Virus record (IMG/VR): IMGVR_UViG_3300014819_000003
Coordinates: 1 to 64,000 of that record
Length of the DNA stretch: 64,000 nt
Direction: 5' to 3' (one strand)
DNA from: a virus
Shown here: positions 1 through 64,000 of the stretch, piece by piece
How the letters are laid out: every line of letters starts with the position of its first letter
Numbering within the stretch: position 1 is the first letter of the stretch
Notes under the pieces: generated by a model
The model's input: the letters and a program-made list of their open reading frames with translations, nothing else
What the model was told of the DNA's origin: nothing
Databases searched by the model: none
Position numbers and translations under genes: made by a program

Positions 1-102
1 TGTGGAGATAACTCCAAAAGAATATGCGTATTCGCTATAACCTTTTTCTTTTGCGATAGCAATTAGGCTATCAAGTATTTTTGTTCTGTCTAAACTATTC
101 AT
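1..102 (-). CDS. Small protein, partial (runs off left edge)
   Basis: The gene reads leftward off the window, so only the first 34 residues are visible (MNSLDRTKILDSLIA..., a helix-like start and then a Tyr-rich stretch). The ATG at 102 follows AGAAAGG (110-116), the ribosome-binding register used by nearly all genes of this arm. It has its own promoter at 133-161. No family is recognised. The start is well supported; length and function cannot be judged because the 3' end is outside the window. Confidence 0.65.
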   Translation of the reverse strand, partial: MNSLDRTKILDSLIAIAKEKGYSEYAYSFGVIST

Positions 103-132
103 TAGTTTTCCTTTCTAATTTTTCAGGCTTCT

Positions 133-211
133 AGCCTACCATTTTCTACTGACATTTTCAAATCCGACACGCCCAGATTTCGGGAAAAATTCGGGTGTGA
201 TAATAATCACG
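133..211 (-). promoter_or_regulatory. CRP-like dyad plus early promoter (unit A)
   Basis: Leftward promoter TTGAAA (156-161), 17-bp spacer containing ATGTCAGTAG, and -10 TAGGCT (133-138). The imperfect dyad TGTGA-TAATAA-TCACG lies at 196-211, 34 bp upstream of the -35. GGCGTGTC (166-173, minus strand) lies just before the -35. The unit feeds the gene starting at 102. The layout repeats in six other units of this arm, which is the main support for it. Confidence 0.6.
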
Positions 212-223
212 TCATAAACACCC

Positions 224-244
224 TGTGGATAACCCTGTGGAAAA
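224..244. other. Pair of DnaA boxes
   Basis: TGTGGATAA (224-232) is the exact reverse complement of the DnaA box TTATCCACA. TGTGGAAAA (236-244) is the reverse complement of TTTTCCACA, which also fits the relaxed consensus TTWTNCACA. Both have the same orientation and are 12 bp apart, in non-coding DNA between the unit A dyad and a hairpin. This could mark a DnaA-bound origin or a DnaA-controlled site; two boxes alone do not prove an origin. Confidence 0.4.
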
Positions 245-257
245 CGTGGCGGCAAAT

Positions 258-292
258 GTTGAAACTTCAACCAATTTAGTCAAAGTTTCAAC
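258..292. terminator. Hairpin downstream of leftward operon
   Basis: A perfect 10-bp inverted repeat, GTTGAAACTT (258-267) and AAGTTTCAAC (283-292), with a 15-nt loop. It lies just 3' of the stop codon of the leftward gene 301-447, where a terminator would sit. It lacks a good run of U on the leftward transcript, so it may instead be an mRNA 3'-end stabiliser or a protein-binding dyad. Confidence 0.4.
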
Positions 293-300
293 CATTTAAT

Positions 301-447
301 TTAGATCTTTATTTCATTCCATTTCATCTCAGCAATTTCTTTACGCAAATTTTTATTTTCAATTTCAAATCTACGCAAATTCATTAGCATTCCAAAAAAG
401 AAAACGCCGAATGAAATTAGAGCGAATGTCAAAATTATTTCTGTCAT
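301..447 (-). CDS. Small single-span membrane protein (48 aa)
   Basis: The 48-residue product starts MTEIILTFALISFGVFFF, giving one N-terminal transmembrane helix (about residues 3-22). A charged, helix-prone tail rich in Glu, Lys and Asn (residues 24-48) follows. The ATG at 447 overlaps the TGA of the upstream gene as ATGA (444-447), implying translational coupling. It is the last gene of a leftward operon beginning at 1214. Function is unknown. The layout, a membrane anchor plus a cytoplasmic coiled segment, suits a small early membrane effector, but that is only inference. Confidence 0.6.
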   Translation of the reverse strand: MTEIILTFALISFGVFFFGMLMNLRRFEIENKNLRKEIAEMKWNEIKI

Positions 448-635
448 GCGTTTATTAGTCCTAACTCATCAACGCCACACGCTTTCTCAAAACGGGCTTT
501 ATCAAATCTGTCATTATCAGCGAGAAAGAATTGAGCAAATTCCTCTACTAAATCCTCAAAAACCTGTGGGTGTATCTCGCCAGAAAATCCAGCGAGAATG
601 TTAGCAGTTTCAATATAGTCTTTACGAGTCATCAT
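444..635 (-). CDS. Hypothetical acidic small protein (63 aa)
   Basis: A 63-residue acidic, probably helical protein with a Phe-rich middle (EEFAQFFLADNDRFDKARFE) and one Cys near the C-terminus. Translation may start at either of two adjacent Met codons (MMTRKDY). It sits directly downstream of the gene ending at 636 with no intergenic base, and overlaps the next gene as ATGA. The operon position and conserved spacing support a real gene. No family is recognised and no function is proposed. Confidence 0.6.
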   Translation of the reverse strand: MMTRKDYIETANILAGFSGEIHPQVFEDLVEEFAQFFLADNDRFDKARFEKACGVDELGLINA

Positions 636-896
636 TTAGTTATTCTCCTCATCTAGTAGAATGAACGCATGAGTGCCACCTTCATTAACACGCTCTAATT
701 CTGAAAGTAATTCATCACGAGTTAGAAGTGAAGCATTACCTACTAATTCTGTTACTGCTTGAATGTTTAGGTCTGTTACAACCTGCGTAGGCATTTTAGC
801 AAGTGTGCCTGCGAATGGAGAGTCAGCGTTAATTCTTGAAATAAATTTTACGCCATCAACCACGAATGGATAGTCTGTATAGTTAGTTGTTGTCAT
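636..896 (-). CDS. Hypothetical early protein (86 aa)
   Basis: The reading frame opens further upstream, but the start chosen is the ATG at 896 (MTTTNYTDYPF). It follows AAGAAAGG (908-915) and lies one base after the stop of the 40-residue gene 898-1020; a start at 938 would overlap that gene. The 86-residue product has a central Asn/Ala/Thr-rich segment and an acidic C-terminus (LLDEENN). No motif, membrane span or family is recognised. It belongs to a tightly packed five-gene leftward operon of small genes. Confidence 0.65.
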   Translation of the reverse strand: MTTTNYTDYPFVVDGVKFISRINADSPFAGTLAKMPTQVVTDLNIQAVTELVGNASLLTRDELLSELERVNEGGTHAFILLDEENN

Positions 897-897
897 T

Positions 898-1020
898 TTA
901 GTTTTTACCTTTCTTGGGTGTTTTAGTTGTATTGACAAGTTTAGCGATTTTCTCTAAGTTTGTCAAGCGAGTAGCCTCACGCTCTTTCTTGACTAATTCT
1001 TGGAATTCATGAAGTTTCAT
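898..1020 (-). CDS. Small charged helical protein (40 aa)
   Basis: A 40-residue ORF, MKLHEFQELVKKERE... ending in a Lys-rich tail (TPKKGKN). The heptad-like spacing of Leu and Ile suggests an amphipathic or coiled helix. Its ATG overlaps the TAA of gene 1020-1214 by one base (TAATG), and its own stop lies one base before the next start. The exact junctions on both sides argue that it is translated. Function unknown; the basic tail could contact nucleic acid, which is speculation. Confidence 0.6.
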   Translation of the reverse strand: MKLHEFQELVKKEREATRLTNLEKIAKLVNTTKTPKKGKN

Positions 1021-1214
1021 TAGTCTGCCACCTTTACTGCGACAGTAGCCCAACGATTACCATTGAAGCGAATTGCGTAGGCTTCATAGCCGTCAAGCCA
1101 AATATCCTCACGCTTTTCTGCGAAATTGATTTCGCCATATTGATATTTTCTCGCAAGTGAGCGAGGGTAGTAAGTGTGACCTATTAGCAGGTCTGTAATT
1201 GAATAACTTTTCAT
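1020..1214 (-). CDS. Hypothetical early protein (64 aa)
   Basis: The 64-residue product starts MKSYSITDLLIGHTYYPRSL and is rich in Tyr and Arg, with a predicted beta C-terminus (YAIRFNGNRWATVAVKVAD). The ATG at 1214 is preceded by AAAGAAAGG (1223-1231) at 8-nt spacing. It is the first gene of the leftward operon 1214-301 and is driven by unit G. The composition resembles small phage-encoded inhibitors or RNA/DNA-binding peptides, but no family is recognised, so the function is left open. Confidence 0.65.
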   Translation of the reverse strand: MKSYSITDLLIGHTYYPRSLARKYQYGEINFAEKREDIWLDGYEAYAIRFNGNRWATVAVKVAD

Positions 1215-1239
1215 AGTTTTTACCTTTCTTTATAAATCT

Positions 1240-1304
1240 ATTATTTCATTTTTTTTCTCAAAAGTCAAAGTGACACGCCGTCTATTTTTGTGGCGTAGGT
1301 CACA
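1240..1304 (-). promoter_or_regulatory. CRP-like dyad plus early promoter (unit G)
   Basis: Leftward -35 TTGACT (1263-1268), 17-bp spacer, -10 AATAAT (1240-1245). The dyad at 1289-1304 reads TGTGG-CGTAGG-TCACA on the plus strand (one mismatch) and is 20 bp upstream of the -35. GGCGTGTC (1272-1279, minus strand) lies between them. The spacer lacks the GTCAG seen in most sister promoters. The dyad overlaps the stop codon of gene 1300-1494, so this cassette abuts the previous one. It drives the operon from 1214. Confidence 0.55.
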
Positions 1305-1494
1305 AGGGGAGAATATCTCTCCCGTAGTATTCAACGGCATCAACGATATTCATTACGCCTTTATATTCACGGCAATTTGAGCAGATACTATCCCAACGAT
1401 CAAAAGTGCGTGAGCAGAATACGCAAATATTATCCTGAATTGAATAACCATTATCAATTAGAAAATCTGCTATTTCAATTATTTTGTTAGTCAT
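1300..1494 (-). CDS. Small zinc-finger protein (64 aa)
   Basis: A 64-residue protein with two CxxC knuckles, CVFC (residues 24-27) and CSNC (38-41), predicting one four-Cys zinc site. An N-terminal helix (IIEIADFLIDNGYS) precedes it and an acidic helix follows. The ATG at 1494 is preceded by AAAGAAAGG (1502-1510) at 7 nt. It is transcribed alone from unit E. Small zinc ribbons of this kind in early phage regions often bind host proteins or nucleic acid; no specific family is recognised. Confidence 0.65.
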   Translation of the reverse strand: MTNKIIEIADFLIDNGYSIQDNICVFCSRTFDRWDSICSNCREYKGVMNIVDAVEYYGRDILPL

Positions 1495-1523
1495 AAGTTT
1501 TCCTTTCTTTTTCTTACTCCGTA

Positions 1524-1589
1524 AGTCTAGCAGAAATCTCTGACAAAATCAAATCCAAATCACGCTTAGATTTTGTGAGAAATATCACA
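1524..1589 (-). promoter_or_regulatory. CRP-like dyad plus early promoter (unit E)
   Basis: Leftward -35 TTGATT (1547-1552), 17-bp spacer containing TTGTCAGAGA, -10 TAGACT (1524-1529). An exact TGTGA-GAAATA-TCACA dyad lies at 1574-1589, 21 bp upstream of the -35. It drives the zinc-finger gene at 1494 with a leader of about 20 nt. This is one of three exact dyads. Confidence 0.65.
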
Positions 1590-1628
1590 AGAAACGTAAG
1601 CACGACACGCCCGAGTGCGGGGGGCGGC

Positions 1629-1644
1629 AAATATTTTGCGGCAA
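1629..1644. repeat. 16-bp direct repeat, copy 1
   Basis: AAATATTTTGCGGCAA is identical to 2324-2339. Both copies lie in intergenic DNA upstream of a dyad and extend into similar flanks (GCGGCAAAT). A shorter relative, GCGGCAAATGTTG, occurs near 250. The element contains the palindrome AAATATTT. Role unknown. Confidence 0.5.
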
Positions 1645-1682
1645 TTTTGCTAATCAATTAAAATTAGCAAAAATTATTTTTT

Positions 1683-1829
1683 TTATTCTACAACATCTAG
1701 AACATCAAAAACATCAAATTTAACTAAGTCACTTTCGGAAAGTGCTAAGAAAATTTTATTTAAATCAAACACAGCACCTAAATCTGTATCTGATTCAGTA
1801 ACGAAACTAATCAAAACATTTTTTTTCAT
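1683..1829 (-). CDS. Small acidic protein (48 aa)
   Basis: A 48-residue ORF, MKKNVLISFVTESDTDLG..., ending FDVFDVLDVVE, strongly acidic and hydrophobic. The ATG at 1829 follows AGAAAGG (1838-1844) at 8-nt spacing. It lies 17 bp downstream of gene 1846-2073 and should share its transcript. The first half resembles a beta strand plus loop and the C-terminus an acidic helix. Acidic mini-proteins are typical of phage inhibitors that mimic DNA, but nothing specific is seen. Function unknown. Confidence 0.6.
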   Translation of the reverse strand: MKKNVLISFVTESDTDLGAVFDLNKIFLALSESDLVKFDVFDVLDVVE

Positions 1830-1845
1830 TTGTTTATCCTTTCTA

Positions 1846-2073
1846 TTATTTTTTTCTCATGTGTTTAGCATACTTGAGAAATAGTCTGCGATAACCACAG
1901 GTTTCGCAATAGTGATTTATTGAGGGTTTCACACTCTCAGATGTTTCTACTCTATAAGTAGGGTGCTTACAAGTAGGGTCATTACCTCTAACATTGTAGT
2001 CATTGTAGTATTTTTCTACTTTATCAAAAGACCAATAACCATTTACAATTTCATTTACTTTAATGTTAGTCAT
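1846..2073 (-). CDS. Small zinc-binding protein (75 aa)
   Basis: A 75-residue protein with a CKHP motif (residues 35-38) and HYCETC (54-59), a plausible Cys/His zinc site, then a basic C-terminal helix (RRLFLKYAKHMRKK). The ATG at 2073 follows AAAGAAAGG (2083-2091) at 9 nt. It is the first gene after the unusual 105-nt leader at 2074-2178, which carries two direct repeats inside an inverted repeat. The basic tail suggests contact with nucleic acid. No named family is recognised. Confidence 0.65.
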   Translation of the reverse strand: MTNIKVNEIVNGYWSFDKVEKYYNDYNVRGNDPTCKHPTYRVETSESVKPSINHYCETCGYRRLFLKYAKHMRKK

Positions 2074-2099
2074 TTTATCTAACCTTTCTTTTTATAGTT

Positions 2100-2167
2100 G
2101 AGATACTAATTTATTTGCTAGGCTCATGTTATTTCTAACCTTATTTGCTAGGCTCACTTAGTATCTC
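2100..2167 (-). repeat. Leader with nested direct and inverted repeats
   Basis: Two perfect 16-bp direct repeats (TTATTTGCTAGGCTCA at 2111-2126 and 2141-2156, start points 30 bp apart) are enclosed by a perfect 10-bp inverted repeat, GAGATACTAA (2100-2109) and TTAGTATCTC (2158-2167). The whole element falls in the predicted 5' leader of the leftward gene at 2073, downstream of promoter B. As RNA the inverted repeat would close a large stem presenting two identical loop segments. As DNA it could be an operator or an iteron-like site. Confidence 0.6.
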
Positions 2168-2184
2168 TATTTTGTTATGTAGCA

Positions 2185-2271
2185 ATACTAACACCCACCA
2201 CTGACATTTTGAGGGAACAAAGTAGGGCAATTCGGACATTCTAAAAAACTTTTTTTGTGATAAGAGTCACA
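2185..2271 (-). promoter_or_regulatory. CRP-like dyad plus early promoter (unit B)
   Basis: Leftward -10 TAGTAT (2185-2190), 17-bp spacer starting ATGTCAGTGG, weak -35 CTCAAA (2208-2213). An exact TGTGA-TAAGAG-TCACA dyad at 2256-2271, with arms extending to TTTGTGA and TCACAAA, lies 42 bp upstream of the -35. That gap is twice the 21 bp seen in units D, E and F. The weak -35 fits a promoter that needs an activator. Confidence 0.55.
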
Positions 2272-2323
2272 AACTTTCGGGCATTTCTATAAATGTCCAT
2301 AAGTATCGGCGTGTCTACTTGAC

Positions 2324-2339
2324 AAATATTTTGCGGCAA
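2324..2339. repeat. 16-bp direct repeat, copy 2
   Basis: Second exact copy of AAATATTTTGCGGCAA (first at 1629-1644). It lies in the central divergent control region between units B and D and is preceded by GGCGTGTC (2308-2315) and TTGACA (2319-2324), which look like a promoter half without a -10. Confidence 0.5.
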
Positions 2340-2371
2340 ATACCGCAAGTCCAAAATGTCCGATTTGTCCA

Positions 2372-2437
2372 TGTGACCAACACCACAAAAGACACGCATG
2401 ATTTAGACTTGACTTTGTCAGTAAGTTATAGTATTAT
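2372..2437 (+). promoter_or_regulatory. CRP-like dyad plus early promoter (unit D)
   Basis: Rightward -35 TTGACT (2409-2414), 17-bp spacer containing TTGTCAGTAA, -10 TATTAT (2432-2437). The dyad TGTGA-CCAACA-CCACA (2372-2387, one mismatch) is 21 bp upstream of the -35, and GACACGC (2391-2397) lies in the gap. This is the strongest core promoter of the arm and opens the rightward gene set. Confidence 0.7.
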
Positions 2438-2468
2438 TCTCCTATAACAAAAAGAAAGGTTAGAACAA

Positions 2469-2567
2469 ATGTTTGACTTAGCAGATTACCTAGACGGATA
2501 CGGCGTTGCCATTGCAATGGTGCTAGTGCTTGTGATTATCCCCTTCCTCCTCATTCTTGTGGGCTAA
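2469..2567 (+). CDS. Mini membrane protein (32 aa)
   Basis: A 32-residue ORF, MFDLADYLDGYGVAIAMVLV... ending ILVG. About 18 hydrophobic residues (13-31) form one transmembrane helix after a short acidic head. The ATG is preceded by AAAGAAAGG (2451-2459) at exactly 9 nt, the same spacing as the next two gene starts of this arm, and by promoter unit D. It is the first rightward early gene and is monocistronic, with the next dyad overlapping its stop. A membrane-acting early peptide is likely; its target is unknown. Confidence 0.65.
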   Translation: MFDLADYLDGYGVAIAMVLVLVIIPFLLILVG

Positions 2568-2623
2568 ATCACACCAAGCCTACGGCGTGTCGCCTTGACT
2601 TTTGGCAGGGTATAGGATAGAAT
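2558..2623 (+). promoter_or_regulatory. CRP-like dyad plus early promoter (unit F)
   Basis: Rightward -35 TTGACT (2595-2600), 17-bp spacer containing TTTGGCAGGG, -10 TAGAAT (2618-2623). The dyad TGTGG-GCTAAA-TCACA (2558-2573, one mismatch) is 21 bp upstream of the -35 and overlaps the stop codon of the preceding gene. GGCGTGTC is at 2584-2591. Confidence 0.65.
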
Positions 2624-2671
2624 TCTCCTACAAAATTAAATAAGAAAGTGTCTAAAGAAAGGACAACTAAA

Positions 2672-2779
2672 ATGATAAAGAAAAATTGTATGCTATGTGG
2701 TCAGACCACTCATGTATCTAAACGCAGTATCCCTGCGATATGTCCGAATTGTATAGATTCGCTAAATAGTGTGAGATAA
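2672..2779 (+). CDS. Mini zinc-finger protein (35 aa)
   Basis: A 35-residue peptide with CMLC (residues 6-9) and CPNC (24-27), a complete four-Cys zinc ribbon with little else. The ATG follows AAAGAAAGG (2654-2662) at 9 nt and promoter unit F. Its last codons overlap the dyad of the next unit (2770-2785). Free-standing zinc knuckles of this size can bind RNA polymerase or other host proteins; that is inference from size and context. No family name can be given. Confidence 0.65.
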   Translation: MIKKNCMLCGQTTHVSKRSIPAICPNCIDSLNSVR

Positions 2780-2846
2780 GTCACACGGGTATGACCAGAC
2801 ATACCCACAAACCACCCCCCAAAATGTCAGTGGTATCAGATAGACT
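2770..2846 (+). promoter_or_regulatory. CRP-like dyad plus early promoter (unit C)
   Basis: An exact dyad TGTGA-GATAAG-TCACA (2770-2785), which also fits the stricter actinobacterial GlxR pattern TGTGANNTANNTCACA. It lies 32 bp upstream of a weak -35 position (CCCAAA, 2818-2823). The 17-bp spacer begins ATGTCAGTGG and the -10 is TAGACT (2841-2846). The missing -35 and the strong dyad suggest activator dependence. It drives 2881-3466. Confidence 0.55.
2787..2806. repeat. Inverted repeat GGGTATG-N6-CATACCC
   Basis: Perfect 7-bp arms around six bases, the same architecture (7-6-7) as the extended TTTGTGA-N6-TCACAAA dyad, but with different sequence. It begins one base after the unit C dyad and lies between that dyad and the -35. 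It may be a second operator. It is not followed by a T-run, so it is unlikely to be a terminator. Confidence 0.45.
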
Positions 2847-2880
2847 ACCATTATTAGAAACTAAAGAAAGGTTAGAAAAA

Positions 2881-3072
2881 ATGCTAACACTAAATTACAC
2901 AATAGAAAAAGACGGAATTGAACTTTCCGAAATAAATAAACTCATGCTATCAGAGCGTCAGATAAATGACCTCATGGATACTCTTGTGGCTCATGGCTAC
3001 ACAGTATTAGAAATGTCAGTGGATAGTGCTACGATTATCCCTACAATTCACTATTCAGAAAGGAATAACTAA
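2881..3072 (+). CDS. Hypothetical small protein (63 aa)
   Basis: The frame is open from 2791, but the ATG at 2881 is chosen because AAAGAAAGG (2863-2871) sits exactly 9 nt upstream, as in sister genes, and the promoter (2841-2846) lies inside the longer version. The 63-residue product (MLTLNYTIEKDGIELSEINK...) looks like a compact helical domain with a beta end; the segment ELSEINKLMLSERQINDLMDTL could be two helices. It opens a four-gene rightward operon (2881-3466). Function unknown. Confidence 0.6.
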   Translation: MLTLNYTIEKDGIELSEINKLMLSERQINDLMDTLVAHGYTVLEMSVDSATIIPTIHYSERNN

Positions 3073-3073
3073 G

Positions 3074-3181
3074 ATGATAAACTCAATTCAAAGAATAAAC
3101 TGTGACGAGTGTTATGGTCACGGCGTTATCTTCTACGGAGATGATAACGATTATGCCGTTGAACCTTGTGAGTGTATATGA
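3074..3181 (+). CDS. Mini zinc-finger protein, DnaJ-type knuckle (35 aa)
   Basis: A 35-residue peptide containing CDECYGHG (residues 10-17) and CEC (32-34). The first half matches the CxxCxGxG repeat of the DnaJ central zinc domain, here as a single free unit. The ATG lies one base after the previous stop, and the TGA overlaps the next ATG as ATGA. The operon position supports translation. It could bind a host chaperone or nucleic acid, but neither is shown. Confidence 0.55.
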   Translation: MINSIQRINCDECYGHGVIFYGDDNDYAVEPCECI

Positions 3182-3303
3182 CCTACACTCATGAGCAACA
3201 ATTACGGCTCGCATGGATAACAAAATACGGAAGCCCCGAAGGGTATCACAAAGCAACACAACTAGAGAAAGAAGAAATACTAAATGAAACTAACAATAAC
3301 TAG
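3178..3303 (+). CDS. Small charged protein (41 aa)
   Basis: A 41-residue ORF (MTYTHEQQLRLAWITKYGSP...) coupled to the upstream gene by ATGA at 3178-3181 and overlapping the next gene by 20 bp. The sequence reads like a short helix-turn-helix peptide with a Gln/Glu/Lys-rich end (LEKEEILNETNNN). No motif is decisive. Support comes from the overlap at its start and its operon position. Confidence 0.5.
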   Translation: MTYTHEQQLRLAWITKYGSPEGYHKATQLEKEEILNETNNN

Positions 3304-3466
3304 CATGGCAGGCAATACTTCTAGCATGGAATTGCCAACTAAAGAAGATGTTTATTATTTTATTGACTTGTATAAATCAGCATTGAAAAAAAATCAGCGA
3401 GTAAAAATTACTTGCGATATTCTTGGAATTGACGGGTATTTACAAGGCACTAAACCAATACGCTAA
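3284..3466 (+). CDS. Hypothetical small protein (60 aa)
   Basis: A 60-residue protein (MKLTITSMAGNTSSMELPTK...) with an alternating beta-helix-beta look: a first strand, a central helix (VYYFIDLYKSALKKN) and two closing strands (RVKITCDILGIDGYLQG). A purine-rich GAGAAAGAAGAAA lies upstream of the ATG. It is the last gene of the rightward early operon and is followed within 8 bp by a strong terminator. Function unknown. Confidence 0.6.
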   Translation: MKLTITSMAGNTSSMELPTKEDVYYFIDLYKSALKKNQRVKITCDILGIDGYLQGTKPIR

Positions 3467-3473
3467 AGCCCTC

Positions 3474-3512
3474 TAGTGCGATCTCTCCAATAGTGGTCGC
3501 ACTATTTTTTTT
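3474..3512 (+). terminator. Rho-independent terminator
   Basis: An 8-bp perfect stem, TAGTGCGA (3474-3481) and TCGCACTA (3497-3504), with a 15-nt loop, followed by eight T (3505-3512). It closes the rightward early operon. Confidence 0.85.
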
Positions 3513-3565
3513 GTATTTTTTTTCTAAATCATGCATCATACATCTTAGAAAAATATTCAGATTTT

Positions 3566-3574
3566 TGGTATAAT
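3566..3574 (+). promoter_or_regulatory. Extended -10 promoter (leaderless)
   Basis: TGGTATAAT, with no recognisable -35. The -10 ends 6 bp before the ATG at 3581, so transcription should begin at or beside the start codon. Confidence 0.6.
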
Positions 3575-3580
3575 GAAAAT

Positions 3581-3778
3581 ATGACAAACCACAACCTTTG
3601 TATCCACGTATACGAATATGTTAATTCCGAGGTTTGCCCTCATTGTGGGCGGTATACACATGAAGTAGATCGTGAACTACACTATAAACTCTTTAAGCAA
3701 TATTATGATGAAGGAAAACATCTAGCCTACAAATGCCCAATCGAGGGCGGTACCATAAGAGGCTGGTGGTCTATATAA
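3581..3778 (+). CDS. Zinc-finger protein (65 aa), leaderless
   Basis: A 65-residue protein with CPHCGR (residues 19-24), an early Cys-His pair (CIH, 7-9) and a late Cys (52), ending IRGWWSI. The pattern suggests a small zinc-binding fold. No Shine-Dalgarno is present: TGGTATAAT ends 6 bp upstream of the ATG, so the mRNA is probably leaderless. Short Cys/His proteins of this kind are common in actinobacteriophages, but the function is not known. It begins a new unit after the early terminator. Confidence 0.65.
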   Translation: MTNHNLCIHVYEYVNSEVCPHCGRYTHEVDRELHYKLFKQYYDEGKHLAYKCPIEGGTIRGWWSI

Positions 3779-3858
3779 AATACGCTATAGCACTCTTAAT
3801 TCTGCTATTTGGTTTGTTAAACTATTTTGCCTATTTGCAAAAAATCAACGGTATGTAA
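3766..3858 (+). CDS. Possible mini membrane protein (30 aa)
   Basis: A GTG-initiated frame of 30 residues (MVYIKYAIALLILLFGLLNY...) overlaps the end of the previous gene by 13 bp. It encodes one strongly hydrophobic helix (residues 5-23) and a short polar tail. AAGAGG (3757-3762) is only 3 nt from the GTG, so initiation is doubtful. It could be a lysis-related or effector membrane peptide, or chance. Confidence 0.3.
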   Translation: MVYIKYAIALLILLFGLLNYFAYLQKINGM

Positions 3859-3860
3859 AA

Positions 3861-4061
3861 TTACCATTTTCCAACAGGACATTTAGCATTCTCTAACCCT
3901 GTTTTTAACTTCATAAAACATCCACACTTGCCACATCGTTGAGTCTTTGGTTTGAAAAATTCACAACTCTTACAAATTTCAAGGCGGTAGTTAGCAAGTT
4001 CTTCACCACTTCTTGGCGAGTTTGGATTTAACAAATCCCATGGCTTAACATCATCTGACAT
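3861..4061 (-). CDS. Cys-rich zinc-ribbon protein (66 aa)
   Basis: The leftward start at 4061 (MSDDVKPWDLLNPNS) is chosen because AAAGGAAGG lies just upstream; the frame is open to 4112. The 66-residue product carries RLEICKSCEFF, then QRCGKCGCFMKLKT and AKCPVGKW, eight or so residues of a tight Cys cluster. Small proteins with this RxxICxxC...CGCFMxxKT...CPxGKW pattern are widespread in aquatic phages, with unknown function. A -10 (TATAAT on the minus strand, 4083-4088) lies upstream. Confidence 0.7.
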   Translation of the reverse strand: MSDDVKPWDLLNPNSPRSGEELANYRLEICKSCEFFKPKTQRCGKCGCFMKLKTGLENAKCPVGKW

Positions 4062-4196
4062 ATAAAACCTTCCTTTAACTCCATTATATCCTATTGGCCG
4101 TATAGAATGCAAACCAGGTTATTGACGCTATTCGTATCTTTGATTCGTGTTAGTCATTGATGGTTTGTTATTCTTTTTGCGCCCCGCCGAAATACG

Positions 4197-4205
4197 TGAT
4201 ATAAT
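4197..4205 (+). promoter_or_regulatory. Extended -10 promoter
   Basis: TGATATAAT ends 9 bp before the ATG at 4215. A possible -35 TTGCGC (4177-4182) is at 17 bp. Confidence 0.55.
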
Positions 4206-4214
4206 TTCTTCATT

Positions 4215-4442
4215 ATGTCACCACAAGAATGGGCTGGATTCGTTGCAACGATCATAGGAATCGTCGGCTCGGTGGGACTAGTTTTGAGGTGGATCTTGAA
4301 AAAATATGTGCAAGAAATAATGACAGAACTAAAGCCAAACAGTGGATCTTCAATGAAAGATCAAGTAACACGGCTTGAGGATAAAGTCGATAAACTATAC
4401 GACGCTATTTTGATTCATCTTGAAGATCACGCTAATAAGTAA
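4215..4442 (+). CDS. Holin candidate / small membrane protein (75 aa)
   Basis: A 75-residue protein with one transmembrane helix (about residues 7-29, GFVATIIGIVGSVGLVLRWI), a basic junction (KKY), and a C-terminal coiled coil (DQVTRLEDKVDKLYDAI). One span plus a cytoplasmic coiled coil is seen in phage holin-like and XhlA-like lysis proteins, although XhlA has the opposite order. No ribosome-binding site is visible; TGATATAAT ends 9 bp upstream. The holin role is inference from topology and the need for one beside the transglycosylase at 14549. Confidence 0.55.
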   Translation: MSPQEWAGFVATIIGIVGSVGLVLRWILKKYVQEIMTELKPNSGSSMKDQVTRLEDKVDKLYDAILIHLEDHANK

Positions 4443-4590
4443 CTATATATTATATATATTATATTCTTTTACTATTTTCTCTCTTAATTAATTATTATAC
4501 ACACACTAATTATTGTTGTCAAGCAAATACCCCCACTTTTTGAAAAAATTTACCTAATCGTTATAAACTTTTATTTATTGTCCTAAATAA
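4443..4590. other. Non-coding AT-rich tract
   Basis: No gene fits here. Positions 4443-4500 are almost pure A/T with alternating TATATA runs, followed by sparse sequence with a C-run. It could be an easily melted region next to the RNA candidate at 4606. No terminator hairpin was seen directly after the holin candidate. Confidence 0.4.
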
Positions 4591-4666
4591 TGTTAGAATG
4601 AACGTGCTGGCCCGTCAGGTTGCTCTCTACCCACCCCCACTGCCCCTGACGGGTTCAGCCTTATTT
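4591..4666 (+). ncRNA. Structured RNA candidate with C-rich loop
   Basis: An extended -10 TGTTAGAAT (4591-4599) is followed by a 13-bp near-perfect stem: GCTG (4606-4609) and CCCGTCAGG (4611-4619) pair with CCTGACGGG (4645-4653) and CAGC (4656-4659). The 25-nt loop is pyrimidine-rich with CCCACCCCCAC. The predicted transcription start falls at the stem base. It ends in CTTATTTT, so it may terminate itself. GC content contrasts with the surrounding AT-rich DNA. It could also be only a terminator or a DNA packaging signal. Confidence 0.45.
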
Positions 4667-4669
4667 TCA

Positions 4670-4678
4670 TGGTATAAT
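4670..4678 (+). promoter_or_regulatory. Extended -10 promoter (leaderless)
   Basis: TGGTATAAT ends 8 bp before the ATG at 4687. There is no -35 and no ribosome-binding site. It opens the fibre/baseplate locus. Confidence 0.6.
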
Positions 4679-4686
4679 CAAACATT

Positions 4687-5097
4687 ATGACCGAAAAATC
4701 CTTTGTTGTTTCTGACACCTATAAATTCGGAGCGAATCCAGCCACTATTCAATGGAATGTTGTTCGTGGCGATACTGCTACGCTAAAGGTAGACTTTCTA
4801 GATGATGATGAAGTAACAAAATGGAATATATCTACTTGGGATTTTGAGGCTACTGCTTATGATGCAAGTGGCGATGTATTAGATGAATTATCTGTGACTG
4901 CTACTACTGGATCGGTTACTATTACTGCCCCCGCCTCATTGACGGAAAAGTGGGGTACTACTTATAAAACCGTTGTAGCAGAACTACCTTTTGATTTAAC
5001 AGCACACATTCCAGTATCTGGTGAAGATACATCTTGGACACCAGTTATTGGTACAATTAGAGTATTGGGAGATGTAACTCCAGGAGGATCGTTATGA
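4687..5097 (+). CDS. Baseplate/tail beta-sandwich protein (136 aa)
   Basis: A 136-residue, beta-rich, acidic protein. The motif WNVVRGDTATLKVDF (residues 23-37) recurs in the products of 5189-5539 (YYRGDTNQFVI) and 16215-16613 (WTVVSGDTASFRVYV). This RGDT-type strand pair is typical of phage baseplate and receptor-binding accessory proteins of the BppU N-terminal kind; that assignment is moderate. It is leaderless and is coupled to the next gene by ATGA. Expected to be a virion surface or baseplate part. Confidence 0.6.
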   Translation: MTEKSFVVSDTYKFGANPATIQWNVVRGDTATLKVDFLDDDEVTKWNISTWDFEATAYDASGDVLDELSVTATTGSVTITAPASLTEKWGTTYKTVVAELPFDLTAHIPVSGEDTSWTPVIGTIRVLGDVTPGGSL

Positions 5098-5189
5098 CTT
5101 TGCCTACCGTCGTAAAAATTAGTGATACACGCACTGACATTCCGCCTGTTATTAAAGTAGACGGAAAGATTTATAAGGTGTCACGCTAA
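5094..5189 (+). CDS. Mini protein in fibre operon (31 aa)
   Basis: A 31-residue ORF (MTLPTVVKISDTRTDIPPVI...) with AGGAGGA just upstream, coupled on the left by ATGA (5094-5097) and on the right by TAATG (5187-5191). The two exact junctions and strong ribosome-binding site argue that it is translated. Its sequence looks like two beta strands ending in KVSR. It may be a small tail-locus accessory peptide; function unknown. Confidence 0.65.
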   Translation: MTLPTVVKISDTRTDIPPVIKVDGKIYKVSR

Positions 5190-5539
5190 TGGCATTTCCA
5201 GCAACATATAATTTTAGTTACTACCGTGGAGATACAAATCAATTTGTAATTCGTCCAAAGAATTCTGACGGATCTGCTTTTGACCTTGCTGGTTATGATG
5301 CAGATTTTTTTATTGCTACCGCTCGTGGTGCTGCGACAAGCGTTGTTCAGTATGAAGCACAGGCAGTAGTAGATTCAACAAATGATTTAGTTACATGCAC
5401 GATTCTGCCAGGTGTTGGATCACAACTTGCTCCAGGAACTTATGTTTATGACGTACAGGTTGATTCTGGTGCTTCGCTTGTTTACACATTGCTAACTGGC
5501 ACTATCACTGTAACAGAGCAGGTTTCGGGTGCCGTGTAA
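5189..5539 (+). CDS. Baseplate/tail beta-sandwich protein, paralogue (116 aa)
   Basis: A 116-residue beta protein with YYRGDTNQFVI (residues 11-21) and a closing TITVTEQ strand. It is a paralogue of the products of 4687-5097 and 16215-16613. TAATG overlaps join it to both neighbours. All three copies are short, acidic and placed directly before longer structural genes, which suggests adapters or caps for baseplate or fibre attachment. The BppU-like family label is inference. Confidence 0.6.
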   Translation: MAFPATYNFSYYRGDTNQFVIRPKNSDGSAFDLAGYDADFFIATARGAATSVVQYEAQAVVDSTNDLVTCTILPGVGSQLAPGTYVYDVQVDSGASLVYTLLTGTITVTEQVSGAV

Positions 5540-6105
5540 TGCCAGAAGTATTATTGTCAAATGACGACATTACGGTATTAGGTCCACCTACAACAATAGA
5601 ATTACTTGTAGATATTGGACCACAAGGAATTCGTGGTAGCCAGGTATTTGTTGGTACTGGAAATCCAAATAGTATTGAAATTGGACAAGAGCCAGAACTT
5701 AACGATTTATTTATAAATACATCTCCAGGTGCAAACTATGGATATTTATATCAATACGTTTCTGAGCCAGGTGGAGATACCTGGATTGAAATACTAAAAA
5801 TGAATCCAACAATTTATAGCAAAAATCACTCTGTTACATTTACCAGTGGTACTGCAGAAGTAATTATTCCTATTGCTGATATCACAACCACAGAGACGGC
5901 GCTTATAGCCGATAACTTTAGCATTCAGTATAGTATTGCCCATGACAGTCCAGTAGCCTCTACAATGACCCTTGTAAGCGCTACAACATCTGATCTGGTA
6001 ATAGATCTAGAAGCAGTAGAATATGTAAGTAGCGCTTGGTCTAATTTGGCCGAGGAAGTAGTTGTCCACTTTTTTATTACGATAGTCGAAGCAGGCGAAT
6101 CGTAA
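5539..6105 (+). CDS. Structural protein with short collagen-like motif (188 aa)
   Basis: A 188-residue protein. The N-terminal part has an LVDIGPQGIRGSQVF segment, a short collagen-like Gly-x-y stretch common at the neck of phage fibres, then ELNDLFINTSPGANYGYLYQYV, and a beta-rich C-terminus (residues about 95-188) like a small receptor-binding or trimer domain. It overlaps the previous stop as TAATG. Likely a fibre or fibre-attachment protein. No specific receptor can be inferred. Confidence 0.55.
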   Translation: MPEVLLSNDDITVLGPPTTIELLVDIGPQGIRGSQVFVGTGNPNSIEIGQEPELNDLFINTSPGANYGYLYQYVSEPGGDTWIEILKMNPTIYSKNHSVTFTSGTAEVIIPIADITTTETALIADNFSIQYSIAHDSPVASTMTLVSATTSDLVIDLEAVEYVSSAWSNLAEEVVVHFFITIVEAGES

Positions 6106-6110
6106 GAATG

Positions 6111-6119
6111 TGGTATAAT
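6111..6119 (+). promoter_or_regulatory. Extended -10 promoter
   Basis: TGGTATAAT, no -35. The leader of about 11 nt carries GAGAGGTGATC upstream of the ATG at 6137. Confidence 0.55.
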
Positions 6120-6136
6120 TTTCGAGAGGTGATCCT

Positions 6137-7396
6137 ATGGCAGTAGAAAGTATTGGCACGATATACAGTGTTAATATCCCAGGCTTAACAGATTCAGCAG
6201 ATATTCAAAATGCGTTTAAGGCATATCATTATGGCGCATATACTTCTATTGCAACTACCGCTGGAATTGGTTCTGGTGGTATCGCTTACTGGCTAAAAGG
6301 AATTGAAGAAGATATTGCATTGCTAGAAGCACGTCCATCATCAGGTGGAGATGCAACATCAAGTGCTCCAGTTGCTGGAGACTTTACACCTTCAGGAATT
6401 CCAGATGGTTATATCTGGGTTGATCTTGATGGATCAATGACAAGTTCTGTTATTGGTGCTACTGCAGTTTATAATAATAATGCACCTACATCTAATCTTA
6501 CATCAGGAATTATTTGGGTAGATAAAGATTCATCTACTTCTACAACTGGTAATCCATTTATTCCTTCTGCAATTATTGCAGCAAAAGGAGATTTACTAGC
6601 GGGTAGTGCAAATGATACTGTAGTAGTTCTAACAGTTGGAACAGATGGACAATATTTAAAGGCTGACTCAAGTACAACAAGTGGACTTGCTTGGGCTGCT
6701 CCAGGAGATCTAACTGCAGTTTCTGCAGGAACTGGTATTACTGTTACAAATGGCGCTGGTCCAATACCATCAGTTGCTGTTGATGACACACTTGTTGCTA
6801 CAACCAGCAACACAATGACTCTTACAAATAAAACTTTAGTTGCTCCAACTATTCAAGGCGCATCTGTAACTGGTGGTACATTCGTTGCTCCAACATTACA
6901 AAATCAAGCATCAACTGGTGGAACCTTTATTGGTGCAGCAATTACAAGTAGTACAACTTTTGCAGGTACATCAACAATTGAAACAGTTGCATATCCAATA
7001 TTAGTTGCTCCAGAAGAGCGATGGAATGTAGTCGCAGCATCAGCAGGCAGTACAGTAAACCTTGATGTTTTAACTTCTGCTGTGTGGTACTATACTAGCA
7101 GTTCAAGTTCTAACTGGACACTAAATATTCGTGGCAATTCTTCAACATCTCTTAACAATGTTCTTAATACTGGTGATTCTATTACTACCGTTTTCTTTGC
7201 AACAAATGGAACAACTCCATTTTATCAAACAGTGCTTACAGTTGATGGAGCCACAAGCGGCGTAAATACAAGATGGCAAAATGCTACTGCACCAACATCA
7301 GGAAATACAAGCAGCGTTGACATTTATTCATTCACAATTGTAAAGACAGGAAACGCTGCGTTTTCGGCATTTGGATCTCAAACTAGATTTGCTTAA
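6137..7396 (+). CDS. Tail fibre protein, trio 1 (419 aa)
   Basis: A 419-residue Ser/Thr/Gly-rich fibre. The central module SAGTGITVTNGAGPIPSVAV plus TTSNTMTLTNKTL (residues about 195-235) recurs in gene 9221-9976. The C-terminal domain (about 290-419) starts VAPEERWNVVA and ends FSAFGSQTRFA; it is clearly homologous to the C-terminus of the 251-residue product of 9221-9976 and is probably the tip or trimerisation domain. GAGAGGTGATC precedes the ATG. It is the first member of a fibre / Gly-rich / Trp-rich trio that is repeated downstream. Confidence 0.7.
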   Translation: MAVESIGTIYSVNIPGLTDSADIQNAFKAYHYGAYTSIATTAGIGSGGIAYWLKGIEEDIALLEARPSSGGDATSSAPVAGDFTPSGIPDGYIWVDLDGSMTSSVIGATAVYNNNAPTSNLTSGIIWVDKDSSTSTTGNPFIPSAIIAAKGDLLAGSANDTVVVLTVGTDGQYLKADSSTTSGLAWAAPGDLTAVSAGTGITVTNGAGPIPSVAVDDTLVATTSNTMTLTNKTLVAPTIQGASVTGGTFVAPTLQNQASTGGTFIGAAITSSTTFAGTSTIETVAYPILVAPEERWNVVAASAGSTVNLDVLTSAVWYYTSSSSSNWTLNIRGNSSTSLNNVLNTGDSITTVFFATNGTTPFYQTVLTVDGATSGVNTRWQNATAPTSGNTSSVDIYSFTIVKTGNAAFSAFGSQTRFA

Positions 7397-7405
7397 GGAG
7401 TATAG

Positions 7406-8788
7406 ATGCCTATCATTGGTGGAAGATCAGCAGGAGTAAGAGGTCTTGGATTTCAAGGTGCTGGAAAACCAGGTAAAGTAATAACTTTTACAGCAACAGA
7501 TGTTGGTAGTGGAAGAGCATATAATAATGGAAGAATTGATATTTCTTGGACTGCGCCATCAAGCAACGGTGCTCCAATTACTGGGTATTTAATTGAAAGA
7601 TCTACTAACTCAGGTTCAACATGGTCAACTTTAATTTCTAGCAATGCTACAACTTCTTATTCTGATACTGGACTATCAAGTGCAACAAGATATGATTATA
7701 GAGTTACAGCAATCAATGCAGTAGGCTCAGGAGAAGTTTCCTCATCTGTTAATGCAACTGCAACAACTGTTCCACAGGCACCAACTGTTGGAGCAGCATC
7801 AAGAGCAGCAGATAATCAAGTTTCATTGGCTTTCACTGCCAATGCAAATGGAGGATCATCAATTACATCATATACAATAGTAGCAAGTCCATCAATATCA
7901 GTAAGCACTAATGCTGGAACAACATCGCCAAGAACCGCAACTGCATCATTTGGTTCTGGAACATCTTATACCTTTACAATTGCAGCAGTTAATGCTAATG
8001 GAACATCTGCTGCATCTTCAGCAAGCGGATCAGTTATGCCAAATCAACCTGCTCCAAGCAGCGTTGAGTATGTTGTTGTTTCTGGTGGTGGAACTGGATA
8101 TAGTGGTGGCGGTGGAGCGGGAGGAGTTTTTGCTGGAACACAATCTGTAAGTGCTGGAACTAATTATTCTATTTCTATTGCAGGTGGAGGCGGAACATCT
8201 AACTTTATATCATTTACACCTTCTGCTGGTGGAAATGGTGGCCAAAGTCAAGGAAATGCTGGTGCTTCTGGTGGAGGATGTGCAGTATTTAATAACAATG
8301 GACGTGGAAATGCAATTGCTGGCCAAGGACATATAGGTGGTAAAACTAACCATGGCGGATCAAGTGGAGGTGGAGGTGGATACGGTGGACCAGGTAGTGA
8401 TGGAAGAAAAGCAACAGATCCAAATAATGGAAACGAGTTTACATATTCGGAGCCAGGACAGGCTGGCGGTGGAGGTGGAGCATATTCTGCAACCATTGAA
8501 GGTGGAACCAACTACTATGCATATGGTGGTGGAGGATTTGGTCAAGGATATTATCCATGGGTATGGAGTGCAAATGGAGATGCTAGCGATGGAGCAGCAA
8601 ATAGTGGCGCAGGCGGCGGAGGTTGGGGATTCCATAATGGTGGATCTGGAACTGTGATTTTAGCCCATTCAAGCAATGAAAAATCTGCCACAGTTTCTGG
8701 AGGACTTAGTTATAATTTAAATACTAACTCTAGGGCTGGATACAAAGTTTATAAATTTACTGGTGGAAGTGGAAACGTGAGTTGGTAA
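7406..8788 (+). CDS. Fn3 plus glycine-rich tail protein, trio 1 (460 aa)
   Basis: The N-terminal half has two fibronectin type III-like domains (about residues 25-120 with ISWTAPSSNGAPITGYLIER, and about 125-212). The C-terminal half (about 225-460) is a glycine-rich domain full of GGGG and GGxGG runs, ending in a beta strand. This resembles the polyglycine sandwich seen in distal phage adhesins; the fold is inferred from composition. AAGGAG precedes the ATG. It is paralogous to gene 9988-11139. Probable receptor-binding or host-surface binding component. Confidence 0.65.
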   Translation: MPIIGGRSAGVRGLGFQGAGKPGKVITFTATDVGSGRAYNNGRIDISWTAPSSNGAPITGYLIERSTNSGSTWSTLISSNATTSYSDTGLSSATRYDYRVTAINAVGSGEVSSSVNATATTVPQAPTVGAASRAADNQVSLAFTANANGGSSITSYTIVASPSISVSTNAGTTSPRTATASFGSGTSYTFTIAAVNANGTSAASSASGSVMPNQPAPSSVEYVVVSGGGTGYSGGGGAGGVFAGTQSVSAGTNYSISIAGGGGTSNFISFTPSAGGNGGQSQGNAGASGGGCAVFNNNGRGNAIAGQGHIGGKTNHGGSSGGGGGYGGPGSDGRKATDPNNGNEFTYSEPGQAGGGGGAYSATIEGGTNYYAYGGGGFGQGYYPWVWSANGDASDGAANSGAGGGGWGFHNGGSGTVILAHSSNEKSATVSGGLSYNLNTNSRAGYKVYKFTGGSGNVSW

Positions 8789-8790
8789 AG

Positions 8791-9180
8791 ATGGCACATT
8801 ATGCATTATTAGATGAAAATAACATAGTAGTTAACGTTCTTGTAGGCAGGAACGAAGATGAAGTTGTTGATGGAATTACTGACTGGGAAGAATATTATGG
8901 TAATTTTCATAATATGAGATGCAAGAGAACATCATATAACACACATTTGGGTCAACATAGATTTGATGGAACTCCATTTAGAAAAAATTATGCACAGGTT
9001 GGTGGCACTTATGATGAAGAACGAGATGCCTTTATACCAATAAAAGATTTTGAATCTTGGATTTTTGATGAAGATACCTGTGCTTGGAAAGCGCCTATAC
9101 CACAGCCAGATAATGATCACTATTATCGTTGGAATGAAGAAACCTTAAGTTGGGATAATCTTGGACAAAAATTTGAGTAA
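8791..9180 (+). CDS. Trp-rich acidic tail-locus protein, trio 1 (129 aa)
   Basis: The ATG at 8791, 2 bp after the upstream stop, is chosen over a TTG at 8782. The 129-residue acidic protein has an N-terminal MAHYALLDENNIVVNVLVG strand segment and a repeated Trp motif, FESWIFDEDTCAWKAPIPQP and YRWNEETLSWDN. Related proteins sit beside fibre genes in many aquatic phages, with unconfirmed role (fibre chaperone or small structural part). It is paralogous to gene 11152-11604. Confidence 0.6.
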   Translation: MAHYALLDENNIVVNVLVGRNEDEVVDGITDWEEYYGNFHNMRCKRTSYNTHLGQHRFDGTPFRKNYAQVGGTYDEERDAFIPIKDFESWIFDEDTCAWKAPIPQPDNDHYYRWNEETLSWDNLGQKFE

Positions 9181-9189
9181 TAGCAAGAG

Positions 9190-9205
9190 AAACCTGCTAT
9201 AATAA
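9190..9205 (+). promoter_or_regulatory. Extended -10 promoter, duplicated element
   Basis: AAACCTGCTATAATAA, including the extended -10 TGCTATAAT (9195-9203), is identical to 12385-12400 upstream of another fibre gene. Here a leader with AAGGAG precedes the ATG at 9221. The identity suggests that promoter and fibre were duplicated together. Confidence 0.6.
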
Positions 9206-9220
9206 CAATAAGGAGCGACG

Positions 9221-9976
9221 ATGCCAACATTTAACACCACAGACCCAAAACCAGGGTATATATATGACTCAAGCGATGATACTTGGTATCCCCTTGCTGG
9301 TATTGCAGTACAGTCATTAGATGGATTGACGGATGTTGTTATTTCTTCCGCCGCTTCTGGACAGACTCTTGTTTATAATGGAACTAACTGGGTAAATACC
9401 GCCGAAACTGGCGATGTGTCTGCTGTTTCAGCGGGTACAGGAATAACAGTAACAAACGGTACAGGACCAATTCCATCAGTTGCAGTAGACACTACTCTTG
9501 TAGCAACTACAAGCAACACTATGACTTTATCAAATAAGACTTTAACATCTCCAATAGTAAATGGAGCAACGATTAATTCTTCAATTCTTGTTGGTCCAGA
9601 AGAACGTTGTAGCGTTGTTGCATCAGCAGCAACAGGAACAATTAATATTGATACCATAACTGCTGGAACTTGGTATTATACATCAAATGCTGGTGCAAAC
9701 CATACACTAAATTTGCGTGGCAGTTCAACAACATCATTAAATAATCTTCTTGCAACAGGAGATTCACAAACAATTGTTTGGTTAAATACAAATGGTGCTA
9801 CTCCATATTATGTTAGCGCAGTACAGGTAGATACCGTATCGCAAACTGTTAAATGGCAGAATGGTACAGCACCATCTGCTGGAAATGCCTCATCTATTGA
9901 TGCTTATGTATTTACAGTTATTAAAACTGCTGCTTCAACATATACAGTATTCGGTACTCAGACTAAGTTTGCGTAA
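9221..9976 (+). CDS. Tail fibre protein, trio 2 (251 aa)
   Basis: A 251-residue fibre. The N-terminal cap MPTFNTTDPKPGYIYDSSDD resembles the start of gene 12406-13086. The module SAGTGITVTNGTGPIPSVAV plus TTSNTMTLSNKTL (residues 70-113) and the C-terminal domain (about 126-251, VGPEERCSVVA to FGTQTKFA) match gene 6137-7396. It is a shorter paralogue that lacks most of the first fibre's N-terminal shaft. Codons of the matching modules differ strongly although the protein is nearly identical. Confidence 0.7.
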   Translation: MPTFNTTDPKPGYIYDSSDDTWYPLAGIAVQSLDGLTDVVISSAASGQTLVYNGTNWVNTAETGDVSAVSAGTGITVTNGTGPIPSVAVDTTLVATTSNTMTLSNKTLTSPIVNGATINSSILVGPEERCSVVASAATGTINIDTITAGTWYYTSNAGANHTLNLRGSSTTSLNNLLATGDSQTIVWLNTNGATPYYVSAVQVDTVSQTVKWQNGTAPSAGNASSIDAYVFTVIKTAASTYTVFGTQTKFA

Positions 9977-9987
9977 GGAGGGTTTTA

Positions 9988-11139
9988 GTGCCAACATTAA
10001 ATACCTTCGGTAGTGCAAGAGGATTTGGTAGAGCAGGTGCTGCTAAACCTAATGCTCCAACAATTAACAGCGTAACAGCAGATTCTGCAACACAAGTAAC
10101 AATTAACTATACTCTTGGCGCTAATAATGGTGCACCTATTACAACTATTGGAATTACTTCATCTCCCTCAATTGCTTTAACATATACCAATACAGATCTT
10201 GATGGATCAATCACAGTTACAGGATCTTTTGTTTTAGATCAAACGTATACTTTTACAATGACAGCAACAAATGCTGTAGGTACCTCAGATGCATCTACTG
10301 CTTCTAATGCTATAACTCCAAACTTTTCATACTCTCTTGCTCAAACATATAATGCATCAACTACATACACAGTTCCAAATACTGGCGTAAGTAAAATTGC
10401 AGTATATGCTTGGGCAGGCGGTGGAGGAGGAAATGGTGGAAACGGCTTAGACACTACAAATAATACCAATTCCCCCTCTGCAGGTAATGGAGGTAGCGGA
10501 GGTAGTGGCGGAAATGGTGTAGCATTTAAAGATTATTCCGTATCACCTGGACAAACTTTTACAGTTACTATAGGTAGCGGTGGAAATGCAGGATCTGCTG
10601 GTGGAGTAACATCTTTTGGTAATTTATTAAATACAACAAATGGTAGTAATGTGGCTGGATATGCAACTTCAAATGGTGGAGGTGGAGGTGGCGGAGGTAG
10701 TGGTGCTGGTGGTAACTGTTATGGTCTTGGTAATGGTAATACAGGTGGAACATCAAATGCTTTGACATTAAATGGAACAGGATTGACTAGTTACACAGTC
10801 GGTGCTGGCGGCGGTGGCGGTGCAGGAGGCTCATGCAGAAGCGTATCAGCAGGAGGAACTTGCGGTCCAGCAAATGGTGGAGCAGGAGCAAATAACGCAG
10901 GCTCAAATGGTAATGGTGGTGCAGGCGGTAACGGTGGTGCTAGTACAAACAACAGCATTACTACTAGCCCTAACTCTGGCTCCTCTGCTAATGGTATTGC
11001 TGCAGGCGGTGGCGGAGGTTCAGGTGCTGGAATGTTGTTTAATGGTTCTGGTACTAGTGCTACTATAAATGCTTCTTATGGAGCGACTGGTGGTGCTGCA
11101 GGTACAGGCGGTAGAATATATGTTTATCAGGCCGTGTAG
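9988..11139 (+). CDS. Fn3 plus glycine-rich tail protein, trio 2 (383 aa)
   Basis: GTG start at 9988 with AAGGAGGG upstream. One Fn3-like domain (about residues 20-110, PTINSVTADSATQVTINY) is followed by a long polyglycine region (about 140-375) with GGGGGG runs and Asn/Ser. Its N-terminus (LNTFGSARGFGRAGAAKPN) matches that of the first copy (IIGGRSAGVRGLGF). It is a paralogue of gene 7406-8788 with one Fn3 domain fewer. Probable adhesin-type virion protein. Confidence 0.65.
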   Translation: MPTLNTFGSARGFGRAGAAKPNAPTINSVTADSATQVTINYTLGANNGAPITTIGITSSPSIALTYTNTDLDGSITVTGSFVLDQTYTFTMTATNAVGTSDASTASNAITPNFSYSLAQTYNASTTYTVPNTGVSKIAVYAWAGGGGGNGGNGLDTTNNTNSPSAGNGGSGGSGGNGVAFKDYSVSPGQTFTVTIGSGGNAGSAGGVTSFGNLLNTTNGSNVAGYATSNGGGGGGGGSGAGGNCYGLGNGNTGGTSNALTLNGTGLTSYTVGAGGGGGAGGSCRSVSAGGTCGPANGGAGANNAGSNGNGGAGGNGGASTNNSITTSPNSGSSANGIAAGGGGGSGAGMLFNGSGTSATINASYGATGGAAGTGGRIYVYQAV

Positions 11140-11151
11140 TTAGGAAAAATA

Positions 11152-11604
11152 ATGGCAGAAAAAAATTATGCTTTAATTAAAAATAATAATGTTACAAATA
11201 TTGTAGTTTTTGATGATCTTTCAGAAGAATTGTTTTTAGTTTTTTTAAATGAGTATCAACTTGATGATATTGTTATTGCAAATGAAAAAACAGAAATTGG
11301 TGGAATATACGATGGCGTAAAATTCTGGCCAACTAAGCCATATCCATCTTGGATTAAAAATGAAGAATTAACAAAATGGGAAGCACCAATAGCAATGCCT
11401 GAAAATAAACCAAATAAATATGTTTGGAATGAAAGTTTAATGGTTTGGGAACTTGCTCCTATTCCTACAAAACCATTCAATTCTTGGATATTTGATGAAG
11501 ATTCATATCAATGGTTTGCGCCTGTTGCAAGACCAAATGATGAAAATGACTATGAGTGGGATGAAGAATCTAATTCTTGGAATTTGCTTCCACCTTGTTG
11601 TTAG
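11152..11604 (+). CDS. Trp-rich acidic tail-locus protein, trio 2 (150 aa)
   Basis: A 150-residue acidic protein homologous to gene 8791-9180. The Trp repeat occurs three times here (YPSWIKNEELTKWEAPIAMP, FNSWIFDEDSYQWFAPVARP, YEWDEESNSWNLLPP), against two in the first copy, suggesting gain or loss by internal duplication. It begins MAEKNYALIKNNNV. It completes the second trio. The role may be assembly of the neighbouring fibre, but this is inference from conserved pairing. Confidence 0.6.
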   Translation: MAEKNYALIKNNNVTNIVVFDDLSEELFLVFLNEYQLDDIVIANEKTEIGGIYDGVKFWPTKPYPSWIKNEELTKWEAPIAMPENKPNKYVWNESLMVWELAPIPTKPFNSWIFDEDSYQWFAPVARPNDENDYEWDEESNSWNLLPPCC

Positions 11605-11606
11605 TG

Positions 11607-11612
11607 TATAAT
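11607..11612 (+). promoter_or_regulatory. -10 promoter element
   Basis: TATAAT directly after TG (TGTATAAT) overlaps the previous gene end. Downstream, ACGGGGGTAG forms an unusual G-rich ribosome-binding site for the ATG at 11637. Confidence 0.45.
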
Positions 11613-11636
11613 TAAAACAAACGGGGGTAGTTAAAA

Positions 11637-12347
11637 ATGGAAATAATTAAGTTTACAGATACTATTGGGGTACCAGAAGAATATCGTCCAGTACCCGCTT
11701 CAAGACTTATTCCAGAATGGTATAAAGATTTAGAATCTTATATTGGTGGAGAAAAAAGACCAGATGGAAATGCAATGACTACGGCAACAGCAAAACGCTG
11801 TATGCCTATCTTTGATGCTATAACTGGTGGATATATAATTTCTACTCATACAGATTTATGGGTATCACAAAGACCAGATGGACCAGAAAATAAAATTAGT
11901 CCGTATTATGAATGGGCTAATTTTGGCGCTATTTCTTTTCACCCAAAAAGCCAACTACCAGAACATCCAAATGATACAGGTCATGAATTTGCATATCCTA
12001 AATGGAATAACACTTGGGCTATACAAACTCCTCCTGGATATTCATGTCTTTTTATATCTCCGCTTCATAGAGAAACTCCTATAATTGCTTTGCCTGCAAT
12101 TGTAGATACAGATAATTATAATGCTCCAGTTAACTTCCCGTTCGTTTTACGTGATCCAAAGATGGATGGTTTAATTCCAGCAGGTACTCCAATAATGCAA
12201 GTAATCCCATTTAAACGAGATGAGTTCCAAATGGAAATTGGAGATTCAGAAGATTTTAAAAAACAGATGGCTACTACTACTAAATTAAGAACCTTATTCT
12301 TTGACTCTTATAAGAGACAGTATAGACAGCCCAAAGAATACCGTTGA
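11637..12347 (+). CDS. Conserved aquatic-phage protein of unknown function (236 aa)
   Basis: A 236-residue protein with EEYRPVPASRLIPEWYKDLE at the N-terminus, MPIFDAITGGYIISTHTDLW, PPGYSCLFISPLHRETPI, PAIVDTDNYNAPVNFPFV and AGTPIMQVIPFKR. This set of motifs marks a family often found in marine and freshwater phages. From memory it has no established activity, and it is not recognisably a fibre. The conserved His, Asp and Trp residues and the single-domain length could suit an enzyme or a cupin-like fold, but that is not shown. Confidence 0.6.
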   Translation: MEIIKFTDTIGVPEEYRPVPASRLIPEWYKDLESYIGGEKRPDGNAMTTATAKRCMPIFDAITGGYIISTHTDLWVSQRPDGPENKISPYYEWANFGAISFHPKSQLPEHPNDTGHEFAYPKWNNTWAIQTPPGYSCLFISPLHRETPIIALPAIVDTDNYNAPVNFPFVLRDPKMDGLIPAGTPIMQVIPFKRDEFQMEIGDSEDFKKQMATTTKLRTLFFDSYKRQYRQPKEYR

Positions 12348-12352
12348 TTTTG

Positions 12353-12400
12353 TGGTATAATTTTCGTGAGAGGGTAGCAGCAAGAAACCTGCTATAATAA
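12353..12400 (+). promoter_or_regulatory. Two tandem extended -10 promoters
   Basis: TGGTATAAT (12353-12361) and TGCTATAAT (12390-12398). The second, inside the 16-bp element shared with 9190-9205, ends 7 bp before the ATG at 12406 and would give a leaderless mRNA. The first would give a leader of about 38 nt. Confidence 0.55.
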
Positions 12401-12405
12401 ACACT

Positions 12406-13086
12406 ATGCCTACAACATTTAACTACTCTGGCAAACCAGCCTTCATGTACGATCAGGAAACTGACGTATGGCTACAACTAGGCGGTGCAATAGATACCTC
12501 TGCAGGATATACATGGACAGGTGTTCATGCATTTTCTAGCGATGCGAGTTTTGCAGATTCTTTGACTTCAAGAGAAGGTATTAATAACTTTTTAAATCCC
12601 GCTGCACGTGACGCAGCAATTACATCTCCTGTTCATGGAACAGTAGCATTTGTTCGTCAGGATGCTGGCGGTAACACAATCAATCAATGGCAATATTACA
12701 ATGGCTCTGCTTGGGTTGCTAATGATGGAGATATTTCTGGAGTTACAGCAGGCACAGGTTTAAGCGGAGGTGGAACCGCTGGCAGCGTAACTTTGTCGGT
12801 AGATACAACATTCGTTGCTACCACAAGCAATACAATGACTTTAACAAACAAGACTCTTGCTCTTGGATCTAATACAATTTCTGGAACTCTTGCTCAATTT
12901 AATAGTGCTGTAACAGATGCAGATCTAGTTTCTTTAGCAGGTAGTGAAACATTAACTAATAAAACATTGACTGCTCCAATTCTTACTGGTGCAGTAACAT
13001 CAACAGGTGATATTATTATGACTGGCGCAGGTCATGTCGGAAGTGTCAAAGACGAATTTATGATGATTTTAATGGGAGCACTTTAA
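12406..13086 (+). CDS. Tail fibre protein, partial third copy (226 aa)
   Basis: A 226-residue fibre. The N-terminus (MPTTFNYSGKPAFMYDQETD) is related to that of gene 9221-9976. A central region with NQWQYYNGSAWVANDGDIS and TAGTGLSGGGTAG is followed by two NKTL modules (TTSNTMTLTNKTLALGSNT and SETLTNKTLTAPIL), and the protein ends in a different C-terminus (DEFMMILMGAL). It lacks the VAPEER-type tip domain of the two other fibres, so it may be a shaft that ends in another tip or needs a partner. The gene is leaderless. Confidence 0.65.
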   Translation: MPTTFNYSGKPAFMYDQETDVWLQLGGAIDTSAGYTWTGVHAFSSDASFADSLTSREGINNFLNPAARDAAITSPVHGTVAFVRQDAGGNTINQWQYYNGSAWVANDGDISGVTAGTGLSGGGTAGSVTLSVDTTFVATTSNTMTLTNKTLALGSNTISGTLAQFNSAVTDADLVSLAGSETLTNKTLTAPILTGAVTSTGDIIMTGAGHVGSVKDEFMMILMGAL

Positions 13087-13119
13087 AATGCTATATAATA
13101 CTATTGGAGGTAGTAACTA

Positions 13120-13446
13120 ATGGCTACAACAACTAAAGCACTTTATCGTGGTGCTGCAACAACTTCAGGAACTGCTGCACCTTTATATACCGTGCCAGCA
13201 ACAGGAACAACAGCAGTAATTACAAACATTGCAGTATGTAATCCACTTGCATCTACATCTACATTTTCACTAAACATCGGCGGTATTGCATTAGCAGCAA
13301 CATCAGCAATGGCACCAAGTACAACAACTTTTATTGATCTCAAGCAGGTACTTGAGTATAATGCAACAACATCAAATATGCAAATCACAGCAAGTGCTGT
13401 AACTACAGCAGTAACATTCCATATTTCTGGAATAGAAATCTCGTAA
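13120..13446 (+). CDS. Small beta-rich structural protein (108 aa)
   Basis: A 108-residue, Ala/Thr-rich beta protein (MATTTKALYRGAATTSG... ending HISGIEIS) with TGGAGGT upstream of the ATG. TATAAT at 13094-13099 may be its promoter. Composition and size suit a single immunoglobulin-like or jelly-roll virion domain; family not recognised. It heads a four-gene fibre subset (13120-14490) linked by short or no gaps. Confidence 0.55.
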   Translation: MATTTKALYRGAATTSGTAAPLYTVPATGTTAVITNIAVCNPLASTSTFSLNIGGIALAATSAMAPSTTTFIDLKQVLEYNATTSNMQITASAVTTAVTFHISGIEIS

Positions 13447-13456
13447 GGAGACTAGA

Positions 13457-13945
13457 ATGGGATTATCAGTATTAAATCAACCTGCAGCAGCAAGTGGCGG
13501 TATTAAATCAGTACAGCGTGGATCCGCTGCTGGTGCTGGTAACGTAACAATTACATCTGTTGATATTGCAAAATCATTTGTTACAGTATTTGGAACAACA
13601 TCTTCTGGAACAGTAGCAGCATCTGGAACTATTAATGCTGCCAGTGGAAATATAAATGCAGCAAATGGTAACGTTGCTAAAACTAATATGAATCACTTAC
13701 CATCTACTGGTGGCAATTATAATACTTGGCCAGCATCAAATGACTCAAATACAGCAGGTGCTTTAATAGGAAATATTCCAAGCACAAGTCTTTCTTTAAA
13801 TTCAACTACTTTTAGCGCAAACTCAACAACCCTAACTGGTGGTTCAAATAATCTAGTTGCAGCAGTTGTTCAAGGATATCTTTCAAATTCAACAACCTTA
13901 GTAGTCAGCGGCGCTTGCCGTTGGGAAGTAGTGGAGTTTAACTAA
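13457..13945 (+). CDS. Fibre-like structural protein (162 aa)
   Basis: A 162-residue, Ser/Thr/Asn-rich protein (MGLSVLNQPAAASGGIKSVQ...) with a low-complexity Asn-Ala-Ser stretch (NAASGNINAANGNVAKTN) and a C-terminal ACRWEVVEFN strand. AAGGAG precedes the ATG, and the stop overlaps the next ATG as TAATG. The opening GGIKSVQRGSA is typical of short phage surface proteins, but no family can be named. Likely a fibre or decoration component. Confidence 0.55.
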   Translation: MGLSVLNQPAAASGGIKSVQRGSAAGAGNVTITSVDIAKSFVTVFGTTSSGTVAASGTINAASGNINAANGNVAKTNMNHLPSTGGNYNTWPASNDSNTAGALIGNIPSTSLSLNSTTFSANSTTLTGGSNNLVAAVVQGYLSNSTTLVVSGACRWEVVEFN

Positions 13946-14490
13946 TGAAAACATTCATTCAACTTAAAGATAATGTTGGTTTTGCTGCAATAAATACCGC
14001 TGGAGAAACAGATGGTATTCAAGTAGCATTTGGAACTGGTGATGAATATATTGGAAAACTATACTCTGACGGATCTTGGTCTATTGCTCCCACAATTAAG
14101 TATGCAATAGTTGATGAAAATGGAAACATTATTGAATTTCGTCAAACAAAATTTTCTTCTGATCTTGGTCCATGGCCAGAATGGAATTCTGAAATCCCAG
14201 TAACTTGGAAATGGAATGGAGATGCATGGATAGATCCAAATCCAGTAATTATTTGGAATAATCCAGATGAAATTATTGAGGGCACACCACTATCAGAAAC
14301 TCAATTAAATGCAACTTGTTCGGTTCCAGGAGTTTTAACGTATAGCCATGAATTATCAACAGTGCTTGGCGCTGGAAGTTATTCCTTAAGCGTAACTTTT
14401 ACGCCCGTTAATACATCTTTATACAACACAGTCACCAAAGTTGTAACACTTGTTGTTACTAAACCTCTTCCAGAAATAACAGAAGAGTAA
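13945..14490 (+). CDS. Trp-rich protein with Ig-like MBG domain (181 aa)
   Basis: A 181-residue, two-part protein. Residues 1-105 are Trp-rich (WPEWNSEIPVTWKWNGDAW), recalling the trio Trp proteins. Residues about 108-175 (IIWNNPDEIIEGTPLSETQL, GAGSYSLSVTFTP, VTKVVTLVV) match the MBG-type Ig-like repeat common in bacterial surface adhesins. This suggests capture of a bacterial adhesin domain. It is the last gene before a bidirectional terminator. Likely a surface-exposed tail protein. Confidence 0.6.
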   Translation: MKTFIQLKDNVGFAAINTAGETDGIQVAFGTGDEYIGKLYSDGSWSIAPTIKYAIVDENGNIIEFRQTKFSSDLGPWPEWNSEIPVTWKWNGDAWIDPNPVIIWNNPDEIIEGTPLSETQLNATCSVPGVLTYSHELSTVLGAGSYSLSVTFTPVNTSLYNTVTKVVTLVVTKPLPEITEE

Positions 14491-14506
14491 TATTTAAAAA
14501 AAACAA

Positions 14507-14530
14507 CCCCCAGACCTTGAAGCCTGGGGG
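14507..14530. terminator. Bidirectional terminator
   Basis: CCCCCAG (14507-14513) and CTGGGGG (14524-14530) form a 7-bp GC-rich stem with a 10-nt loop. It is flanked by an A-run on the left (14495-14503) and T-rich sequence on the right, so it can stop both the rightward fibre operon and the leftward lysin transcript. Confidence 0.85.
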
Positions 14531-14548
14531 TATTTTTATTCCCTAAAA

Positions 14549-15106
14549 TTAACCAGGGAATTTATGAAGCCATTTATTCACAGCACCTTTTTTATAGGAT
14601 GACCATGAACTCCAATCAGTACCGCCTTTAGTCATGTGATACACGATCTCAGCGTTCTTGACGGGGCTAAATAACTCGGCATTTAAATCAAGATCAAACT
14701 TATCTCGTCTGTCTGGACCTAAAGTACCAAGCATGTTAATCTGAAAGATTCCATATGAGGAGTCTCCAGTTTTAGCGTTTCCATTAAAGGCGAAAGGCCT
14801 TCCGTTAGATTCAGCCTTAGCCACTGCCCAAGCAGTTCTAAGACCTTTTCCTTTGAATCCCACCGCTTTAAGTAACTCAACCAACTGGCTGTCGCTGAGA
14901 CTTATAGCATTTTCATATTTCTCAAGTACCTTATTTTTGTTAGGCTTAATTAGCAAAAGAGCCGCTTTGTGGGCGGCGGCATTGGCTGATTCATTAACCC
15001 TACTAGATAAGTTATTCTTGACAAAAGCATTTGCTTGTGGTCCTAAAACCATAACCAAACAAAACGCCGTTGTAAGAACCCCCGATAGTATTTTTCTGTC
15101 TCTCAA
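14549..15106 (-). CDS. Secreted transglycosylase (endolysin) (185 aa)
   Basis: A 185-residue protein. The N-terminus is a signal peptide or signal anchor (LTTAFCLVMVLGPQANA, ending with an ANA cleavage-like site near residue 27), then a spacer helix, then a lysozyme-like/SLT domain (about 75-185). The catalytic Glu lies in AVAKAESNGRPFAF and the domain hallmark is SSYGIFQINMLG. It would cleave peptidoglycan glycan strands, and export could be holin-independent. It starts at TTG (15106) with AGGAGG upstream. It lies alone on the minus strand within the fibre locus. Confidence 0.8.
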   Translation of the reverse strand: MRDRKILSGVLTTAFCLVMVLGPQANAFVKNNLSSRVNESANAAAHKAALLLIKPNKNKVLEKYENAISLSDSQLVELLKAVGFKGKGLRTAWAVAKAESNGRPFAFNGNAKTGDSSYGIFQINMLGTLGPDRRDKFDLDLNAELFSPVKNAEIVYHMTKGGTDWSSWSSYKKGAVNKWLHKFPG

Positions 15107-15126
15107 GTTTTCCTCCTAAACAGAAC

Positions 15127-15165
15127 AACACCATTTATCATGGTGTTGGTAACACCAGTATAACA
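15127..15165 (-). promoter_or_regulatory. Endolysin promoter and competing leader hairpins
   Basis: On the minus strand TGTTATACT (15157-15165) is an extended -10. Just downstream lie three alternating elements: AACACC (15127-15132), GGTGTT (15142-15147) and AACACC (15151-15156). The middle one can pair with either neighbour, and the inner pair extends to AACACCAT with ATGGTGTT. The leader is about 45 nt and ends in the AGGAGG of the TTG start. The layout suits a two-state leader RNA or an operator. Confidence 0.5.
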
Positions 15166-15194
15166 TATTTTGGAGCGGCATGTCAAACAGGTTA

Positions 15195-15203
15195 TGGTAT
15201 ATT
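15195..15203 (+). promoter_or_regulatory. Extended -10 promoter (leaderless)
   Basis: TGGTATATT ends 6 bp before the ATG at 15210. It diverges from the endolysin promoter. Confidence 0.5.
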
Positions 15204-15209
15204 ATATGT

Positions 15210-15680
15210 ATGAATACCTGTATTTATGATAGTTGTGATCAAATTGGGCAAATAAAAGGCATGTGTAGGAAGCACTATAACGCTGAATATTTTAAACAAA
15301 ATAGAGAGTCTATATTAATATCTCATAGAAAGTACTATAAAGAAAATCAAGAGAAAATGCAAAAATGGAGAAGAGATTATCACAAAAAACATCCAGAGGT
15401 TTCAAGACGAAATAGCCTAATTCGTAAAAACAGAGAAAACTCTAAATATAAAACATATACAGATTTAGAGGTTTTACAGTTATATGGAATAAACTGTAGT
15501 ATATGCTTAGAGCCAATTGACTTAAATGCCCCAAGAAAAACTGGAAGACCAGGCTGGCAAAAAGGTCTACATATTGATCATTTAATTCCAGTTTCTCTTG
15601 GAGGGCTAGATAATATACAGAATGTAAGGCCAACACATGGGCTTTGCAACCTACATAAGTCTAGTCTGAAAGTGCTATAA
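15210..15680 (+). CDS. Free-standing HNH endonuclease (156 aa)
   Basis: The start at 15210 (MNTCIYDSCDQ) is chosen because TGGTATATT lies 6 bp upstream; the frame is open to 15180. The N-terminal part has Cys/His pairs (CIYDSC, CRKHYN), then a long basic helical region (residues 25-85). The C-terminal HNH core has CSICLEP, LHIDHLIPVSLGGLDN and THGLCNLHK (about 105-152). It is expected to nick or cut DNA, probably as a homing-type element inserted between the endolysin and a structural gene. HNH proteins can also aid packaging, but no terminase is adjacent. Confidence 0.75.
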   Translation: MNTCIYDSCDQIGQIKGMCRKHYNAEYFKQNRESILISHRKYYKENQEKMQKWRRDYHKKHPEVSRRNSLIRKNRENSKYKTYTDLEVLQLYGINCSICLEPIDLNAPRKTGRPGWQKGLHIDHLIPVSLGGLDNIQNVRPTHGLCNLHKSSLKVL

Positions 15681-15682
15681 TA
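15674..15682 (+). promoter_or_regulatory. Extended -10 promoter (leaderless)
   Basis: TGCTATAAT overlaps the end of the HNH gene and ends 8 bp before the ATG at 15691. There is no -35 or ribosome-binding site. Confidence 0.6.
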
Positions 15683-15690
15683 TAAGAACT

Positions 15691-16218
15691 ATGGCATCTG
15701 GCGAAACAATTACGTATGATTTACCTTATCCCGTCGCATCTGATCCAGTAAATGTACACGGTGACATTCAGGATTTAGCAGAAGCAATTGATGCTATTCT
15801 GCCTACCCTCGGACTTCCATATCATACATTAGAAGTTGTTAATAATACTGGCGCAACAATTGCAAAAGCATCACCAGTTTATATTTCTGGATTTGGTGCA
15901 ACAAAACCACGTATTACAAAATCAGACGCAAATACATCAGCAACATTTCCTGTAGTTGGTCTTGCACAAGCAGCAATTACAAATGGTTCTGATGGTGTAA
16001 TTATTGTTAATGGAATTTTTAGTGATGTTAATACTTCTGCATATGCTGCTGGAGATAGATTATATGTTGCAGCAGGTGGAGGTCTTACAAATGCACAACC
16101 AACAAGCGGTGGTGGCGTAATTGGCGTGGTAGCCAAAGCAGCAGCATCAGGTATAATTATAGTCGGTGCAAATAAAGGCAATGGCACATGGGGAGCACTT
16201 AAGGAAGGTTTGTCATGA
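15691..16218 (+). CDS. Structural protein, decoration/DUF2190-like fold (175 aa)
   Basis: A 175-residue protein. After a short helical start, residues about 50-165 carry the pattern VVNNTGATIAKASPVYISGF, VVGLAQAAITNGSDGVIIVNG, AAGDRLYVAAGGGLT and VIGVVAKA. This is the beta-rich layout of DUF2190-type capsid-decoration or fibre-base proteins. It is leaderless, and its stop overlaps the next gene as ATGA. Probable virion surface protein; whether it sits on the head or tail is not known. Confidence 0.6.
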   Translation: MASGETITYDLPYPVASDPVNVHGDIQDLAEAIDAILPTLGLPYHTLEVVNNTGATIAKASPVYISGFGATKPRITKSDANTSATFPVVGLAQAAITNGSDGVIIVNGIFSDVNTSAYAAGDRLYVAAGGGLTNAQPTSGGGVIGVVAKAAASGIIIVGANKGNGTWGALKEGLS

Positions 16219-16613
16219 CAAGTTATAGAAACACTGGCAGCAGTGCTTATTCGATTGGTTCTGAGCCACCTACGATTACTTGGACGGTAGTTAGTGGAGA
16301 TACTGCTTCATTTCGTGTATACGTAGAAGATGATGACCGTAATCCATTAGATTTGTCTACCTGGACTCTTGCCATGGATATTGTTAGAACTGGTACTACC
16401 AGCACAGAAACTATAGTTGCTCTAACTCCAACAATTACTGAAGATGACGATGCTACTGGTAGTTTTACAGTTTCCCTTTCAAGTTCTGATTCTCAGGCAT
16501 TAGAAACCGATGATGAGTTTGATATTCAAATTTCTGATACTGACCGTGTTTGGACTCTTGCTAAAGGTAAAATGATTATTATTGATGATATTACAGCAGA
16601 TCCAACATCATGA
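16215..16613 (+). CDS. Baseplate/tail beta-sandwich protein, third paralogue (132 aa)
   Basis: A 132-residue acidic beta protein with ITWTVVSGDTASFRVYVED (residues 20-38) and TLAKGKMIIIDD near the end. It is the third copy of the RGDT/SGDT-type fold seen in 4687-5097 and 5189-5539, 11 kb away. Both ends overlap neighbours by ATGA. Placement directly after a decoration-like protein and before fibres again suggests an adapter role. Confidence 0.6.
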   Translation: MTSYRNTGSSAYSIGSEPPTITWTVVSGDTASFRVYVEDDDRNPLDLSTWTLAMDIVRTGTTSTETIVALTPTITEDDDATGSFTVSLSSSDSQALETDDEFDIQISDTDRVWTLAKGKMIIIDDITADPTS

Positions 16614-16807
16614 GAAATGCAACATTTGAACAGACCTGGGAAACACGTAGGATAATTAAATTAAAAGATTTATCTCCAAGAGTAAAACCAAAACAAATAC
16701 TGCCATTTAGAGTACAGTTTGAAACTCTTGGTTTATCACTTGCTGGTGGTTCTGGGGCTGCTGGTATTGGTGTTGCTATTATTGGCACTAATTTCTATAT
16801 CAGATAG
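16610..16807 (+). CDS. Small hypothetical protein (65 aa)
   Basis: A 65-residue ORF coupled to the upstream stop (ATGA at 16610-16613). The N-terminal half is basic (WETRRIIKLKDLSPRVKPKQ). The C-terminal half is Gly/Ala-rich and hydrophobic (SGAAGIGVAIIGTNFYIR) and could be a membrane segment or buried strands. Support is the exact coupling and the promoter placed right after its stop. Function unknown. Confidence 0.5.
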   Translation: MRNATFEQTWETRRIIKLKDLSPRVKPKQILPFRVQFETLGLSLAGGSGAAGIGVAIIGTNFYIR

Positions 16808-16820
16808 AAACCTTATTTTG

Positions 16821-16829
16821 TGATATAAT
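16821..16829 (+). promoter_or_regulatory. Extended -10 promoter (leaderless)
   Basis: TGATATAAT ends 7 bp before the ATG at 16837. No -35, no ribosome-binding site. Confidence 0.6.
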
Positions 16830-16836
16830 CAACATT

Positions 16837-17274
16837 ATGGCAATTGTCCCGATTACTACCCTGAAAACTAAGTTTGAAACTGGCGATAGGCCAACACAAC
16901 AGGATTTCGTGGATCTAATTGATACTACTTCCTACCGTGCCGATTCTCTCGGCGGGGATGGAAACAACTCCGTAACAATCAATGGCATAGAATCTCCATT
17001 AGTATTTGACACAATAGATACTACGGTTTGGAGAACTGTAAAGTATTTGCTTCAACTTTCTCATGCTGGATCTTCATCATATAGAAGTACTGAAATAAAC
17101 TTGGTTTTTGATGGTACCAATCAAAACATAACAGAGTACGGCTCTGTTAAGAATAATGCTAGTGACGTTGGGACAATCTCAGCATCATTAAGTTCTGGTA
17201 CAATTAGCATGACGGTTACCCCCGTCTTAACGCCTATGACCATAAGGTATTACCGCACTGGTCTTAAGGCATGA
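16837..17274 (+). CDS. Short fibre-type protein (145 aa)
   Basis: A 145-residue protein. The N-terminus MAIVPITTLKTKFETGDRPT with QDFVDLIDTT resembles attachment caps of phage fibres. The C-terminal domain (about residues 62-145) shares WRTVKYLLQL, a charged strand and DGTNQNITEYGSV with the last 90 residues of gene 17295-18854 (WRSAKYIVQM, DGNNNVYLTEYADV), so the two carry the same tip domain. Leaderless start. Likely a short fibre. Confidence 0.6.
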   Translation: MAIVPITTLKTKFETGDRPTQQDFVDLIDTTSYRADSLGGDGNNSVTINGIESPLVFDTIDTTVWRTVKYLLQLSHAGSSSYRSTEINLVFDGTNQNITEYGSVKNNASDVGTISASLSSGTISMTVTPVLTPMTIRYYRTGLKA

Positions 17275-17294
17275 CCCTTATAAGGAGATAAAAA

Positions 17295-18854
17295 ATGGCG
17301 ACAGTCGATAAAGCCTTCCGAATTAAGAATGGTTTAGTTGTTGAAGGTAGTACGGCTACCGTTAATGGCTCAAACGTTCTTACAGAAGCATCAACGTCAT
17401 TTCTAGCAGAGTATGTTGCTGATACCGTAGGCGCAATGGTAACAAGCAATACTGAATCTGGTATTACAGTAACCTACCAAGATGCAGACAATACACTAGA
17501 TTTTGATGTTGCAGATTTTACAATTACACTTGGTGGAGATCTTTCAGGTTCTGTAACAATTACAGATCTTGCAAACGCAACTCTTACCGCATCTATTGCA
17601 GCAGACTCTGTTGCACTCGGCACAGACACAACAGGTAACTACGTAGCATCTGTTACATCTGGCTCAGGACTTTCAATCACTGGATCAATTGGAGAAGGTT
17701 CAACAATTGTTCTAGCAAACGATGATAAAGGTTCTTCACAAAATATTTTTAAGAATATTGCAATTACTGGTGGGGCAACAGTTGTAGCAGACTCAAATGA
17801 TGATACTGTCACTTTTACTGCTGGCACTGGTGTTTCTCTTGTTGCTGCTACATCAACAGATACAATCACAGTAACAAATACTGGTGTAACACAACTTGCT
17901 GGAACAACAAATGAAATTACAGTTTCCGCTTCCACTGGTTCAATTACACTTGGTTTAGCAACAAACCCAACAGTTGCTGGTAACCTAACAGTCACTGGTG
18001 ATCTAACTGTTAATGGAAGCACTACAACTCTTAATACAGAAACACTTGCTGTAGAAGATAATCTAATTGTTCTTAACAGCAATGTTACAAGCACTCCGTC
18101 AACAAACGCAGGTATTGAAGTTGAGCGTGGTACTTCAACAAACGCATCTCTATACTGGGATGAGACAACAGACAAGTGGTATGTAAATGATTCAACAACC
18201 TCTAAGGCAATTGCTTTGGTTGGAGATGCAACATTTAATACCTTCTCAACTTTCACAGATGGCTCAACCAGCGCAACTCCAGATTCATCTTCAGATACAT
18301 TTACATTTACTGGTGGAACTGGTATTAGCGTAGCAATTAACTCAGGTGCAGATAGTTTAACAATTACAAACGAAGGTGTTAGAACCATTACAGGAACTGC
18401 AGATCAAATTTCTACGACTGCATCAACTGGTTCTGTTACTTTGTCTCTACCACAGGGCATTGCAACAACTTCTAGCCCAACATTTGCATCACTTACTCTT
18501 AACGGAGCATTGACAACAACAGCAATTAATCTAACAAATACATTTGTTGGAGATGCTGCTGTTTCTTCAGCAACTACCGCTGGAACAGTAGTTGACTCAT
18601 GGGCTGCATCAGGCTGGAGAAGTGCAAAGTATATTGTTCAAATGAAAGATGGTAACGATATTGAAGTTCTAGAGGTTCTTGTAACCGTAGATGGAAACAA
18701 TAACGTATATCTAACCGAGTATGCAGATGTTCAAAGCAATGCACAACTTGGAACTACCGATGCAGATTATTCTGGAGGCGATGTTCGTCTTAAGGTAACT
18801 GCAGCAGGTAATAACGTTTCAGTAAAGGTTCACAAGACGCTTATCGAAGCGTAG
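17295..18854 (+). CDS. Tail fibre protein (519 aa)
   Basis: A 519-residue, Thr/Ser/Gly/Ala-rich fibre with N-terminal MATVDKAFRIKNGLVVEGST, a long shaft of beta repeats (for example AGNLTVTGDLTVNGSTTTLN and LAVEDNLIVLNSNVT) and a C-terminal WRSAKYIVQM domain shared with gene 16837-17274. The TVTGDLTVNG type of repeat is typical of long marine-phage fibres and forms a beta-helix shaft. TAAGGAG precedes the ATG. Its N-terminal cap resembles that of gene 18883-19293, suggesting a common attachment point. Confidence 0.7.
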   Translation: MATVDKAFRIKNGLVVEGSTATVNGSNVLTEASTSFLAEYVADTVGAMVTSNTESGITVTYQDADNTLDFDVADFTITLGGDLSGSVTITDLANATLTASIAADSVALGTDTTGNYVASVTSGSGLSITGSIGEGSTIVLANDDKGSSQNIFKNIAITGGATVVADSNDDTVTFTAGTGVSLVAATSTDTITVTNTGVTQLAGTTNEITVSASTGSITLGLATNPTVAGNLTVTGDLTVNGSTTTLNTETLAVEDNLIVLNSNVTSTPSTNAGIEVERGTSTNASLYWDETTDKWYVNDSTTSKAIALVGDATFNTFSTFTDGSTSATPDSSSDTFTFTGGTGISVAINSGADSLTITNEGVRTITGTADQISTTASTGSVTLSLPQGIATTSSPTFASLTLNGALTTTAINLTNTFVGDAAVSSATTAGTVVDSWAASGWRSAKYIVQMKDGNDIEVLEVLVTVDGNNNVYLTEYADVQSNAQLGTTDADYSGGDVRLKVTAAGNNVSVKVHKTLIEA

Positions 18855-18882
18855 TGTGACCACGAAGGGATAGTGAACTTCA

Positions 18883-19293
18883 GTGGCAACAACTAATAAG
18901 GATTTTGTCGTAAAGGCAGGACTTAAGGTTGCCACTGGGGTTACTTTCCCAGATAATTCAGTTCAAACCACAGCCTTTACAGGTAATGCTTTAACAGTAG
19001 GATCAACATTTCCAGTATCACCAAGTAATGGAAATTTATTTTTATATACAGAAACTAATCGTATTTATTATTATTATAATTCTGAATGGTATGCTCTTGC
19101 TAACTTTGATGATACCGCTACTGTTCAAGAGCACACACATGATACATCTATTGGCGGTGGAGGATTTGTTGATGATATTTATCAGTATGCTGGAGATGGA
19201 GTCGCTGGTCCATGGCTTGGAACATCACTAGACGGCGGTACACCAGCAACAACATCATTCGCTTTTGTAATTGATGGCGGTGCTGTAGCATGA
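18883..19293 (+). CDS. Small fibre-related protein (136 aa)
   Basis: GTG start at 18883; AAGGGA lies about 12 nt upstream, so the start is less certain. The 136-residue product has a fibre cap (MATTNKDFVVKAGLKVATG), a middle NGNLFLYTETNRIYYYYNSEWY segment (a short hydrophilic beta domain often found at fibre necks), a HTHDTSIGGGG stretch and a Gly-rich end. It probably attaches like the 519-residue fibre but lacks a shaft. Confidence 0.55.
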   Translation: MATTNKDFVVKAGLKVATGVTFPDNSVQTTAFTGNALTVGSTFPVSPSNGNLFLYTETNRIYYYYNSEWYALANFDDTATVQEHTHDTSIGGGGFVDDIYQYAGDGVAGPWLGTSLDGGTPATTSFAFVIDGGAVA

Positions 19294-19300
19294 CAAACTT

Positions 19301-19309
19301 TGATATAAT
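19301..19309 (+). promoter_or_regulatory. Extended -10 promoter
   Basis: TGATATAAT, followed by a leader with CGGAGG before the ATG at 19334. Confidence 0.55.
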
Positions 19310-19333
19310 AGGATTGATTACGGAGGCTATCAA

Positions 19334-21646
19334 ATGGCAGTAAGAATTCAGATGCGTCGTGGTAGCACCACATCTTGGAACGCTACAGACCCAGTTCTTG
19401 CAGAAGGCGAATTTGGTTATAATACAACAAATGGTCAAGTAAAAATAGGTACTGGCGTAACTTCTTGGAGCAACCTAGACTATTTAGTTACAGACGCAAG
19501 CCTTGGAACAAGCCTTGGTGATTATATTGAACTTATTGAAAAAGGCTCAACAAGTGGTGTTGCAGAACTTGATAGCAATAGAAATTTGTTAGTTCCTAAT
19601 TCAAGTATTATTTTTGAAGGCTCTTCTGCAGATGAATATGAAACAACTCTTACAGTTACAAACCCTACAGCAGACCGTACTATAACAATTCCAAATTCAT
19701 CAGGAACAATAGTTTTAGCCGACGGTAGCGGAAATGTAACAGTATCAGGAAATTTAACAGTAAGCGGAACAACTACAACTATTGATTCTACTACTATTAA
19801 TGTTACTAATTCTTTTGTTTTTGAAGGTACCGCAAATGATCATGAAACCACTCTAACAGTAACCGATCCCACTGCAGACCGTACAATTACACTTCCAGAT
19901 GCTACTGGAACAGTAGCCCTTACAACAGACCTTTCAGCATTTGCCACAACATCATATGTAGGCAATTCAGTTTCAAGCCATAACGCCACTACAACAAGCG
20001 TACACGGTATAACAGATACAGCCGCTCTAGCAACTACATCTTATGTTGGTACCGCAATAGCAAACTTAGCAAGCACTTCTTTTGTAGGTAACTCTGTATC
20101 TAGCCATAATGCTACAACTACAAATGTTCATGGTATAACAGATACGGCTGCATTAGCAACTACATCATACGTAGGCACTGCTATTGCTTCTTTTGCCACA
20201 ACTTCATATGTAACAAATTCTGTTTCTAGCCATAATGCCACAACAACAAATGTTCACGGTATTACAGATACAGCAGCACTTGCAACAACTTCCTATGTTG
20301 GAACAGCAATTGCTTCATTTGCTACAACATCATATGTTGGAACAGCAGTTGCAAATCTTGCAAGTACATCGTTTGTTGGCAACTCAGTATCAAGTCATAA
20401 TTCCACTACTACAAATGTTCATGGTATTACAGATACCGCTGCTCTTGCAACTACCTCTTATGTAGGTACTGCAATTGCTAACTTTGCCACCACATCATTT
20501 GTCGGTGCTTCAGTATCAAGCCATGCAACTTTAACTTCAACACATGGTGTAACTGGTGCAATTGTAGGTACAACTGATACCCAGACACTATCTAATAAAA
20601 CACTTGGAAATAATCTTGCTGCAGGTGGATATAAAGTAACTGGTCTTGCAACCCCTACTGCTGATGCAGATGCAGCAACAAAAGCCTATGTTGATTTAGC
20701 AACTGCAGGATTAAATGTTCACGAAAATGTTAAGGCTGCAACAGTATCAAACGTAAACCTTAATAATGGCCTTGAAAATAACGATGTTATTGACGGCGTA
20801 ACTCTTACAACTGGTGATCGTGTTTTGGTTAAAGATCAAAATACTACATCTCAAAATGGTATTTATATAGTTCAAGCATCTGGCGCAGCAGTTCGTGCAA
20901 CTGACTACGATTCGACTCCAGAAGTTGATGCTGGTGATTTTGTTTTCGTACAATCTGGAACGGTAAATGGAAAAACAGGTTGGGTACAAACAAATACAAT
21001 TACTACAGTAGGAACTGACCCAATTGCGTTTTCACAATTCTCTGGTGCTGGAACCTATACCGCTGGAAATGGACTGACACTAACTGGTACTCAGTTTACT
21101 ATTAATACTGCAATTACTGCTGATTTAAATACCGCTCAAACTCTTACAAATAAGTCAATATCTCTTGGCTCAAATACTTTGACAACAACTTTAGCCCAGT
21201 TAAATACTGCAGTAACAGACGCTGACCTAGCATCTCTAGCAGGATCAGAGACTCTTACCAATAAGACAATTAATCTTTCTAGCAATACTTTGACTGGAAC
21301 TACCGCTCAGTTTAATACGGCTTTATCTGACGGAGATTTTGCAACTTTGGCTGGTAGCGAAACACTTACAAATAAAACACTAACTAGCCCATCTGTTGGA
21401 ACATCTCTAACCACAGCAAGCACATCGTTTAACTTACTTAATACAACAGCAACCACAGTCAACTTTGCTGGTGCTGCTACCACGCTTTCAATTGGCGCTG
21501 GATCTGGTACAACCACAGTAAATAACGATTTAAGCCTTGGTGCTGGTAAATCTTATAAGATTAACGGCACAAACATTTCTGCTGCTCTTCCTGGTCTTAC
21601 ATGGGGAGATGTTAAGAATGGCAAGTCTGGTCTAACAATTAGTTAG
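19334..21646 (+). CDS. Large repeat-containing tail fibre (770 aa)
   Basis: A 770-residue fibre. Residues 1-50 (MAVRIQMRRGSTTSWNATDP, LAEGEFGYNTTNGQVKIGTG) match the N-terminal domain of major-tropism-determinant-type receptor proteins. A TVSGNLTVSGTTTTIDST shaft follows, then residues about 197-405 with four identical VHGITDTAALATTSYVGTAI units. A module about 450-575 (ENVKAATVSNVNLNNG, GDRVLVKDQNTTSQNGIYIV, TGWVQTNTI) and several SNTLT/NKTL repeats lead to a SYKINGTNISAALPG end. CGGAGG precedes the ATG. Probably a main receptor-binding fibre. Confidence 0.7.
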   Translation: MAVRIQMRRGSTTSWNATDPVLAEGEFGYNTTNGQVKIGTGVTSWSNLDYLVTDASLGTSLGDYIELIEKGSTSGVAELDSNRNLLVPNSSIIFEGSSADEYETTLTVTNPTADRTITIPNSSGTIVLADGSGNVTVSGNLTVSGTTTTIDSTTINVTNSFVFEGTANDHETTLTVTDPTADRTITLPDATGTVALTTDLSAFATTSYVGNSVSSHNATTTSVHGITDTAALATTSYVGTAIANLASTSFVGNSVSSHNATTTNVHGITDTAALATTSYVGTAIASFATTSYVTNSVSSHNATTTNVHGITDTAALATTSYVGTAIASFATTSYVGTAVANLASTSFVGNSVSSHNSTTTNVHGITDTAALATTSYVGTAIANFATTSFVGASVSSHATLTSTHGVTGAIVGTTDTQTLSNKTLGNNLAAGGYKVTGLATPTADADAATKAYVDLATAGLNVHENVKAATVSNVNLNNGLENNDVIDGVTLTTGDRVLVKDQNTTSQNGIYIVQASGAAVRATDYDSTPEVDAGDFVFVQSGTVNGKTGWVQTNTITTVGTDPIAFSQFSGAGTYTAGNGLTLTGTQFTINTAITADLNTAQTLTNKSISLGSNTLTTTLAQLNTAVTDADLASLAGSETLTNKTINLSSNTLTGTTAQFNTALSDGDFATLAGSETLTNKTLTSPSVGTSLTTASTSFNLLNTTATTVNFAGAATTLSIGAGSGTTTVNNDLSLGAGKSYKINGTNISAALPGLTWGDVKNGKSGLTIS
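20000..20479 (+). repeat. Four protein-identical, codon-diverged repeats
   Basis: Units at 20000-20062, 20126-20188, 20252-20314 and 20417-20479 each encode the same 21 residues (VHGITDTAALATTSYVGTAI plus A). Codons differ greatly: 14 of 21 codons differ between copies 1 and 2, and 13 of 21 between copies 2 and 3, all synonymous. Linkers between units vary in length and sequence. Confidence 0.8.
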
Positions 21647-21741
21647 ACTACTTTATAAAACCAAAAGTACTCAACCTTTAGTTGATGCTTACTGTTTGCA
21701 AAAAGCACTATAAATTATAACTTTTCTTTATCTAAACTTTA

Positions 21742-21775
21742 TGCTATACTAGACACTACTTTGCGATTTGCAAAG
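21742..21775 (+). promoter_or_regulatory. Promoter and 5' hairpin of nrdJ
   Basis: Extended -10 TGCTATACT (21742-21750). The hairpin CTTTGC (21759-21764) and GCAAAG (21770-21775), loop GATTT, begins about where transcription should start, so the mRNA would carry a 5'-terminal hairpin. A leader of about 55 nt follows. No NrdR box and no cobalamin riboswitch is visible in 21647-21813. Confidence 0.5.
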
Positions 21776-21813
21776 TTCTCATAATATTTTTGTGGAAAGG
21801 TAGTTAAAAACAA

Positions 21814-23844
21814 ATGTCAGATGTATTTTCTTTTCGTCTATTGGATGAATTTGTAAATAAATATAAGGAAGTAGAGCCTCCTTTTGGCTTTGCCGACGCA
21901 GGAAATAACTCGTTAGGCGAAATCACATTCATCCGTACCTATTCTAGGGTCAAGGAAGATGGGCGTAAGGAACGCTGGTATGAGGTTTGCAAGAGGGTAA
22001 TTGAAGGAATGTACTCGGTACAGAAGAATCACGCCAAGGAGAACCGTTTGCCTTGGAACGACAATAAGGCACAGAAGTCTGCTCAAGAGGCTTATGATCG
22101 CATGTTTAACCTCAAATGGACACCCCCTGGACGTGGCCTATGGGCATTTGGTACCCCTATGACTATGGAGCGTAGAAACTCTGCTGCCCTGCAGAATTGT
22201 GCGATGGTATCAACAAGAGACATTGACCGTAATGATCCAGGTGCATTATTTGCTTGGGTAATGGATGCTTTAATGTTAGGTGTAGGTGTAGGGTTTGATA
22301 CCTTGGGTCAGGATAAAGGGTTTGATATTTATGCCAATACCGCTGACAAAATAACATATGAGATTCCAGATACTCGTGAGGGTTGGGTAGAGTCCGTAAG
22401 ACTTATTCTTAACTCCTATCTAAAGCCAAATCAGGCTAAGGTTGTATTTGACTATTCTAAGATCAGACCATTAGGAGCACCTATTAAGGGCTTTGGTGGT
22501 ACCGCTTCAGGTCCAGCACCACTTATTAAATTACATGACACACTTCGTAAAGTTATTGGTGACAGGGCTGGAGAAAAACTAGATAGCCGTGCAATTGTAG
22601 ATATTGTAAATCTTATTGGAACCTGTGTAGTTGCAGGTAATGTTCGTCGTTCTGCAACACTTGCTCTTGGTGGTTCTGGAGACAAAGATTTTATGAACTT
22701 AAAGAATGCAGAGATCTTTGCAGAGCGTAATTCTTATGATCCAGAAAATCCAGGATGGGCATGGATGAGTAATAACTCTATCTCTGCTAATGTAGGAACT
22801 AAATATGAAGATTATGTAGATCTTATTTCTAACAATGGTGAGCCAGGATTTATTTGGCTAGATGTTGCTCGTAACTTTGGTCGTCTTGCAGATCCTGCAG
22901 ATGGTAAGGATTATCGTGTAATGGGATTCAACCCTTGTGCGGAGCAACCACTTGAGTCTTATGAACTTTGTACGCTTGTAGAAGTGCACTTAAACAGACA
23001 TAAAGATAAAGAAGATTTCTTACGAACACTTAAGTTTGCTTATTTGTATGGTAAGACAGTTACTCTTGTTCCTACACATTGGCAGATTACAAATGGCATT
23101 ATGCAACGCAACCGTCGTATCGGAACATCATTAACGGGTATTGCATCGTTCTCTGATGAGCATGGTTTGCCTACCGTTCGTGACTGGATGGATGAAGGCT
23201 ATAAGACAATTCGTAAATATGATCATGCATATTCTGAATGGCTATGTGTTCGTGAATCAATTCGTGTAACAACTGTTAAGCCATCAGGCTCTGTTTCACT
23301 TTTGTCTGGTGCAACTCCAGGTGTTCACTGGGGTCCAGGAGGAAACTATTTCCTTCGTGCAATCCGATTTGGAAATCAAGATCCAATGATTCATTTATTC
23401 AAAGCAGCGGGATATAAAATGGAAGCCGATCTAGTATCTGCTAATACAACAGTCGTATACTTCCCAGTTCATTCAGGACACCCACGATCTGAGAAAGATG
23501 TAACTCTATTTGAGAAGATTGGTCTTGCTGCTACTACGCAAAAATACTGGTCTGATAACGGAGTATCTGTAACATTGTCATTTGATAAGGAAACAGAAAC
23601 AAAGCACATTGCTCCAGCACTTCATATGTATGAAGGTCAGTTAAAGGCTGTTTCATTTTTGCCTATGGGTAATATGACATATCCACAACAACCTTATACT
23701 CAGATCACTCAAGAAGAGTATGACTCATATGTAGGAAAGATTAAAAAGATTAACTGGTCTGCTATTTATGACGGCATTGATAATCTTGAGGCTCTTGGCG
23801 AAGCATACTGCACTACAGACGTATGTGAGATAAAAATAGCGTAA
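21814..23844 (+). CDS. nrdJ: Class II (B12-dependent) ribonucleotide reductase (676 aa)
   Basis: A monomeric adenosylcobalamin-dependent ribonucleoside-triphosphate reductase; it makes dNTPs for phage replication. Visible are C129 in LQNCAMVST, GGTASGPAPL, the active-site loop NPCAEQPLE with the likely thiyl Cys C375, TVKPSGSVSLLSGATPG, and a C-terminal redox pair C666-x4-C671. This matches the arrangement of the Lactobacillus-type enzyme (about 739 residues). It stands alone between the fibre locus and the head genes with its own promoter, rather than with the replication genes. It appears complete. Confidence 0.92.
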   Translation: MSDVFSFRLLDEFVNKYKEVEPPFGFADAGNNSLGEITFIRTYSRVKEDGRKERWYEVCKRVIEGMYSVQKNHAKENRLPWNDNKAQKSAQEAYDRMFNLKWTPPGRGLWAFGTPMTMERRNSAALQNCAMVSTRDIDRNDPGALFAWVMDALMLGVGVGFDTLGQDKGFDIYANTADKITYEIPDTREGWVESVRLILNSYLKPNQAKVVFDYSKIRPLGAPIKGFGGTASGPAPLIKLHDTLRKVIGDRAGEKLDSRAIVDIVNLIGTCVVAGNVRRSATLALGGSGDKDFMNLKNAEIFAERNSYDPENPGWAWMSNNSISANVGTKYEDYVDLISNNGEPGFIWLDVARNFGRLADPADGKDYRVMGFNPCAEQPLESYELCTLVEVHLNRHKDKEDFLRTLKFAYLYGKTVTLVPTHWQITNGIMQRNRRIGTSLTGIASFSDEHGLPTVRDWMDEGYKTIRKYDHAYSEWLCVRESIRVTTVKPSGSVSLLSGATPGVHWGPGGNYFLRAIRFGNQDPMIHLFKAAGYKMEADLVSANTTVVYFPVHSGHPRSEKDVTLFEKIGLAATTQKYWSDNGVSVTLSFDKETETKHIAPALHMYEGQLKAVSFLPMGNMTYPQQPYTQITQEEYDSYVGKIKKINWSAIYDGIDNLEALGEAYCTTDVCEIKIA

Positions 23845-23845
23845 A

Positions 23846-23854
23846 TGCTATAAT
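23846..23854 (+). promoter_or_regulatory. Extended -10 promoter
   Basis: TGCTATAAT at the 3' end of nrdJ and its TAA region, followed by TAAGGAG before the ATG at 23872. Confidence 0.55.
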
Positions 23855-23871
23855 AAAGGGTAAGGAGTAAT

Positions 23872-26800
23872 ATGTCCAACCCGTCTAACTTATATGCAGA
23901 AAAGATATTTGCAGAGCATCCTACAGTTCTCTGGGCTTTAGACGATGTTGCAGACTACATAAGTCTCATAACAGAGGCACAACGCAGTTTTACAAGTTGG
24001 ACTATAACAAATGCTACTGAGAGTATAAACAGTGCTCCTAAGACAGAGCCATTTACAGATAGCGTTGTAAATAAACTTGATTTGATAATACCAGCAAATA
24101 CAAGTTTTACAGTAACATGCTCTAGTGACGATCTTATAAATTTTAATTCCCTTAATTCTAATCTAGCAACATTTTCAGTTGGAAGTTATTTTTATGACTC
24201 AAGCGGTGTTTTGAGTTCTGTTTCTATTGGCTACGAATATACAGATACAACTACTGCCCAAAACGTTCAAGATCTTAATACGTTCTTTACAAATATGACT
24301 GGTGCTTGGGGGTTTGTTTCTGGAACGTTTGAAATACCAAATGAAAATACTACAATGAGGGCAGTCATTAAAGCAACATTTCAGGGCGGTGCTTCAACAT
24401 CAACTACTGCATTCTATGTTAATGGCACTACGCTTGGTCAATGGTCAGAAAACCATAATGCAACATCTCTTGGTGTTAATGCACAAGCAATAACATCTAA
24501 TATTGCAATTAGCACAACAAGCGGAATTGAAGCAGAAGCATATGGAATTAGTGGTGATAATGGTTATTATTTATCCAATAATAATGCCTTGGTTGCAAGA
24601 AATACAAGCATACCGATGGTATTTGGAGCATCTGGTGTAACGGTCTTAACTCCAAATAGTTCTGGAGAACCATCTTTAATTATTCCAGGCAAAGGATTTT
24701 TAAACAAGGCTGGTCAACATAAAGAATATACAGTAGAGTTTTGGACTAAGATTAATTCTAGTGCTACCACACCAAAAAGAATATTTGGTCCTATAGCGTC
24801 TTCAGATGGTTTATACGTAGAAAGTGGATTTTTAACACTAGTAATTGGAAAAGAATTTGCCTCTCACTTCGTAGGTGAATGGTTTAGGCCAATGCTTATT
24901 CATGTCAGAGTAATTAGAAATAATGCCACAGTTCTTATAAACGGTGAAGAAGTAATTACTCTAAACATAGCAACAGATGATTTAGTTCTACCAGAAATAC
25001 TAGATAACTCTAATAATGAACAAGACTGGCTTGGATTTTATGCCTATACAGATGTAAGTCCTGTAGAAATTGACTGCATTGCTATTTATCCATATCAAGT
25101 TCCATTGCCAGTAGCAAAGCGTAGATGGGTATATGGACAAGGAGTATTATCTCCAGAAGGAATTAATTCAGCGTACGGAGGAACATCTGCTTTTATTGAT
25201 TATTCGTTTGCAGACTATACTTCTAATTATACTTATCCAGATTTTGCAAATTGGAGTCAAGGAACATTTGATAATCTTATAACTGCTGGAACATATATAA
25301 GTACACCCAACTATCAGTTACCGACGGTATTTATAGGTAACGAAATTTTACAAGATTTATATGACGATAATCAAAATATACAGGCTGGAGCCAATAAGTT
25401 TATAACATTTAGACCTACAACTAGTTGGAATTCAGTACATGCTTACTATAACTTCCCTAATTTTAATATTTTAAACGAAGAGGTAAAAGCAGTTTATGGA
25501 GTGTTTAGTCATGATGATATAACATCAATTAATCAAACACTATTTAAAATTTATAATAAAACAAACGGAAACTATTTTCAAGTAAAACAAGATGACAATG
25601 AACTTGTTTATAGTCTTTACTATAATGGGGCCAGCACATCTTTGTATACATCTAACACAATAAGTGTTGATCAGATTTTTGCTGTTGGAATAAATATTCC
25701 AGATCTAGTTACTAGATTTGGAGGCAATGTTTCTTCGTTCTTTGGAAACAGAAATGGTCTTGAACTATATGTTGCTGGAGATGCATCAACATCAAATACT
25801 TTTGAAGGCAATCTGTATTCTTTTGGACTTTGCACAGCCCTTAATGCAAATGAAGCAGATGCTTATTTTGTTAATGGATTTGCAACGGTAACATCTGGAC
25901 AAAACCTAATATCATTTACAGCAAGTTATACTCTTTTGCCTACAGAAGCATATGATACATATTTCTTAGACATAGGTGTTGCTGGATACTGGGAAGACTA
26001 TTTGCCTCTTTCATACTTTGCACAATATGTCCAAAACGACATGGGCAATCTTTTTTATGACCTAGACTTTTTGCAATTTAATATAGGATACCCAAAGCCA
26101 TCTAATCTAGTAGAACAAGCATCAACAAGTACCTGGACATATCAAGCACTTAAAGATGATTATGAATACCCTGTTCAAAGAACCTATGGTCAATTAGATA
26201 ATTATCTATTTACTGGTTGGGAAAGTTATTCTGAAATGGCTAGTAAGACTGCAAAATACTATGAATACGATACAGCCGATGCATCAATTAGAAGTTTTAT
26301 TACTTTCCAATATATAGCAGAAGGTGCAAATGCACCAAGATCTGATTTTACTGTTATGACTGCAAGAGAGGGATCTATTATTGATATAGATAACTTTACG
26401 GGTTGGCAGGGTACAAAATTTGAGGTAGTAGATAATACACTAATATATCCAACAAAAACTATAGACTTTAATGATTTAGCAATTGTGTATCATCTTGATT
26501 TTAATATTCGTGGCATATTAAGAAAACCAGTTAGACTTCGTAGACTAGAACTAGCATCACAAGCATTAAATGATAACTCGTTTAATCCAGTTGGAACTCG
26601 TTTTGGTGTAAACCTATTTCCATATAAAAAGTCTGGAATCTATTACGATTACAAAGCAAAAAATCCATTCAGCATATACAAGGGCAGCACTCCATACCTT
26701 TATATGAATAGAACATCTGGAATACAGATTCGTGGTGATTATGATCCATTAGTTAGTAGAGGAATTGCCATACCAGTAAATCCAAATACTGCTGATAACT

Positions 26801-27447
26801 ATCGTGTTAGTGCTTTACAGATGTGGTTAAAATATGATGAAAGACAGTTCCCAGAAACACCAGTAGAACTTTTTGAAGTTAAATATCGCTCTGATACTAT
26901 TAAATTTTATTTTGTAGCAGATAGTGAAACTGGAGATAGGGCAAGAATATATGCAAAGAGCGTAGCAACTGGAGACGACTATAACGGTTTATCATATTAT
27001 TGGAATGGTGAACTTGTTAGAGAGCCAGTGGCGACCAGAAATGAATGGGGAGTGTTAGGCATAGGGTTTAATAATGCCCTTAATTTTGACTCATTCCTTG
27101 GTGGAATAAATCTTAATGGTCAATTTGTATTTAATAATGTGGCATTCTATCAGGCAAATAATTTGCAGCAGGTACAAAGTACAACCTTAAGACCTTGGCA
27201 GCAGGTAATAACAGACGGAATAACAAATTATGATTGGGAGTACTGGCTCAACTCATCCACATGGGAAGGTGTTCTCGTTATTGGAACGTCTGATCTATAT
27301 GGCGTAAACCCAGTTGATGTTTATAAGACTTATATTGGAACTAATAAGATTATTTTTGATGATGATGAAGGTTTGACAGTAGATGCAGATAAAATCAAGG
27401 TATATACCGATACAACATGGACAATTCAGGTAGGTACACCAGTATAA
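23872..27447 (+). CDS. Large virion protein with LamG-like domain (1191 aa)
   Basis: A 1191-residue protein. A concanavalin/LamG-type domain lies about residues 275-415 (KEYTVEFWTKINSS, GEWFRPMLIHVRVIRNN, ATVLINGEEVITLNI, DCIAIYPYQV). A second similar beta-sandwich may exist near 520-680 (NGLELYVAGDAST, FEGNLYSFGL) and a third near 1005-1105 (LQMWLKYDERQFPETP, GVLGIGFNNAL). Such domains bind glycans or proteins on host or virion surfaces. It is rich in Tyr and Asn with no enzymatic motif. Its place before the portal is unusual; probably a large minor tail or head-fibre protein. Confidence 0.65.
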   Translation: MSNPSNLYAEKIFAEHPTVLWALDDVADYISLITEAQRSFTSWTITNATESINSAPKTEPFTDSVVNKLDLIIPANTSFTVTCSSDDLINFNSLNSNLATFSVGSYFYDSSGVLSSVSIGYEYTDTTTAQNVQDLNTFFTNMTGAWGFVSGTFEIPNENTTMRAVIKATFQGGASTSTTAFYVNGTTLGQWSENHNATSLGVNAQAITSNIAISTTSGIEAEAYGISGDNGYYLSNNNALVARNTSIPMVFGASGVTVLTPNSSGEPSLIIPGKGFLNKAGQHKEYTVEFWTKINSSATTPKRIFGPIASSDGLYVESGFLTLVIGKEFASHFVGEWFRPMLIHVRVIRNNATVLINGEEVITLNIATDDLVLPEILDNSNNEQDWLGFYAYTDVSPVEIDCIAIYPYQVPLPVAKRRWVYGQGVLSPEGINSAYGGTSAFIDYSFADYTSNYTYPDFANWSQGTFDNLITAGTYISTPNYQLPTVFIGNEILQDLYDDNQNIQAGANKFITFRPTTSWNSVHAYYNFPNFNILNEEVKAVYGVFSHDDITSINQTLFKIYNKTNGNYFQVKQDDNELVYSLYYNGASTSLYTSNTISVDQIFAVGINIPDLVTRFGGNVSSFFGNRNGLELYVAGDASTSNTFEGNLYSFGLCTALNANEADAYFVNGFATVTSGQNLISFTASYTLLPTEAYDTYFLDIGVAGYWEDYLPLSYFAQYVQNDMGNLFYDLDFLQFNIGYPKPSNLVEQASTSTWTYQALKDDYEYPVQRTYGQLDNYLFTGWESYSEMASKTAKYYEYDTADASIRSFITFQYIAEGANAPRSDFTVMTAREGSIIDIDNFTGWQGTKFEVVDNTLIYPTKTIDFNDLAIVYHLDFNIRGILRKPVRLRRLELASQALNDNSFNPVGTRFGVNLFPYKKSGIYYDYKAKNPFSIYKGSTPYLYMNRTSGIQIRGDYDPLVSRGIAIPVNPNTADNYRVSALQMWLKYDERQFPETPVELFEVKYRSDTIKFYFVADSETGDRARIYAKSVATGDDYNGLSYYWNGELVREPVATRNEWGVLGIGFNNALNFDSFLGGINLNGQFVFNNVAFYQANNLQQVQSTTLRPWQQVITDGITNYDWEYWLNSSTWEGVLVIGTSDLYGVNPVDVYKTYIGTNKIIFDDDEGLTVDADKIKVYTDTTWTIQVGTPV

Positions 27448-27449
27448 TC

Positions 27450-27458
27450 TGCTATACT
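27450..27458 (+). promoter_or_regulatory. Extended -10 promoter (leaderless)
   Basis: TGCTATACT ends 7 bp before the ATG at 27466. This spacing favours the second of two close ATGs (27460 and 27466) as the start. Confidence 0.55.
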
Positions 27459-27465
27459 TATGGAT

Positions 27466-27849
27466 ATGAGTAGTGGAAAATTGCCAAAAGTTGGTAACGT
27501 CAGGCGCAAAGTTATAGAAAAAAACTACGCTTGGGGTCTTTATGTGTACAAAAAGTCCAATGGTAAGTGGTTTACCGATGGTGAGGGTAGTGTTTTAAAT
27601 ATTCCAGCAATGCGTGGAGACTTATCAAAGATTGCTGAACTCAAGAAGGCTGCCATGTATTATGGCGATGAAGGTGACGGAGAATGTATTTTTGTACCTG
27701 GTTTAAGCAGGGTAACAGAAGAACAGTATTCAGAAATGGTAGACAGAATGAAACAAGGTCTTATTCCTAACCTCAATGATATGGGTGCTGTATACGATGC
27801 TCAACAAACCCTAAAGAAACATGGAAGGGATACGTTTGACAGTGAGTGA
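27466..27849 (+). CDS. Hypothetical protein preceding portal (127 aa)
   Basis: The start at 27466 (MSSGKLPKVGNV) is chosen from the promoter spacing; 27460 is possible. The 127-residue product has a compact N-terminal beta part (YAWGLYVYKKSNGKWFTDGE), then helices (LSKIAELKKAAMYYGDEG; SEMVDRMKQGLIPN). It overlaps the portal gene by up to 28 bp. Its fixed place before the portal suggests a head-assembly or packaging role, but no terminase motif (Walker A, nuclease Asp cluster) is present. Function unknown. Confidence 0.6.
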   Translation: MSSGKLPKVGNVRRKVIEKNYAWGLYVYKKSNGKWFTDGEGSVLNIPAMRGDLSKIAELKKAAMYYGDEGDGECIFVPGLSRVTEEQYSEMVDRMKQGLIPNLNDMGAVYDAQQTLKKHGRDTFDSE

Positions 27850-29443
27850 AAATTTTGAATATATTCAGGCAGGTCTGAATACACAACAAAAAGAACCCAA
27901 TCAATTTGCAGGATTAGATCCTTTTGCAAAGTCTTGGGATGATCTTAAAGGTTTAAATGGAATTGATAACAACTTCCGTCGTAGAACAACTAGAAATCTT
28001 ACAAAGGTTGCATCTGAAAGTCCTGCATATTTAGAATCTGCTGGTGCTACGCCAATGGGCGACGGTAGCGGATCAAAACAATTAAATGCTGGCACGGTAT
28101 ATAGAAACGGCTACGGATTATTTGACGTAATTACTCCACCATATAACATGTATGAGTTGGCTAACTTTTATGATACAAACTTTGCTAACCATGCTGCTAT
28201 TGATGCTAAGGTAGAAAATGTTGTTGGTTTGGGATACCGTTTTGATATTACAGATCGCACAATGCTTAGTTTTGAAATGAGTGACGACGAGGGCAAGGTA
28301 GATAGAGCAAGAAATAGAATTGAACGAGCAAAAATTATGCTTCGTGACTGGCTTGAAGGTCTTAATGATGATGACTCATTTACAACTACAATGGAAAAGG
28401 TTTATACAGATCTACAGGCTACAGGTAATGGATTTCTTGAGGTTGGTCGTAAGGTAAATGGCGAGATTGGTTATATTGGACATATTCCAGCAACTACAGT
28501 TCGTGTTCGTCGTTTAAAAGATGGCTTCTTGCAGATTATTGGAAATAAGATTGTTTACTTCCGTAACTTTGGTGCAAGAAATGCAAACCCAGTAACTTCG
28601 GATCCAAGACCAAATGAGATTATTCATCTTAAGCAATACTCACCACTAAATACATTTTATGGCATTCCAGATATTCTTTCTGCATTACCTTCTCTAATCG
28701 GTGATCAATTAGCATCTCAATATAATATTGATTACTTTGAAAACAAGGCTGTTCCACGCTATGTTATTACAGTAAAGGGCGCTAAGTTATCTGCTGATGC
28801 TGAAGATAAGATGTTTAGATTCTTGCAGACAGGCCTAAAGGCTCAGTCTCATAGAACTCTTTATATTCCACTTCCAGGCGATAGTGAAAACAATAAAGTT
28901 GAATTTAAGATGGAGCCTATCGAAAACGGTATTCAAGAAGGATCATTTAAAGAATATCGTAAGCAAAATCGTGATGATATTTTGATTGCTCATCAGGTTC
29001 CTATTTCTAAACTTGGTGGCTCTGATTCTGCTGCTATTGCTGCTGCGATTTCTCAGGATCGTACATTTAAAGAGCAGGTATCACGTCCAGCCCAAAGATA
29101 CCTAGAAAAGATGATTAATAAGGTTGTTAAAGAAAAAACTGATGTTCTTGAGTTGAAGTTTAACGAACTAACATTAACAGACGAAATTGCACAGTCTCAG
29201 ATTTTGGAACGCTATGTTAAGACTCAGGTTATGACTCCTAACGAGGCTCGTGAGAAGTTAGATCTTCCACAACGTCCAGACGGAGATAGCCCATTTGTTA
29301 TGAGTCCACGTCAGGCTACTGATGCTAGGGCAGATTTGGCAGGAAATCGACAAAGAGATACCGAAAGAACAAATAATAACTCTGATTCTCCATCCACAAT
29401 TTCAGGAAGAAATCCACAGGGAGAAGGGCGTTCATCCACATAA
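27821..29443 (+). CDS. Portal protein (about 540 aa)
   Basis: An HK97/PBSX-type portal forming the dodecameric DNA gate at the head vertex. Typical features are the N-terminal VITPPYNMYELANFYDTNFA, FLEVGRKVNGEIGYIGHIPA, NEIIHLKQYSPLNTFYGIPD, the clip/wing region, and VPISKLGGSDSAAIAAAISQ with a C-terminal EAREKLDLPQRPDGDSPFV. The ATG at 27821 has little ribosome-binding signal; TTG 27836 or GTG 27842 after AAGGGA (27825-27830) are good alternatives and would shorten it by 5-7 residues. It is followed by protease and capsid genes. Confidence 0.88.
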   Translation: MEGIRLTVSENFEYIQAGLNTQQKEPNQFAGLDPFAKSWDDLKGLNGIDNNFRRRTTRNLTKVASESPAYLESAGATPMGDGSGSKQLNAGTVYRNGYGLFDVITPPYNMYELANFYDTNFANHAAIDAKVENVVGLGYRFDITDRTMLSFEMSDDEGKVDRARNRIERAKIMLRDWLEGLNDDDSFTTTMEKVYTDLQATGNGFLEVGRKVNGEIGYIGHIPATTVRVRRLKDGFLQIIGNKIVYFRNFGARNANPVTSDPRPNEIIHLKQYSPLNTFYGIPDILSALPSLIGDQLASQYNIDYFENKAVPRYVITVKGAKLSADAEDKMFRFLQTGLKAQSHRTLYIPLPGDSENNKVEFKMEPIENGIQEGSFKEYRKQNRDDILIAHQVPISKLGGSDSAAIAAAISQDRTFKEQVSRPAQRYLEKMINKVVKEKTDVLELKFNELTLTDEIAQSQILERYVKTQVMTPNEAREKLDLPQRPDGDSPFVMSPRQATDARADLAGNRQRDTERTNNNSDSPSTISGRNPQGEGRSST

Positions 29444-29467
29444 TATCCACATAGTGATATAAACGGA

Positions 29468-29476
29468 TGATATAAT
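29468..29476 (+). promoter_or_regulatory. Extended -10 promoter (leaderless)
   Basis: TGATATAAT ends 9 bp before the ATG at 29486; no ribosome-binding site is present. Confidence 0.55.
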
Positions 29477-29485
29477 TAACCTGCA

Positions 29486-30778
29486 ATGATTATAAACAAA
29501 GCACACTGGGTTACAGAAGGCGACAGCGTTCGCTTTTCTATGCCCATTGGCAAAATTGATCAGGAACGTCGTATTGTATCAGGTTTTGCAACATTAGATA
29601 ACATTGATAAACAAAATGATATTGTAACTACGGAAGCAAGCATGACTGCTTTTAAAAAGTTCCGTGGCAACCTTCGTGAAATGCATCAACCCAGTGCTGT
29701 CGGTAAGGTTGTTTCTTTTAAAGAGGATCGTTACTTTGATCCAGAAACAAAGAAGTTTTATAGTGGAGTTTATGTTTCTGCATATGTTTCTAAAGGTGCA
29801 CAAGATACATGGGAAAAAGTTCTTGATGGAACTTTGACTGGTTTTTCAATCGGTGGAAACATCAAAAAGTTTGATGATGAGTTTAATGCAGATATGGATA
29901 AATCAGTGCGTATAATTAAAGAGTATGAATTGCATGAATTATCACTCGTAGATAATCCTGCTAACCAATTCGCTAATGTTATCTCTATTGAAAAAGGACA
30001 ACTCGGCGGGTATTTGGCAAAAGCAGTAGTTGATACAGTGTATTGGTGCAAACAAGACGATATTGTTCGTCTATCTCCTGAAGATAAGGAAGCATGTCCT
30101 ACTTGCGATACTTCAATGTCAAACATTGGTTTTGTTGAGTCGGGCGATGACAATATTGAAACATTAAAGTTCTTAGTTGATAGTGCAAAAGGCATTAGGA
30201 CAATTAAGATGACTAAGGAGGATAATCCTATGACAGAAGAAACAGAAGTTGTAGCAGAGGCACCAGCCGAAGCAGCACCAGTTGTTGAAAATGTTGAGGT
30301 TGCTCCAGAGGCTACAGCAGAAGTCGTAGCAGAAGAGGCACCAGCAGTTGCTGAAGAAGCACCTGTTGATACTGAAATTGTTAAGGCTGATGAAGTTGCT
30401 CCTTCAACAGAAGAAGTTGTAGAGAAGAAAGAAGATGTTGTTACAGATATCGCCAAAAATGTAACAGACATTAAAGACTCTCTAACTAATGCCTTGAGCA
30501 GTCTAGCAGAAACCGTTAAGTCACTTCAGGCTAACGTTGATGCAATTACAAAGTCCCTTGAAACCGTTACAGGTGAAGTTAAGTCTGTAGCAAGTGAGGT
30601 TAAAGAAGTAAAGGGTTCTTTCGATGAGTTTGGCAAGCGAGTAGATGCAGTAGAAGCAGATACCGCTTTCCGCAAGTCTGGCGATCTAGGCGAGATCGTG
30701 CAGGAGTTTTCAGAAATGAAGACTCAAAAATCCCTATGGGGCGGACGTTTCCTCACAAATGCCGACCTATTTAAGTGA
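29486..30778 (+). CDS. Prohead protease with fused scaffold (430 aa)
   Basis: Residues 1-175 form an XkdF/S78-like serine protease domain: IVSGFATLDNIDKQNDIVTT, the catalytic His in EMHQPS, the catalytic Ser in TGFSIGGNI, and the closing HELSLVDNPAN. Residues about 188-215 hold two CxxC-like Cys pairs (YWCKQDD, CPTCDTS), a small zinc site. The rest is an acidic Glu/Val/Ala-rich linker and a coiled coil (VTDIAKNVTDIKDSLTNALS), typical of a scaffold. The protein should shape the prohead and then digest the scaffold. An internal start at 30230 can make the scaffold alone. Confidence 0.82.
   Translation: MIINKAHWVTEGDSVRFSMPIGKIDQERRIVSGFATLDNIDKQNDIVTTEASMTAFKKFRGNLREMHQPSAVGKVVSFKEDRYFDPETKKFYSGVYVSAYVSKGAQDTWEKVLDGTLTGFSIGGNIKKFDDEFNADMDKSVRIIKEYELHELSLVDNPANQFANVISIEKGQLGGYLAKAVVDTVYWCKQDDIVRLSPEDKEACPTCDTSMSNIGFVESGDDNIETLKFLVDSAKGIRTIKMTKEDNPMTEETEVVAEAPAEAAPVVENVEVAPEATAEVVAEEAPAVAEEAPVDTEIVKADEVAPSTEEVVEKKEDVVTDIAKNVTDIKDSLTNALSSLAETVKSLQANVDAITKSLETVTGEVKSVASEVKEVKGSFDEFGKRVDAVEADTAFRKSGDLGEIVQEFSEMKTQKSLWGGRFLTNADLFK
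30230..30778 (+). CDS. Nested in-frame scaffold protein (182 aa)
   Basis: Inside the protease gene, AAGGAGGA (30215-30222) lies 7 nt before ATG 30230, in the same frame (248 codons downstream of the first ATG). This is one of the strongest ribosome-binding sites in the window and has no reason to occur by chance in coding DNA. The product would be the acidic linker plus coiled coil without protease, as in lambda C/Nu3. Established in other phages, inferred here. Confidence 0.7.
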   Translation: MTEETEVVAEAPAEAAPVVENVEVAPEATAEVVAEEAPAVAEEAPVDTEIVKADEVAPSTEEVVEKKEDVVTDIAKNVTDIKDSLTNALSSLAETVKSLQANVDAITKSLETVTGEVKSVASEVKEVKGSFDEFGKRVDAVEADTAFRKSGDLGEIVQEFSEMKTQKSLWGGRFLTNADLFK

Positions 30779-30804
30779 ACATAAACCAAATGGAGGTGAA
30801 CAAT

Positions 30805-31923
30805 ATGTCGGAACAAGAACAATTAATTAAGGCTGCTGAAGCGGGTGCTTTCGTATCTGGCGGGATTGGTGGCGCAACTGCTACTGATCGTGACAGCAAC
30901 GTATCTCCTGCTACTTCTCTTGGTAACGTTACTGGCGGAACTTTCGGTTCAATTACTGGACCTAACGCAGTAAACCCAACAGGAAGTAACAGTGGTATTC
31001 TAAACCCTGAGCAGGCTCGCCGCTTTATCGACTACGTGTGGGATGCAACAGTTCTCGCCAAGGATGGTCGTAGAGTTACAATGCGAGCAAACACCATGGA
31101 AATCGAAAAGGTTAACGTGGGTGAGCGTGTAATCCGTGCTGCTGCACAAGCAGATGACGCATACACAAACGCAGGCGCAACATTTACAAAAGTAGAACTA
31201 ACAACCAAAAAGATTCGTCTTGACTGGGAAGTTTCTACTGAGTCTCTAGAAGACAATATTGAAGGAGCGGCTCTTGAAGACCGTCTCGTTCGCTTGATGA
31301 CCAATGCATTCGCAAATGACATTGAAGATCTAGCGATTAACGGTGATGGTGCTACAGGCAACTTCCTCTCAATCATGTCTGGCTTTATTAAGCAAACTCG
31401 TGGTACAGTAGGCAACGCTGCTCATGAAGCAGATGTTACCGTATCTAACAACGAGTGGACTCCACAAGTAATGCAGGATATCATTCTTGCAATGCCACGT
31501 AAGTATCGTGCACTTAAGAGCAATCTTAAGTTCTATGCAGGTACTGACGCATTCCAGGGTATCGTTAAGAATAACGGTACACTCGCTGATGCTATTGCTG
31601 AAGCGATTGCTGGACAAACACCAGGTAGCACACAGGCTAACCGTCAAGCATATCTTGATGGTCTAGGACAGACATTCGGTGGTTCTCGTACCACCCGTGT
31701 TCTTGGAGTGGATGTACTTGAGGTTCCTTACTATCCAGCAGGATATGTAGATCTCACATTCCCTGAGAACCGTGTCTGGGGCTTCCAGCGTGATATCACG
31801 GTAAACCGTGAATACAAGCCAAAGAAGGATACTGTAGAATATACAGTTTTCGTTCGCTTTGGTATTGCATGGGAAGAGTTGGATGCAGTTGCTTATGGCG
31901 ACGCAGACAGCGCAGATTCCTAA
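30805..31923 (+). CDS. Major capsid protein (372 aa)
   Basis: Start ATG 30805 with GGAGGTGA upstream; a GTG at 30775 in the same frame is less likely. The 372-residue HK97-fold shell protein has an N-terminal Gly/Ser/Asn-rich arm, then LNPEQARRFIDYVWDATVLA, RVIRAAAQADDAY, KIRLDWEVSTESLEDNI, the P-domain and A-domain with MPRKYRALKSNLKFYAG, and ENRVWGFQRDITVNREYKPK at the end. It follows the protease/scaffold as expected. Codons here are more GC-rich and regular than in neighbours, fitting high expression. A terminator follows. Confidence 0.88.
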   Translation: MSEQEQLIKAAEAGAFVSGGIGGATATDRDSNVSPATSLGNVTGGTFGSITGPNAVNPTGSNSGILNPEQARRFIDYVWDATVLAKDGRRVTMRANTMEIEKVNVGERVIRAAAQADDAYTNAGATFTKVELTTKKIRLDWEVSTESLEDNIEGAALEDRLVRLMTNAFANDIEDLAINGDGATGNFLSIMSGFIKQTRGTVGNAAHEADVTVSNNEWTPQVMQDIILAMPRKYRALKSNLKFYAGTDAFQGIVKNNGTLADAIAEAIAGQTPGSTQANRQAYLDGLGQTFGGSRTTRVLGVDVLEVPYYPAGYVDLTFPENRVWGFQRDITVNREYKPKKDTVEYTVFVRFGIAWEELDAVAYGDADSADS

Positions 31924-31943
31924 AATTAAATAAGCAGTATTAA

Positions 31944-31973
31944 GAGGGAGCGGAATAAACCCCGCTCCCTTTT
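31944..31973 (+). terminator. Rho-independent terminator after capsid gene
   Basis: A 9-bp stem AGGGAGCGG (31945-31953) and CCGCTCCCT (31962-31970), 8-nt loop, then TTT. It gives a capsid mRNA a defined end. Confidence 0.85.
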
Positions 31974-31981
31974 AGCATCTC

Positions 31982-31990
31982 TGGTATAAT
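31982..31990 (+). promoter_or_regulatory. Extended -10 promoter
   Basis: TGGTATAAT just after the capsid terminator, followed by GTGGAGG before the ATG at 32008. It restarts transcription for the neck genes. Confidence 0.6.
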
Positions 31991-32007
31991 GACAGTGGAG
32001 GAATAAT

Positions 32008-32340
32008 ATGTTAAATGTAGAAGATTTAAAAACAAAAAGCGTATTTGAAATTAAATCATTTGCAAAGAAAAATAATATTGATCTCAAAGATGCAAGAACA
32101 AAAATAGAAATGTTAAATATTTTAGAGGGTAAAGAAGTAGTACAAATAGCCAAAAAAAAGGTGCCAGAAAAAGTTGCTATTTACTCAGAACGAAACAAGC
32201 ATAATAGCGATAAAAAAATTGGCTCACTCAAAGTTGGTTATAATATAGTTAGTAAGGAGGCAGCCGACTGGTGGCTTTCTCGCAAGGGAGTTAGACTAGC
32301 AACGCCCCAAGAGTTAGCAAAACACTACGGTATAGACTAA
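32008..32340 (+). CDS. Neck/head-completion protein candidate (110 aa)
   Basis: A 110-residue protein. Residues 1-38 (VEDLKTKSVFEIKSFAKKNN, LKDARTKIEMLNIL) resemble the SAP/Rho N-terminal helix-extended-helix motif, which can bind nucleic acid. The C-terminal half is basic and ends in EAADWWLSRKGVRLATPQEL, a sequence type common in short proteins between capsid and connector genes. TAATG overlap with the next gene. Probably a head-completion or connector accessory protein. Confidence 0.55.
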   Translation: MLNVEDLKTKSVFEIKSFAKKNNIDLKDARTKIEMLNILEGKEVVQIAKKKVPEKVAIYSERNKHNSDKKIGSLKVGYNIVSKEAADWWLSRKGVRLATPQELAKHYGID

Positions 32341-33311
32341 TGGAGATTTTAAGGATTCCCCCATATCCACTTGAAATTGAGTATACAGTGCCGACAGCAA
32401 GCACATCATATTTTCTTGTTATAGAAAGTAATGATAGAAATGAAGAATTGGTAGATGTAGCGGTTACATCAAACTCAAGTTCTGTGGTTTCTTATACTCT
32501 ATCTGACACTCTTGCAAAGTATGATGAGCACTACGCCCTAACAATTTATGAAAAAAATGGTGCTAATCGTGGAGATATTGTTGTTGAAGATAATTTAGAG
32601 ATAGTAAGACCATATGTTGATCCAAATACACTTGCAACTACTGCCACAGAAATAGCACAATATAGAGAATATGAGGCTTTGGCTCGTCAAATTATTGATG
32701 CCTATGTTCCAGATGGATTTTATTTTACAACAGAATGGCTACAGGTAGTAGGACAAGGCACAGATTATATGCCTATTTGGATGCGTGGATATAAGGTTCT
32801 TAAGGTGTATGAAAATGCTGAGAAGGTTTGGGATGTTGATGACGCTGATGGTCCAGCCCTTGACGAATATGACTATAGCATTACAAAAGATAAAACAGCA
32901 ATTATTAAAGATCCAGTCGCTGGTGTAGATAACTGGAATAGAGATGAGCGCAAACCAGCAAGAACTGCTATGGCAGCATCAGACTCATTTGATTGGTATG
33001 ATACTGGAGATAGTGCAAATATTCAAACCTTCAAGGGTGGAGTAAGTTTTCCAGAAGGTGCAGACTATATGTTTTATATTGAGGCAGGGTATAAAGTAGT
33101 TCCTAACGATATTAAAGATGCAACTAATATGCTTATTGAAGATATCAAGTGTGGAAAGTTAGATTATTATAAACGATATGTTGATAACTATAGAACAGAT
33201 CAGTTTAGTATAAAGTATAACCCTATGATGCTAGAGGGCACTGGAAATCTTTTAGTAGATAAAATTTTAGATAAATATGTAAATGTGGTAACTCGTCCTG
33301 GAGTATTATAA
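32340..33311 (+). CDS. Head-tail connector protein (323 aa)
   Basis: A 323-residue protein. The N-terminal beta domain (residues 1-95) resembles an Ig-like extension; the remainder contains QYREYEALARQIIDAYVPDG, YMPIWMRGYKVLKVYENAEK and a C-terminal helical part VPNDIKDATNMLIEDIKCGK. The latter is the usual helical hairpin of gp6/adaptor-type connector proteins that dock under the portal. Position two genes after the capsid and TAATG overlaps with both neighbours support it. The N-terminal Ig domain is extra compared with small connectors. Confidence 0.6.
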   Translation: MEILRIPPYPLEIEYTVPTASTSYFLVIESNDRNEELVDVAVTSNSSSVVSYTLSDTLAKYDEHYALTIYEKNGANRGDIVVEDNLEIVRPYVDPNTLATTATEIAQYREYEALARQIIDAYVPDGFYFTTEWLQVVGQGTDYMPIWMRGYKVLKVYENAEKVWDVDDADGPALDEYDYSITKDKTAIIKDPVAGVDNWNRDERKPARTAMAASDSFDWYDTGDSANIQTFKGGVSFPEGADYMFYIEAGYKVVPNDIKDATNMLIEDIKCGKLDYYKRYVDNYRTDQFSIKYNPMMLEGTGNLLVDKILDKYVNVVTRPGVL

Positions 33312-33760
33312 TGGTGATCTGCGAAGATACCGACTTTATTTATCCTATGAAGGCTGATGTTTATTATCCTATAATTACTCAAGGCGATTATGGACAACCA
33401 AAAAAACAATGGGTTCTTGATAGAACAATAGCCTGTAATGCAACATCAGTAGGCGGTGCTGGTGAAGAAAATATTAAACCAGAAGTTTTTCTTCAATATG
33501 AAAATAAGTTAGTTGCTAGAACAAAAGCAGATCCAAGAATTTCTTCTCAAAAAGGAACAAACGCTATATCAAATATTCTAATAACAAATGTTAGACATGC
33601 TAATGATGAAATTATATATAAAGAAACCGCAGGAGTTCGTGCTGGTAAGTCAACAATATTTGAAATTGCTACAGTAGAGCCATATGTTGGTCCTTTTAAT
33701 ACAGTAGAATATTATAAAATGTTGTGGCGTAGAGCAGAAAACCAGAATGTTGGTGACTAA
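33311..33760 (+). CDS. Head-closure (stopper) protein candidate (149 aa)
   Basis: A 149-residue, beta-rich protein (DFIYPMKADVYYPIITQGDY, KKQWVLDRTIACNATSVGG, near the end KSTIFEIATVEPYVGPF). Size, beta content and gene position, between connector and tail-completion genes, fit head-closure or stopper proteins of siphoviruses. No unique motif proves it. It overlaps both neighbours by TAATG. Confidence 0.55.
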   Translation: MVICEDTDFIYPMKADVYYPIITQGDYGQPKKQWVLDRTIACNATSVGGAGEENIKPEVFLQYENKLVARTKADPRISSQKGTNAISNILITNVRHANDEIIYKETAGVRAGKSTIFEIATVEPYVGPFNTVEYYKMLWRRAENQNVGD

Positions 33761-34437
33761 TGATAGTCTCTTTCGACTTTAAAAAGTTTCAAAAAACAAT
33801 GAATAATGTTGTTGATTATTCGTATGGATTTATTGATGGCATTGAAAAAGGTAAACCTAAGTTTTTAGAAAAATTAGGCAGGGAAGTTATAGTAGCACTA
33901 GGCCAATATATAGACCTCAATGCCAGGGCAAATCCTTCAGCAATGCACCATGTATACGAGTGGTATAGAACTGGAAGTCCAGCATCAAGACTATTTGATA
34001 TAGATTTTGTAGTTAATAAGAATGGCCTTGTTTTATTTTCAAATTTTAAACAATCAAGGTCTATGTCTGCAGATGCAACTACGCCATTTTTTAATAAAGC
34101 AAAAATAATGGAACAAGGTAGAACAGTAGTAATAAAACCTAAAAGTGGATCAGTTCTTGCCTTTGAAGATGGTGGACAAACAATATTTACAAAAAAACCA
34201 ATTACAGTTAGAAGTCCTGGAGGAGACGAAGTTCAGGGATCTTATGAAAAGGTTTTTGATGAATTTATGGTTAGATATTTTAAACAGTCATTTATTCGTG
34301 CTTCTGGTCTTTATGATTATATTAAAAAACCAACGGCATTTAAAAAGAATATTCGTGCTGGAGCAAAAGTAGGTAGATCAAAAGGCGTTAGTACTGGTTT
34401 TAGTTGGATAGCAGATGCAAGAATTGGGGTAGAATAG
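33760..34437 (+). CDS. Tail-completion/neck protein candidate (225 aa)
   Basis: A 225-residue protein with helical N-terminus (FDFKKFQKTMNNVVDYSYGF, LGREVIVALGQYIDLNARAN), a beta middle with GSVLAFEDGGQTIFTKKPIT, and a basic C-terminus (KKNIRAGAKVGRSKGVSTGF). The order fits HK97 gp10-like neck proteins, which form the ring joining tail terminator to head. Assignment is by position and rough fold, so moderate. Confidence 0.55.
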   Translation: MIVSFDFKKFQKTMNNVVDYSYGFIDGIEKGKPKFLEKLGREVIVALGQYIDLNARANPSAMHHVYEWYRTGSPASRLFDIDFVVNKNGLVLFSNFKQSRSMSADATTPFFNKAKIMEQGRTVVIKPKSGSVLAFEDGGQTIFTKKPITVRSPGGDEVQGSYEKVFDEFMVRYFKQSFIRASGLYDYIKKPTAFKKNIRAGAKVGRSKGVSTGFSWIADARIGVE

Positions 34438-34441
34438 AACA

Positions 34442-35020
34442 ATGGCAGATAATGTAAAAACAACTGGATACCCTCCACTTTTTCTTAATGCATATATAAA
34501 TGCACAATTAGAAAGATTTGGTCTTATTGCAGAAAGCCAAACAATGCTTCCTCCGCCATTTATTCCAGCAAGCGTTCCAACAAATATAGAAGATTTATAT
34601 AATGATCAGATTCAAATTCGTGGAACTGAAAAGCCAATCCTAATAATGTATGATCGTCTAACTAGATTTAGGCCTACTCCGTTTTATAGACATAAAAGAG
34701 AGCAGTTGATATATTTTATATATACTGCTCAAGATGAAACTCTTCTAAATATAATGAGAGTAATAACTGAGGCTTTAGATCGTGAAGATGCTGCAGCACA
34801 AGACATTAATTCTTGGCTAAAGTCAAACCCATTAGCCTATGCCCCAACAAATGTATTTTTTCACAATGTTAGGGTTTATCAGGCTGACGAAAGCAGGGAT
34901 GTAGTAGAACTAGCCTCTGCCAAGACCTTATTTGTTAATAAGATCATAATTGAATATGACTACCACACAAACGATACAATAACCATAGGTAGCACGTCCT
35001 ATACTAATATCTATACCTAA
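34442..35020 (+). CDS. Tail terminator candidate (192 aa)
   Basis: A 192-residue protein with PPLFLNAYINAQLERFGLI, RGTEKPILIMYDRLTRFRPT, REQLIYFIYTAQDETLLNIM and VNKIIIEYDYHTN. The alpha/beta layout with a long helix (MRVITEALDREDAAAQDINS) fits tail terminator proteins that cap the tube. It is immediately upstream of the tail tube gene, the usual place. TAGAAT a few bases before the ATG may be a weak -10. Confidence 0.55.
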   Translation: MADNVKTTGYPPLFLNAYINAQLERFGLIAESQTMLPPPFIPASVPTNIEDLYNDQIQIRGTEKPILIMYDRLTRFRPTPFYRHKREQLIYFIYTAQDETLLNIMRVITEALDREDAAAQDINSWLKSNPLAYAPTNVFFHNVRVYQADESRDVVELASAKTLFVNKIIIEYDYHTNDTITIGSTSYTNIYT

Positions 35021-35027
35021 AAAATAC

Positions 35028-35036
35028 TGTTATACT
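35028..35036 (+). promoter_or_regulatory. Extended -10 promoter of tail tube gene
   Basis: TGTTATACT, with a leader of about 50 nt carrying AGAGGTGA before the ATG at 35092. Confidence 0.55.
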
Positions 35037-35091
35037 TAGTAACGAGGAAACACGCCCACTTATTCAACAAGGAAAAAAGAGGTGAAACAAT

Positions 35092-35733
35092 ATGCCAGCA
35101 TATACCCGTGGTACGTCTAACAACATCATCGTAGGTGCCGCAGCGTTCTTTATCTGCGATACTACTTTGGATGCTGACGTTTTTTCAGATTATCCATTTG
35201 TAAGCACAGAGTCGTATAAATCAACTTTGTCTGCAAGTTCTTTCTGGACAAACGTTGGTTACACAATGAACGGTCTTGAGATGCAATTCCAGCCTGACTT
35301 CGGTGAGGTTGCAGTTGACCAAGTACTCGATGTTGCTAAACTTTACAAGCAAGGTATGCAGGTAAACGTTGCTACAGCATTTGCTGAAGCAACTCTTGAG
35401 AATCTACTCTATGCTCTTGCATTCGCAGATGATCAACTCACTGGTACAAAGTCAACTTCCGCAGGCCGCCGTCTGAATCTTTCAGCAGGCGAACTCGGAG
35501 AGTGCCCAGTAGAGCGTGGTATCGCAGCCGTCGGTCCTGGTACTGGTGACTGTGATTCATCTGGTAACGTAGAACGTGTCTATGTCGGATACCGTGCGCT
35601 TTCAATTGAAAACGTAACTGTTTCGGCAAAGCGTGATGAACCTTCAATGTTTGAAGTTTCATTCCGTCTACTTCCAGAAGATGCATCTGGCGCATATGGT
35701 AAGATCGTAGATCGTACTCATACCGCATCATAA
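35092..35733 (+). CDS. Major tail tube protein (213 aa)
   Basis: A 213-residue beta protein (MPAYTRGTSNNIIVGAAAFF, WTNVGYTMNGLEMQFQPDFG, DQVLDVAKLYKQGMQVNVAT, SMFEVSFRLLPEDASGAYGK). The strand pattern with a conserved VDQ...D...V motif and the final SFRLLP strand is that of siphovirus tail tube subunits. It has its own promoter and a strong terminator, consistent with many copies per virion. Codon use is GC-richer than the neighbours, as for the capsid. Confidence 0.82.
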   Translation: MPAYTRGTSNNIIVGAAAFFICDTTLDADVFSDYPFVSTESYKSTLSASSFWTNVGYTMNGLEMQFQPDFGEVAVDQVLDVAKLYKQGMQVNVATAFAEATLENLLYALAFADDQLTGTKSTSAGRRLNLSAGELGECPVERGIAAVGPGTGDCDSSGNVERVYVGYRALSIENVTVSAKRDEPSMFEVSFRLLPEDASGAYGKIVDRTHTAS

Positions 35734-35756
35734 TCTTAAAATAAGATTAATAACAG

Positions 35757-35783
35757 CCCACTCCCTAATATGGGGGTGGGTTT
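35757..35783 (+). terminator. Rho-independent terminator after tail tube gene
   Basis: CCCACTCCC (35757-35765) pairs with GGGGGTGGG (35772-35780) through 9 bp including one T-G pair, loop TAATAT, followed by TTTGTTGTTT. Confidence 0.85.
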
Positions 35784-35791
35784 GTTGTTTA

Positions 35792-35800
35792 TGGTAAAAT
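35792..35800 (+). promoter_or_regulatory. Extended -10 promoter (leaderless)
   Basis: TGGTAAAAT ends 7 bp before the ATG at 35808; no ribosome-binding site. Confidence 0.5.
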
Positions 35801-35807
35801 GGTTTAA

Positions 35808-36533
35808 ATGGCTACTGAGATATATAAAATAGAAAAAATAAACTTGGTTGATGGAACAGAACTTGAAATAGTTCCATTAAAAATTAAATACCTAAGAGAG
35901 TTTATGACAACATTTGATGCCATACGTGTAACAAAAAATGATCAAGAAGCAATATTAGTATTATCAGAATGTGTTAGAGTATGTATGAAACAATATCATC
36001 CATCTATATCTAAAACAATAGAAGATATTGAAGAAAATCTTGATCTTCCAACAGTATATAAAATATTAAATGTTGCTGCTGGCATTAAGGTGGATAAAAA
36101 ATCAGAAGAGCCTGTAAAAGATCAAGCAACTAATAGTGGTCCAACCTGGGAAACATTAGACTTAGCAAATTTAGAATCTGAGGTATTTTTGCTCGGTATT
36201 TGGAAAGACTATGATGAATTAGAAACTTCTATGTCTATGCCAGAACTTATGGCTACCATTTCAAGTAAGCGTGAACTAGATTATGAAGAAAAGAAGTTCT
36301 TGGCAGCAATTCAGGGAGTAGACCTAGATGCTAACTCTAAGTCATCAGATGGCAAACAGCGAGGGCAGCAAGAATGGGAAGACCTTAAAGCAAGAGTATT
36401 TAGTGGTGGTAAGGCAAGAGATGGAAATGACATTCTTGCACTTCAAGGACCTGCTGCTGAAAAGGCAGGGTTTGGTATTGGTATGGGTCTAGATTATGAT
36501 GACCTACGTGATCCTTCAATAATGAAAAATTAA
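35808..36533 (+). CDS. Tail assembly chaperone, long form (241 aa)
   Basis: A 241-residue chaperone. Residues 1-97 (VDGTELEIVPLKIKYLREFM, LDLPTVYKILNVAAGIKV) match the whole of the shorter chaperone 36584-36913. Residues 115-241 add a typical T-domain (WETLDLANLESEVFLLGIWK, SMSMPELMATISSKRELDYE, KKFLAAIQGVDLDANSK). In most siphoviruses this G-T product is made by ribosomal frameshifting; here it is one continuous gene. It should recruit the tail tube protein to the tape measure. Confidence 0.8.
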   Translation: MATEIYKIEKINLVDGTELEIVPLKIKYLREFMTTFDAIRVTKNDQEAILVLSECVRVCMKQYHPSISKTIEDIEENLDLPTVYKILNVAAGIKVDKKSEEPVKDQATNSGPTWETLDLANLESEVFLLGIWKDYDELETSMSMPELMATISSKRELDYEEKKFLAAIQGVDLDANSKSSDGKQRGQQEWEDLKARVFSGGKARDGNDILALQGPAAEKAGFGIGMGLDYDDLRDPSIMKN

Positions 36534-36548
36534 AAAATAAGCGTTTTG

Positions 36549-36557
36549 TGCTATAAT
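36549..36557 (+). promoter_or_regulatory. Extended -10 promoter
   Basis: TGCTATAAT, with a leader of about 20 nt carrying ATAGGAGGA before the ATG at 36584. Confidence 0.6.
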
Positions 36558-36583
36558 TACATTTAGCCTATATAGGAGGATAA

Positions 36584-36913
36584 ATGGCAACAACAACGTA
36601 TGAGAGCCAAGAACTTTCCCTTATGGATGGTACGAAAATCACAGTGAGACCATTAAAAATCTCATTGCTTCGTCCTTTCATGACTAAGTTCGAAAAAGTG
36701 GCAGCGGTGGCAGACGATAACGAAAAGTCAATGACTCTTCTTGTCGAATGTGTGGAAATTGCTATGAAGCAGTTCAATCCAGAACTCGCTGATGTTAAGA
36801 AACTTGAGGAAGTTCTAGACCTTCCAACAGTTTATAAGATCATTGAGGCTGCTTCGGGGGTCAAACTCCAAGACGCATCTGCTTTGCTAAATGCAGCACT
36901 TGCAACAAACTAA
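36584..36913 (+). CDS. Tail assembly chaperone, short form (109 aa)
   Basis: A 109-residue paralogue of the N-terminal half of gene 35808-36533 (MDGTKITVRPLKISLLRPFM, LDLPTVYKIIEAASGVKLQD). It equals a stand-alone G protein. Strong AGGAGGA ribosome-binding site and own promoter suggest it is made in excess of the long form, as G is over G-T in lambda. The order is reversed (long gene first). No slippery heptamer or downstream T frame was found at its 3' end. Confidence 0.8.
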   Translation: MATTTYESQELSLMDGTKITVRPLKISLLRPFMTKFEKVAAVADDNEKSMTLLVECVEIAMKQFNPELADVKKLEEVLDLPTVYKIIEAASGVKLQDASALLNAALATN

Positions 36914-36938
36914 ATAAGAATAGTGAGAGGTGTCATAA

Positions 36939-39900
36939 GTGGCTGATGTTAACGCAAATATTGGCGTACATATTGACACCTCTGCAACTATTGCTCAACT
37001 CAAGGCACTACGTGCTGAGATATCTAGATTTAATCAATCTGTAATAAAATCAAGCGCTTCTGCTGCTATAGCACAGCGTGATCTACAAACCAACCTAGTA
37101 AATGCTATAAATGCCACTGGCAAATTCCATGCCAAGATGGGCTTAATTAGAACATCTACAGAGTCCTTTACACATGCCCTTGAAACCAATAAACTTTCAA
37201 TGCGTGAGTACTTCAGGTACGCTGGCGGGGCAAGTACAACATTCCGTAAACTATTTACAAAAGAATTTGACACTATAAGTCAGGTTGCTGCAGACCGTGT
37301 AAAGAGAATGCAGACTCAATATGTTAAGTTGGGTCGTGATGCATCTGGAGCAATGAAGGCAATATCCATAACTCCTACAACCTTAAATATGAAGGACTAT
37401 GGAACTCAAGTTGCAATGGCAGCACAGAGACAGGCACTTTTAAATCAATTATTGAAACAAGGATCAACTAATCTATTAAATTTTGGTAAGAATACTCAAT
37501 GGGCTGGTCGCCAGTTGATGGTTGGTTTTACAGTTCCACTAGCCTATCTTGGAACATCAGCAGCCAAAACATTTATGGCAATTGAAGAACAGGTTATCAA
37601 ATTTAAACGTGTTTATGGTGAAATGTTTACTACTTCAGACCAAACAAATAAGGCTTTAGAGGACGTTAGAAGGCTTGCTGAAGAATTTACAAAATATGGT
37701 GTTGCTGTAGAAAAAACAATTGAACTTGCAGCAAAGGCTGCTGCTACAGGTAAGATGGGTGCAGATCTTACTGCACAGGTTGCAGAAGCAACAAGGCTTG
37801 CTGTTCTTGGTGGAGTTGAACAAGAAGAGGCTCTAGATACAACAATTTCATTAACAAATGCATTTGGAATAGCGGCTGCAGATTTAAGTAAAAAGATTGA
37901 CTTCCTTAACGCAGTAGAAAACCAAACAGTTGTATCTATTGAAGATTTAACTATTGCAGTTCCAAAGGCTGGACCAGTTATTCAGCAACTAGGCGGTAAT
38001 GTAGAAGACCTTGCATTCTTTTTAACTGCCATGAAAGAAGGTGGCATTAATGCATCTGAAGGTGCTAACGCTCTAAAGTCTGGTCTTGCATCTCTTATTA
38101 ATCCAACAGATAAAGCATCCAAAATGTTGGGTGAGTTGGGAATTAATATTAAGGGAATTGTTGAAGCAAATAAAGGAAATGTAAAAGGCGTAGTTCTTGA
38201 TTTTGCTGCAGCATTAGACACTCTTGATCCACTAAATCGTGCTCGTGCTATTGAACAATTATTTGGTAAATTCCAGTTTGCTCGTTTATCTACTTTATTT
38301 TCAAATGTTTCTAAAGAAGGAACACAGGCATCAAGGGTATTAGATTTAGCAACTGCATCAGTTGAAGAACTTGCTATTATTTCAGAACGAGAATTAAAAG
38401 CAGTAGAAGATGCTATTGGAACAAATTTTAAAGAAGCAGTTCAGCAGTTAAGACTTGCTTTAGAGCCAATAGGAAAAGAATTTTTAAAAGTTATCACCCC
38501 TATAGCACAAACCATAGCAAACCTTTTAGATAAATTTAATAATCTTGGCGACGGAACAAAGAAATTTATTGTTATTGCTACAACATTAGTAGGGGTAATA
38601 GGACCAACATTTTTGATGACATTTGGTTTGCTTGCTAACGCAGTTGCTAATATTATTAAATTATTTACAACAATGCGTGGTGGATTTTTAAGGCTTAAAG
38701 GTGGATCAGCAGTCCTTGCAGAACAAACAAATTATTTAACCAAAGAGCAAATGGAGGCAACAACTGTTGCTGCTGCTCTTGATCAAGCACATAATAGATT
38801 AACTCAAAGATTTACATCAGAGGCTGTAGCATTACAGAAACTAAGAGCAGCATTTGATAGTGCTTCTGCAGCGCAGGCAAGATTTGCTGCTACCAATCCA
38901 GGAATGATGATTCCAGGATTTAAAGGTGCAAAGAAATTTAATTTTGGAACCATGAAAGTTCCAGGGTATGCAAAAGGAACTGACACAGTACCTGCAATGC
39001 TTACACCTGGAGAAGCAGTTATTCCAGCAGACATAGCACAAGATGAAAGATTTAAACCAATCATTCAGGCACTAGTAACTGGAGATCTTCCAGGATATCA
39101 AGATGGAACTGAGGGAGTTGGTAAACAGTCTGGAAGAAAACTCAAACAAACAGTATTTTTTGATTTTGATGATACCTTGGCTAGAAGCACATCTGCTATA
39201 GAACAATGGAAAGCAGAACGTGGAATCACTGGCAAGACTACACCAGAAATGTATGATGCATTTAATAAAGATGTTGTTGCTGGAAGAAAAGTTCCAATCA
39301 TACAAGAAAATATTGATAAACTAAAAAGACTTCAGGCTGCTGGTGTTGATGTTAGAATTTTGACTGCTAGAACTGCAAATGAAACTAACTTAGAATCACT
39401 TAAAAAAGTTTTAGCATCAAATGGTGTAATAATCCAAGATAGTAAAATTCAATTAAATAATACTGGAGATACTGATGCAAAATTTAAAGCATCACATATT
39501 AAGGGCTTTTTAAAAGATAATCCAGATTCTAGAGCACAGTTAATAGATGACAAAATAGAAAATGTAAAAGCAGTAAGAGCACTAAGTTCTGCAAAAGATA
39601 TGTCTAAGAGATTTGGTGCTGTTGTTACCTCTGCTGCTGTCGAACCTGCCGAGTTTGTTAAGATGAAAGACGGAGTTCTTGGAGTTAAGTTCCAAGGAAG
39701 AACTTATCCAGTTGGAGAAAATGAAGCAAAAGCAAAAGCAGTTGTTACTAAACTCAATGATGAACTCGCTGCTCAAAAATCACAAGAAGGAAGAATTAAA
39801 ACTGCAAACTGGGCAACAAACAGATTTGGGGAACTAGTAGATGCTAGAGACAAAGGTAGATTAATAAGCACATCAAGAATTTGGCGTAAAGAACGTGGTA

Positions 39901-42900
39901 GAGGTGGAATTAATTATGTAGTTAGAAAAGCGCTAAATGATCTTGCTGGTGGAAGCAGTTATGAAAACCTAATTAAGGCTCGTCAAAATTCGGAACAAAA
40001 ACTTGTTATGCAGGCCTTGGAAGACTATCAAAAGAGGACTGGAAAAGCCTTAACACCAAAACAAATTGAGCAGGCTTTACAGATTCAAGCATCACATGTG
40101 TGGCCAAGTAAAGATGAAACAGGAAGACAACTTAAGTTTGATGATCCATTAAAATGGCAGCGTGGTCATGTATTTGATGATTTAGGAATTCTTAATAATT
40201 ATTTGAATAGAACTGGAACAACTAGAACTGGTCAGCCTACAGCATTTCAGAAAGTTGCAGATGCATTTTTACAAGATGATGAATTTACTAAACAATCTGG
40301 ATTAAATAAACAACAACTTTATAAAGATTTAGAATGGGCTAGACAAAATAAACAACCAACAACAATGCAGGAACTGCAATCTATCAAGAGATTAGCAGAA
40401 CTTGATCAAATAATGAGTAATGCTGGAGTTTATACAAATAAGTCAGTAATTGATAGACTTGGTATTCGTGGAGTTGGAAACTTACAGTCACTAGCGAATG
40501 GTATTTATCAAGCAGAAGTGTCTGGTAAATTAGTTGCTGCTCGTGGTCCAGAATGGGCTAAAGGACTTGCAGCGAGAATATTAGATTTAGCAAGTATGAA
40601 ATCTGTAGCAAAAGGTGGAGCACCATTAGCAGAATATGATTTTGCTGTTGCTAGAGGAGAAAGAATAAAATCAACTGCTGGATCACGTACAGTAACAGGT
40701 GCAACTGGAAGAAAGAAACCAGCATCTACTAAGGCTGTAGGTCCTTCGGCTGGTCCAAAAGATACCAGATTGATTACATCAAAAGGCGTAAAGTCTATTA
40801 CTCCAGTAAGAGTTGGTCGTTTTGCTTATGGAGCAGAGGGTGGATTTGGAGATCAACGTGTTGCTGGTTCAACTACCGCTCAAGAAATAGCAAGAGAACG
40901 AAGAATAAGTCTTAATGAAGCAAAGAAACTTCTTGCACAAGAAAGAAAACTTGCTGAGGCAAGAGCAGCGGGTACTGACGTAACAGAAGAATCTGGTAAA
41001 GCAACATCTCAAAAAACTGAACTAGATAAAAAACAATTACAGCAGATGAGATATGAAAGAGTTTCTAGAATATCATCTCCAGTTGCAATGGCATCTGGAA
41101 CTGCAGTTATGGCTGGAGCAATGATGGGAGCGCCAGAAGGATTTACAAAAATGATGCTAGGCGTTTCTGTTATTTCTTCAATCCTACCATTAATGACAAA
41201 TCCATGGATGCTTGCAATTGCTGCAGTTGTAGGTACTGGTGCATTATTATTAAAATTTAATAATGATATAAAGAAGGCAAGAGAAGCAGGCATAAATCTT
41301 GCCAAAGCAATGACAATGAGTGCTGATGATGTAAAAGAATTAAGCATGATGACTGGAAAACCTAGTGCGTCAGAAATTGCAGATAGACGTAGAAAAAATA
41401 TTCTTGGTGGTGGAATAACAGAGCCACAACGTCAATTTGGTCAAAATGTTTTAGAAAGTGAATTTGGTAAAAAATTATTGGCTGATGTTCAAACATTGTC
41501 TAAAACTGGAATGCAGCCAAAAGATGTTGCAAAAAATATTTCTACACAGTTAGGGCAAGCAGTTCTTCAAGGAGTAATAACTATGAAAGAAGCAGCAAGT
41601 ATTGCTTCTGCTCTTGGAGAAAAATTAGGAAGTTATGAAATACCATTAAATATTACTGGTAATTTAAATCAAATATTTGGTCCAAATGGAGAAAATTTAA
41701 AAACAGATCCATTAAGAATTGCTTTAGAAATTAAAAAAGATTCAATAAATACACAAGCACAAGCATTTCAACAAGCAATAGCAAATAGAAAACCAACAGT
41801 TGGCCTTGGTGCAGCACAAACTATTGGTGGTGCTACTGCTGCTGGTGCTGCAATTGGAGCAGGAATTGGTGCATTTGGAGGTCCATTTGCTCCAGTTACT
41901 GCCACTGGTGGTGCTGCTATTGGTGCTGTGGTTGGTGCAATTGGCGGTACTGGTGCAGCAATTATTAATGAAGGTGATAAAGCAAAAAATGCAAAGTTAG
42001 ATGCGGCAGCACTTCAGTTAGGTATTGAACTTGTAGCACAAAACCAAGATCTTGTAGACTCACTTAATCAACAATATGATGTCAAAGTTAAACAGGCCAA
42101 GACAACTGCAGAAATAGATGCTATAGAAAAAGAACGTAAAGCAGCGGTAGATAGACTAAATGCAGAAAATACAAAAACACTACAGTTGTTGATTGAACAA
42201 AGAAAACAAATGGGCGACGGTACATTTAATGCTGCTATTAAGGCTGCAGCAGATGCAATGTATAAAGAAGGCCCAATGGCTGTTTTCAAAGATCAGGCAC
42301 TAGAAGCATTAAATTCTTTAGAGAGTTCAGATTTTAAAGCACAACTACAACTTGGTTTTGCATCTGGAGATATAGATCCGCTTACATTAACAAATATATT
42401 AAACCTATCTGCACAAAATAAACCTATACAGCAAGATATACAATTTTTAATTAATACAGAAGGTTTTGCAGACATGGCCGTGCTTACGCAACTTCTTAAC
42501 TCAGTTGCTATTGATCCAAAAACAGGAAAAGCAGACCCACTAGTTTTTCAAACTATTTTAAGTTATATAAATAAAAATGAACAAACTTTTGATGAAGATC
42601 TTGAGGCAGTTCGTCGTATTGCTGATTTTAAAGGTGCATACAACGTAACACTAGACGCAAAAACAAATGGTATTGAAAAACTTCAAATTGCTACAACAGC
42701 ATTAAAACAAATTGAAGATCTTCCAGAAAAAGTTACTAAACAAGCACTTATTGATGCAAATACAAACGGACAGTTTAATGATATTATTGCAAACTGGTCA
42801 GCACTTTCTCAAGGTAAAGATTTAATTAATAAAAATCTTATAGTAAATTATAAAGTCGGTGCAATAGATCCAAATTTGCAAAATGCTGCTAAGGCTGCAA

Positions 42901-45900
42901 ACCAAAGTGTTCCAGAATTTTTGGCTAAAGGGTTTGTTGCTCCAACACCAACTAATATTCCGCCAACAGAAACTCCTGGGCCTAAAAAGGGTAGAGATAC
43001 AACACTTGATGAATTATTAAAAAGACTTAAGTTTATTCGCAAAGCATCTATTGATGCACAAGGAGGAGTAAAAGAACTAGAAAGAATAACTGCTGGCAAA
43101 GGACTTACCAAGTTTAATGGAGTAGTACAACAACTTGCTGCTGGTCCAAAAGGTGGTTTTAATAGAGAGTTTATTTCATTCCTTGAGGGAATGGATAATG
43201 CAACTCGTAAAACATACATGACCATTAAAAATGGACAGGTCATTCTTACTAAACAAGGCAAGGCACTCAAAGAAGCATTTAATGAAAAAGTAATAGGTGA
43301 ATATCAAGTAGCACAGTTCCAAGCAGTTCAGGATACTAAGGCTCAGGGTGCAGCACTTGCTAAATTACGTGCTGCTGGAATTGATTCTGCCACCGCTCTT
43401 GAAATGGTCGCTGACGCTAATCTTGCAGTAGCAATAAATAGCAAAAATATTTCATCTGCAGAACTTAAGAATATGGCTACACAAGCCCAGGAAGCAAAAG
43501 ATAAAGTAAGAGAACTAAATCTTGAACTTCAAGGAACTGTTACAACAATGGTTGGTCGTGGTCAAGAACTAGATGAAACAATTAAAGTTATATCAAGAAT
43601 AAAAGAAATAAATCCAAATGTTTCTTCTGAATTCCTACAGGCTCTTGCTTCTGATAAAACTGCTGTTCAAGGTTTTTATGATGCATTTTTCAAAGGTGCA
43701 CAAAATAATGTACCTAATCTAAAAGATTATATAGATACATACTTTAAGAATAATCAATTAGAAGTAACTCTTAAAGGTATTTTAGATCCACAAGAACTTG
43801 TAAGACAGGCTCAAGAAGCATTTGATAAAGCATCATCTACTATTGATAAATATCTAAGTGCACAAAGAGCACAGGCAACTCTTCAGGTTGCACCACCAAC
43901 ACTAATGAATGAACTAGGTAGAAATCTACAAGTTGCACAAGATACATTAGTAGAAGCAGAAACAAATCTACAAAATATAAAGGATGCAACTGGAAGAACT
44001 ATAACAAACTATCAGTCCGAAATAGATGCCCTAAGACGAGAACTTGATGCTGGACTAGAAATAGAAATCAGAAAACTTACTGAACAGATAAAGGCTGAAC
44101 AGGATAAGATTGCTGCAGAATATGACAAGCCAATTGAAGGTCTTCGTAAGAACATTGAAAAAATTCAAAGAGATATTGAGATTAATTTTACAAGACCAAT
44201 TGAAGAGTTAAATAATCAAATTGATGATATTCAGCGAGGTATAGAACTAAACTTTGATCGTCCAATTGCTACACTACAAGAAGAATCATCTGACCTATCT
44301 AATGAATTAACCTTGATGGATAAGGTTGCAGAGTCTATAAATAAGAAATATGATGAACAAGCAGCAGCCTTGCAAAAAGTTGCAGATATTAATCAAGAAA
44401 TATCTGATCAACAAAAGGGACAATTAGATCTTGCTGGTGCATTAAGCCGTGGAGATGTTGCTGCTGCTGCTCAGGCTGCACAAGAGATGAGAGCACAGGC
44501 AGCGGCACGTGCAAAAGAACGAGCATCTGGAGTAATAGAAGCAGCAAGACAGGCAGAACTTGGAGGACTACGTTCTGCTACTGGAATGACCAGAGCACAA
44601 ATAGAAGAACGTCAGTTCCAAATTAGCCAACAAATATTCCAACTTGAAGAACAAAAAGAAGCACAGTTAACTAAAGTAACTGAACTTCAAGATCAAATTT
44701 ATGCTAAAACACAACTTCTTGAAGTTGAACAACGTAAGATTCGTGACCTTGAAGACCAGATTTATGCAAAAGAAGTTGCACGTCAAGCAGCACTAGATGC
44801 CTTAATTCCAAAGCAAGAACTATTAACAGATTTGGAAAAGAAACGTGCTGCCGCTCTTGAAAAGATTGCAGAAAAAGAAGATGCTATATCAAAAATTAAA
44901 AACTCACAAGCATATAAAGATGCTGAAAAGGCTGTTGCAGATGCTCAAAAGGCTGTAGATGCTGCTCAAAAGAAACTTGATGATATTGAAAAGAAATTAA
45001 GAGATGCGCTTGCTAAAGTTGATGCACAACAAGCAAAATGGGACGATATTAAACTTGGTATTGAAGGTGCTCAAGGCGCTGTAAAAGACTTTGATGCAGA
45101 GTTAGCAAATGCAAAAATAGCAGCAGATAAATTAGCAAAGGCAATTGCTAGTGTTGTTTCTGCAGATGCAAACATTACTGGCGCTGATGTATTTGGAAAT
45201 GGTTTAGGTACAAGTACGGTTACAGATGAATATGGATTAGATCCAAAAGATCCAGACTATCAAGAAAAACGTAGAGCAAGACAGGGTATTGGAATGGGTG
45301 CAGGTACAAAAACTGCAACAAAAGAAACTGCAACAAAGGCTCTTGCAACCAACCTTAATTCAGCAGCAACTTCTGCTACAGTTGTTCAAACAGCACTAGG
45401 AAAAATAGCAGAACTATCTAAACTTTCTGCTGTAGATCAAGAAAAGATTGCAACCTCTATTGTAAAACAGGCAGAACAGTCTGGACTGTTAAAGAGTGCA
45501 GAAGAAGCAATAACTCAGTTTATTAAAGATCAGGTGACCCCATCAGAACAAATAGCAACTAATACTAAGAATATGCTTGATTCTTTAGTTGCTGCAATAG
45601 TACCAGCCAATACAATTGCTGGAATATTTAATTCAATTTTAAGCACTGCAAATGCAATTTATCAAAGAATCTTAAGTTGGAATACAACAGTAACAACAGT
45701 ACATAATATTATAGAAAATGTAACAAGAAACATTACAGAATATATAACACAAATAATTAAACAAGTAGTTGATACTGGTCCAGGTAAGATGTATGGTGGA
45801 AAGATTACTGGATACATGGGTGGAGGTATGGTAAAGCCAATGTATCTTGCTGGTGGTGGCGCTATTGGATCTGATACCGTGCCAGCGATGCTAACTCCTG

Positions 45901-46262
45901 GTGAGTTTGTTGTTAATAAAGCATCTTCACAAGCATTTGCTCCTTTCTTAACAGCAATTAATGAAAGTAAATATCCTTCAATTTTGGCTAAAAATATATC
46001 AAATGCTAGACCAATATATCAAATTCCAATACAAACATCTTTATCTCAGCCATCATATGATATATCCTCTCCAGTATTTAGTGCATCTCCAACAAATATT
46101 GCAAATGCTGCCTATAACGATAACTCCAGTTCAGTGTATAATTATAGTGTTGGAATTAGTGTTGGTGGAACAAATGCTTCTCCAGATACAATAGCAAAGG
46201 CAGTAATGAACGAAATTAAATATCTAGACTCTCAGCGAGTTAAAAGTCAGAAGGTTTCATAA
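36939..46262 (+). CDS. Tape measure protein with inserted HAD domain (3107 aa)
   Basis: The GTG start at 36939 follows GAGAGGTG. The protein sets tail length; at about 1.5 angstrom per residue it would imply a tail up to about 450 nm. Features: helical N-terminus; hydrophobic segments near residues 543-580, 1380-1438 and 1627-1670; two copies of the TVPAMLTPGE motif (about 680 and 2976); and long coiled coils (about 2340-2720). Residues about 735-890 form a HAD phosphatase-like insertion with D742-x-D744-x-T746, T809, K848 or K850, and D870-D871. A further unknown soluble region (about 890-1290) follows. Confidence 0.9.
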   Translation: MADVNANIGVHIDTSATIAQLKALRAEISRFNQSVIKSSASAAIAQRDLQTNLVNAINATGKFHAKMGLIRTSTESFTHALETNKLSMREYFRYAGGASTTFRKLFTKEFDTISQVAADRVKRMQTQYVKLGRDASGAMKAISITPTTLNMKDYGTQVAMAAQRQALLNQLLKQGSTNLLNFGKNTQWAGRQLMVGFTVPLAYLGTSAAKTFMAIEEQVIKFKRVYGEMFTTSDQTNKALEDVRRLAEEFTKYGVAVEKTIELAAKAAATGKMGADLTAQVAEATRLAVLGGVEQEEALDTTISLTNAFGIAAADLSKKIDFLNAVENQTVVSIEDLTIAVPKAGPVIQQLGGNVEDLAFFLTAMKEGGINASEGANALKSGLASLINPTDKASKMLGELGINIKGIVEANKGNVKGVVLDFAAALDTLDPLNRARAIEQLFGKFQFARLSTLFSNVSKEGTQASRVLDLATASVEELAIISERELKAVEDAIGTNFKEAVQQLRLALEPIGKEFLKVITPIAQTIANLLDKFNNLGDGTKKFIVIATTLVGVIGPTFLMTFGLLANAVANIIKLFTTMRGGFLRLKGGSAVLAEQTNYLTKEQMEATTVAAALDQAHNRLTQRFTSEAVALQKLRAAFDSASAAQARFAATNPGMMIPGFKGAKKFNFGTMKVPGYAKGTDTVPAMLTPGEAVIPADIAQDERFKPIIQALVTGDLPGYQDGTEGVGKQSGRKLKQTVFFDFDDTLARSTSAIEQWKAERGITGKTTPEMYDAFNKDVVAGRKVPIIQENIDKLKRLQAAGVDVRILTARTANETNLESLKKVLASNGVIIQDSKIQLNNTGDTDAKFKASHIKGFLKDNPDSRAQLIDDKIENVKAVRALSSAKDMSKRFGAVVTSAAVEPAEFVKMKDGVLGVKFQGRTYPVGENEAKAKAVVTKLNDELAAQKSQEGRIKTANWATNRFGELVDARDKGRLISTSRIWRKERGRGGINYVVRKALNDLAGGSSYENLIKARQNSEQKLVMQALEDYQKRTGKALTPKQIEQALQIQASHVWPSKDETGRQLKFDDPLKWQRGHVFDDLGILNNYLNRTGTTRTGQPTAFQKVADAFLQDDEFTKQSGLNKQQLYKDLEWARQNKQPTTMQELQSIKRLAELDQIMSNAGVYTNKSVIDRLGIRGVGNLQSLANGIYQAEVSGKLVAARGPEWAKGLAARILDLASMKSVAKGGAPLAEYDFAVARGERIKSTAGSRTVTGATGRKKPASTKAVGPSAGPKDTRLITSKGVKSITPVRVGRFAYGAEGGFGDQRVAGSTTAQEIARERRISLNEAKKLLAQERKLAEARAAGTDVTEESGKATSQKTELDKKQLQQMRYERVSRISSPVAMASGTAVMAGAMMGAPEGFTKMMLGVSVISSILPLMTNPWMLAIAAVVGTGALLLKFNNDIKKAREAGINLAKAMTMSADDVKELSMMTGKPSASEIADRRRKNILGGGITEPQRQFGQNVLESEFGKKLLADVQTLSKTGMQPKDVAKNISTQLGQAVLQGVITMKEAASIASALGEKLGSYEIPLNITGNLNQIFGPNGENLKTDPLRIALEIKKDSINTQAQAFQQAIANRKPTVGLGAAQTIGGATAAGAAIGAGIGAFGGPFAPVTATGGAAIGAVVGAIGGTGAAIINEGDKAKNAKLDAAALQLGIELVAQNQDLVDSLNQQYDVKVKQAKTTAEIDAIEKERKAAVDRLNAENTKTLQLLIEQRKQMGDGTFNAAIKAAADAMYKEGPMAVFKDQALEALNSLESSDFKAQLQLGFASGDIDPLTLTNILNLSAQNKPIQQDIQFLINTEGFADMAVLTQLLNSVAIDPKTGKADPLVFQTILSYINKNEQTFDEDLEAVRRIADFKGAYNVTLDAKTNGIEKLQIATTALKQIEDLPEKVTKQALIDANTNGQFNDIIANWSALSQGKDLINKNLIVNYKVGAIDPNLQNAAKAANQSVPEFLAKGFVAPTPTNIPPTETPGPKKGRDTTLDELLKRLKFIRKASIDAQGGVKELERITAGKGLTKFNGVVQQLAAGPKGGFNREFISFLEGMDNATRKTYMTIKNGQVILTKQGKALKEAFNEKVIGEYQVAQFQAVQDTKAQGAALAKLRAAGIDSATALEMVADANLAVAINSKNISSAELKNMATQAQEAKDKVRELNLELQGTVTTMVGRGQELDETIKVISRIKEINPNVSSEFLQALASDKTAVQGFYDAFFKGAQNNVPNLKDYIDTYFKNNQLEVTLKGILDPQELVRQAQEAFDKASSTIDKYLSAQRAQATLQVAPPTLMNELGRNLQVAQDTLVEAETNLQNIKDATGRTITNYQSEIDALRRELDAGLEIEIRKLTEQIKAEQDKIAAEYDKPIEGLRKNIEKIQRDIEINFTRPIEELNNQIDDIQRGIELNFDRPIATLQEESSDLSNELTLMDKVAESINKKYDEQAAALQKVADINQEISDQQKGQLDLAGALSRGDVAAAAQAAQEMRAQAAARAKERASGVIEAARQAELGGLRSATGMTRAQIEERQFQISQQIFQLEEQKEAQLTKVTELQDQIYAKTQLLEVEQRKIRDLEDQIYAKEVARQAALDALIPKQELLTDLEKKRAAALEKIAEKEDAISKIKNSQAYKDAEKAVADAQKAVDAAQKKLDDIEKKLRDALAKVDAQQAKWDDIKLGIEGAQGAVKDFDAELANAKIAADKLAKAIASVVSADANITGADVFGNGLGTSTVTDEYGLDPKDPDYQEKRRARQGIGMGAGTKTATKETATKALATNLNSAATSATVVQTALGKIAELSKLSAVDQEKIATSIVKQAEQSGLLKSAEEAITQFIKDQVTPSEQIATNTKNMLDSLVAAIVPANTIAGIFNSILSTANAIYQRILSWNTTVTTVHNIIENVTRNITEYITQIIKQVVDTGPGKMYGGKITGYMGGGMVKPMYLAGGGAIGSDTVPAMLTPGEFVVNKASSQAFAPFLTAINESKYPSILAKNISNARPIYQIPIQTSLSQPSYDISSPVFSASPTNIANAAYNDNSSSVYNYSVGISVGGTNASPDTIAKAVMNEIKYLDSQRVKSQKVS

Positions 46263-46909
46263 TGACTACCTCGGCATACTTAAGCGGGAGAAAAAGATAT
46301 CAGCGTCCTCAAGCAATACTGTGGTCTAATAATTCTGGAACCTTAACTGGTGGTCTTTATGTTCCTAATGGATATGAAGTCGGAGCAGATACTGCTGAGA
46401 CTGATCCAGATCTACTAAATCAATTTATTATATTATCTGATCACAATAGAAGCGAAATGTCTTTTACTCCACAAAGAATAGAACAGCGTCAGCGTACTAT
46501 AAACGGTCGTATGCGTTCTTATCATATTGCAGACAAGTTACAAATTAGTTTTTCTTGGAGTATGTTGCCATCTAGATCACATTATCAAGTAGCAGCATTT
46601 GATGATGCAACAGGATTATCTCCATATCAGAATAATACACAAGAGTTTACTGCAGATGGTGGAGCAGGCGGGGTAGCAATATTAGACTGGTATAACTCTC
46701 ATACTGGACCATTCTGGATGTATTTGGCATATGATAACTATGCTAACTTTAAAGAAAATGGAGAAGTTGTAAATAATTCTTTTGGCCACCTTGCACAATA
46801 TAATGAAATTATTCAGGTATATTTTGCAGACTTTAACTACTCTGTAGTCAAGCGTGGTGGAAATAATTTTGACATGTGGAATATATCGGTAACACTGGAA
46901 GAGGTCTAA
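46262..46909 (+). CDS. Distal tail protein candidate (215 aa)
   Basis: A 215-residue, beta-rich protein (LSGRKRYQRPQAILWSNNSG, SFSWSMLPSRSHYQVAAFDD, FWMYLAYDNYANFKENGEV, FDMWNISVTLEEV). It lies directly after the tape measure, the position of Dit, which forms the hub ring at the tail end. A Dit-like assignment fits size and place but not a clear motif. It overlaps the tape measure stop as TAATG. Confidence 0.6.
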   Translation: MTTSAYLSGRKRYQRPQAILWSNNSGTLTGGLYVPNGYEVGADTAETDPDLLNQFIILSDHNRSEMSFTPQRIEQRQRTINGRMRSYHIADKLQISFSWSMLPSRSHYQVAAFDDATGLSPYQNNTQEFTADGGAGGVAILDWYNSHTGPFWMYLAYDNYANFKENGEVVNNSFGHLAQYNEIIQVYFADFNYSVVKRGGNNFDMWNISVTLEEV

Positions 46910-46910
46910 A

Positions 46911-49900
46911 GTGTTTGTAAGTGAAGCATTAAAGACCCATCTTGAAACATCAGCAACAATAAACTTACAGTCTTTAGTTTTGGCTGAGTGGAATATGAAT
47001 ATGCCAGATAATATTTTTAAGGTTGGAAACTATCGATATAGACCTACAACAACTGGCTCTATATATAGAACACTCCCATCCACATTTGATCAGTTAGATG
47101 CTGGTAACTACTATACTGGCGCTACTGATGCAGATGTAGTTATAGATGGTGGTTTTGATAATACTGGTACACCACAACAATTTACATTAACTAAAGATAA
47201 AATGAAAATGATTTATTCTTTAGAAGATTGTTTAAAACCATTTAGACCTAGATCTGGAATTAATAAAGCCTTATATGTTTCTGGTAGATATCTTGCAAAT
47301 TCTGGAGCAAATCTTGCAGAGCGTCCAAGATACTATATGCCATCAAGATATGATCAATTTAGATACTGGACTTCTTATAGAACAGAAGAAGGCGCTGAAT
47401 ATGGAATTGCAAAAAATGTATCAAATGGATTATATTTTATTGATGATGCCGTTCCATTTGTTGTTTATAAAGAACCAGTTCCAGTAAACAGAGTTGTAGT
47501 AAAAATGCAAACAAATGTTGGATCTGTAGACCTTGGTCCATTTGCTACAAACACAGGAAGCATTAGCGATCCTTTATTTGGAGATGCTAATAAAACAACT
47601 CCAGCAAGATGGAAAATTCAATATCTTGATGGAACAAACTGGACTGATCTATACGTAATTAATGAGTTTGATACAAGAGATAACGAAACAAATTCTTCTA
47701 TTATAAGTTCAGATGGATATGTTGAATTAGAATACGGACTAATCATTCCAGATGCATATAAAGATATTTTTATATTTGCAGAACAACTATCATCAGATAC
47801 TATGCTTCCAGAATCCAATATTACTGGATATGCATATTTAATTGTAGAAAACGATGGAGAAGTTGGAACCTTTCATATTTGGACTGGCACAGAATATGAA
47901 ACATTTACTCCAACATATGGTTGGTCTCTTGGGTCTGAAACAATAACAAATCAAACAAACTTTGTAAATGATTTAACATCTCCGCAAACATTTACTGATG
48001 GAGTTGGCGGCGGTACAAAGTATAGACAATTTCAATACCTAAAGGGATTACGCATAGTAGTAGATACTATGAATAAACTAGATTCAACATTTGATCTTAT
48101 TGAAATGTCACCACGTTTAGTAGTAGATATATCTGATAAGGTTATTGACTATAGAGTAACAAAGATGCTCTCTGATCTTGGAAATAGTTCTATTCCAGTA
48201 GGTCAACTACTCGCATCAACTGGACAGATGACAATGTTTGATGATGATCAAGCCTTTAATGATAATAATACTAATAGCATAGTTTCTAACTACCTCCGTA
48301 AAAATATAAAATTTAATTTCTATGAAAAAATTATAAATGTTGATGGCTTTGATTATTTTATACCAATTAAAACTTTATACTCAGATGGTTTTCCACAAGC
48401 AGACGTTACTGGGGCAACAGTTTCTTTAGGACTAAGAGACTTTTATTTCTTTTTAGAGTCAATGCCAGCACCAAGACTATTGATGACTGAAACCTCATTA
48501 AGCATGGCCGTATCAACGCTTTTAGATTATATTGGTTTTTCAAATTATACTTTTAGAAGAGTAACTGGTGAATCAGATCCTGTAATACCATTTTTCTTTG
48601 TTGCACCAGATCAAAGCGTTGCAGAGGTCTTAAACCAATTAGCAATAGCAACACAGACAGCAATGTTCTTTGATGAATACAATAACTTTATTGTAATGAG
48701 CAAAGACTATTTGCTTCCAGAGTCAGGAAATCGTAGCACTGATTTTATATTATCTGGATCAAATAATCAAACAGATAATGGAGTTATTAAAAACTCAACA
48801 TCTGGAAATCTTCCAAATATAATTTCAATATCTTCGCAGGATAAAAAAATATATAATGATGGCAAAATTACATATACTACAAGATATATTCAAAGAACTT
48901 TTGGTGTAAGAAAACAAGCAGATAAGTTAGAATCTGAACAAACATGGATTTACCTACCATCACTGCTATGGGAAGTTGCTGGTACTGAAGAAACCAGATC
49001 AAGAAACAATGCAGCACAACAGGCAAGTGCTTATGCTTTAGGTGCTATTCCAATTAACTCCTCCTTAACATCTTCAGTTCCATCTGTATCTAATGGTGCT
49101 GTAATAAATAACATTATGGATCTTGGAGAGGGAATATTTTATTTGCCAAGGTATCAAGGATACTTCTATTCTAATGGAGAGATTATAAAATTTGATGCAG
49201 TTCAATTTAATATAACTGGAACTGGAAATGTATGGATTAGTAGTAATCAAGAATATCAGAGATACTTTGCTTCCCTGCCATTTAACGGAAAGATCTATCC
49301 TACAGGGCTAGTTAGAATATATTCCTTGCCATACTATGAGACGGTAGATGGAAATACAAGAATGAAATCTGGAGCAGTCTATCAACATGGTCGTGGACAA
49401 TTTGGAACACCAGTTGTAGAACATACTGCTGGTATCAATGAGTATTGGACAAATAATGATTATGTTCGTGGTTGTGATATGCAAACTCAGTATTTATTTA
49501 CAACTGTATTAGATGAAGATATAAATCCTCCATCTACAACAGTGGCTGCTGCTGGACAAAATAATACACTGGCTAGACAAACAACTAGAAATGGTATTAT
49601 AAAAAATTTTATGGCAACAAACTATTTAACAGAAACACAAGTTAATAACTTAAAAAGCACTCAATCTGGAACTATACAGTCCTCTGCTTTTGTTATGAAT
49701 GGCCCATCTTTTAAAACTACAGAAACACCATTAAACTTTGTTTCATACGTTTATAAAAATTTAGATAATGCATACAGGCACTTTGGAACAAGATTAAGAA
49801 TCATAGGCAAGATTGAAAACAATGAAGTTCGTGGACAAACTCCAATTGGCAGCACTCCATATTTCCAAATTACTGGATCTGGTACAAATCAAAATATTAG

Positions 49901-51230
49901 CATAGGTGGAGGATCTGGTGGTCTAGCAGTTCTTCTAAATCCAGAAACAAACAATGGATACTATTTTGAGATAGTTGCCCTTACAGAAAATAATATAGAG
50001 CAATACCTAAAGCGTGACAGTAAAACTGGTCAAGCGCAGGTATCTGTAAACAATATAGTTTTTTATAAAGTAAAAAAGGACTCATCAAACAACAATGCCA
50101 TTCCTATTAAACTTTGGGGTGGCCTAACAAATATATTAGTAGATGATGGAAGATTTACTGGACAGTATAGAAGGACGGCAGAAGAAAATCCAACAGTATA
50201 TGATTTGTCCGTAGAGTATCAAGATATAGGAAACTTTAGAAGATTCTATCTATATATAAACAATAAGTTAATTAAAATTGTTGATGATAAAGATCCACTT
50301 CCAGTTTATAATAACATGGCTCTTTTTGTAAGAGGATCTTCAAGATGTATGTTTGAAAATATATATGCCTTAACAAATAATTATGCACAAAATACTGTAT
50401 TTACAGTTGGAGAAACTTTGTCAAGTGCTTTTGGAGATAAAGAGATTGATGCTAATGAATCATTAAGAAAATATGCAATGAGTGGTATTGTTCAATCTAC
50501 ATACCTGTCTGGAATTAGTACGCAACAGCCACCTAAATACAATATGTACTTTGATGAGTTCGGCAGTATTATGCGTGAGTGTGCATATTTTGATATTAGA
50601 TATGATCGTGCGTACCCTGCTCTTTATGCAAAAATAGCACCGACATTTAATAGAATGAAAGGCTATAGCATATCTGGATTTCAGGCTGATTCATATGGAG
50701 CAGAATTTTTAGTGTTTAACACTACGGATACTGTACTAGTTCTTGATGATACAAGTGGTAACTATTTAAGAATTTTAGGTATAACATTTACCCAAGATAC
50801 AACACATGAATTATCTGTTGATGAATACTTTAAAAAGAAAAGCAATTTATCAGATCCAGAATTTGAAGGTGATTCAATAACCACTTCTGCCTTAGTAGAA
50901 AAATCTAAATATGATGAGATAAAACTAAGTAGATTGATATATGGTAAAAGTGAATTTGCTTTAGAAAGTCAATACATTCAGTCTCAAGATGATGCAGAAA
51001 GTATACTTGGATGGATTATAAATAAAACTAAAGATCCAAAAAAGGCAATAGGTTTAGAGGTGTTTACAATTCCTACCTTGCAGTTAGGTGACATTGTTAC
51101 AGTTACATATCAAAATAATGACGGTCTAGATTTAGTTACAGATTCGGAAACAAGATTTGTAGTATATAATATTGATTATTCTAGATCAAATGCTGGACCA
51201 AGTATGACTTTATATTTGAGTGAGGTGTAG
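46911..51230 (+). CDS. Tail hub / minor tail protein (1439 aa)
   Basis: GTG start at 46911, one base after the preceding stop, with GGAAGAGG upstream. The 1439-residue product has an N-terminal region with SLVLAEWNMNMPDNIFKVGN and RPRSGINKALYVSGRYL, a middle with VSTLLDYIGFSNYTFRRVTG and FFFVAPDQSVAEVLNQLAIA (gp44/Tal-type hub), a lectin-like segment (about 980-1160, YLYINNKLIKIVDD), and a C-terminal LQLGDIVTVTYQ strand motif. Such proteins form the tail-tip hub and anchor fibres. No protease or lysozyme motif was seen. Confidence 0.65.
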   Translation: MFVSEALKTHLETSATINLQSLVLAEWNMNMPDNIFKVGNYRYRPTTTGSIYRTLPSTFDQLDAGNYYTGATDADVVIDGGFDNTGTPQQFTLTKDKMKMIYSLEDCLKPFRPRSGINKALYVSGRYLANSGANLAERPRYYMPSRYDQFRYWTSYRTEEGAEYGIAKNVSNGLYFIDDAVPFVVYKEPVPVNRVVVKMQTNVGSVDLGPFATNTGSISDPLFGDANKTTPARWKIQYLDGTNWTDLYVINEFDTRDNETNSSIISSDGYVELEYGLIIPDAYKDIFIFAEQLSSDTMLPESNITGYAYLIVENDGEVGTFHIWTGTEYETFTPTYGWSLGSETITNQTNFVNDLTSPQTFTDGVGGGTKYRQFQYLKGLRIVVDTMNKLDSTFDLIEMSPRLVVDISDKVIDYRVTKMLSDLGNSSIPVGQLLASTGQMTMFDDDQAFNDNNTNSIVSNYLRKNIKFNFYEKIINVDGFDYFIPIKTLYSDGFPQADVTGATVSLGLRDFYFFLESMPAPRLLMTETSLSMAVSTLLDYIGFSNYTFRRVTGESDPVIPFFFVAPDQSVAEVLNQLAIATQTAMFFDEYNNFIVMSKDYLLPESGNRSTDFILSGSNNQTDNGVIKNSTSGNLPNIISISSQDKKIYNDGKITYTTRYIQRTFGVRKQADKLESEQTWIYLPSLLWEVAGTEETRSRNNAAQQASAYALGAIPINSSLTSSVPSVSNGAVINNIMDLGEGIFYLPRYQGYFYSNGEIIKFDAVQFNITGTGNVWISSNQEYQRYFASLPFNGKIYPTGLVRIYSLPYYETVDGNTRMKSGAVYQHGRGQFGTPVVEHTAGINEYWTNNDYVRGCDMQTQYLFTTVLDEDINPPSTTVAAAGQNNTLARQTTRNGIIKNFMATNYLTETQVNNLKSTQSGTIQSSAFVMNGPSFKTTETPLNFVSYVYKNLDNAYRHFGTRLRIIGKIENNEVRGQTPIGSTPYFQITGSGTNQNISIGGGSGGLAVLLNPETNNGYYFEIVALTENNIEQYLKRDSKTGQAQVSVNNIVFYKVKKDSSNNNAIPIKLWGGLTNILVDDGRFTGQYRRTAEENPTVYDLSVEYQDIGNFRRFYLYINNKLIKIVDDKDPLPVYNNMALFVRGSSRCMFENIYALTNNYAQNTVFTVGETLSSAFGDKEIDANESLRKYAMSGIVQSTYLSGISTQQPPKYNMYFDEFGSIMRECAYFDIRYDRAYPALYAKIAPTFNRMKGYSISGFQADSYGAEFLVFNTTDTVLVLDDTSGNYLRILGITFTQDTTHELSVDEYFKKKSNLSDPEFEGDSITTSALVEKSKYDEIKLSRLIYGKSEFALESQYIQSQDDAESILGWIINKTKDPKKAIGLEVFTIPTLQLGDIVTVTYQNNDGLDLVTDSETRFVVYNIDYSRSNAGPSMTLYLSEV

Positions 51231-51231
51231 T

Positions 51232-52200
51232 ATGGCACGTCTTGAAGATGATGCAATTCCACCAATTATTAAAAAACCATCTACATCTGAGTTTGATACT
51301 GCAATAAGAAATATTAAACAAATAATTGCAGATTCACAAGCAGCAAGAGAGGCTAGACAAAAGGCTGCTGCAGAGAAAAAAGCACAACTTGATGCACAAC
51401 GTGAGGCTGCATTTGCTCCGATATATGAAAGAATAGAAACTGCAAGGCAGAATGTAGCAGCAATTAAAGAAGATTTAGCAGATGGAGTTTATAAAGGTAC
51501 TCCGATAGTAACTCCAACTCCAACACCTACTCCAAAACCAAAAACTGTAACAGGTGTAACTTATGTAGGAACATGTTTAAATAGAAAAAAGATAACATCG
51601 TATTCTGATGGAACAACAACTTCAGAGTCTGCACCAGAAAATTGTGATGATGGTAATAATGGAGGATTTAGCACAAGTCTAATAGATACACCGACTACGC
51701 CTACTCCAACGCCACCACCAACTCCTACAAAGCCTCCAGCCCCACCACCTCCTCCACCTCCACCACCTAAAACAGCACCTATAGATACTGTATTAATTGA
51801 TCAAGAAGCAGTAGATATTGAGATAATGCAAGATCTTATATGGGAAGATATTGGTGGACATGAACTTATTAATATTGCTAGAAATGATATTGTTAATGGA
51901 CAAACTGTTTCGTATCAGCCAATAAAAAATTTAACAACAATCAATCAGCAATATAATCCTAATAATATTGTTAGTCTTCAAAATACCTCCGATAAATACT
52001 TTGCAAACTTTTCAATTAAACTTGAAACAAAGACTTTAGAAGAGGGCGAGGGTAGCGGACCAGACGGAGCATATGTATATATAGAAGATGCTACAGGGGA
52101 TCTAATAGTAGAACTTATCAACTTAGAGCCTGATGAACAAATAGAAGTTCAAATCAGCCTAAGTGGTACAATATATGAGGCGGAGTTTAATGAATCATGA
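51232..52200 (+). CDS. Tail protein with proline-rich linkers (322 aa)
   Basis: Start ATG 51232, after GAGGTG; the GTG at 51220 would overlap the previous gene. The 322-residue product has an N-terminal coiled coil (about residues 15-75, SQAAREARQKAAAEKKAQLD), two Pro/Thr-rich linkers (TPTPTPTPKP near 88-97 and a run of nine prolines near 175), a small Cys-containing domain between them, and a beta domain at the C-terminus. Flexible linkers suggest an extended virion part reaching from the tip. It overlaps the next gene by ATGA. Confidence 0.6.
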   Translation: MARLEDDAIPPIIKKPSTSEFDTAIRNIKQIIADSQAAREARQKAAAEKKAQLDAQREAAFAPIYERIETARQNVAAIKEDLADGVYKGTPIVTPTPTPTPKPKTVTGVTYVGTCLNRKKITSYSDGTTTSESAPENCDDGNNGGFSTSLIDTPTTPTPTPPPTPTKPPAPPPPPPPPPKTAPIDTVLIDQEAVDIEIMQDLIWEDIGGHELINIARNDIVNGQTVSYQPIKNLTTINQQYNPNNIVSLQNTSDKYFANFSIKLETKTLEEGEGSGPDGAYVYIEDATGDLIVELINLEPDEQIEVQISLSGTIYEAEFNES

Positions 52201-53330
52201 TAACTAATACTGGTAAGAATATTATTGGCAAGTACCTGCTTGGACAGGCACCTGCATATGCATCCTATATAGCCGTTGGATGCGGTCCAGAGCCTCTATC
52301 AACAGCAGACCCATATGGTAACTACGCCACAAAAGAAAACCTTGACTTTGAAATGTTTCGTGTACCAATCTCATCAAGAGGTTTTATTAATGATGCGGGT
52401 ATAACAAAACTAGTATTGACTGCAGAATTGCCGACGGAAGAAAGATATGAAATAACAGAAGTAGGATTATATTCAGCAGGAACAAACCCATCTGCTGGAG
52501 CATATGATAGTAAGACTGTATTTGCATTTACTACTGGAGAGACGTGGCAATATCATTCTGCTACCTCGGCAGTTGAGATAGATACTATAACTGTAGCACT
52601 TGATGATCCAAGTGTCGGTGGAGCAGAAGATGACATAATTGCAGTATCAGATGTTGTATTTCAAACAAACGCTGATAATGCTACATTCTATAATGTAGAT
52701 AGAGCAGATAGATATGAAAGATGCAGATTTTTTAATAACATAATTGTAATACAAGGAGATACTGCCGAATTAACATCCGCAACATCTGGTTTTACAATTG
52801 TTGCAGGATCTGATCATATTCATAAAACTGGTATTGATGTAGACTTTACAAGAAATGCACCAACTGATGAACTTCGTCTTGCATTTTCTATTATAAACAA
52901 AGACGGTGGATCTGCCTCATCTCCTACTAAAGTAAAAATATTGGTTGAGTTTGCTGATACTGAAGGTGGATCTCCAGAATATGCTAGGTTTGAAGTTGAA
53001 GCACAAGACGGTGTAGGAAACTATGATTTTGCAAATAATAGATATTATGTTGTAACAAAACAACTTCAAGATCTAATAGTTACAAATAACTTTACATGGG
53101 ATGCAGTAACTGTTGTTAAGATTTATGTTTCAACAGAGGTTACAGGAAGTCCATCAGATGATTACTATGTGGCACTAGATGCTATGCGATTAGAAAATGT
53201 AACTACGTCTAACCCACTTTATGGACTAACTGGTTATACCGTCGTTAAAAATACAGATGCAGAAACTGTTATTAAATCACCAAATACCAGTAACTATATA
53301 GAATTTAGATTTTCTGTCGGAGTTTCATAA
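52197..53330 (+). CDS. Tail tip/fibre protein (377 aa)
   Basis: A 377-residue protein starting MITNTGKNIIGKYLLGQAPA, followed by YIAVGCGPEPL and YEITEVGLYSAGTNP. This opening is typical of phage tail proteins that attach fibres or collars. A beta-rich middle (residues about 150-330) may be a carbohydrate-binding-like domain (IKIYVSTEVTGSPSDDYYVA-type strands, DAMRLENV). It is coupled by ATGA and TAATG to both neighbours. Likely tail-tip associated. Confidence 0.6.
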   Translation: MITNTGKNIIGKYLLGQAPAYASYIAVGCGPEPLSTADPYGNYATKENLDFEMFRVPISSRGFINDAGITKLVLTAELPTEERYEITEVGLYSAGTNPSAGAYDSKTVFAFTTGETWQYHSATSAVEIDTITVALDDPSVGGAEDDIIAVSDVVFQTNADNATFYNVDRADRYERCRFFNNIIVIQGDTAELTSATSGFTIVAGSDHIHKTGIDVDFTRNAPTDELRLAFSIINKDGGSASSPTKVKILVEFADTEGGSPEYARFEVEAQDGVGNYDFANNRYYVVTKQLQDLIVTNNFTWDAVTVVKIYVSTEVTGSPSDDYYVALDAMRLENVTTSNPLYGLTGYTVVKNTDAETVIKSPNTSNYIEFRFSVGVS

Positions 53331-53749
53331 TGGCAAATAAAATTTTAAGAATTCCAAAAAATCAACTTCCACCAGTTCCATCAGACAATAAATATTCTGT
53401 TAGATTTAGAGTTGTATCAGAAGATAAAAACAGATCTTCTCATTGGTCCCCAATTCATATAATTGATTCTACTGCCCCAGTAGCAGTTAATGGAACTGTT
53501 GTTGTTAATGGAAGCGCAATAACTGCAATTTGGGAAGACGAAGAAGGTCGTCCATATTATGATGTTTTTGTAAAATTTGATTCTGGAACATATCAATATC
53601 ACGGCACCACTGGAGTTCATAGTTATAATTTTTTAAAAGCGGCTGCAGCAACTAGCACAGTTCGTGTAGCAGTACAAATCGCTGGAGCACCACCAAAAGC
53701 AAGAAATGCAACATTAGAAATTTGGGAATCATCAGTAACCTCATTGTAG
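53330..53749 (+). CDS. Small Fn3-like tail protein (139 aa)
   Basis: A 139-residue protein with a basic start (MANKILRIPKNQLPPVPSDN) and a single Fn3-like domain (KYSVRFRVVSEDKNRSSHWS, ITAIWEDEEGRPYYDVFVKF, HGTTGVHSYNF). Probably a virion surface module working with the preceding tail-tip gene. Its ATG overlaps the upstream TAA. Confidence 0.6.
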   Translation: MANKILRIPKNQLPPVPSDNKYSVRFRVVSEDKNRSSHWSPIHIIDSTAPVAVNGTVVVNGSAITAIWEDEEGRPYYDVFVKFDSGTYQYHGTTGVHSYNFLKAAAATSTVRVAVQIAGAPPKARNATLEIWESSVTSL

Positions 53750-53756
53750 GCTCTAC

Positions 53757-53765
53757 TGGTATAAT
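53757..53765 (+). promoter_or_regulatory. Extended -10 promoter
   Basis: TGGTATAAT, followed by AAAGGAGA before the ATG at 53782. No -35. Confidence 0.6.
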
Positions 53766-53781
53766 TGACTAAAGGAGAAAT

Positions 53782-54225
53782 ATGGCAAAAGTACCACTAC
53801 CAGAACGAGGTCAGCCTCTTGATGTAACTTATATTTATCAATTGGCAGAAACCATCAACGATCTGGCAACTCAGGTATCATCTGCTACCTATAACTATAC
53901 TACTATTGATACTGTTAGTGCTGGAAAACAAAGTGTAAAAACATCAGAGGCTAGAGTAATCGGCGGGTATGTAGAAGTAGCCAATAACTCTACAGTAAGC
54001 GCAGGTAATGAAAAGACTTTTTCATACGACTTTCCATCAGACTTTAAATATGCACCAATTGCTACAGCAACACCTATTAACATAGGTAATACACCAGCAG
54101 GACAAAATGTTACAGTTATTTTAAAATCAGTAACTACATCAAGAGTTGAAGGCGTAGTTCGCTTTGGTGCATCTGGCGATCTTTCGCTTAACGTAAATAT
54201 TATTGTTGTTGGTATTCCAAACTAA
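53782..54225 (+). CDS. Small beta-rich virion protein (147 aa)
   Basis: A 147-residue protein with a helical start (MAKVPLPERGQPLDVTYIYQ, LAETINDLATQVS) that could trimerise, then a beta domain (KTFSYDFPSDFKYAPIATAT, SLNVNIIVVGIPN). The layout, short helix and then a single beta-sandwich, is that of small fibre or tip proteins. It is the last structural gene; replication genes begin right after. Confidence 0.55.
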   Translation: MAKVPLPERGQPLDVTYIYQLAETINDLATQVSSATYNYTTIDTVSAGKQSVKTSEARVIGGYVEVANNSTVSAGNEKTFSYDFPSDFKYAPIATATPINIGNTPAGQNVTVILKSVTTSRVEGVVRFGASGDLSLNVNIIVVGIPN

Positions 54226-54234
54226 GGGGTAATT

Positions 54235-54429
54235 TTGGTTCTTCGTTGCAAAAAGTGCAATGGCAGAATGTTTGTTGACAGACAGTATTCTAGTCAGATA
54301 CACTTAGAGATATATTGCTTGGCGTGTGGTAATAGGAAGTTTTTCCATCCCCCGTCAGACAGCAAGGAGGGTTTATGGCTCATGGCCCAAGAAACATTGA
54401 GAGCAAAGACTATAATAACAAGCCTGTAA
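54235..54429 (+). CDS. Zinc-ribbon protein, TTG start (64 aa)
   Basis: TTG start at 54235 after AAGGGG (54224-54229). The 64-residue product has CKKCNGRMF (residues 5-13) and IYCLACGNRKFF (27-38), a complete four-Cys zinc ribbon resembling those of ribosomal or transcription-related proteins. It overlaps the next gene by 55 bp. It may be a transcription or replication factor; its place at the junction between structural and replication genes is compatible. Confidence 0.55.
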   Translation: MVLRCKKCNGRMFVDRQYSSQIHLEIYCLACGNRKFFHPPSDSKEGLWLMAQETLRAKTIITSL

Positions 54430-54917
54430 TTAAAGGTAATAAAAAGATTTGGTTTCTTAATGGTGACCTTGTAAGACTTTATCATAGTTCTAGATCAACA
54501 GGAATGGTAACTGTTTATAATATTACAAAAGATAGATTGGAAACTTGCTTGCGATACGATTTTAGAAAAAATAGAGAAAGAGCGTTCACTGTATCAGAAA
54601 CTGCTCAACTTGTCAATAGGCATCGTAAATATTTTCCATCATTAGTGAAAAAAGGAATTATTCCACCACCTATGGGATCACAGCCTGGAGGGGTTCGTGG
54701 TTGGCAAATAAGAGCATATTATTCCGAATCGCAAGTTAAAGAGATTCGTGATATACTCGCTAGTTATCATCTAGGTAGACCTAGAAAAGATAAGTTAATT
54801 ACAAATGGAATTACACCAACAAAGCAAGAGTTGACACGCAGAATTGGTGATGGTATACTGACATATACGAAAACTGAAGATGGAAGATTTGTTCCAGTTT
54901 GGTCAGAAAAGATTTAG
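54375..54917 (+). CDS. MerR-like helix-turn-helix protein (180 aa)
   Basis: A 180-residue protein with AGGAGGG upstream. Residues about 74-125 (AFTVSETAQLVNRHRKYFPS, LVKKGIIPPPMGSQPGGVRG, YYSESQVKEIRDILASYHLG) form a MerR/excisionase-type winged helix with the wing containing GVRGWQI. The N-terminus (WFLNGDLVRLYHSSRSTG) is a small beta domain. A basic C-terminal part follows. Likely a DNA-binding regulator, possibly of the switch to late genes; target unknown. Confidence 0.65.
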   Translation: MAHGPRNIESKDYNNKPVIKGNKKIWFLNGDLVRLYHSSRSTGMVTVYNITKDRLETCLRYDFRKNRERAFTVSETAQLVNRHRKYFPSLVKKGIIPPPMGSQPGGVRGWQIRAYYSESQVKEIRDILASYHLGRPRKDKLITNGITPTKQELTRRIGDGILTYTKTEDGRFVPVWSEKI

Positions 54918-54932
54918 TCCTTGGGAGGGGCA

Positions 54933-55142
54933 ATGGAAAAAGAGAGCACAAAGGTATCAGCAACACTTGGCTACACACTTAATCTTGGTAACTTTCAGTC
55001 ATTGAGAGTTGATCTTGGAGTTGTAGATAATGTTCGTGATAATGAAAATGTAGACGAAGCAATGAATCGTATATATGATTTTGTTGAGAGCAAAGTTATT
55101 GAAAAGGTTAATGAAGCAAAGGCAGCACTGGTAGAAGAATAA
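54933..55142 (+). CDS. Hypothetical small protein (69 aa)
   Basis: Start ATG 54933 with GGGAGGGG upstream. A 69-residue acidic protein with two predicted strands (KVSATLGYTLNLGNFQSLRV) and a C-terminal helix (EAMNRIYDFVESKVIEKVNE). Found between a regulator and replication genes; similar small proteins are common there, unnamed. Function unknown. Confidence 0.6.
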   Translation: MEKESTKVSATLGYTLNLGNFQSLRVDLGVVDNVRDNENVDEAMNRIYDFVESKVIEKVNEAKAALVEE

Positions 55143-55143
55143 T

Positions 55144-55452
55144 ATGGCTGATCGCAAAGACCGTATGGCTTTGCTCAGTCGGTATAACAAACTGCATTTG
55201 CAAAGGTACGAAAAGAAGTCTACACTCAACCTTAATGTTGAGCAATGGGCTGCTGATGCACTTGTTGAATCATATGGACTTCAGCAATGTTATGATTTAC
55301 TAACATATTATTTTGAGATATCTAAAAATCCATCTTGGAATAGTTTTGCTTATAACGCACAAGATTTGCTTGATGGTAAAATTGCTATAGAACAAGATTT
55401 AAAAGAACGTGAAGAGCGCAGGGCAAAGGCTAGGGAGTGGCTAAATGGTTGA
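55144..55452 (+). CDS. Small helical protein before helicase (102 aa)
   Basis: A 102-residue, all-helical, charged protein (LLSRYNKLHLQRYEKKSTLN, YDLLTYYFEISKNPSWNSFA, LKEREERRAKAREWLNG) starting one base after the previous stop and overlapping the helicase gene by 8 bp. Helical proteins placed immediately before a DnaB gene are often helicase loaders or accessory factors. No ATPase motif is present, so a loader of the DnaC type is excluded. Confidence 0.6.
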   Translation: MADRKDRMALLSRYNKLHLQRYEKKSTLNLNVEQWAADALVESYGLQQCYDLLTYYFEISKNPSWNSFAYNAQDLLDGKIAIEQDLKEREERRAKAREWLNG

Positions 55453-56671
55453 TATAGAATCTAAATTAATTTCTGCAGTTCTTAATGATAAACAGATACA
55501 TGTATTACTTCAGGCTAATGTAGAAAATATTATGCGAACCCATACAGATGTATGGCAGTTCATTCGTAGGTATGCTGAGACTAATGGCTCAGTACCTCCA
55601 GTTTCTTTGGTAGTTGAGAAGTTTAGAGATTTTGTTCCAGATAAAGAAGTAGGCGCTACCAAACATCATCTAGAAGAATTGCAAGTTGAGTATTTAAATG
55701 AAAGCGTAAAAGACATTCTTAGATCTGCAGCATCAGAGGTGCAGGCAGGAAATGGAACAGCAGCACTAAATGATTTAATTACAAAAACATCAGAGTTGAA
55801 GAAAAATACTTCAACCATTCGTGATATTGATGCTACAGATATTCAGTCTGCTATCGCATATTTTGAAAATGTCCGTAAGGAACAAGAGTTAGGCAAGATA
55901 GGTATCAGAACTGGTCTGCCAGGATTTGACAATTATCTCCCATCTGGAATCATGCCAGGTCAACTCGGTATCTTTCTTGCCTATCCAGGAATTGGTAAGT
56001 CATGGCTATCTTTGTACTTTGCAGTACAGGCATGGAAGCAAGGTAAGACTCCGTTGGTTATCAGTCTTGAAATGTCTGAGGTAGAAGTTCGTAACCGTGT
56101 CTATGCAATTATGGGTGAAGGCTTATGGTCGCATCGTAAACTTAGCAATGGTGAAGTAGAAATAGATATGCTTAAGAAATGGCATACAGATAGAATTGAA
56201 GGCAAGCCACCATTCCATATTATTTCTAATGATAACGGTGGCGAGATTACTCCATCTGTAATTCGTGGCAAGATAGATCAATATAAACCAGACTTTGTTA
56301 TTGTTGACTACTTGCAACTTATGAGTCCAAACCAAAAGTCTGATAATGAGACGGTACGAATGAAGAACCTTTCACGAGAACTAAAACTTATGTCTATTAG
56401 TGAAGAAGTTCCTATTATCTCTATTTCTTCTGCTACACCTGATGATGTTACAAATCTAAATACCGTGCCAACTTTGGGTCAAACAGCATGGTCACGACAG
56501 ATTGCATATGATGCAGACTGGGTTCTTGCACTTGGTCGTGCAGCAAACAGTGATATTATTGAATGTGCATTTAGGAAAAACCGTAATGGTTTTATGGGAG
56601 ACTTCCTAATTCAGGTTGACTTTGACAAAGGCTATTACAGATATAAAGACTTTGAGGCTGCAAATGTTTAA
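55445..56671 (+). CDS. dnaB: DnaB-type replicative helicase (408 aa)
   Basis: A 408-residue protein. Residues 1-125 are a helical N-terminal domain. The RecA-like ATPase core has Walker A AYPGIGKS (179-186), SLEMSEVEVRNR, the Walker B-like region PDFVIVDYLQLMS, and LGQTAWSRQIAYDADWVLAL near the end. It unwinds DNA 5'-3' at the phage fork and should cooperate with the primase gene that overlaps it by 8 bp. Confidence 0.88.
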   Translation: MVDIESKLISAVLNDKQIHVLLQANVENIMRTHTDVWQFIRRYAETNGSVPPVSLVVEKFRDFVPDKEVGATKHHLEELQVEYLNESVKDILRSAASEVQAGNGTAALNDLITKTSELKKNTSTIRDIDATDIQSAIAYFENVRKEQELGKIGIRTGLPGFDNYLPSGIMPGQLGIFLAYPGIGKSWLSLYFAVQAWKQGKTPLVISLEMSEVEVRNRVYAIMGEGLWSHRKLSNGEVEIDMLKKWHTDRIEGKPPFHIISNDNGGEITPSVIRGKIDQYKPDFVIVDYLQLMSPNQKSDNETVRMKNLSRELKLMSISEEVPIISISSATPDDVTNLNTVPTLGQTAWSRQIAYDADWVLALGRAANSDIIECAFRKNRNGFMGDFLIQVDFDKGYYRYKDFEAANV

Positions 56672-57587
56672 TGAAACATACACAGAAGAACAAGTAGAGC
56701 GAGTCCTAAATGGGGTAGGTATTGAACCTGCATCAGAGACAGAAAGTAACTTTATGGTTTTCTGTCCGTTTCATAATAATTCTCGTACGCCAGCAGGAAC
56801 TGTATCCAAGGAAAAGGGTTTGTTCTTTTGCTTTGGCTGCCAGACAAGCAAGAATCTTGTAGAGTTTGTTATGGCTATATCAAATAGATCTTATTTTGAA
56901 TCTGTTAGATATATTAAGCAGAAAGATAGCGAGACAGACATTACACAACTTGTAAACAAAAAGTTGTATGTTGCTCCTGAATTTGTGCAGTTTGACGAGG
57001 TATTAATCAAGAGACTAAACAATCAAGCACTAGAAACACCAAGAGCCATGAACTATTTTCATAGTCGTAGAATAACAGAGGCATCTGTTAATAAGTTTAC
57101 TCTTGGATATTCAGATAAGCAAGACTATGTGACAATACCAGTTCAGTCTCCAGATGGCATGACTATTGGTTTTGTAGCAAGATCTATAGAAGGCAAAGAG
57201 TTTAAAAATACACCAGGTCTTCCAAAATCAAAGATACTATTTAATCTTCATAGAGTTAGATCGTCTAAATTTATTTATGTAGTTGAATCATCTTTTGATG
57301 CAATCAGATTAGACCAAGTAGGTTTCCCCGCAGTTGCTACCCTAGGGGCTAATGTTTCATCTGTTCAGATGGATCTATTGGAAAAGTATTTCAGCGATGT
57401 TATACTTGTAGCAGACAATGATGAAGCAGGTTCTACAATGATAGAGCGTATTGTTGGAAAGATAGGCTCAAAAGTATCTGTTTTAAACATTGACAAAAAA
57501 TATAAAGACATAGGCGAAATGAGCGACGAGGAAATCAAAAAACTAGAATATAAGTTTGACAACTCTATAGTCGCTATGCTAAAATAG
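56664..57587 (+). CDS. dnaG: DnaG-type primase (307 aa)
   Basis: Start ATG 56664 at the overlap with dnaB; the frame is open to 56616. The 307-residue product has a CHC2 zinc finger (C34, H37, C56, C59 in MVFCPFH and FFCFGCQ) and a Toprim domain with VVESSFDAIR and the acidic VADNDEAGS. It makes RNA primers. It is half the length of bacterial DnaG and lacks the helicase-binding C-domain, so interaction with DnaB must be through another part. Confidence 0.88.
   Translation: MFNETYTEEQVERVLNGVGIEPASETESNFMVFCPFHNNSRTPAGTVSKEKGLFFCFGCQTSKNLVEFVMAISNRSYFESVRYIKQKDSETDITQLVNKKLYVAPEFVQFDEVLIKRLNNQALETPRAMNYFHSRRITEASVNKFTLGYSDKQDYVTIPVQSPDGMTIGFVARSIEGKEFKNTPGLPKSKILFNLHRVRSSKFIYVVESSFDAIRLDQVGFPAVATLGANVSSVQMDLLEKYFSDVILVADNDEAGSTMIERIVGKIGSKVSVLNIDKKYKDIGEMSDEEIKKLEYKFDNSIVAMLK
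57577..57585 (+). promoter_or_regulatory. Extended -10 promoter
   Basis: TGCTAAAAT overlapping the last codons of primase, with a short leader and AAGGAGA before the ATG at 57606. It suits high SSB expression. Confidence 0.5.
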
Positions 57588-57605
57588 AAAAAACAAGGAG
57601 AAACA

Positions 57606-58259
57606 ATGACAATAGTAAAAGGGCTAAAGAATATCAACGCTCTAGTTGATAAGCCAAAATATGAAGGTACTGGATCAAAAGTCCGCTGGCTCAAGTTGGC
57701 AGACGGTCAATCAGTAAAAATTCGTTTCATTGAAGAGTTGGATGAAGACTCTTCTAACTACAATGACAAGCGTGGTCTTGCTCTTGTTGTTAAGGAACAT
57801 ACAAACCCAAAGGACTACAAGCGCCGTGCTCTAGACACAATGGAAGCAGAAGGCCGTGACTGGGCAGAAGAAATGCATCGTAAAGATCCAAAGGCTGGAT
57901 GGCGAGCACGTCTTCGTTTCTACTGCAATGTGTTAGTAGACGATGGTCTTGAAGAGCCATATGTTGCTGTTTGGGCAATGGGTGTAAGCAAGCAATCTGC
58001 ATTTAATACAATTCGTGAGTATGCACTAGAAACTGGTAGCATCTCAAACCTAACATGGAAGTTGAAGCGTAACGGTCAGGGAACTGAAACAAGTTACACA
58101 CTTATTCCAGGAGTTCCAGATAAGGAACCATATGACTGGTCTAAGGTTGAGCCATTCCCACTAGAGAAGGCTCTCAACAAAATTCCATACGCTGAACAAG
58201 AGGCATTCTATCTCGGATTTGATACACCATCTGCTGGTTCATCAAATATTGAGTGGTAA
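57606..58259 (+). CDS. Single-stranded DNA-binding protein, gp32-like (217 aa)
   Basis: A 217-residue protein. After LKNINALVDKPKYEGTGSKV, the core KVRWLKLADGQSVKIRFIEE, EMHRKDPKAGWRARLRFYCN, VLVDDGLEEPYVAVWAMGVS and YTLIPGV matches actinophage proteins annotated as T4 gp32-like SSB. Where many relatives have zinc-binding Cys residues, this one has the HRKDPKAGW segment and only one Cys (FYCN), so the zinc site seems lost. It is placed between primase and polymerase. Confidence 0.65.
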   Translation: MTIVKGLKNINALVDKPKYEGTGSKVRWLKLADGQSVKIRFIEELDEDSSNYNDKRGLALVVKEHTNPKDYKRRALDTMEAEGRDWAEEMHRKDPKAGWRARLRFYCNVLVDDGLEEPYVAVWAMGVSKQSAFNTIREYALETGSISNLTWKLKRNGQGTETSYTLIPGVPDKEPYDWSKVEPFPLEKALNKIPYAEQEAFYLGFDTPSAGSSNIEW

Positions 58260-58266
58260 TTAACTA

Positions 58267-61200
58267 GTGTCTTACGTTGGGCTTCATGTCCACACCCATT
58301 ACTCTTTGATGGATGGTGTGGCAACTCCGCAGGAATATGTAAAACGTGCCGTTGAACTCGGTATGCCTGCAATTGCGATTACAGATCACGGTACTCTATC
58401 AGGGCACCGTGAGATGTATCGTACCTGCAAGGAAGCGGGTATTAAACCTATTCTTGGCGTAGAAGGATATATTGCATACGATAGATTTGATAAGCGTGAT
58501 AAGTCTGAAAGAACTGGTCCACTTGATCTTAACTATTTTCATATTGTCCTTCTTGCCAAGAACCAACAAGGCCTAGAAAACCTAAATAAATTAAATGAAA
58601 TTGGTTGGACTGAAGGTTTCTATAAGAAACCAAGAATTGATTTTGAAGTTCTACAAAAATATAAAGAAGGCATTATTGTTTTATCTGCCTGCATGAGTGG
58701 ACTCATTGCAAAAGCAATTGAGGTAGGAGAATATGCAGAAGCAAAGAAACATATTGAATGGTTTAAAGATAATTTTGGTGATGATTTCTATATTGAAGTT
58801 ATGCCACACAACAAGCAAGAAATTAATGAATCGCTTGTTGAACTTGCCAAGGCATATTCTGTAAAGATTGTTGTAACGCCAGACTGCCATCATTCTACTG
58901 TTGATCAAAAGATTATTCAGGAAATGATGTTGCTTCTTAATACCCACGCAAAATTGCAAAAGGATGTTACATACGAAAAATCTAAGAAGCAAAAAGACAT
59001 GATGGATCGTCTTGATTATTTATATGGGGCAGACCGTCAAATGTCATTCCGTTCTTTTGATATTCACTTATTGTCTCGTGATGAAATGGCAAATGCCATG
59101 GCCGAGCACGGTATAAAAGATGAACAAATGTTTGCATCAACTTTAGAGATAGCAAATAAGGTAGAAGACTATGATATTAAATCTGGTTTAAACCTATTGC
59201 CAGTACAGTATAAGAAGCCACTAGAAGAGTTAAGATCTCTTGCTATGGAAGGCTTGAAGAATCTTGGTTTGGTAGACAAACAAGAATATCTTGATAGGCT
59301 TGAAGAAGAACTTTCCGTGATTGAGGAAAAGAATTTTGCACCATACTTCTTGGTCGTATACAACATGTTAAGTTGGGCTAAGAAGCAAGAGATTATGGTT
59401 GGTCCAGGTCGTGGATCTTCTGCTGGTTCATTACTTTGTTATGCCATTGGAATTACAGATATTGATCCAATTAAACACGGACTTCTGTTCTTCCGTTTTA
59501 TTAATCCTGAGCGTAATGACTTTCCAGATATCGATTCAGACATTCAAGATTCACGCCGTGATGAAGTAAAAGACTATCTTGTTAAGCAGTATCGTCACGT
59601 CGCATCTATTGCAACATTCTTAGAGTTTAAAGATAAAGGCGTAGTACGAGATGTTTCTCGTGCATTAAATATTCCATTGCCTGATGTAAATAAAGTATTG
59701 AAGACTGTAGATACATGGGATGATTTTGTAACATCTAGAAACTCTGAATGGTTCCGTGAAAAATATCCAGAAGTAATTATTTATGGTGAACAACTTCGTG
59801 GTCGCATTCGTGGTACTGGTATTCATGCTGCTGGTGTTGTGACTAGTAAAGAGCCAATATTTAGACATGCTCCTATGGAAACTCGTTCTTCTCCAGGATC
59901 TGATGAGCGAATTCCAGTAGTTGGTGTTGATATGGAAGAAGCCGAAAAGATTGGCTTAATTAAGATTGATGCACTTGGACTTAAGACTCTTAGTGTAATT
60001 AAAGATTGTATTGACATTATCAAAGAACGAGAAGGTACAAAGATAGATCTCCTTAAGATTGATATGGATGACAGCAATGTTTATAATATGTTATCTGATG
60101 GATATACTAAGGGCGTATTCCAGTGTGAAGCAACTCCATATACTAATCTTCTAGTTAAGATGCGTGTTAAAAACCTTGCTGAACTTGCTGCTTCTAACGC
60201 ACTAGTTCGTCCAGGTGCTATGAATACAATTGGTAAAGATTATATTGCTCGTAAACATGGTCGTCAAAACATTGATTATTTGCATCAGATTCTAAAACCT
60301 TTTACAGAAGAAACATATGGGTGTATTTTGTATCAGGAACAAGTTATGCAGGCCTGCGTTCAACTTGGCGGTATGACAATGGCAGAGGCTGATAAGGTTC
60401 GTAAGATCATTGGTAAAAAGAAAGATGCAAGAGAATTTGATGTATTCAAAGATAAGTTTATCAAAGGCGCTTCTGCTTATATTAGTCCAAACAATGCATT
60501 AGATTTATGGCATGACTTTGAAGCACATGCGGGGTACTCATTCAATAAATCACATGCTGTTGCTTACAGTACCGTATCATATTGGACAGCATGGCTTAAA
60601 TATCATTATCCACTAGAGTTTATGTTTGCACTTCTCAAGAATGAGAAAGACAAAGATGCAAGAACAGAATATCTAATTGAAGCAAAGCGTATGGGTATTC
60701 CAATTAGATTACCACATATCAATGAATCAGAAATTGATTTTAAGATTGAAGGCAAGGGTATTAGATTTGGTTTATCTGCAATAAAGTGGATATCAAATAC
60801 AATTGCAGAACGATATATTGCAGCAAGGCCGTTTAAATCTTTTAAAGAGGTAGAAGAATTTACCTTTACAAAAGGTAATGGTGTTAATAGTCGTGCTTTG
60901 CAAGCCATGAACTCTGTTGGTGCTTTAACTTTTCCAGACAATCCAGCAGATCCAGATAAGGTAAGAGAAAATGTTTATGAGTACCTTAACTTGCCAGAGT
61001 TTAATATGCAAATACCACAACACTATTATGCTTACATAAATGATATTGAAGAGTATGAAGAAAAGGGTGCATTCATATTGATGGGTATGGTAAAATCAAT
61101 TAAGAGATCAAAAGGATGGTCACGGGTAGAGTTGTTAGATAAAACTGGAAGTGTGGGAATTTTTGATGAAGAAAACACGGTTATTGAGGCAGGTCGTACT

Positions 61201-61542
61201 TATATTATTCTTGCAAATGATAATAGGATTGTATCTGCAGTTCCAGTTGATGAAATATCTCAATCCAAAGATGCCCTAGTTAAGTTTCTAAATTACAAGA
61301 TGCTACCTTATAAAGAAGGCGAGCACTATGTTGTATCATTCAAGCCCAGAGTTACAAAGGCTGGAAAAAAGATGGCATCTCTTACTGTTGCAGATGCAGG
61401 CAGAGAATTACATGCTATAACAGTATTTCCAACTGCATTTCCAAAAGCATACATGAATGTTCAAGCAGGAAACGTATATAAATTTGAATTTAAAGAAACA
61501 AAAGATGGAACTACAATAATGGAGGATGTAATAAATGTTTGA
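58267..61542 (+). CDS. dnaE: DNA polymerase III alpha subunit (1091 aa)
   Basis: GTG start at 58267. The 1091-residue C-family polymerase has an N-terminal PHP domain with H7, H9 and H11 (LHVHTHYS), ITDHGTLSG, MPHNKQEIN and PDCHHST. The palm has GPGRGSSAGSLLCYAIGITD, the catalytic acid cluster PDIDSDIQDSRRDE and IKIDALGLKTL. A tandem helix-hairpin-helix region and C-terminal OB fold (GMVKSIKRSKGWSRVELLDK) follow. The PHP metal ligands look intact, as in actinobacterial DnaE1, so the PHP domain may proofread. Confidence 0.92.
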   Translation: MSYVGLHVHTHYSLMDGVATPQEYVKRAVELGMPAIAITDHGTLSGHREMYRTCKEAGIKPILGVEGYIAYDRFDKRDKSERTGPLDLNYFHIVLLAKNQQGLENLNKLNEIGWTEGFYKKPRIDFEVLQKYKEGIIVLSACMSGLIAKAIEVGEYAEAKKHIEWFKDNFGDDFYIEVMPHNKQEINESLVELAKAYSVKIVVTPDCHHSTVDQKIIQEMMLLLNTHAKLQKDVTYEKSKKQKDMMDRLDYLYGADRQMSFRSFDIHLLSRDEMANAMAEHGIKDEQMFASTLEIANKVEDYDIKSGLNLLPVQYKKPLEELRSLAMEGLKNLGLVDKQEYLDRLEEELSVIEEKNFAPYFLVVYNMLSWAKKQEIMVGPGRGSSAGSLLCYAIGITDIDPIKHGLLFFRFINPERNDFPDIDSDIQDSRRDEVKDYLVKQYRHVASIATFLEFKDKGVVRDVSRALNIPLPDVNKVLKTVDTWDDFVTSRNSEWFREKYPEVIIYGEQLRGRIRGTGIHAAGVVTSKEPIFRHAPMETRSSPGSDERIPVVGVDMEEAEKIGLIKIDALGLKTLSVIKDCIDIIKEREGTKIDLLKIDMDDSNVYNMLSDGYTKGVFQCEATPYTNLLVKMRVKNLAELAASNALVRPGAMNTIGKDYIARKHGRQNIDYLHQILKPFTEETYGCILYQEQVMQACVQLGGMTMAEADKVRKIIGKKKDAREFDVFKDKFIKGASAYISPNNALDLWHDFEAHAGYSFNKSHAVAYSTVSYWTAWLKYHYPLEFMFALLKNEKDKDARTEYLIEAKRMGIPIRLPHINESEIDFKIEGKGIRFGLSAIKWISNTIAERYIAARPFKSFKEVEEFTFTKGNGVNSRALQAMNSVGALTFPDNPADPDKVRENVYEYLNLPEFNMQIPQHYYAYINDIEEYEEKGAFILMGMVKSIKRSKGWSRVELLDKTGSVGIFDEENTVIEAGRTYIILANDNRIVSAVPVDEISQSKDALVKFLNYKMLPYKEGEHYVVSFKPRVTKAGKKMASLTVADAGRELHAITVFPTAFPKAYMNVQAGNVYKFEFKETKDGTTIMEDVINV

Positions 61543-61852
61543 TGAATTAGCAGAAGAAATACATAAAAATGCAGTAGACAAAGGTTTTTGGGATAGAACT
61601 GCAGACCCAATATTTTTAGCAAAACAAATGATGATGATTGTATCTGAGGTATCAGAAGCCATGGAAGCAGTTCGTAAAGAAATGAATCCAGAACAGATAT
61701 CAGATGAGTTTGCAGATATTATTATTCGTACCATTGATCTTTATGCTGGTATGGTTGAGGCGGGGTATGTAACAAAATCACTAGACTATGCAATTAAAGA
61801 AAAGATGGAACGCAACACACATAGACCAAAGAAGCATGGGGTAAGATTCTAG
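61535..61852 (+). CDS. MazG-like nucleotide pyrophosphohydrolase (105 aa)
   Basis: A 105-residue, all-helical protein with VSEVSEAMEAVRKE and DEFADIIIRTIDLY, the two halves of the E-x-x-E and E/D-x-x-D metal site of the MazG/dUTPase-2 superfamily. It cleaves non-canonical or excess NTPs. In phages it is thought to adjust nucleotide pools or (p)ppGpp; substrate is not known here. It overlaps the end of dnaE by 8 bp and the next gene by one base. Confidence 0.78.
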   Translation: MFDELAEEIHKNAVDKGFWDRTADPIFLAKQMMMIVSEVSEAMEAVRKEMNPEQISDEFADIIIRTIDLYAGMVEAGYVTKSLDYAIKEKMERNTHRPKKHGVRF

Positions 61853-62868
61853 TGACAGTTACAGTTGAAGAGGTATTGGCACAACTAAATCCCAAACTAA
61901 GAAAGAATATTCTTGTTGGAGATGAAATCCCAAAGACTGAATATGCAACAACTCCTAGTTTCGGTTTAAACCGTGCACTTAATGGTGGTTTGCCATATGG
62001 TAGACAAGTTCTTATTTGGGGTAGCAAGTCAAGTGCTAAATCATCCTTTTGCCTACAGTTAATTGCTGAAGCACAAAAAGAAGGCAAGATCTGTGCGTGG
62101 ATAGATGCAGAAATGTCATACGATAAAACTTGGGCAGAAAAACTAGGCGTAGATATATCTAAGTTAATTGTTTCTCAGGCTCGTACCATCAATGAGATGG
62201 TTGATGTTGGAGTAAATCTTATTGAGGCTGGCGTAGATATTATTGTTGTTGATTCAATAACATCATTGCTTCCTGCTATTTATTTTGAGAAAGACTCTAC
62301 AGAACTTAAACAGTTAGAAAATACTAAACAGATTGGTGCAGAGTCTCGTGACTTTAGCAATGCGTGGAAGATGCTTAACTATGCTAACAATAAGGTAAAG
62401 CCTACATTGCTTGTATTAATATCACAGTCTAGAAATAACATCAATGCTATGTACACAAGCCAACAGCCTACAGGTGGACAGGCTACAAAGTTTTATTCGT
62501 CTACTGTCATAAAGTTATTTTCGTCTGAATCAGATAATCAGGCAATCAAGGGGAAGATACATGTTGGAGATAAACTCATTGAGGAAAAGATTGGTCGCAA
62601 AGTTCGTTGGGAATTACAATTCTCTAAAACTTCGCCTGCCTTCCAGAGTGGTGAGTATGATTTCTATTTTAGAGGTGACAATCTTGGCGTTGATACTATT
62701 GGCGATCTTGTCGATACCGCTGAACTTGTTGGTCTGGTTAGTAGAACTGGTGCATGGTACCAACTAGAAGATGGTACTAAGGTTCAAGGCAGAGATGGTC
62801 TTGTTAATCGTGTTAAAGAAGATTTAGATTTGCAGAACATGCTTAAGAGCAAGTTGGAAAATGTCTAG
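61852..62868 (+). CDS. recA: RecA-like recombinase (338 aa)
   Basis: GTG start at 61852. A 338-residue RecA/UvsX-type strand exchange protein: LPYGRQVLIWGSKSSAKSSF (Walker A at 57-65, K63), CAWIDAEMSYDKTWAEKLGV, Walker B DIIVVDSITSLLPA, loop L2 region TLLVLISQSRNNIN and GGQATKFYSSTVIK. The P-loop reads GSKSSAKSS instead of the common GPESSGKTT. It joins phage DNA ends and repairs forks. It lies with dnaE and nuclease genes in one operon. Confidence 0.88.
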   Translation: MTVTVEEVLAQLNPKLRKNILVGDEIPKTEYATTPSFGLNRALNGGLPYGRQVLIWGSKSSAKSSFCLQLIAEAQKEGKICAWIDAEMSYDKTWAEKLGVDISKLIVSQARTINEMVDVGVNLIEAGVDIIVVDSITSLLPAIYFEKDSTELKQLENTKQIGAESRDFSNAWKMLNYANNKVKPTLLVLISQSRNNINAMYTSQQPTGGQATKFYSSTVIKLFSSESDNQAIKGKIHVGDKLIEEKIGRKVRWELQFSKTSPAFQSGEYDFYFRGDNLGVDTIGDLVDTAELVGLVSRTGAWYQLEDGTKVQGRDGLVNRVKEDLDLQNMLKSKLENV

Positions 62869-63049
62869 CAAATTTGTAGTATACAAAGGTAAGTTCTGGT
62901 GCAAGACTTGTGGAAAAGAAGTTAGCACAATAAGAATTTATCCAGAAACTGGTATGGGTTCTTGGATGTGTTCTGAGAAACATTTATCAGAGGTTCATGT
63001 TTTTCAGGTTGGATATAAAAAGAAGAAGGACTATGAGCGAGAAGAATGA
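62861..63049 (+). CDS. Small zinc-finger protein (62 aa)
   Basis: A 62-residue, basic protein with CKTCGKEV (residues 14-21) and a later Cys (MCSEKH, 37-42), a three-Cys/one-His zinc site, and a Lys-rich tail (YKKKKDYEREE). It overlaps recA by 8 bp and the next gene by 17 bp. It could bind nucleic acid near the recombination machinery. Function unknown. Confidence 0.6.
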   Translation: MSSKFVVYKGKFWCKTCGKEVSTIRIYPETGMGSWMCSEKHLSEVHVFQVGYKKKKDYEREE

Positions 63050-63344
63050 AAGTAAAAGAATCGGTGCTAAACAGCACAAGAATTCTGGTCGTAATACTAA
63101 AAAGGGCGATGCTACATGGCGTAGTTTTGTTATTGACTTTAAAGAATCAGAAAAGTCATTTACCATCAATCAAGACATATGGGCCAAGGCAGTAACAGAT
63201 GCTCTTAAGGCTGGCAAAGATAAGTCTCCAGCCGTTGTTATTATTTTGGGCAAGGGAAATAAAAAGACCCGCCTAGCATTAATAGAGTTTGACTTACTAG
63301 ATCAACTAACATGGGAAGCAAAATATGACAGAGACAACACATAA
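63033..63344 (+). CDS. PD-(D/E)XK nuclease / resolvase candidate (103 aa)
   Basis: Start ATG 63033 after GAAGGA; the frame is open from 62997. The 103-residue product carries GRNTKKGDATWRSFVIDFKE with D26 and D35-x-K37, matching the GD...(D/E)xK core of small phage Holliday-junction resolvase-like nucleases; PAVVIILGKGNKKTRLALIE is the following beta strand pair. It lies between recA and the Cas4-like exonuclease, where a resolvase is useful. The upstream Glu of the fold is not obvious, so this is a candidate. Confidence 0.5.
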   Translation: MSEKNESKRIGAKQHKNSGRNTKKGDATWRSFVIDFKESEKSFTINQDIWAKAVTDALKAGKDKSPAVVIILGKGNKKTRLALIEFDLLDQLTWEAKYDRDNT

Positions 63345-63636
63345 AAATACAATAGAACAAGTTAATGGTTTGACAGAAATTGCAGAGTATATGCAAGATG
63401 AAGAACTTACTACTGCATTAACCTTCATTGCCAAGATAATCTTAAAGCCAGACATTCCGCTAAACGTAGCAACAGTAGAGATAGTTAGACTACAGGCTAT
63501 TGCAGCAAAAATGTCATTTAGGGCTACGTGGATGGCCAATGTGGATAAGAATGATAGAGGAAAGAAGAACATTTACTATACCGCTGCAGAAGCAATCAAT
63601 AATCTGGTATCTGCTCTTAAGTATACGATACGCTAA
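63325..63636 (+). CDS. Hypothetical helical protein (103 aa)
   Basis: A 103-residue, all-helical protein (QDEELTTALTFIAKIILKPD, VEIVRLQAIAAKMSFRATWM, EAINNLVSALKYTIR), overlapping the resolvase candidate by 20 bp. Proteins of this kind are common next to Cas4/RecB-like exonucleases in actinophages and are unnamed. They may be exonuclease or recombination cofactors; not shown. Confidence 0.6.
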   Translation: MTETTHKNTIEQVNGLTEIAEYMQDEELTTALTFIAKIILKPDIPLNVATVEIVRLQAIAAKMSFRATWMANVDKNDRGKKNIYYTAAEAINNLVSALKYTIR

Positions 63637-63637
63637 C

Positions 63638-63646
63638 TGATATAAT
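63638..63646 (+). promoter_or_regulatory. Extended -10 promoter
   Basis: TGATATAAT, then AAAAAGG before the ATG at 63663. Confidence 0.55.
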
Positions 63647-63662
63647 AGATAAAAAGGTATAT

Positions 63663-64000
63663 ATGACAAAAAACTTATTGAAGCAGGTAATGGTAAAGGG
63701 AGAACCTAAACCAGTAAAGAAAGAAAGTGATTTTAAACTAGATGGTCTTGTAGAAAAGATTAACTCTGGTTATACAATCAAGAATGAACCAAAGCATCAA
63801 ACCAAGAAAACTTTTGCACCATCAACCCTGGCCTACAACCATGGTGAGTGTCCAAGATACTGGTATCTAGCATTTTCTGGTGTGACATTTGAAGATAATT
63901 CAAATGCTTTTGGTGTTGCCAATAGAACAAATGGCACATATGGTCATAAAAGAATTCAAGATGCACTTATTAATTCTGGTATTGCTAAGATCTTTCAGGA
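63663..64000 (+). CDS. Cas4/RecB-like exonuclease, partial
   Basis: The first 112 residues are visible; the gene runs off the right edge. After a basic linker, KKTFAPSTLAYNHGECPRYW begins the PD-(D/E)XK exonuclease fold: the Cys of GECPRYWY is the first Fe-S ligand of Cas4/AddB-like enzymes, and GTYGHKRIQDAL carries the conserved His. It should degrade DNA ends for recombination with the RecA protein. The catalytic Asp/Glu/Lys lie outside the window. Confidence 0.7.
   Translation, partial: MTKNLLKQVMVKGEPKPVKKESDFKLDGLVEKINSGYTIKNEPKHQTKKTFAPSTLAYNHGECPRYWYLAFSGVTFEDNSNAFGVANRTNGTYGHKRIQDALINSGIAKIFQ

Follow-up and report, generated by a model that had tools for sequence, protein, structure and literature searches.

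A HAD phosphatase-type domain in an exchangeable zone of a phage tape measure protein

The tape measure protein and its HAD domain

The window, i.e., the whole stretch of 64,000 nucleotides analyzed here, comes from a 91-kb IMG/VR virus record. It encodes a tape measure protein (TMP), recognized as such by its PhageMin_Tail domain and by the position of the long reading frame within a tail module, and the N-terminus of the protein matches several PHROG TMP families in profile searches. The surrounding tail module includes an Ig-domain protein upstream and minor tail protein profiles downstream, and Stanwilliamsviridae phages of Streptomyces show the same annotated order of major tail protein, tail assembly chaperone(s), TMP and minor tail proteins. 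Two adjacent genes just upstream of the TMP gene (35808-36533 and 36584-36913) both match phrog_10504, which looks like a duplication of the gene that occupies the place of the tail assembly chaperone. The features of the TMP gene are listed below.

36939-46262, plus strand: TMP reading frame, 3107 aa, GTG start and no internal stop; PhageMin_Tail and PHROG TMP families
37677-38267, plus strand: PhageMin_Tail domain, residues 247-443 (E 9.6e-26, 91 bits against a cut-off of 33)
38559-38669, plus strand: hydrophobic segment upstream of the cargo zone, residues 541-577 (Kyte-Doolittle scan)
38985-39110, plus strand: conserved junction from TVPAMLTPGE (683-692) to PGYQDGT (724), the last part common to relatives before the cargo zone
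39138-39593, plus strand: HAD phosphatase-type domain, residues about 734-885 (profiles, predicted fold, conserved motifs)
39162-39176, plus strand: HAD motif I, DFDDT, residues 742-746, with D742 as nucleophile and D744 as acid/base (19 of 19 TMP-HADs)
39357-39371, plus strand: HAD motif II, ILTAR, residues 807-811, with T809 (Thr in 18 and Ser in 1 of 19)
39486-39488, plus strand: HAD motif III, K850 (19 of 19)
39540-39551, plus strand: HAD motif IV, LIDD, residues 868-871, with D870/D871 (19 of 19)
40059-40526, plus strand: SH module, the core cargo module beside the HAD domain, residues 1041-1196, with invariant S-H, W, Y-x-N, P, QA and R
41181-41261, plus strand: hydrophobic segment downstream of the cargo zone, residues 1415-1441 (Kyte-Doolittle scan)
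45876-45905, plus strand: second TVPAMLTPGE motif, residues 2980-2989 (motif position)

The original prediction, made from the letters alone, placed a HAD domain at residues about 735-890 of the TMP, and profile comparison locates it at about 734-885. The best profile is phrog_415 (polynucleotide kinase), which matches residues 734-881 with an E-value of 6e-14 when all 3107 aa are searched, 1e-15 for the HAD piece alone, 3.5e-17 in the search of the 91-kb record and 9e-18 for the homologous piece of the relative L003. Judged by these profile scores, the match is far above chance level. Single Pfam HAD models stay below threshold in this region (E 1e-4 to 0.2), and we therefore regard the domain as a divergent family. 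The class B/C acid phosphatase model PF03767 (22.2 bits against a cut-off of 27, E 1e-4) and the Swiss Army Knife RNA-repair HAD model PF18143 (17.9 bits against 27.5) both miss their gathering scores, and the PNKP 3'-phosphatase family is matched significantly (phrog_415, E 6e-14 to 9e-18). As neither Pfam nor PHROGs gives a kinase profile in the TMP of the window, the domain is classed as PNKP-phosphatase-like and not as Pnkp. A PDB sequence search with the HAD domain gave no meaningful match.

All the motifs of the HAD superfamily are present, i.e., DxDx[TV] in motif I, Ser/Thr in motif II, Lys in motif III and an acidic pair in motif IV. DFDDT, ILTAR with T809, and IDD at 870-871 lie exactly where they had been predicted. 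For motif III, residue 848 or 850 had been proposed; of the two, the motif III Lys is the invariant K850, while position 848 is Lys in just 14 of 19 sequences. The domain follows the first of two TVPAMLTPGE copies, which are 2297 residues apart, in agreement with the expected distance of about 2300.

A missing Rossmann-like core had been named beforehand as grounds for refuting the domain, and this core is present in the predicted structure. The AlphaFold (AF2) model, built from a three-sequence alignment, has a pLDDT of 82 and the alternating strands and helices of the HAD core, while the helices that separate motif I from motif II are a possible small cap. Foldseek aligns the model to HAD folds with a probability of 1.00 and a best E-value of 1.7e-4, and TM-scores against the PDB are modest (0.4-0.58). 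A plant vegetative storage protein, itself of acid-phosphatase fold, leads the PDB matches together with class C acid phosphatases; phosphoserine phosphatase and the Lem4 HAD are further matches, and Pnkp1/Rnl/Hen1 and T4 Pnkp come at ranks 37-38. The viral models that score best are those of a phage acid phosphatase and of several PNKP phosphatase domains. The profile and structure comparison suggested for this region thus gives both a phrog_415 match and a predicted Rossmannoid model, and the branches closest to the domain are the PNKP 3'-phosphatases and the class B/C acid phosphatases/nucleotidases.

Recurrence of the HAD domain and exchange of modules

A search for the HAD domain in related TMPs had been suggested, and 19 distinct TMP-HAD sequences were found on 25 contigs in at least two TMP lineages. 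Since the insert is in frame across these 25 contigs, an assembly or frame artefact was rejected. D742, D744, T746, R811, K850, D870 and D871 are invariant in all 19 sequences, some of which share merely 33-39% identity, and loss of the catalytic Asp in relatives, which would have spoken against an enzyme, is not seen in any of the 19. Between the window and L002, dN/dS is 0.14 for the HAD domain and for the downstream structural part of the TMP, and 0.43 for the SH module together with the stretch between HAD and SH. By this substitution measure the HAD domain is under strong purifying selection, and the low ratio together with the retained catalytic residues argues for a working enzyme. No HAD homologs were found by tblastn in 50,697 annotated phage records, and genome contigs gave no match to either the HAD domain or the TMP N-terminus.

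In the lineage of the window, a scan with TMP residues 1-682 gave 80 TMPs that are about 70-80% identical up to residue ~724 and divergent beyond. The cargo zone was surveyed with seed-built, iterated HMMs in the 76 TMPs that reach it, i.e., the window, L002 and 74 others. Each carries exactly one of the mutually exclusive modules SH, FGHA and HVG, which some follow with an optional kinase-like module (KIN). Before this module, HAD is found in three of the 76 TMPs and an ART-like module in one (L075). Because it is so rare, the HAD domain is taken to be dispensable in this lineage. Its carriers are the window, L003 and L002, the last on a contig without the TMP N-terminus (HAD 80-83% identical). 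On the N-terminal tree the module class changes 17 times, with a possible minimum of 6 and a mean of 31 after shuffling, from which we conclude that the cargo zone has been exchanged while the scaffold was kept. A single gain suffices for HAD on the same tree, and from these sequences it probably entered the lineage once. A purely vertical history of the whole cargo zone was rejected on account of the module exchange on this tree. Four cultured Streptomyces relatives (Stanwilliamsviridae or kin), with TMPs of ~2100 aa, lack all six modules, HAD included.

SH, FGHA and HVG appear mutually unrelated and have no family match, and no TMP that reaches the zone is without one of the three. The SH module has no homologs in the 50,697 annotated phage records (tblastn), its profile gives nothing meaningful against PDB sequences, and its model has no match in the fold search; the predicted secondary structure gives the impression of a beta-beta-alpha nuclease. 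A single-sequence search of viral contigs found no relatives of the region after HAD. Pfam gave no significant match to the KIN, FGHA, HVG and L075 ART-like pieces, and these labels, like PD-(D/E)XK-like, are motif-based. The L075 TMP contains two nearly tandem copies of GLVNLPGYFEEFKNKLKTDLFKDLKLSPNEIKEKRRKENDKQLKNF that precede both the ART-like module and the second TPGE-like linker.

The HAD domain is also found outside this lineage. A DNA scan for FDFDDTLA led to L167, a different TMP (PhageMin_Tail, E 1e-23) with HAD at residues 1058-1202 and an ADP-ribosyltransferase (ART) that scores above the Pfam cut-off for ADPrib_exo_Tox. A search with the ART and HAD stretch of L167 gave the giant TMPs L205-L208, and scanning with the L205 and L207 HADs then gave 21 loci. 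At all of these the HAD lies in a large reading frame with TPGE and/or xAxGG linkers, and those tested are TMPs by Pfam or PHROGs. In the giant relatives (3-5.7 kaa) HAD occurs with a PD-(D/E)XK-like module (REX), often together with ART. REX is motif-based, shows an E...DFP...(D/E)xK pattern, and usually comes after HAD. The module order is shuffled: HAD-REX-ART in L205 and L207, REX-ART-HAD in L167, ART-REX in L208, and ART-HAD-REX in L217 and L223. L208 has a degenerate-looking HAD-like stretch below HMM detection. The giant TMPs L205-L232 reach 5741 aa and have multiple TPGE/xAxGG linkers flanking their modules, and such linkers may mark the module borders.

Possible delivery and function of the domain

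Our main reading, to which we give a probability of roughly 55%, is that the HAD domain works as a catalytic phosphatase that the tail delivers as exchangeable cargo and that probably acts on the ends of nucleic acids or on nucleotides, which would blunt host defence or help the phage to take over. Siphophage entry brings the TMP to the host membrane as one of the first phage proteins. It would be held in the tail tube and be ejected first, and the hydrophobic segments 541-577 and 1415-1441 would insert into the host membrane. The HAD cargo lies between these two segments, and would thus be exposed where the DNA channel opens into the cytoplasm; there the domain could fold and be active at once. 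We infer this ejection and exposure from general TMP biology. In the case of lambda, labelling from the inner-membrane protein ManZ of E. coli marks the TMP during injection, and the nuclease SNIPE binds it there (PMC13190303). TMPs have been proposed to form membrane channels (PMC11126660), and contractile injection systems have TMP-like effectors with nucleases at the C-terminus (PMC11126660; PMC13277306). What speaks against delivery is that a domain of 150 aa may have to pass the narrow tube unfolded.

The substrate and the benefit to the phage are proposed less firmly. The domain would most likely strip cleaved nucleic acid of 3'-phosphates or other end phosphates, or nucleotides of phosphate, so that host defence would be blunted, or take-over aided, at entry. 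Such a role fits the nearest families, i.e., PNKP phosphatases and class B/C acid phosphatases. No RNA ligase turned up in the 91-kb record, and hence no full Pnkp/ligase repair pathway is seen there.

Class B/C acid phosphatases are secreted or envelope enzymes. As they provide the best PDB folds, the domain could instead act in the envelope during passage of the TMP through the wall, with teichoic-acid, undecaprenyl or other cell-wall phosphates as substrates. Some actinophage TMPs do contain peptidoglycan hydrolase motifs (Piuri and Hatfull, 2006, as cited in PMC13277306). However, the sequence profiles point to phage PNKP-type phosphatases, and the partner modules ART and PD-(D/E)XK-like usually have cytoplasmic targets, which makes action in the envelope unlikely. 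An inert folded spacer or plug that needs no catalysis would agree with the length variation that TMPs tolerate and with the lack of HAD in the ~2100-aa TMPs of the four cultured Streptomyces relatives, but it would hardly account for catalytic residues kept unchanged in 19 sequences, of which some share no more than 33-39% identity, or for the strong purifying selection, and we find it quite improbable.

The TMP is a late product of the producing cell, and the domain might work there, before or during tail assembly, e.g., as a fragment from TMP cleavage, and not in the next host. The cargo is, however, internal, between conserved parts of the TMP, and for this reason it should end up in the virion if it is not cut out beforehand. 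The 91-kb record does not encode a standalone HAD copy either, and a role in the producing cell is quite improbable. It is equally hard to favor a set of toxins against hosts or competitors in which HAD would not be a protective enzyme. The companion modules in relatives (ART and nuclease-like) resemble polymorphic-toxin domains and TMP-like effectors of injection systems are toxic on expression in E. coli, yet HAD phosphatases are rarely toxins.

Returning to delivered cargo, a wider proposal sees general effector carriers in the TMPs of at least two lineages: an exchange site just after TPGE/xAxGG linkers would be loaded by recombination (HAD, ART, PD-(D/E)XK-like, SH and kinase-like modules), and this cargo would be displayed on the cytoplasmic side of the DNA channel to counter host defence at injection. 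We put this forward tentatively, at somewhat less than even odds.

Relation to known systems

Enzymes inside TMPs and TMP-like effectors are already known; new, as far as we found, are phage TMPs whose interchangeable cargo zone includes a HAD phosphatase. The original prediction held that a complete phosphatase-type domain in a TMP was not known to be established, and no such fusion was found in the literature searched for HAD, phosphatase or haloacid dehalogenase in TMPs, a set with few subscription papers and no bioRxiv preprints. The domain resembles the PNKP-type HAD 3'-phosphatases of phages (T4 Pnkp/phrog_415) in its best profile, in its fold (T4 Pnkp is at rank 38, and phage PNKP phosphatases match as well) and in the four HAD motifs, but it is built into a tail protein and has no kinase domain. 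Class B/C acid phosphatases (HAD subfamily IIIB, PF03767) give the best PDB folds and a weak Pfam match below cut-off, whereas they are standalone secreted enzymes with 14-19% identity to the TMP HAD. TMPs with muralytic domains, as in mycobacteriophage TM4, also have an enzyme motif within the TMP. There, however, peptidoglycan is cut, while the lineage of the window has a phosphatase and non-muralytic modules in an exchange zone.

The effectors Tme and Sle1 of Streptomyces contractile injection systems likewise combine a TMP-like scaffold with variable effector domains, one of which is an active nuclease (PMC11126660; PMC13277306). These are bacterial contractile systems with C-terminal effectors, in contrast to the internal cargo of a phage TMP. 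Polyvalent proteins of phages and conjugative elements are multi-domain proteins with ART, kinase and nuclease modules that are thought to be co-injected with DNA (PMC5512222). The TMPs have several modules per protein, which may be injected, and the carrier in the window is a structural TMP. The main text of the polyvalent-protein survey (PMC5512222) contains neither "tape measure" nor "phosphatase".

The results suggest that some phages deliver enzymes into the cell via the TMP alongside the DNA. Enzyme modules built into the TMP would supply a defence or take-over function ahead of any phage gene expression, and a swappable cargo zone would partly explain the large variation in TMP length. 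A TMP with such a zone would be a natural protein-delivery scaffold, with payloads that sequence reveals and that lend themselves to testing one module at a time.

In the FDFDDTLA pattern scan of IMG/VR, 68 of 120 reading frames were at least 1000 aa long, many of them 2000-3400 aa. L084, L090, L120, L123, L124, L195 and others belong here. Those tested other than L167 had no TMP profile, and some, such as L195, have an AAA_33/zeta-toxin-like kinase inserted within the HAD.
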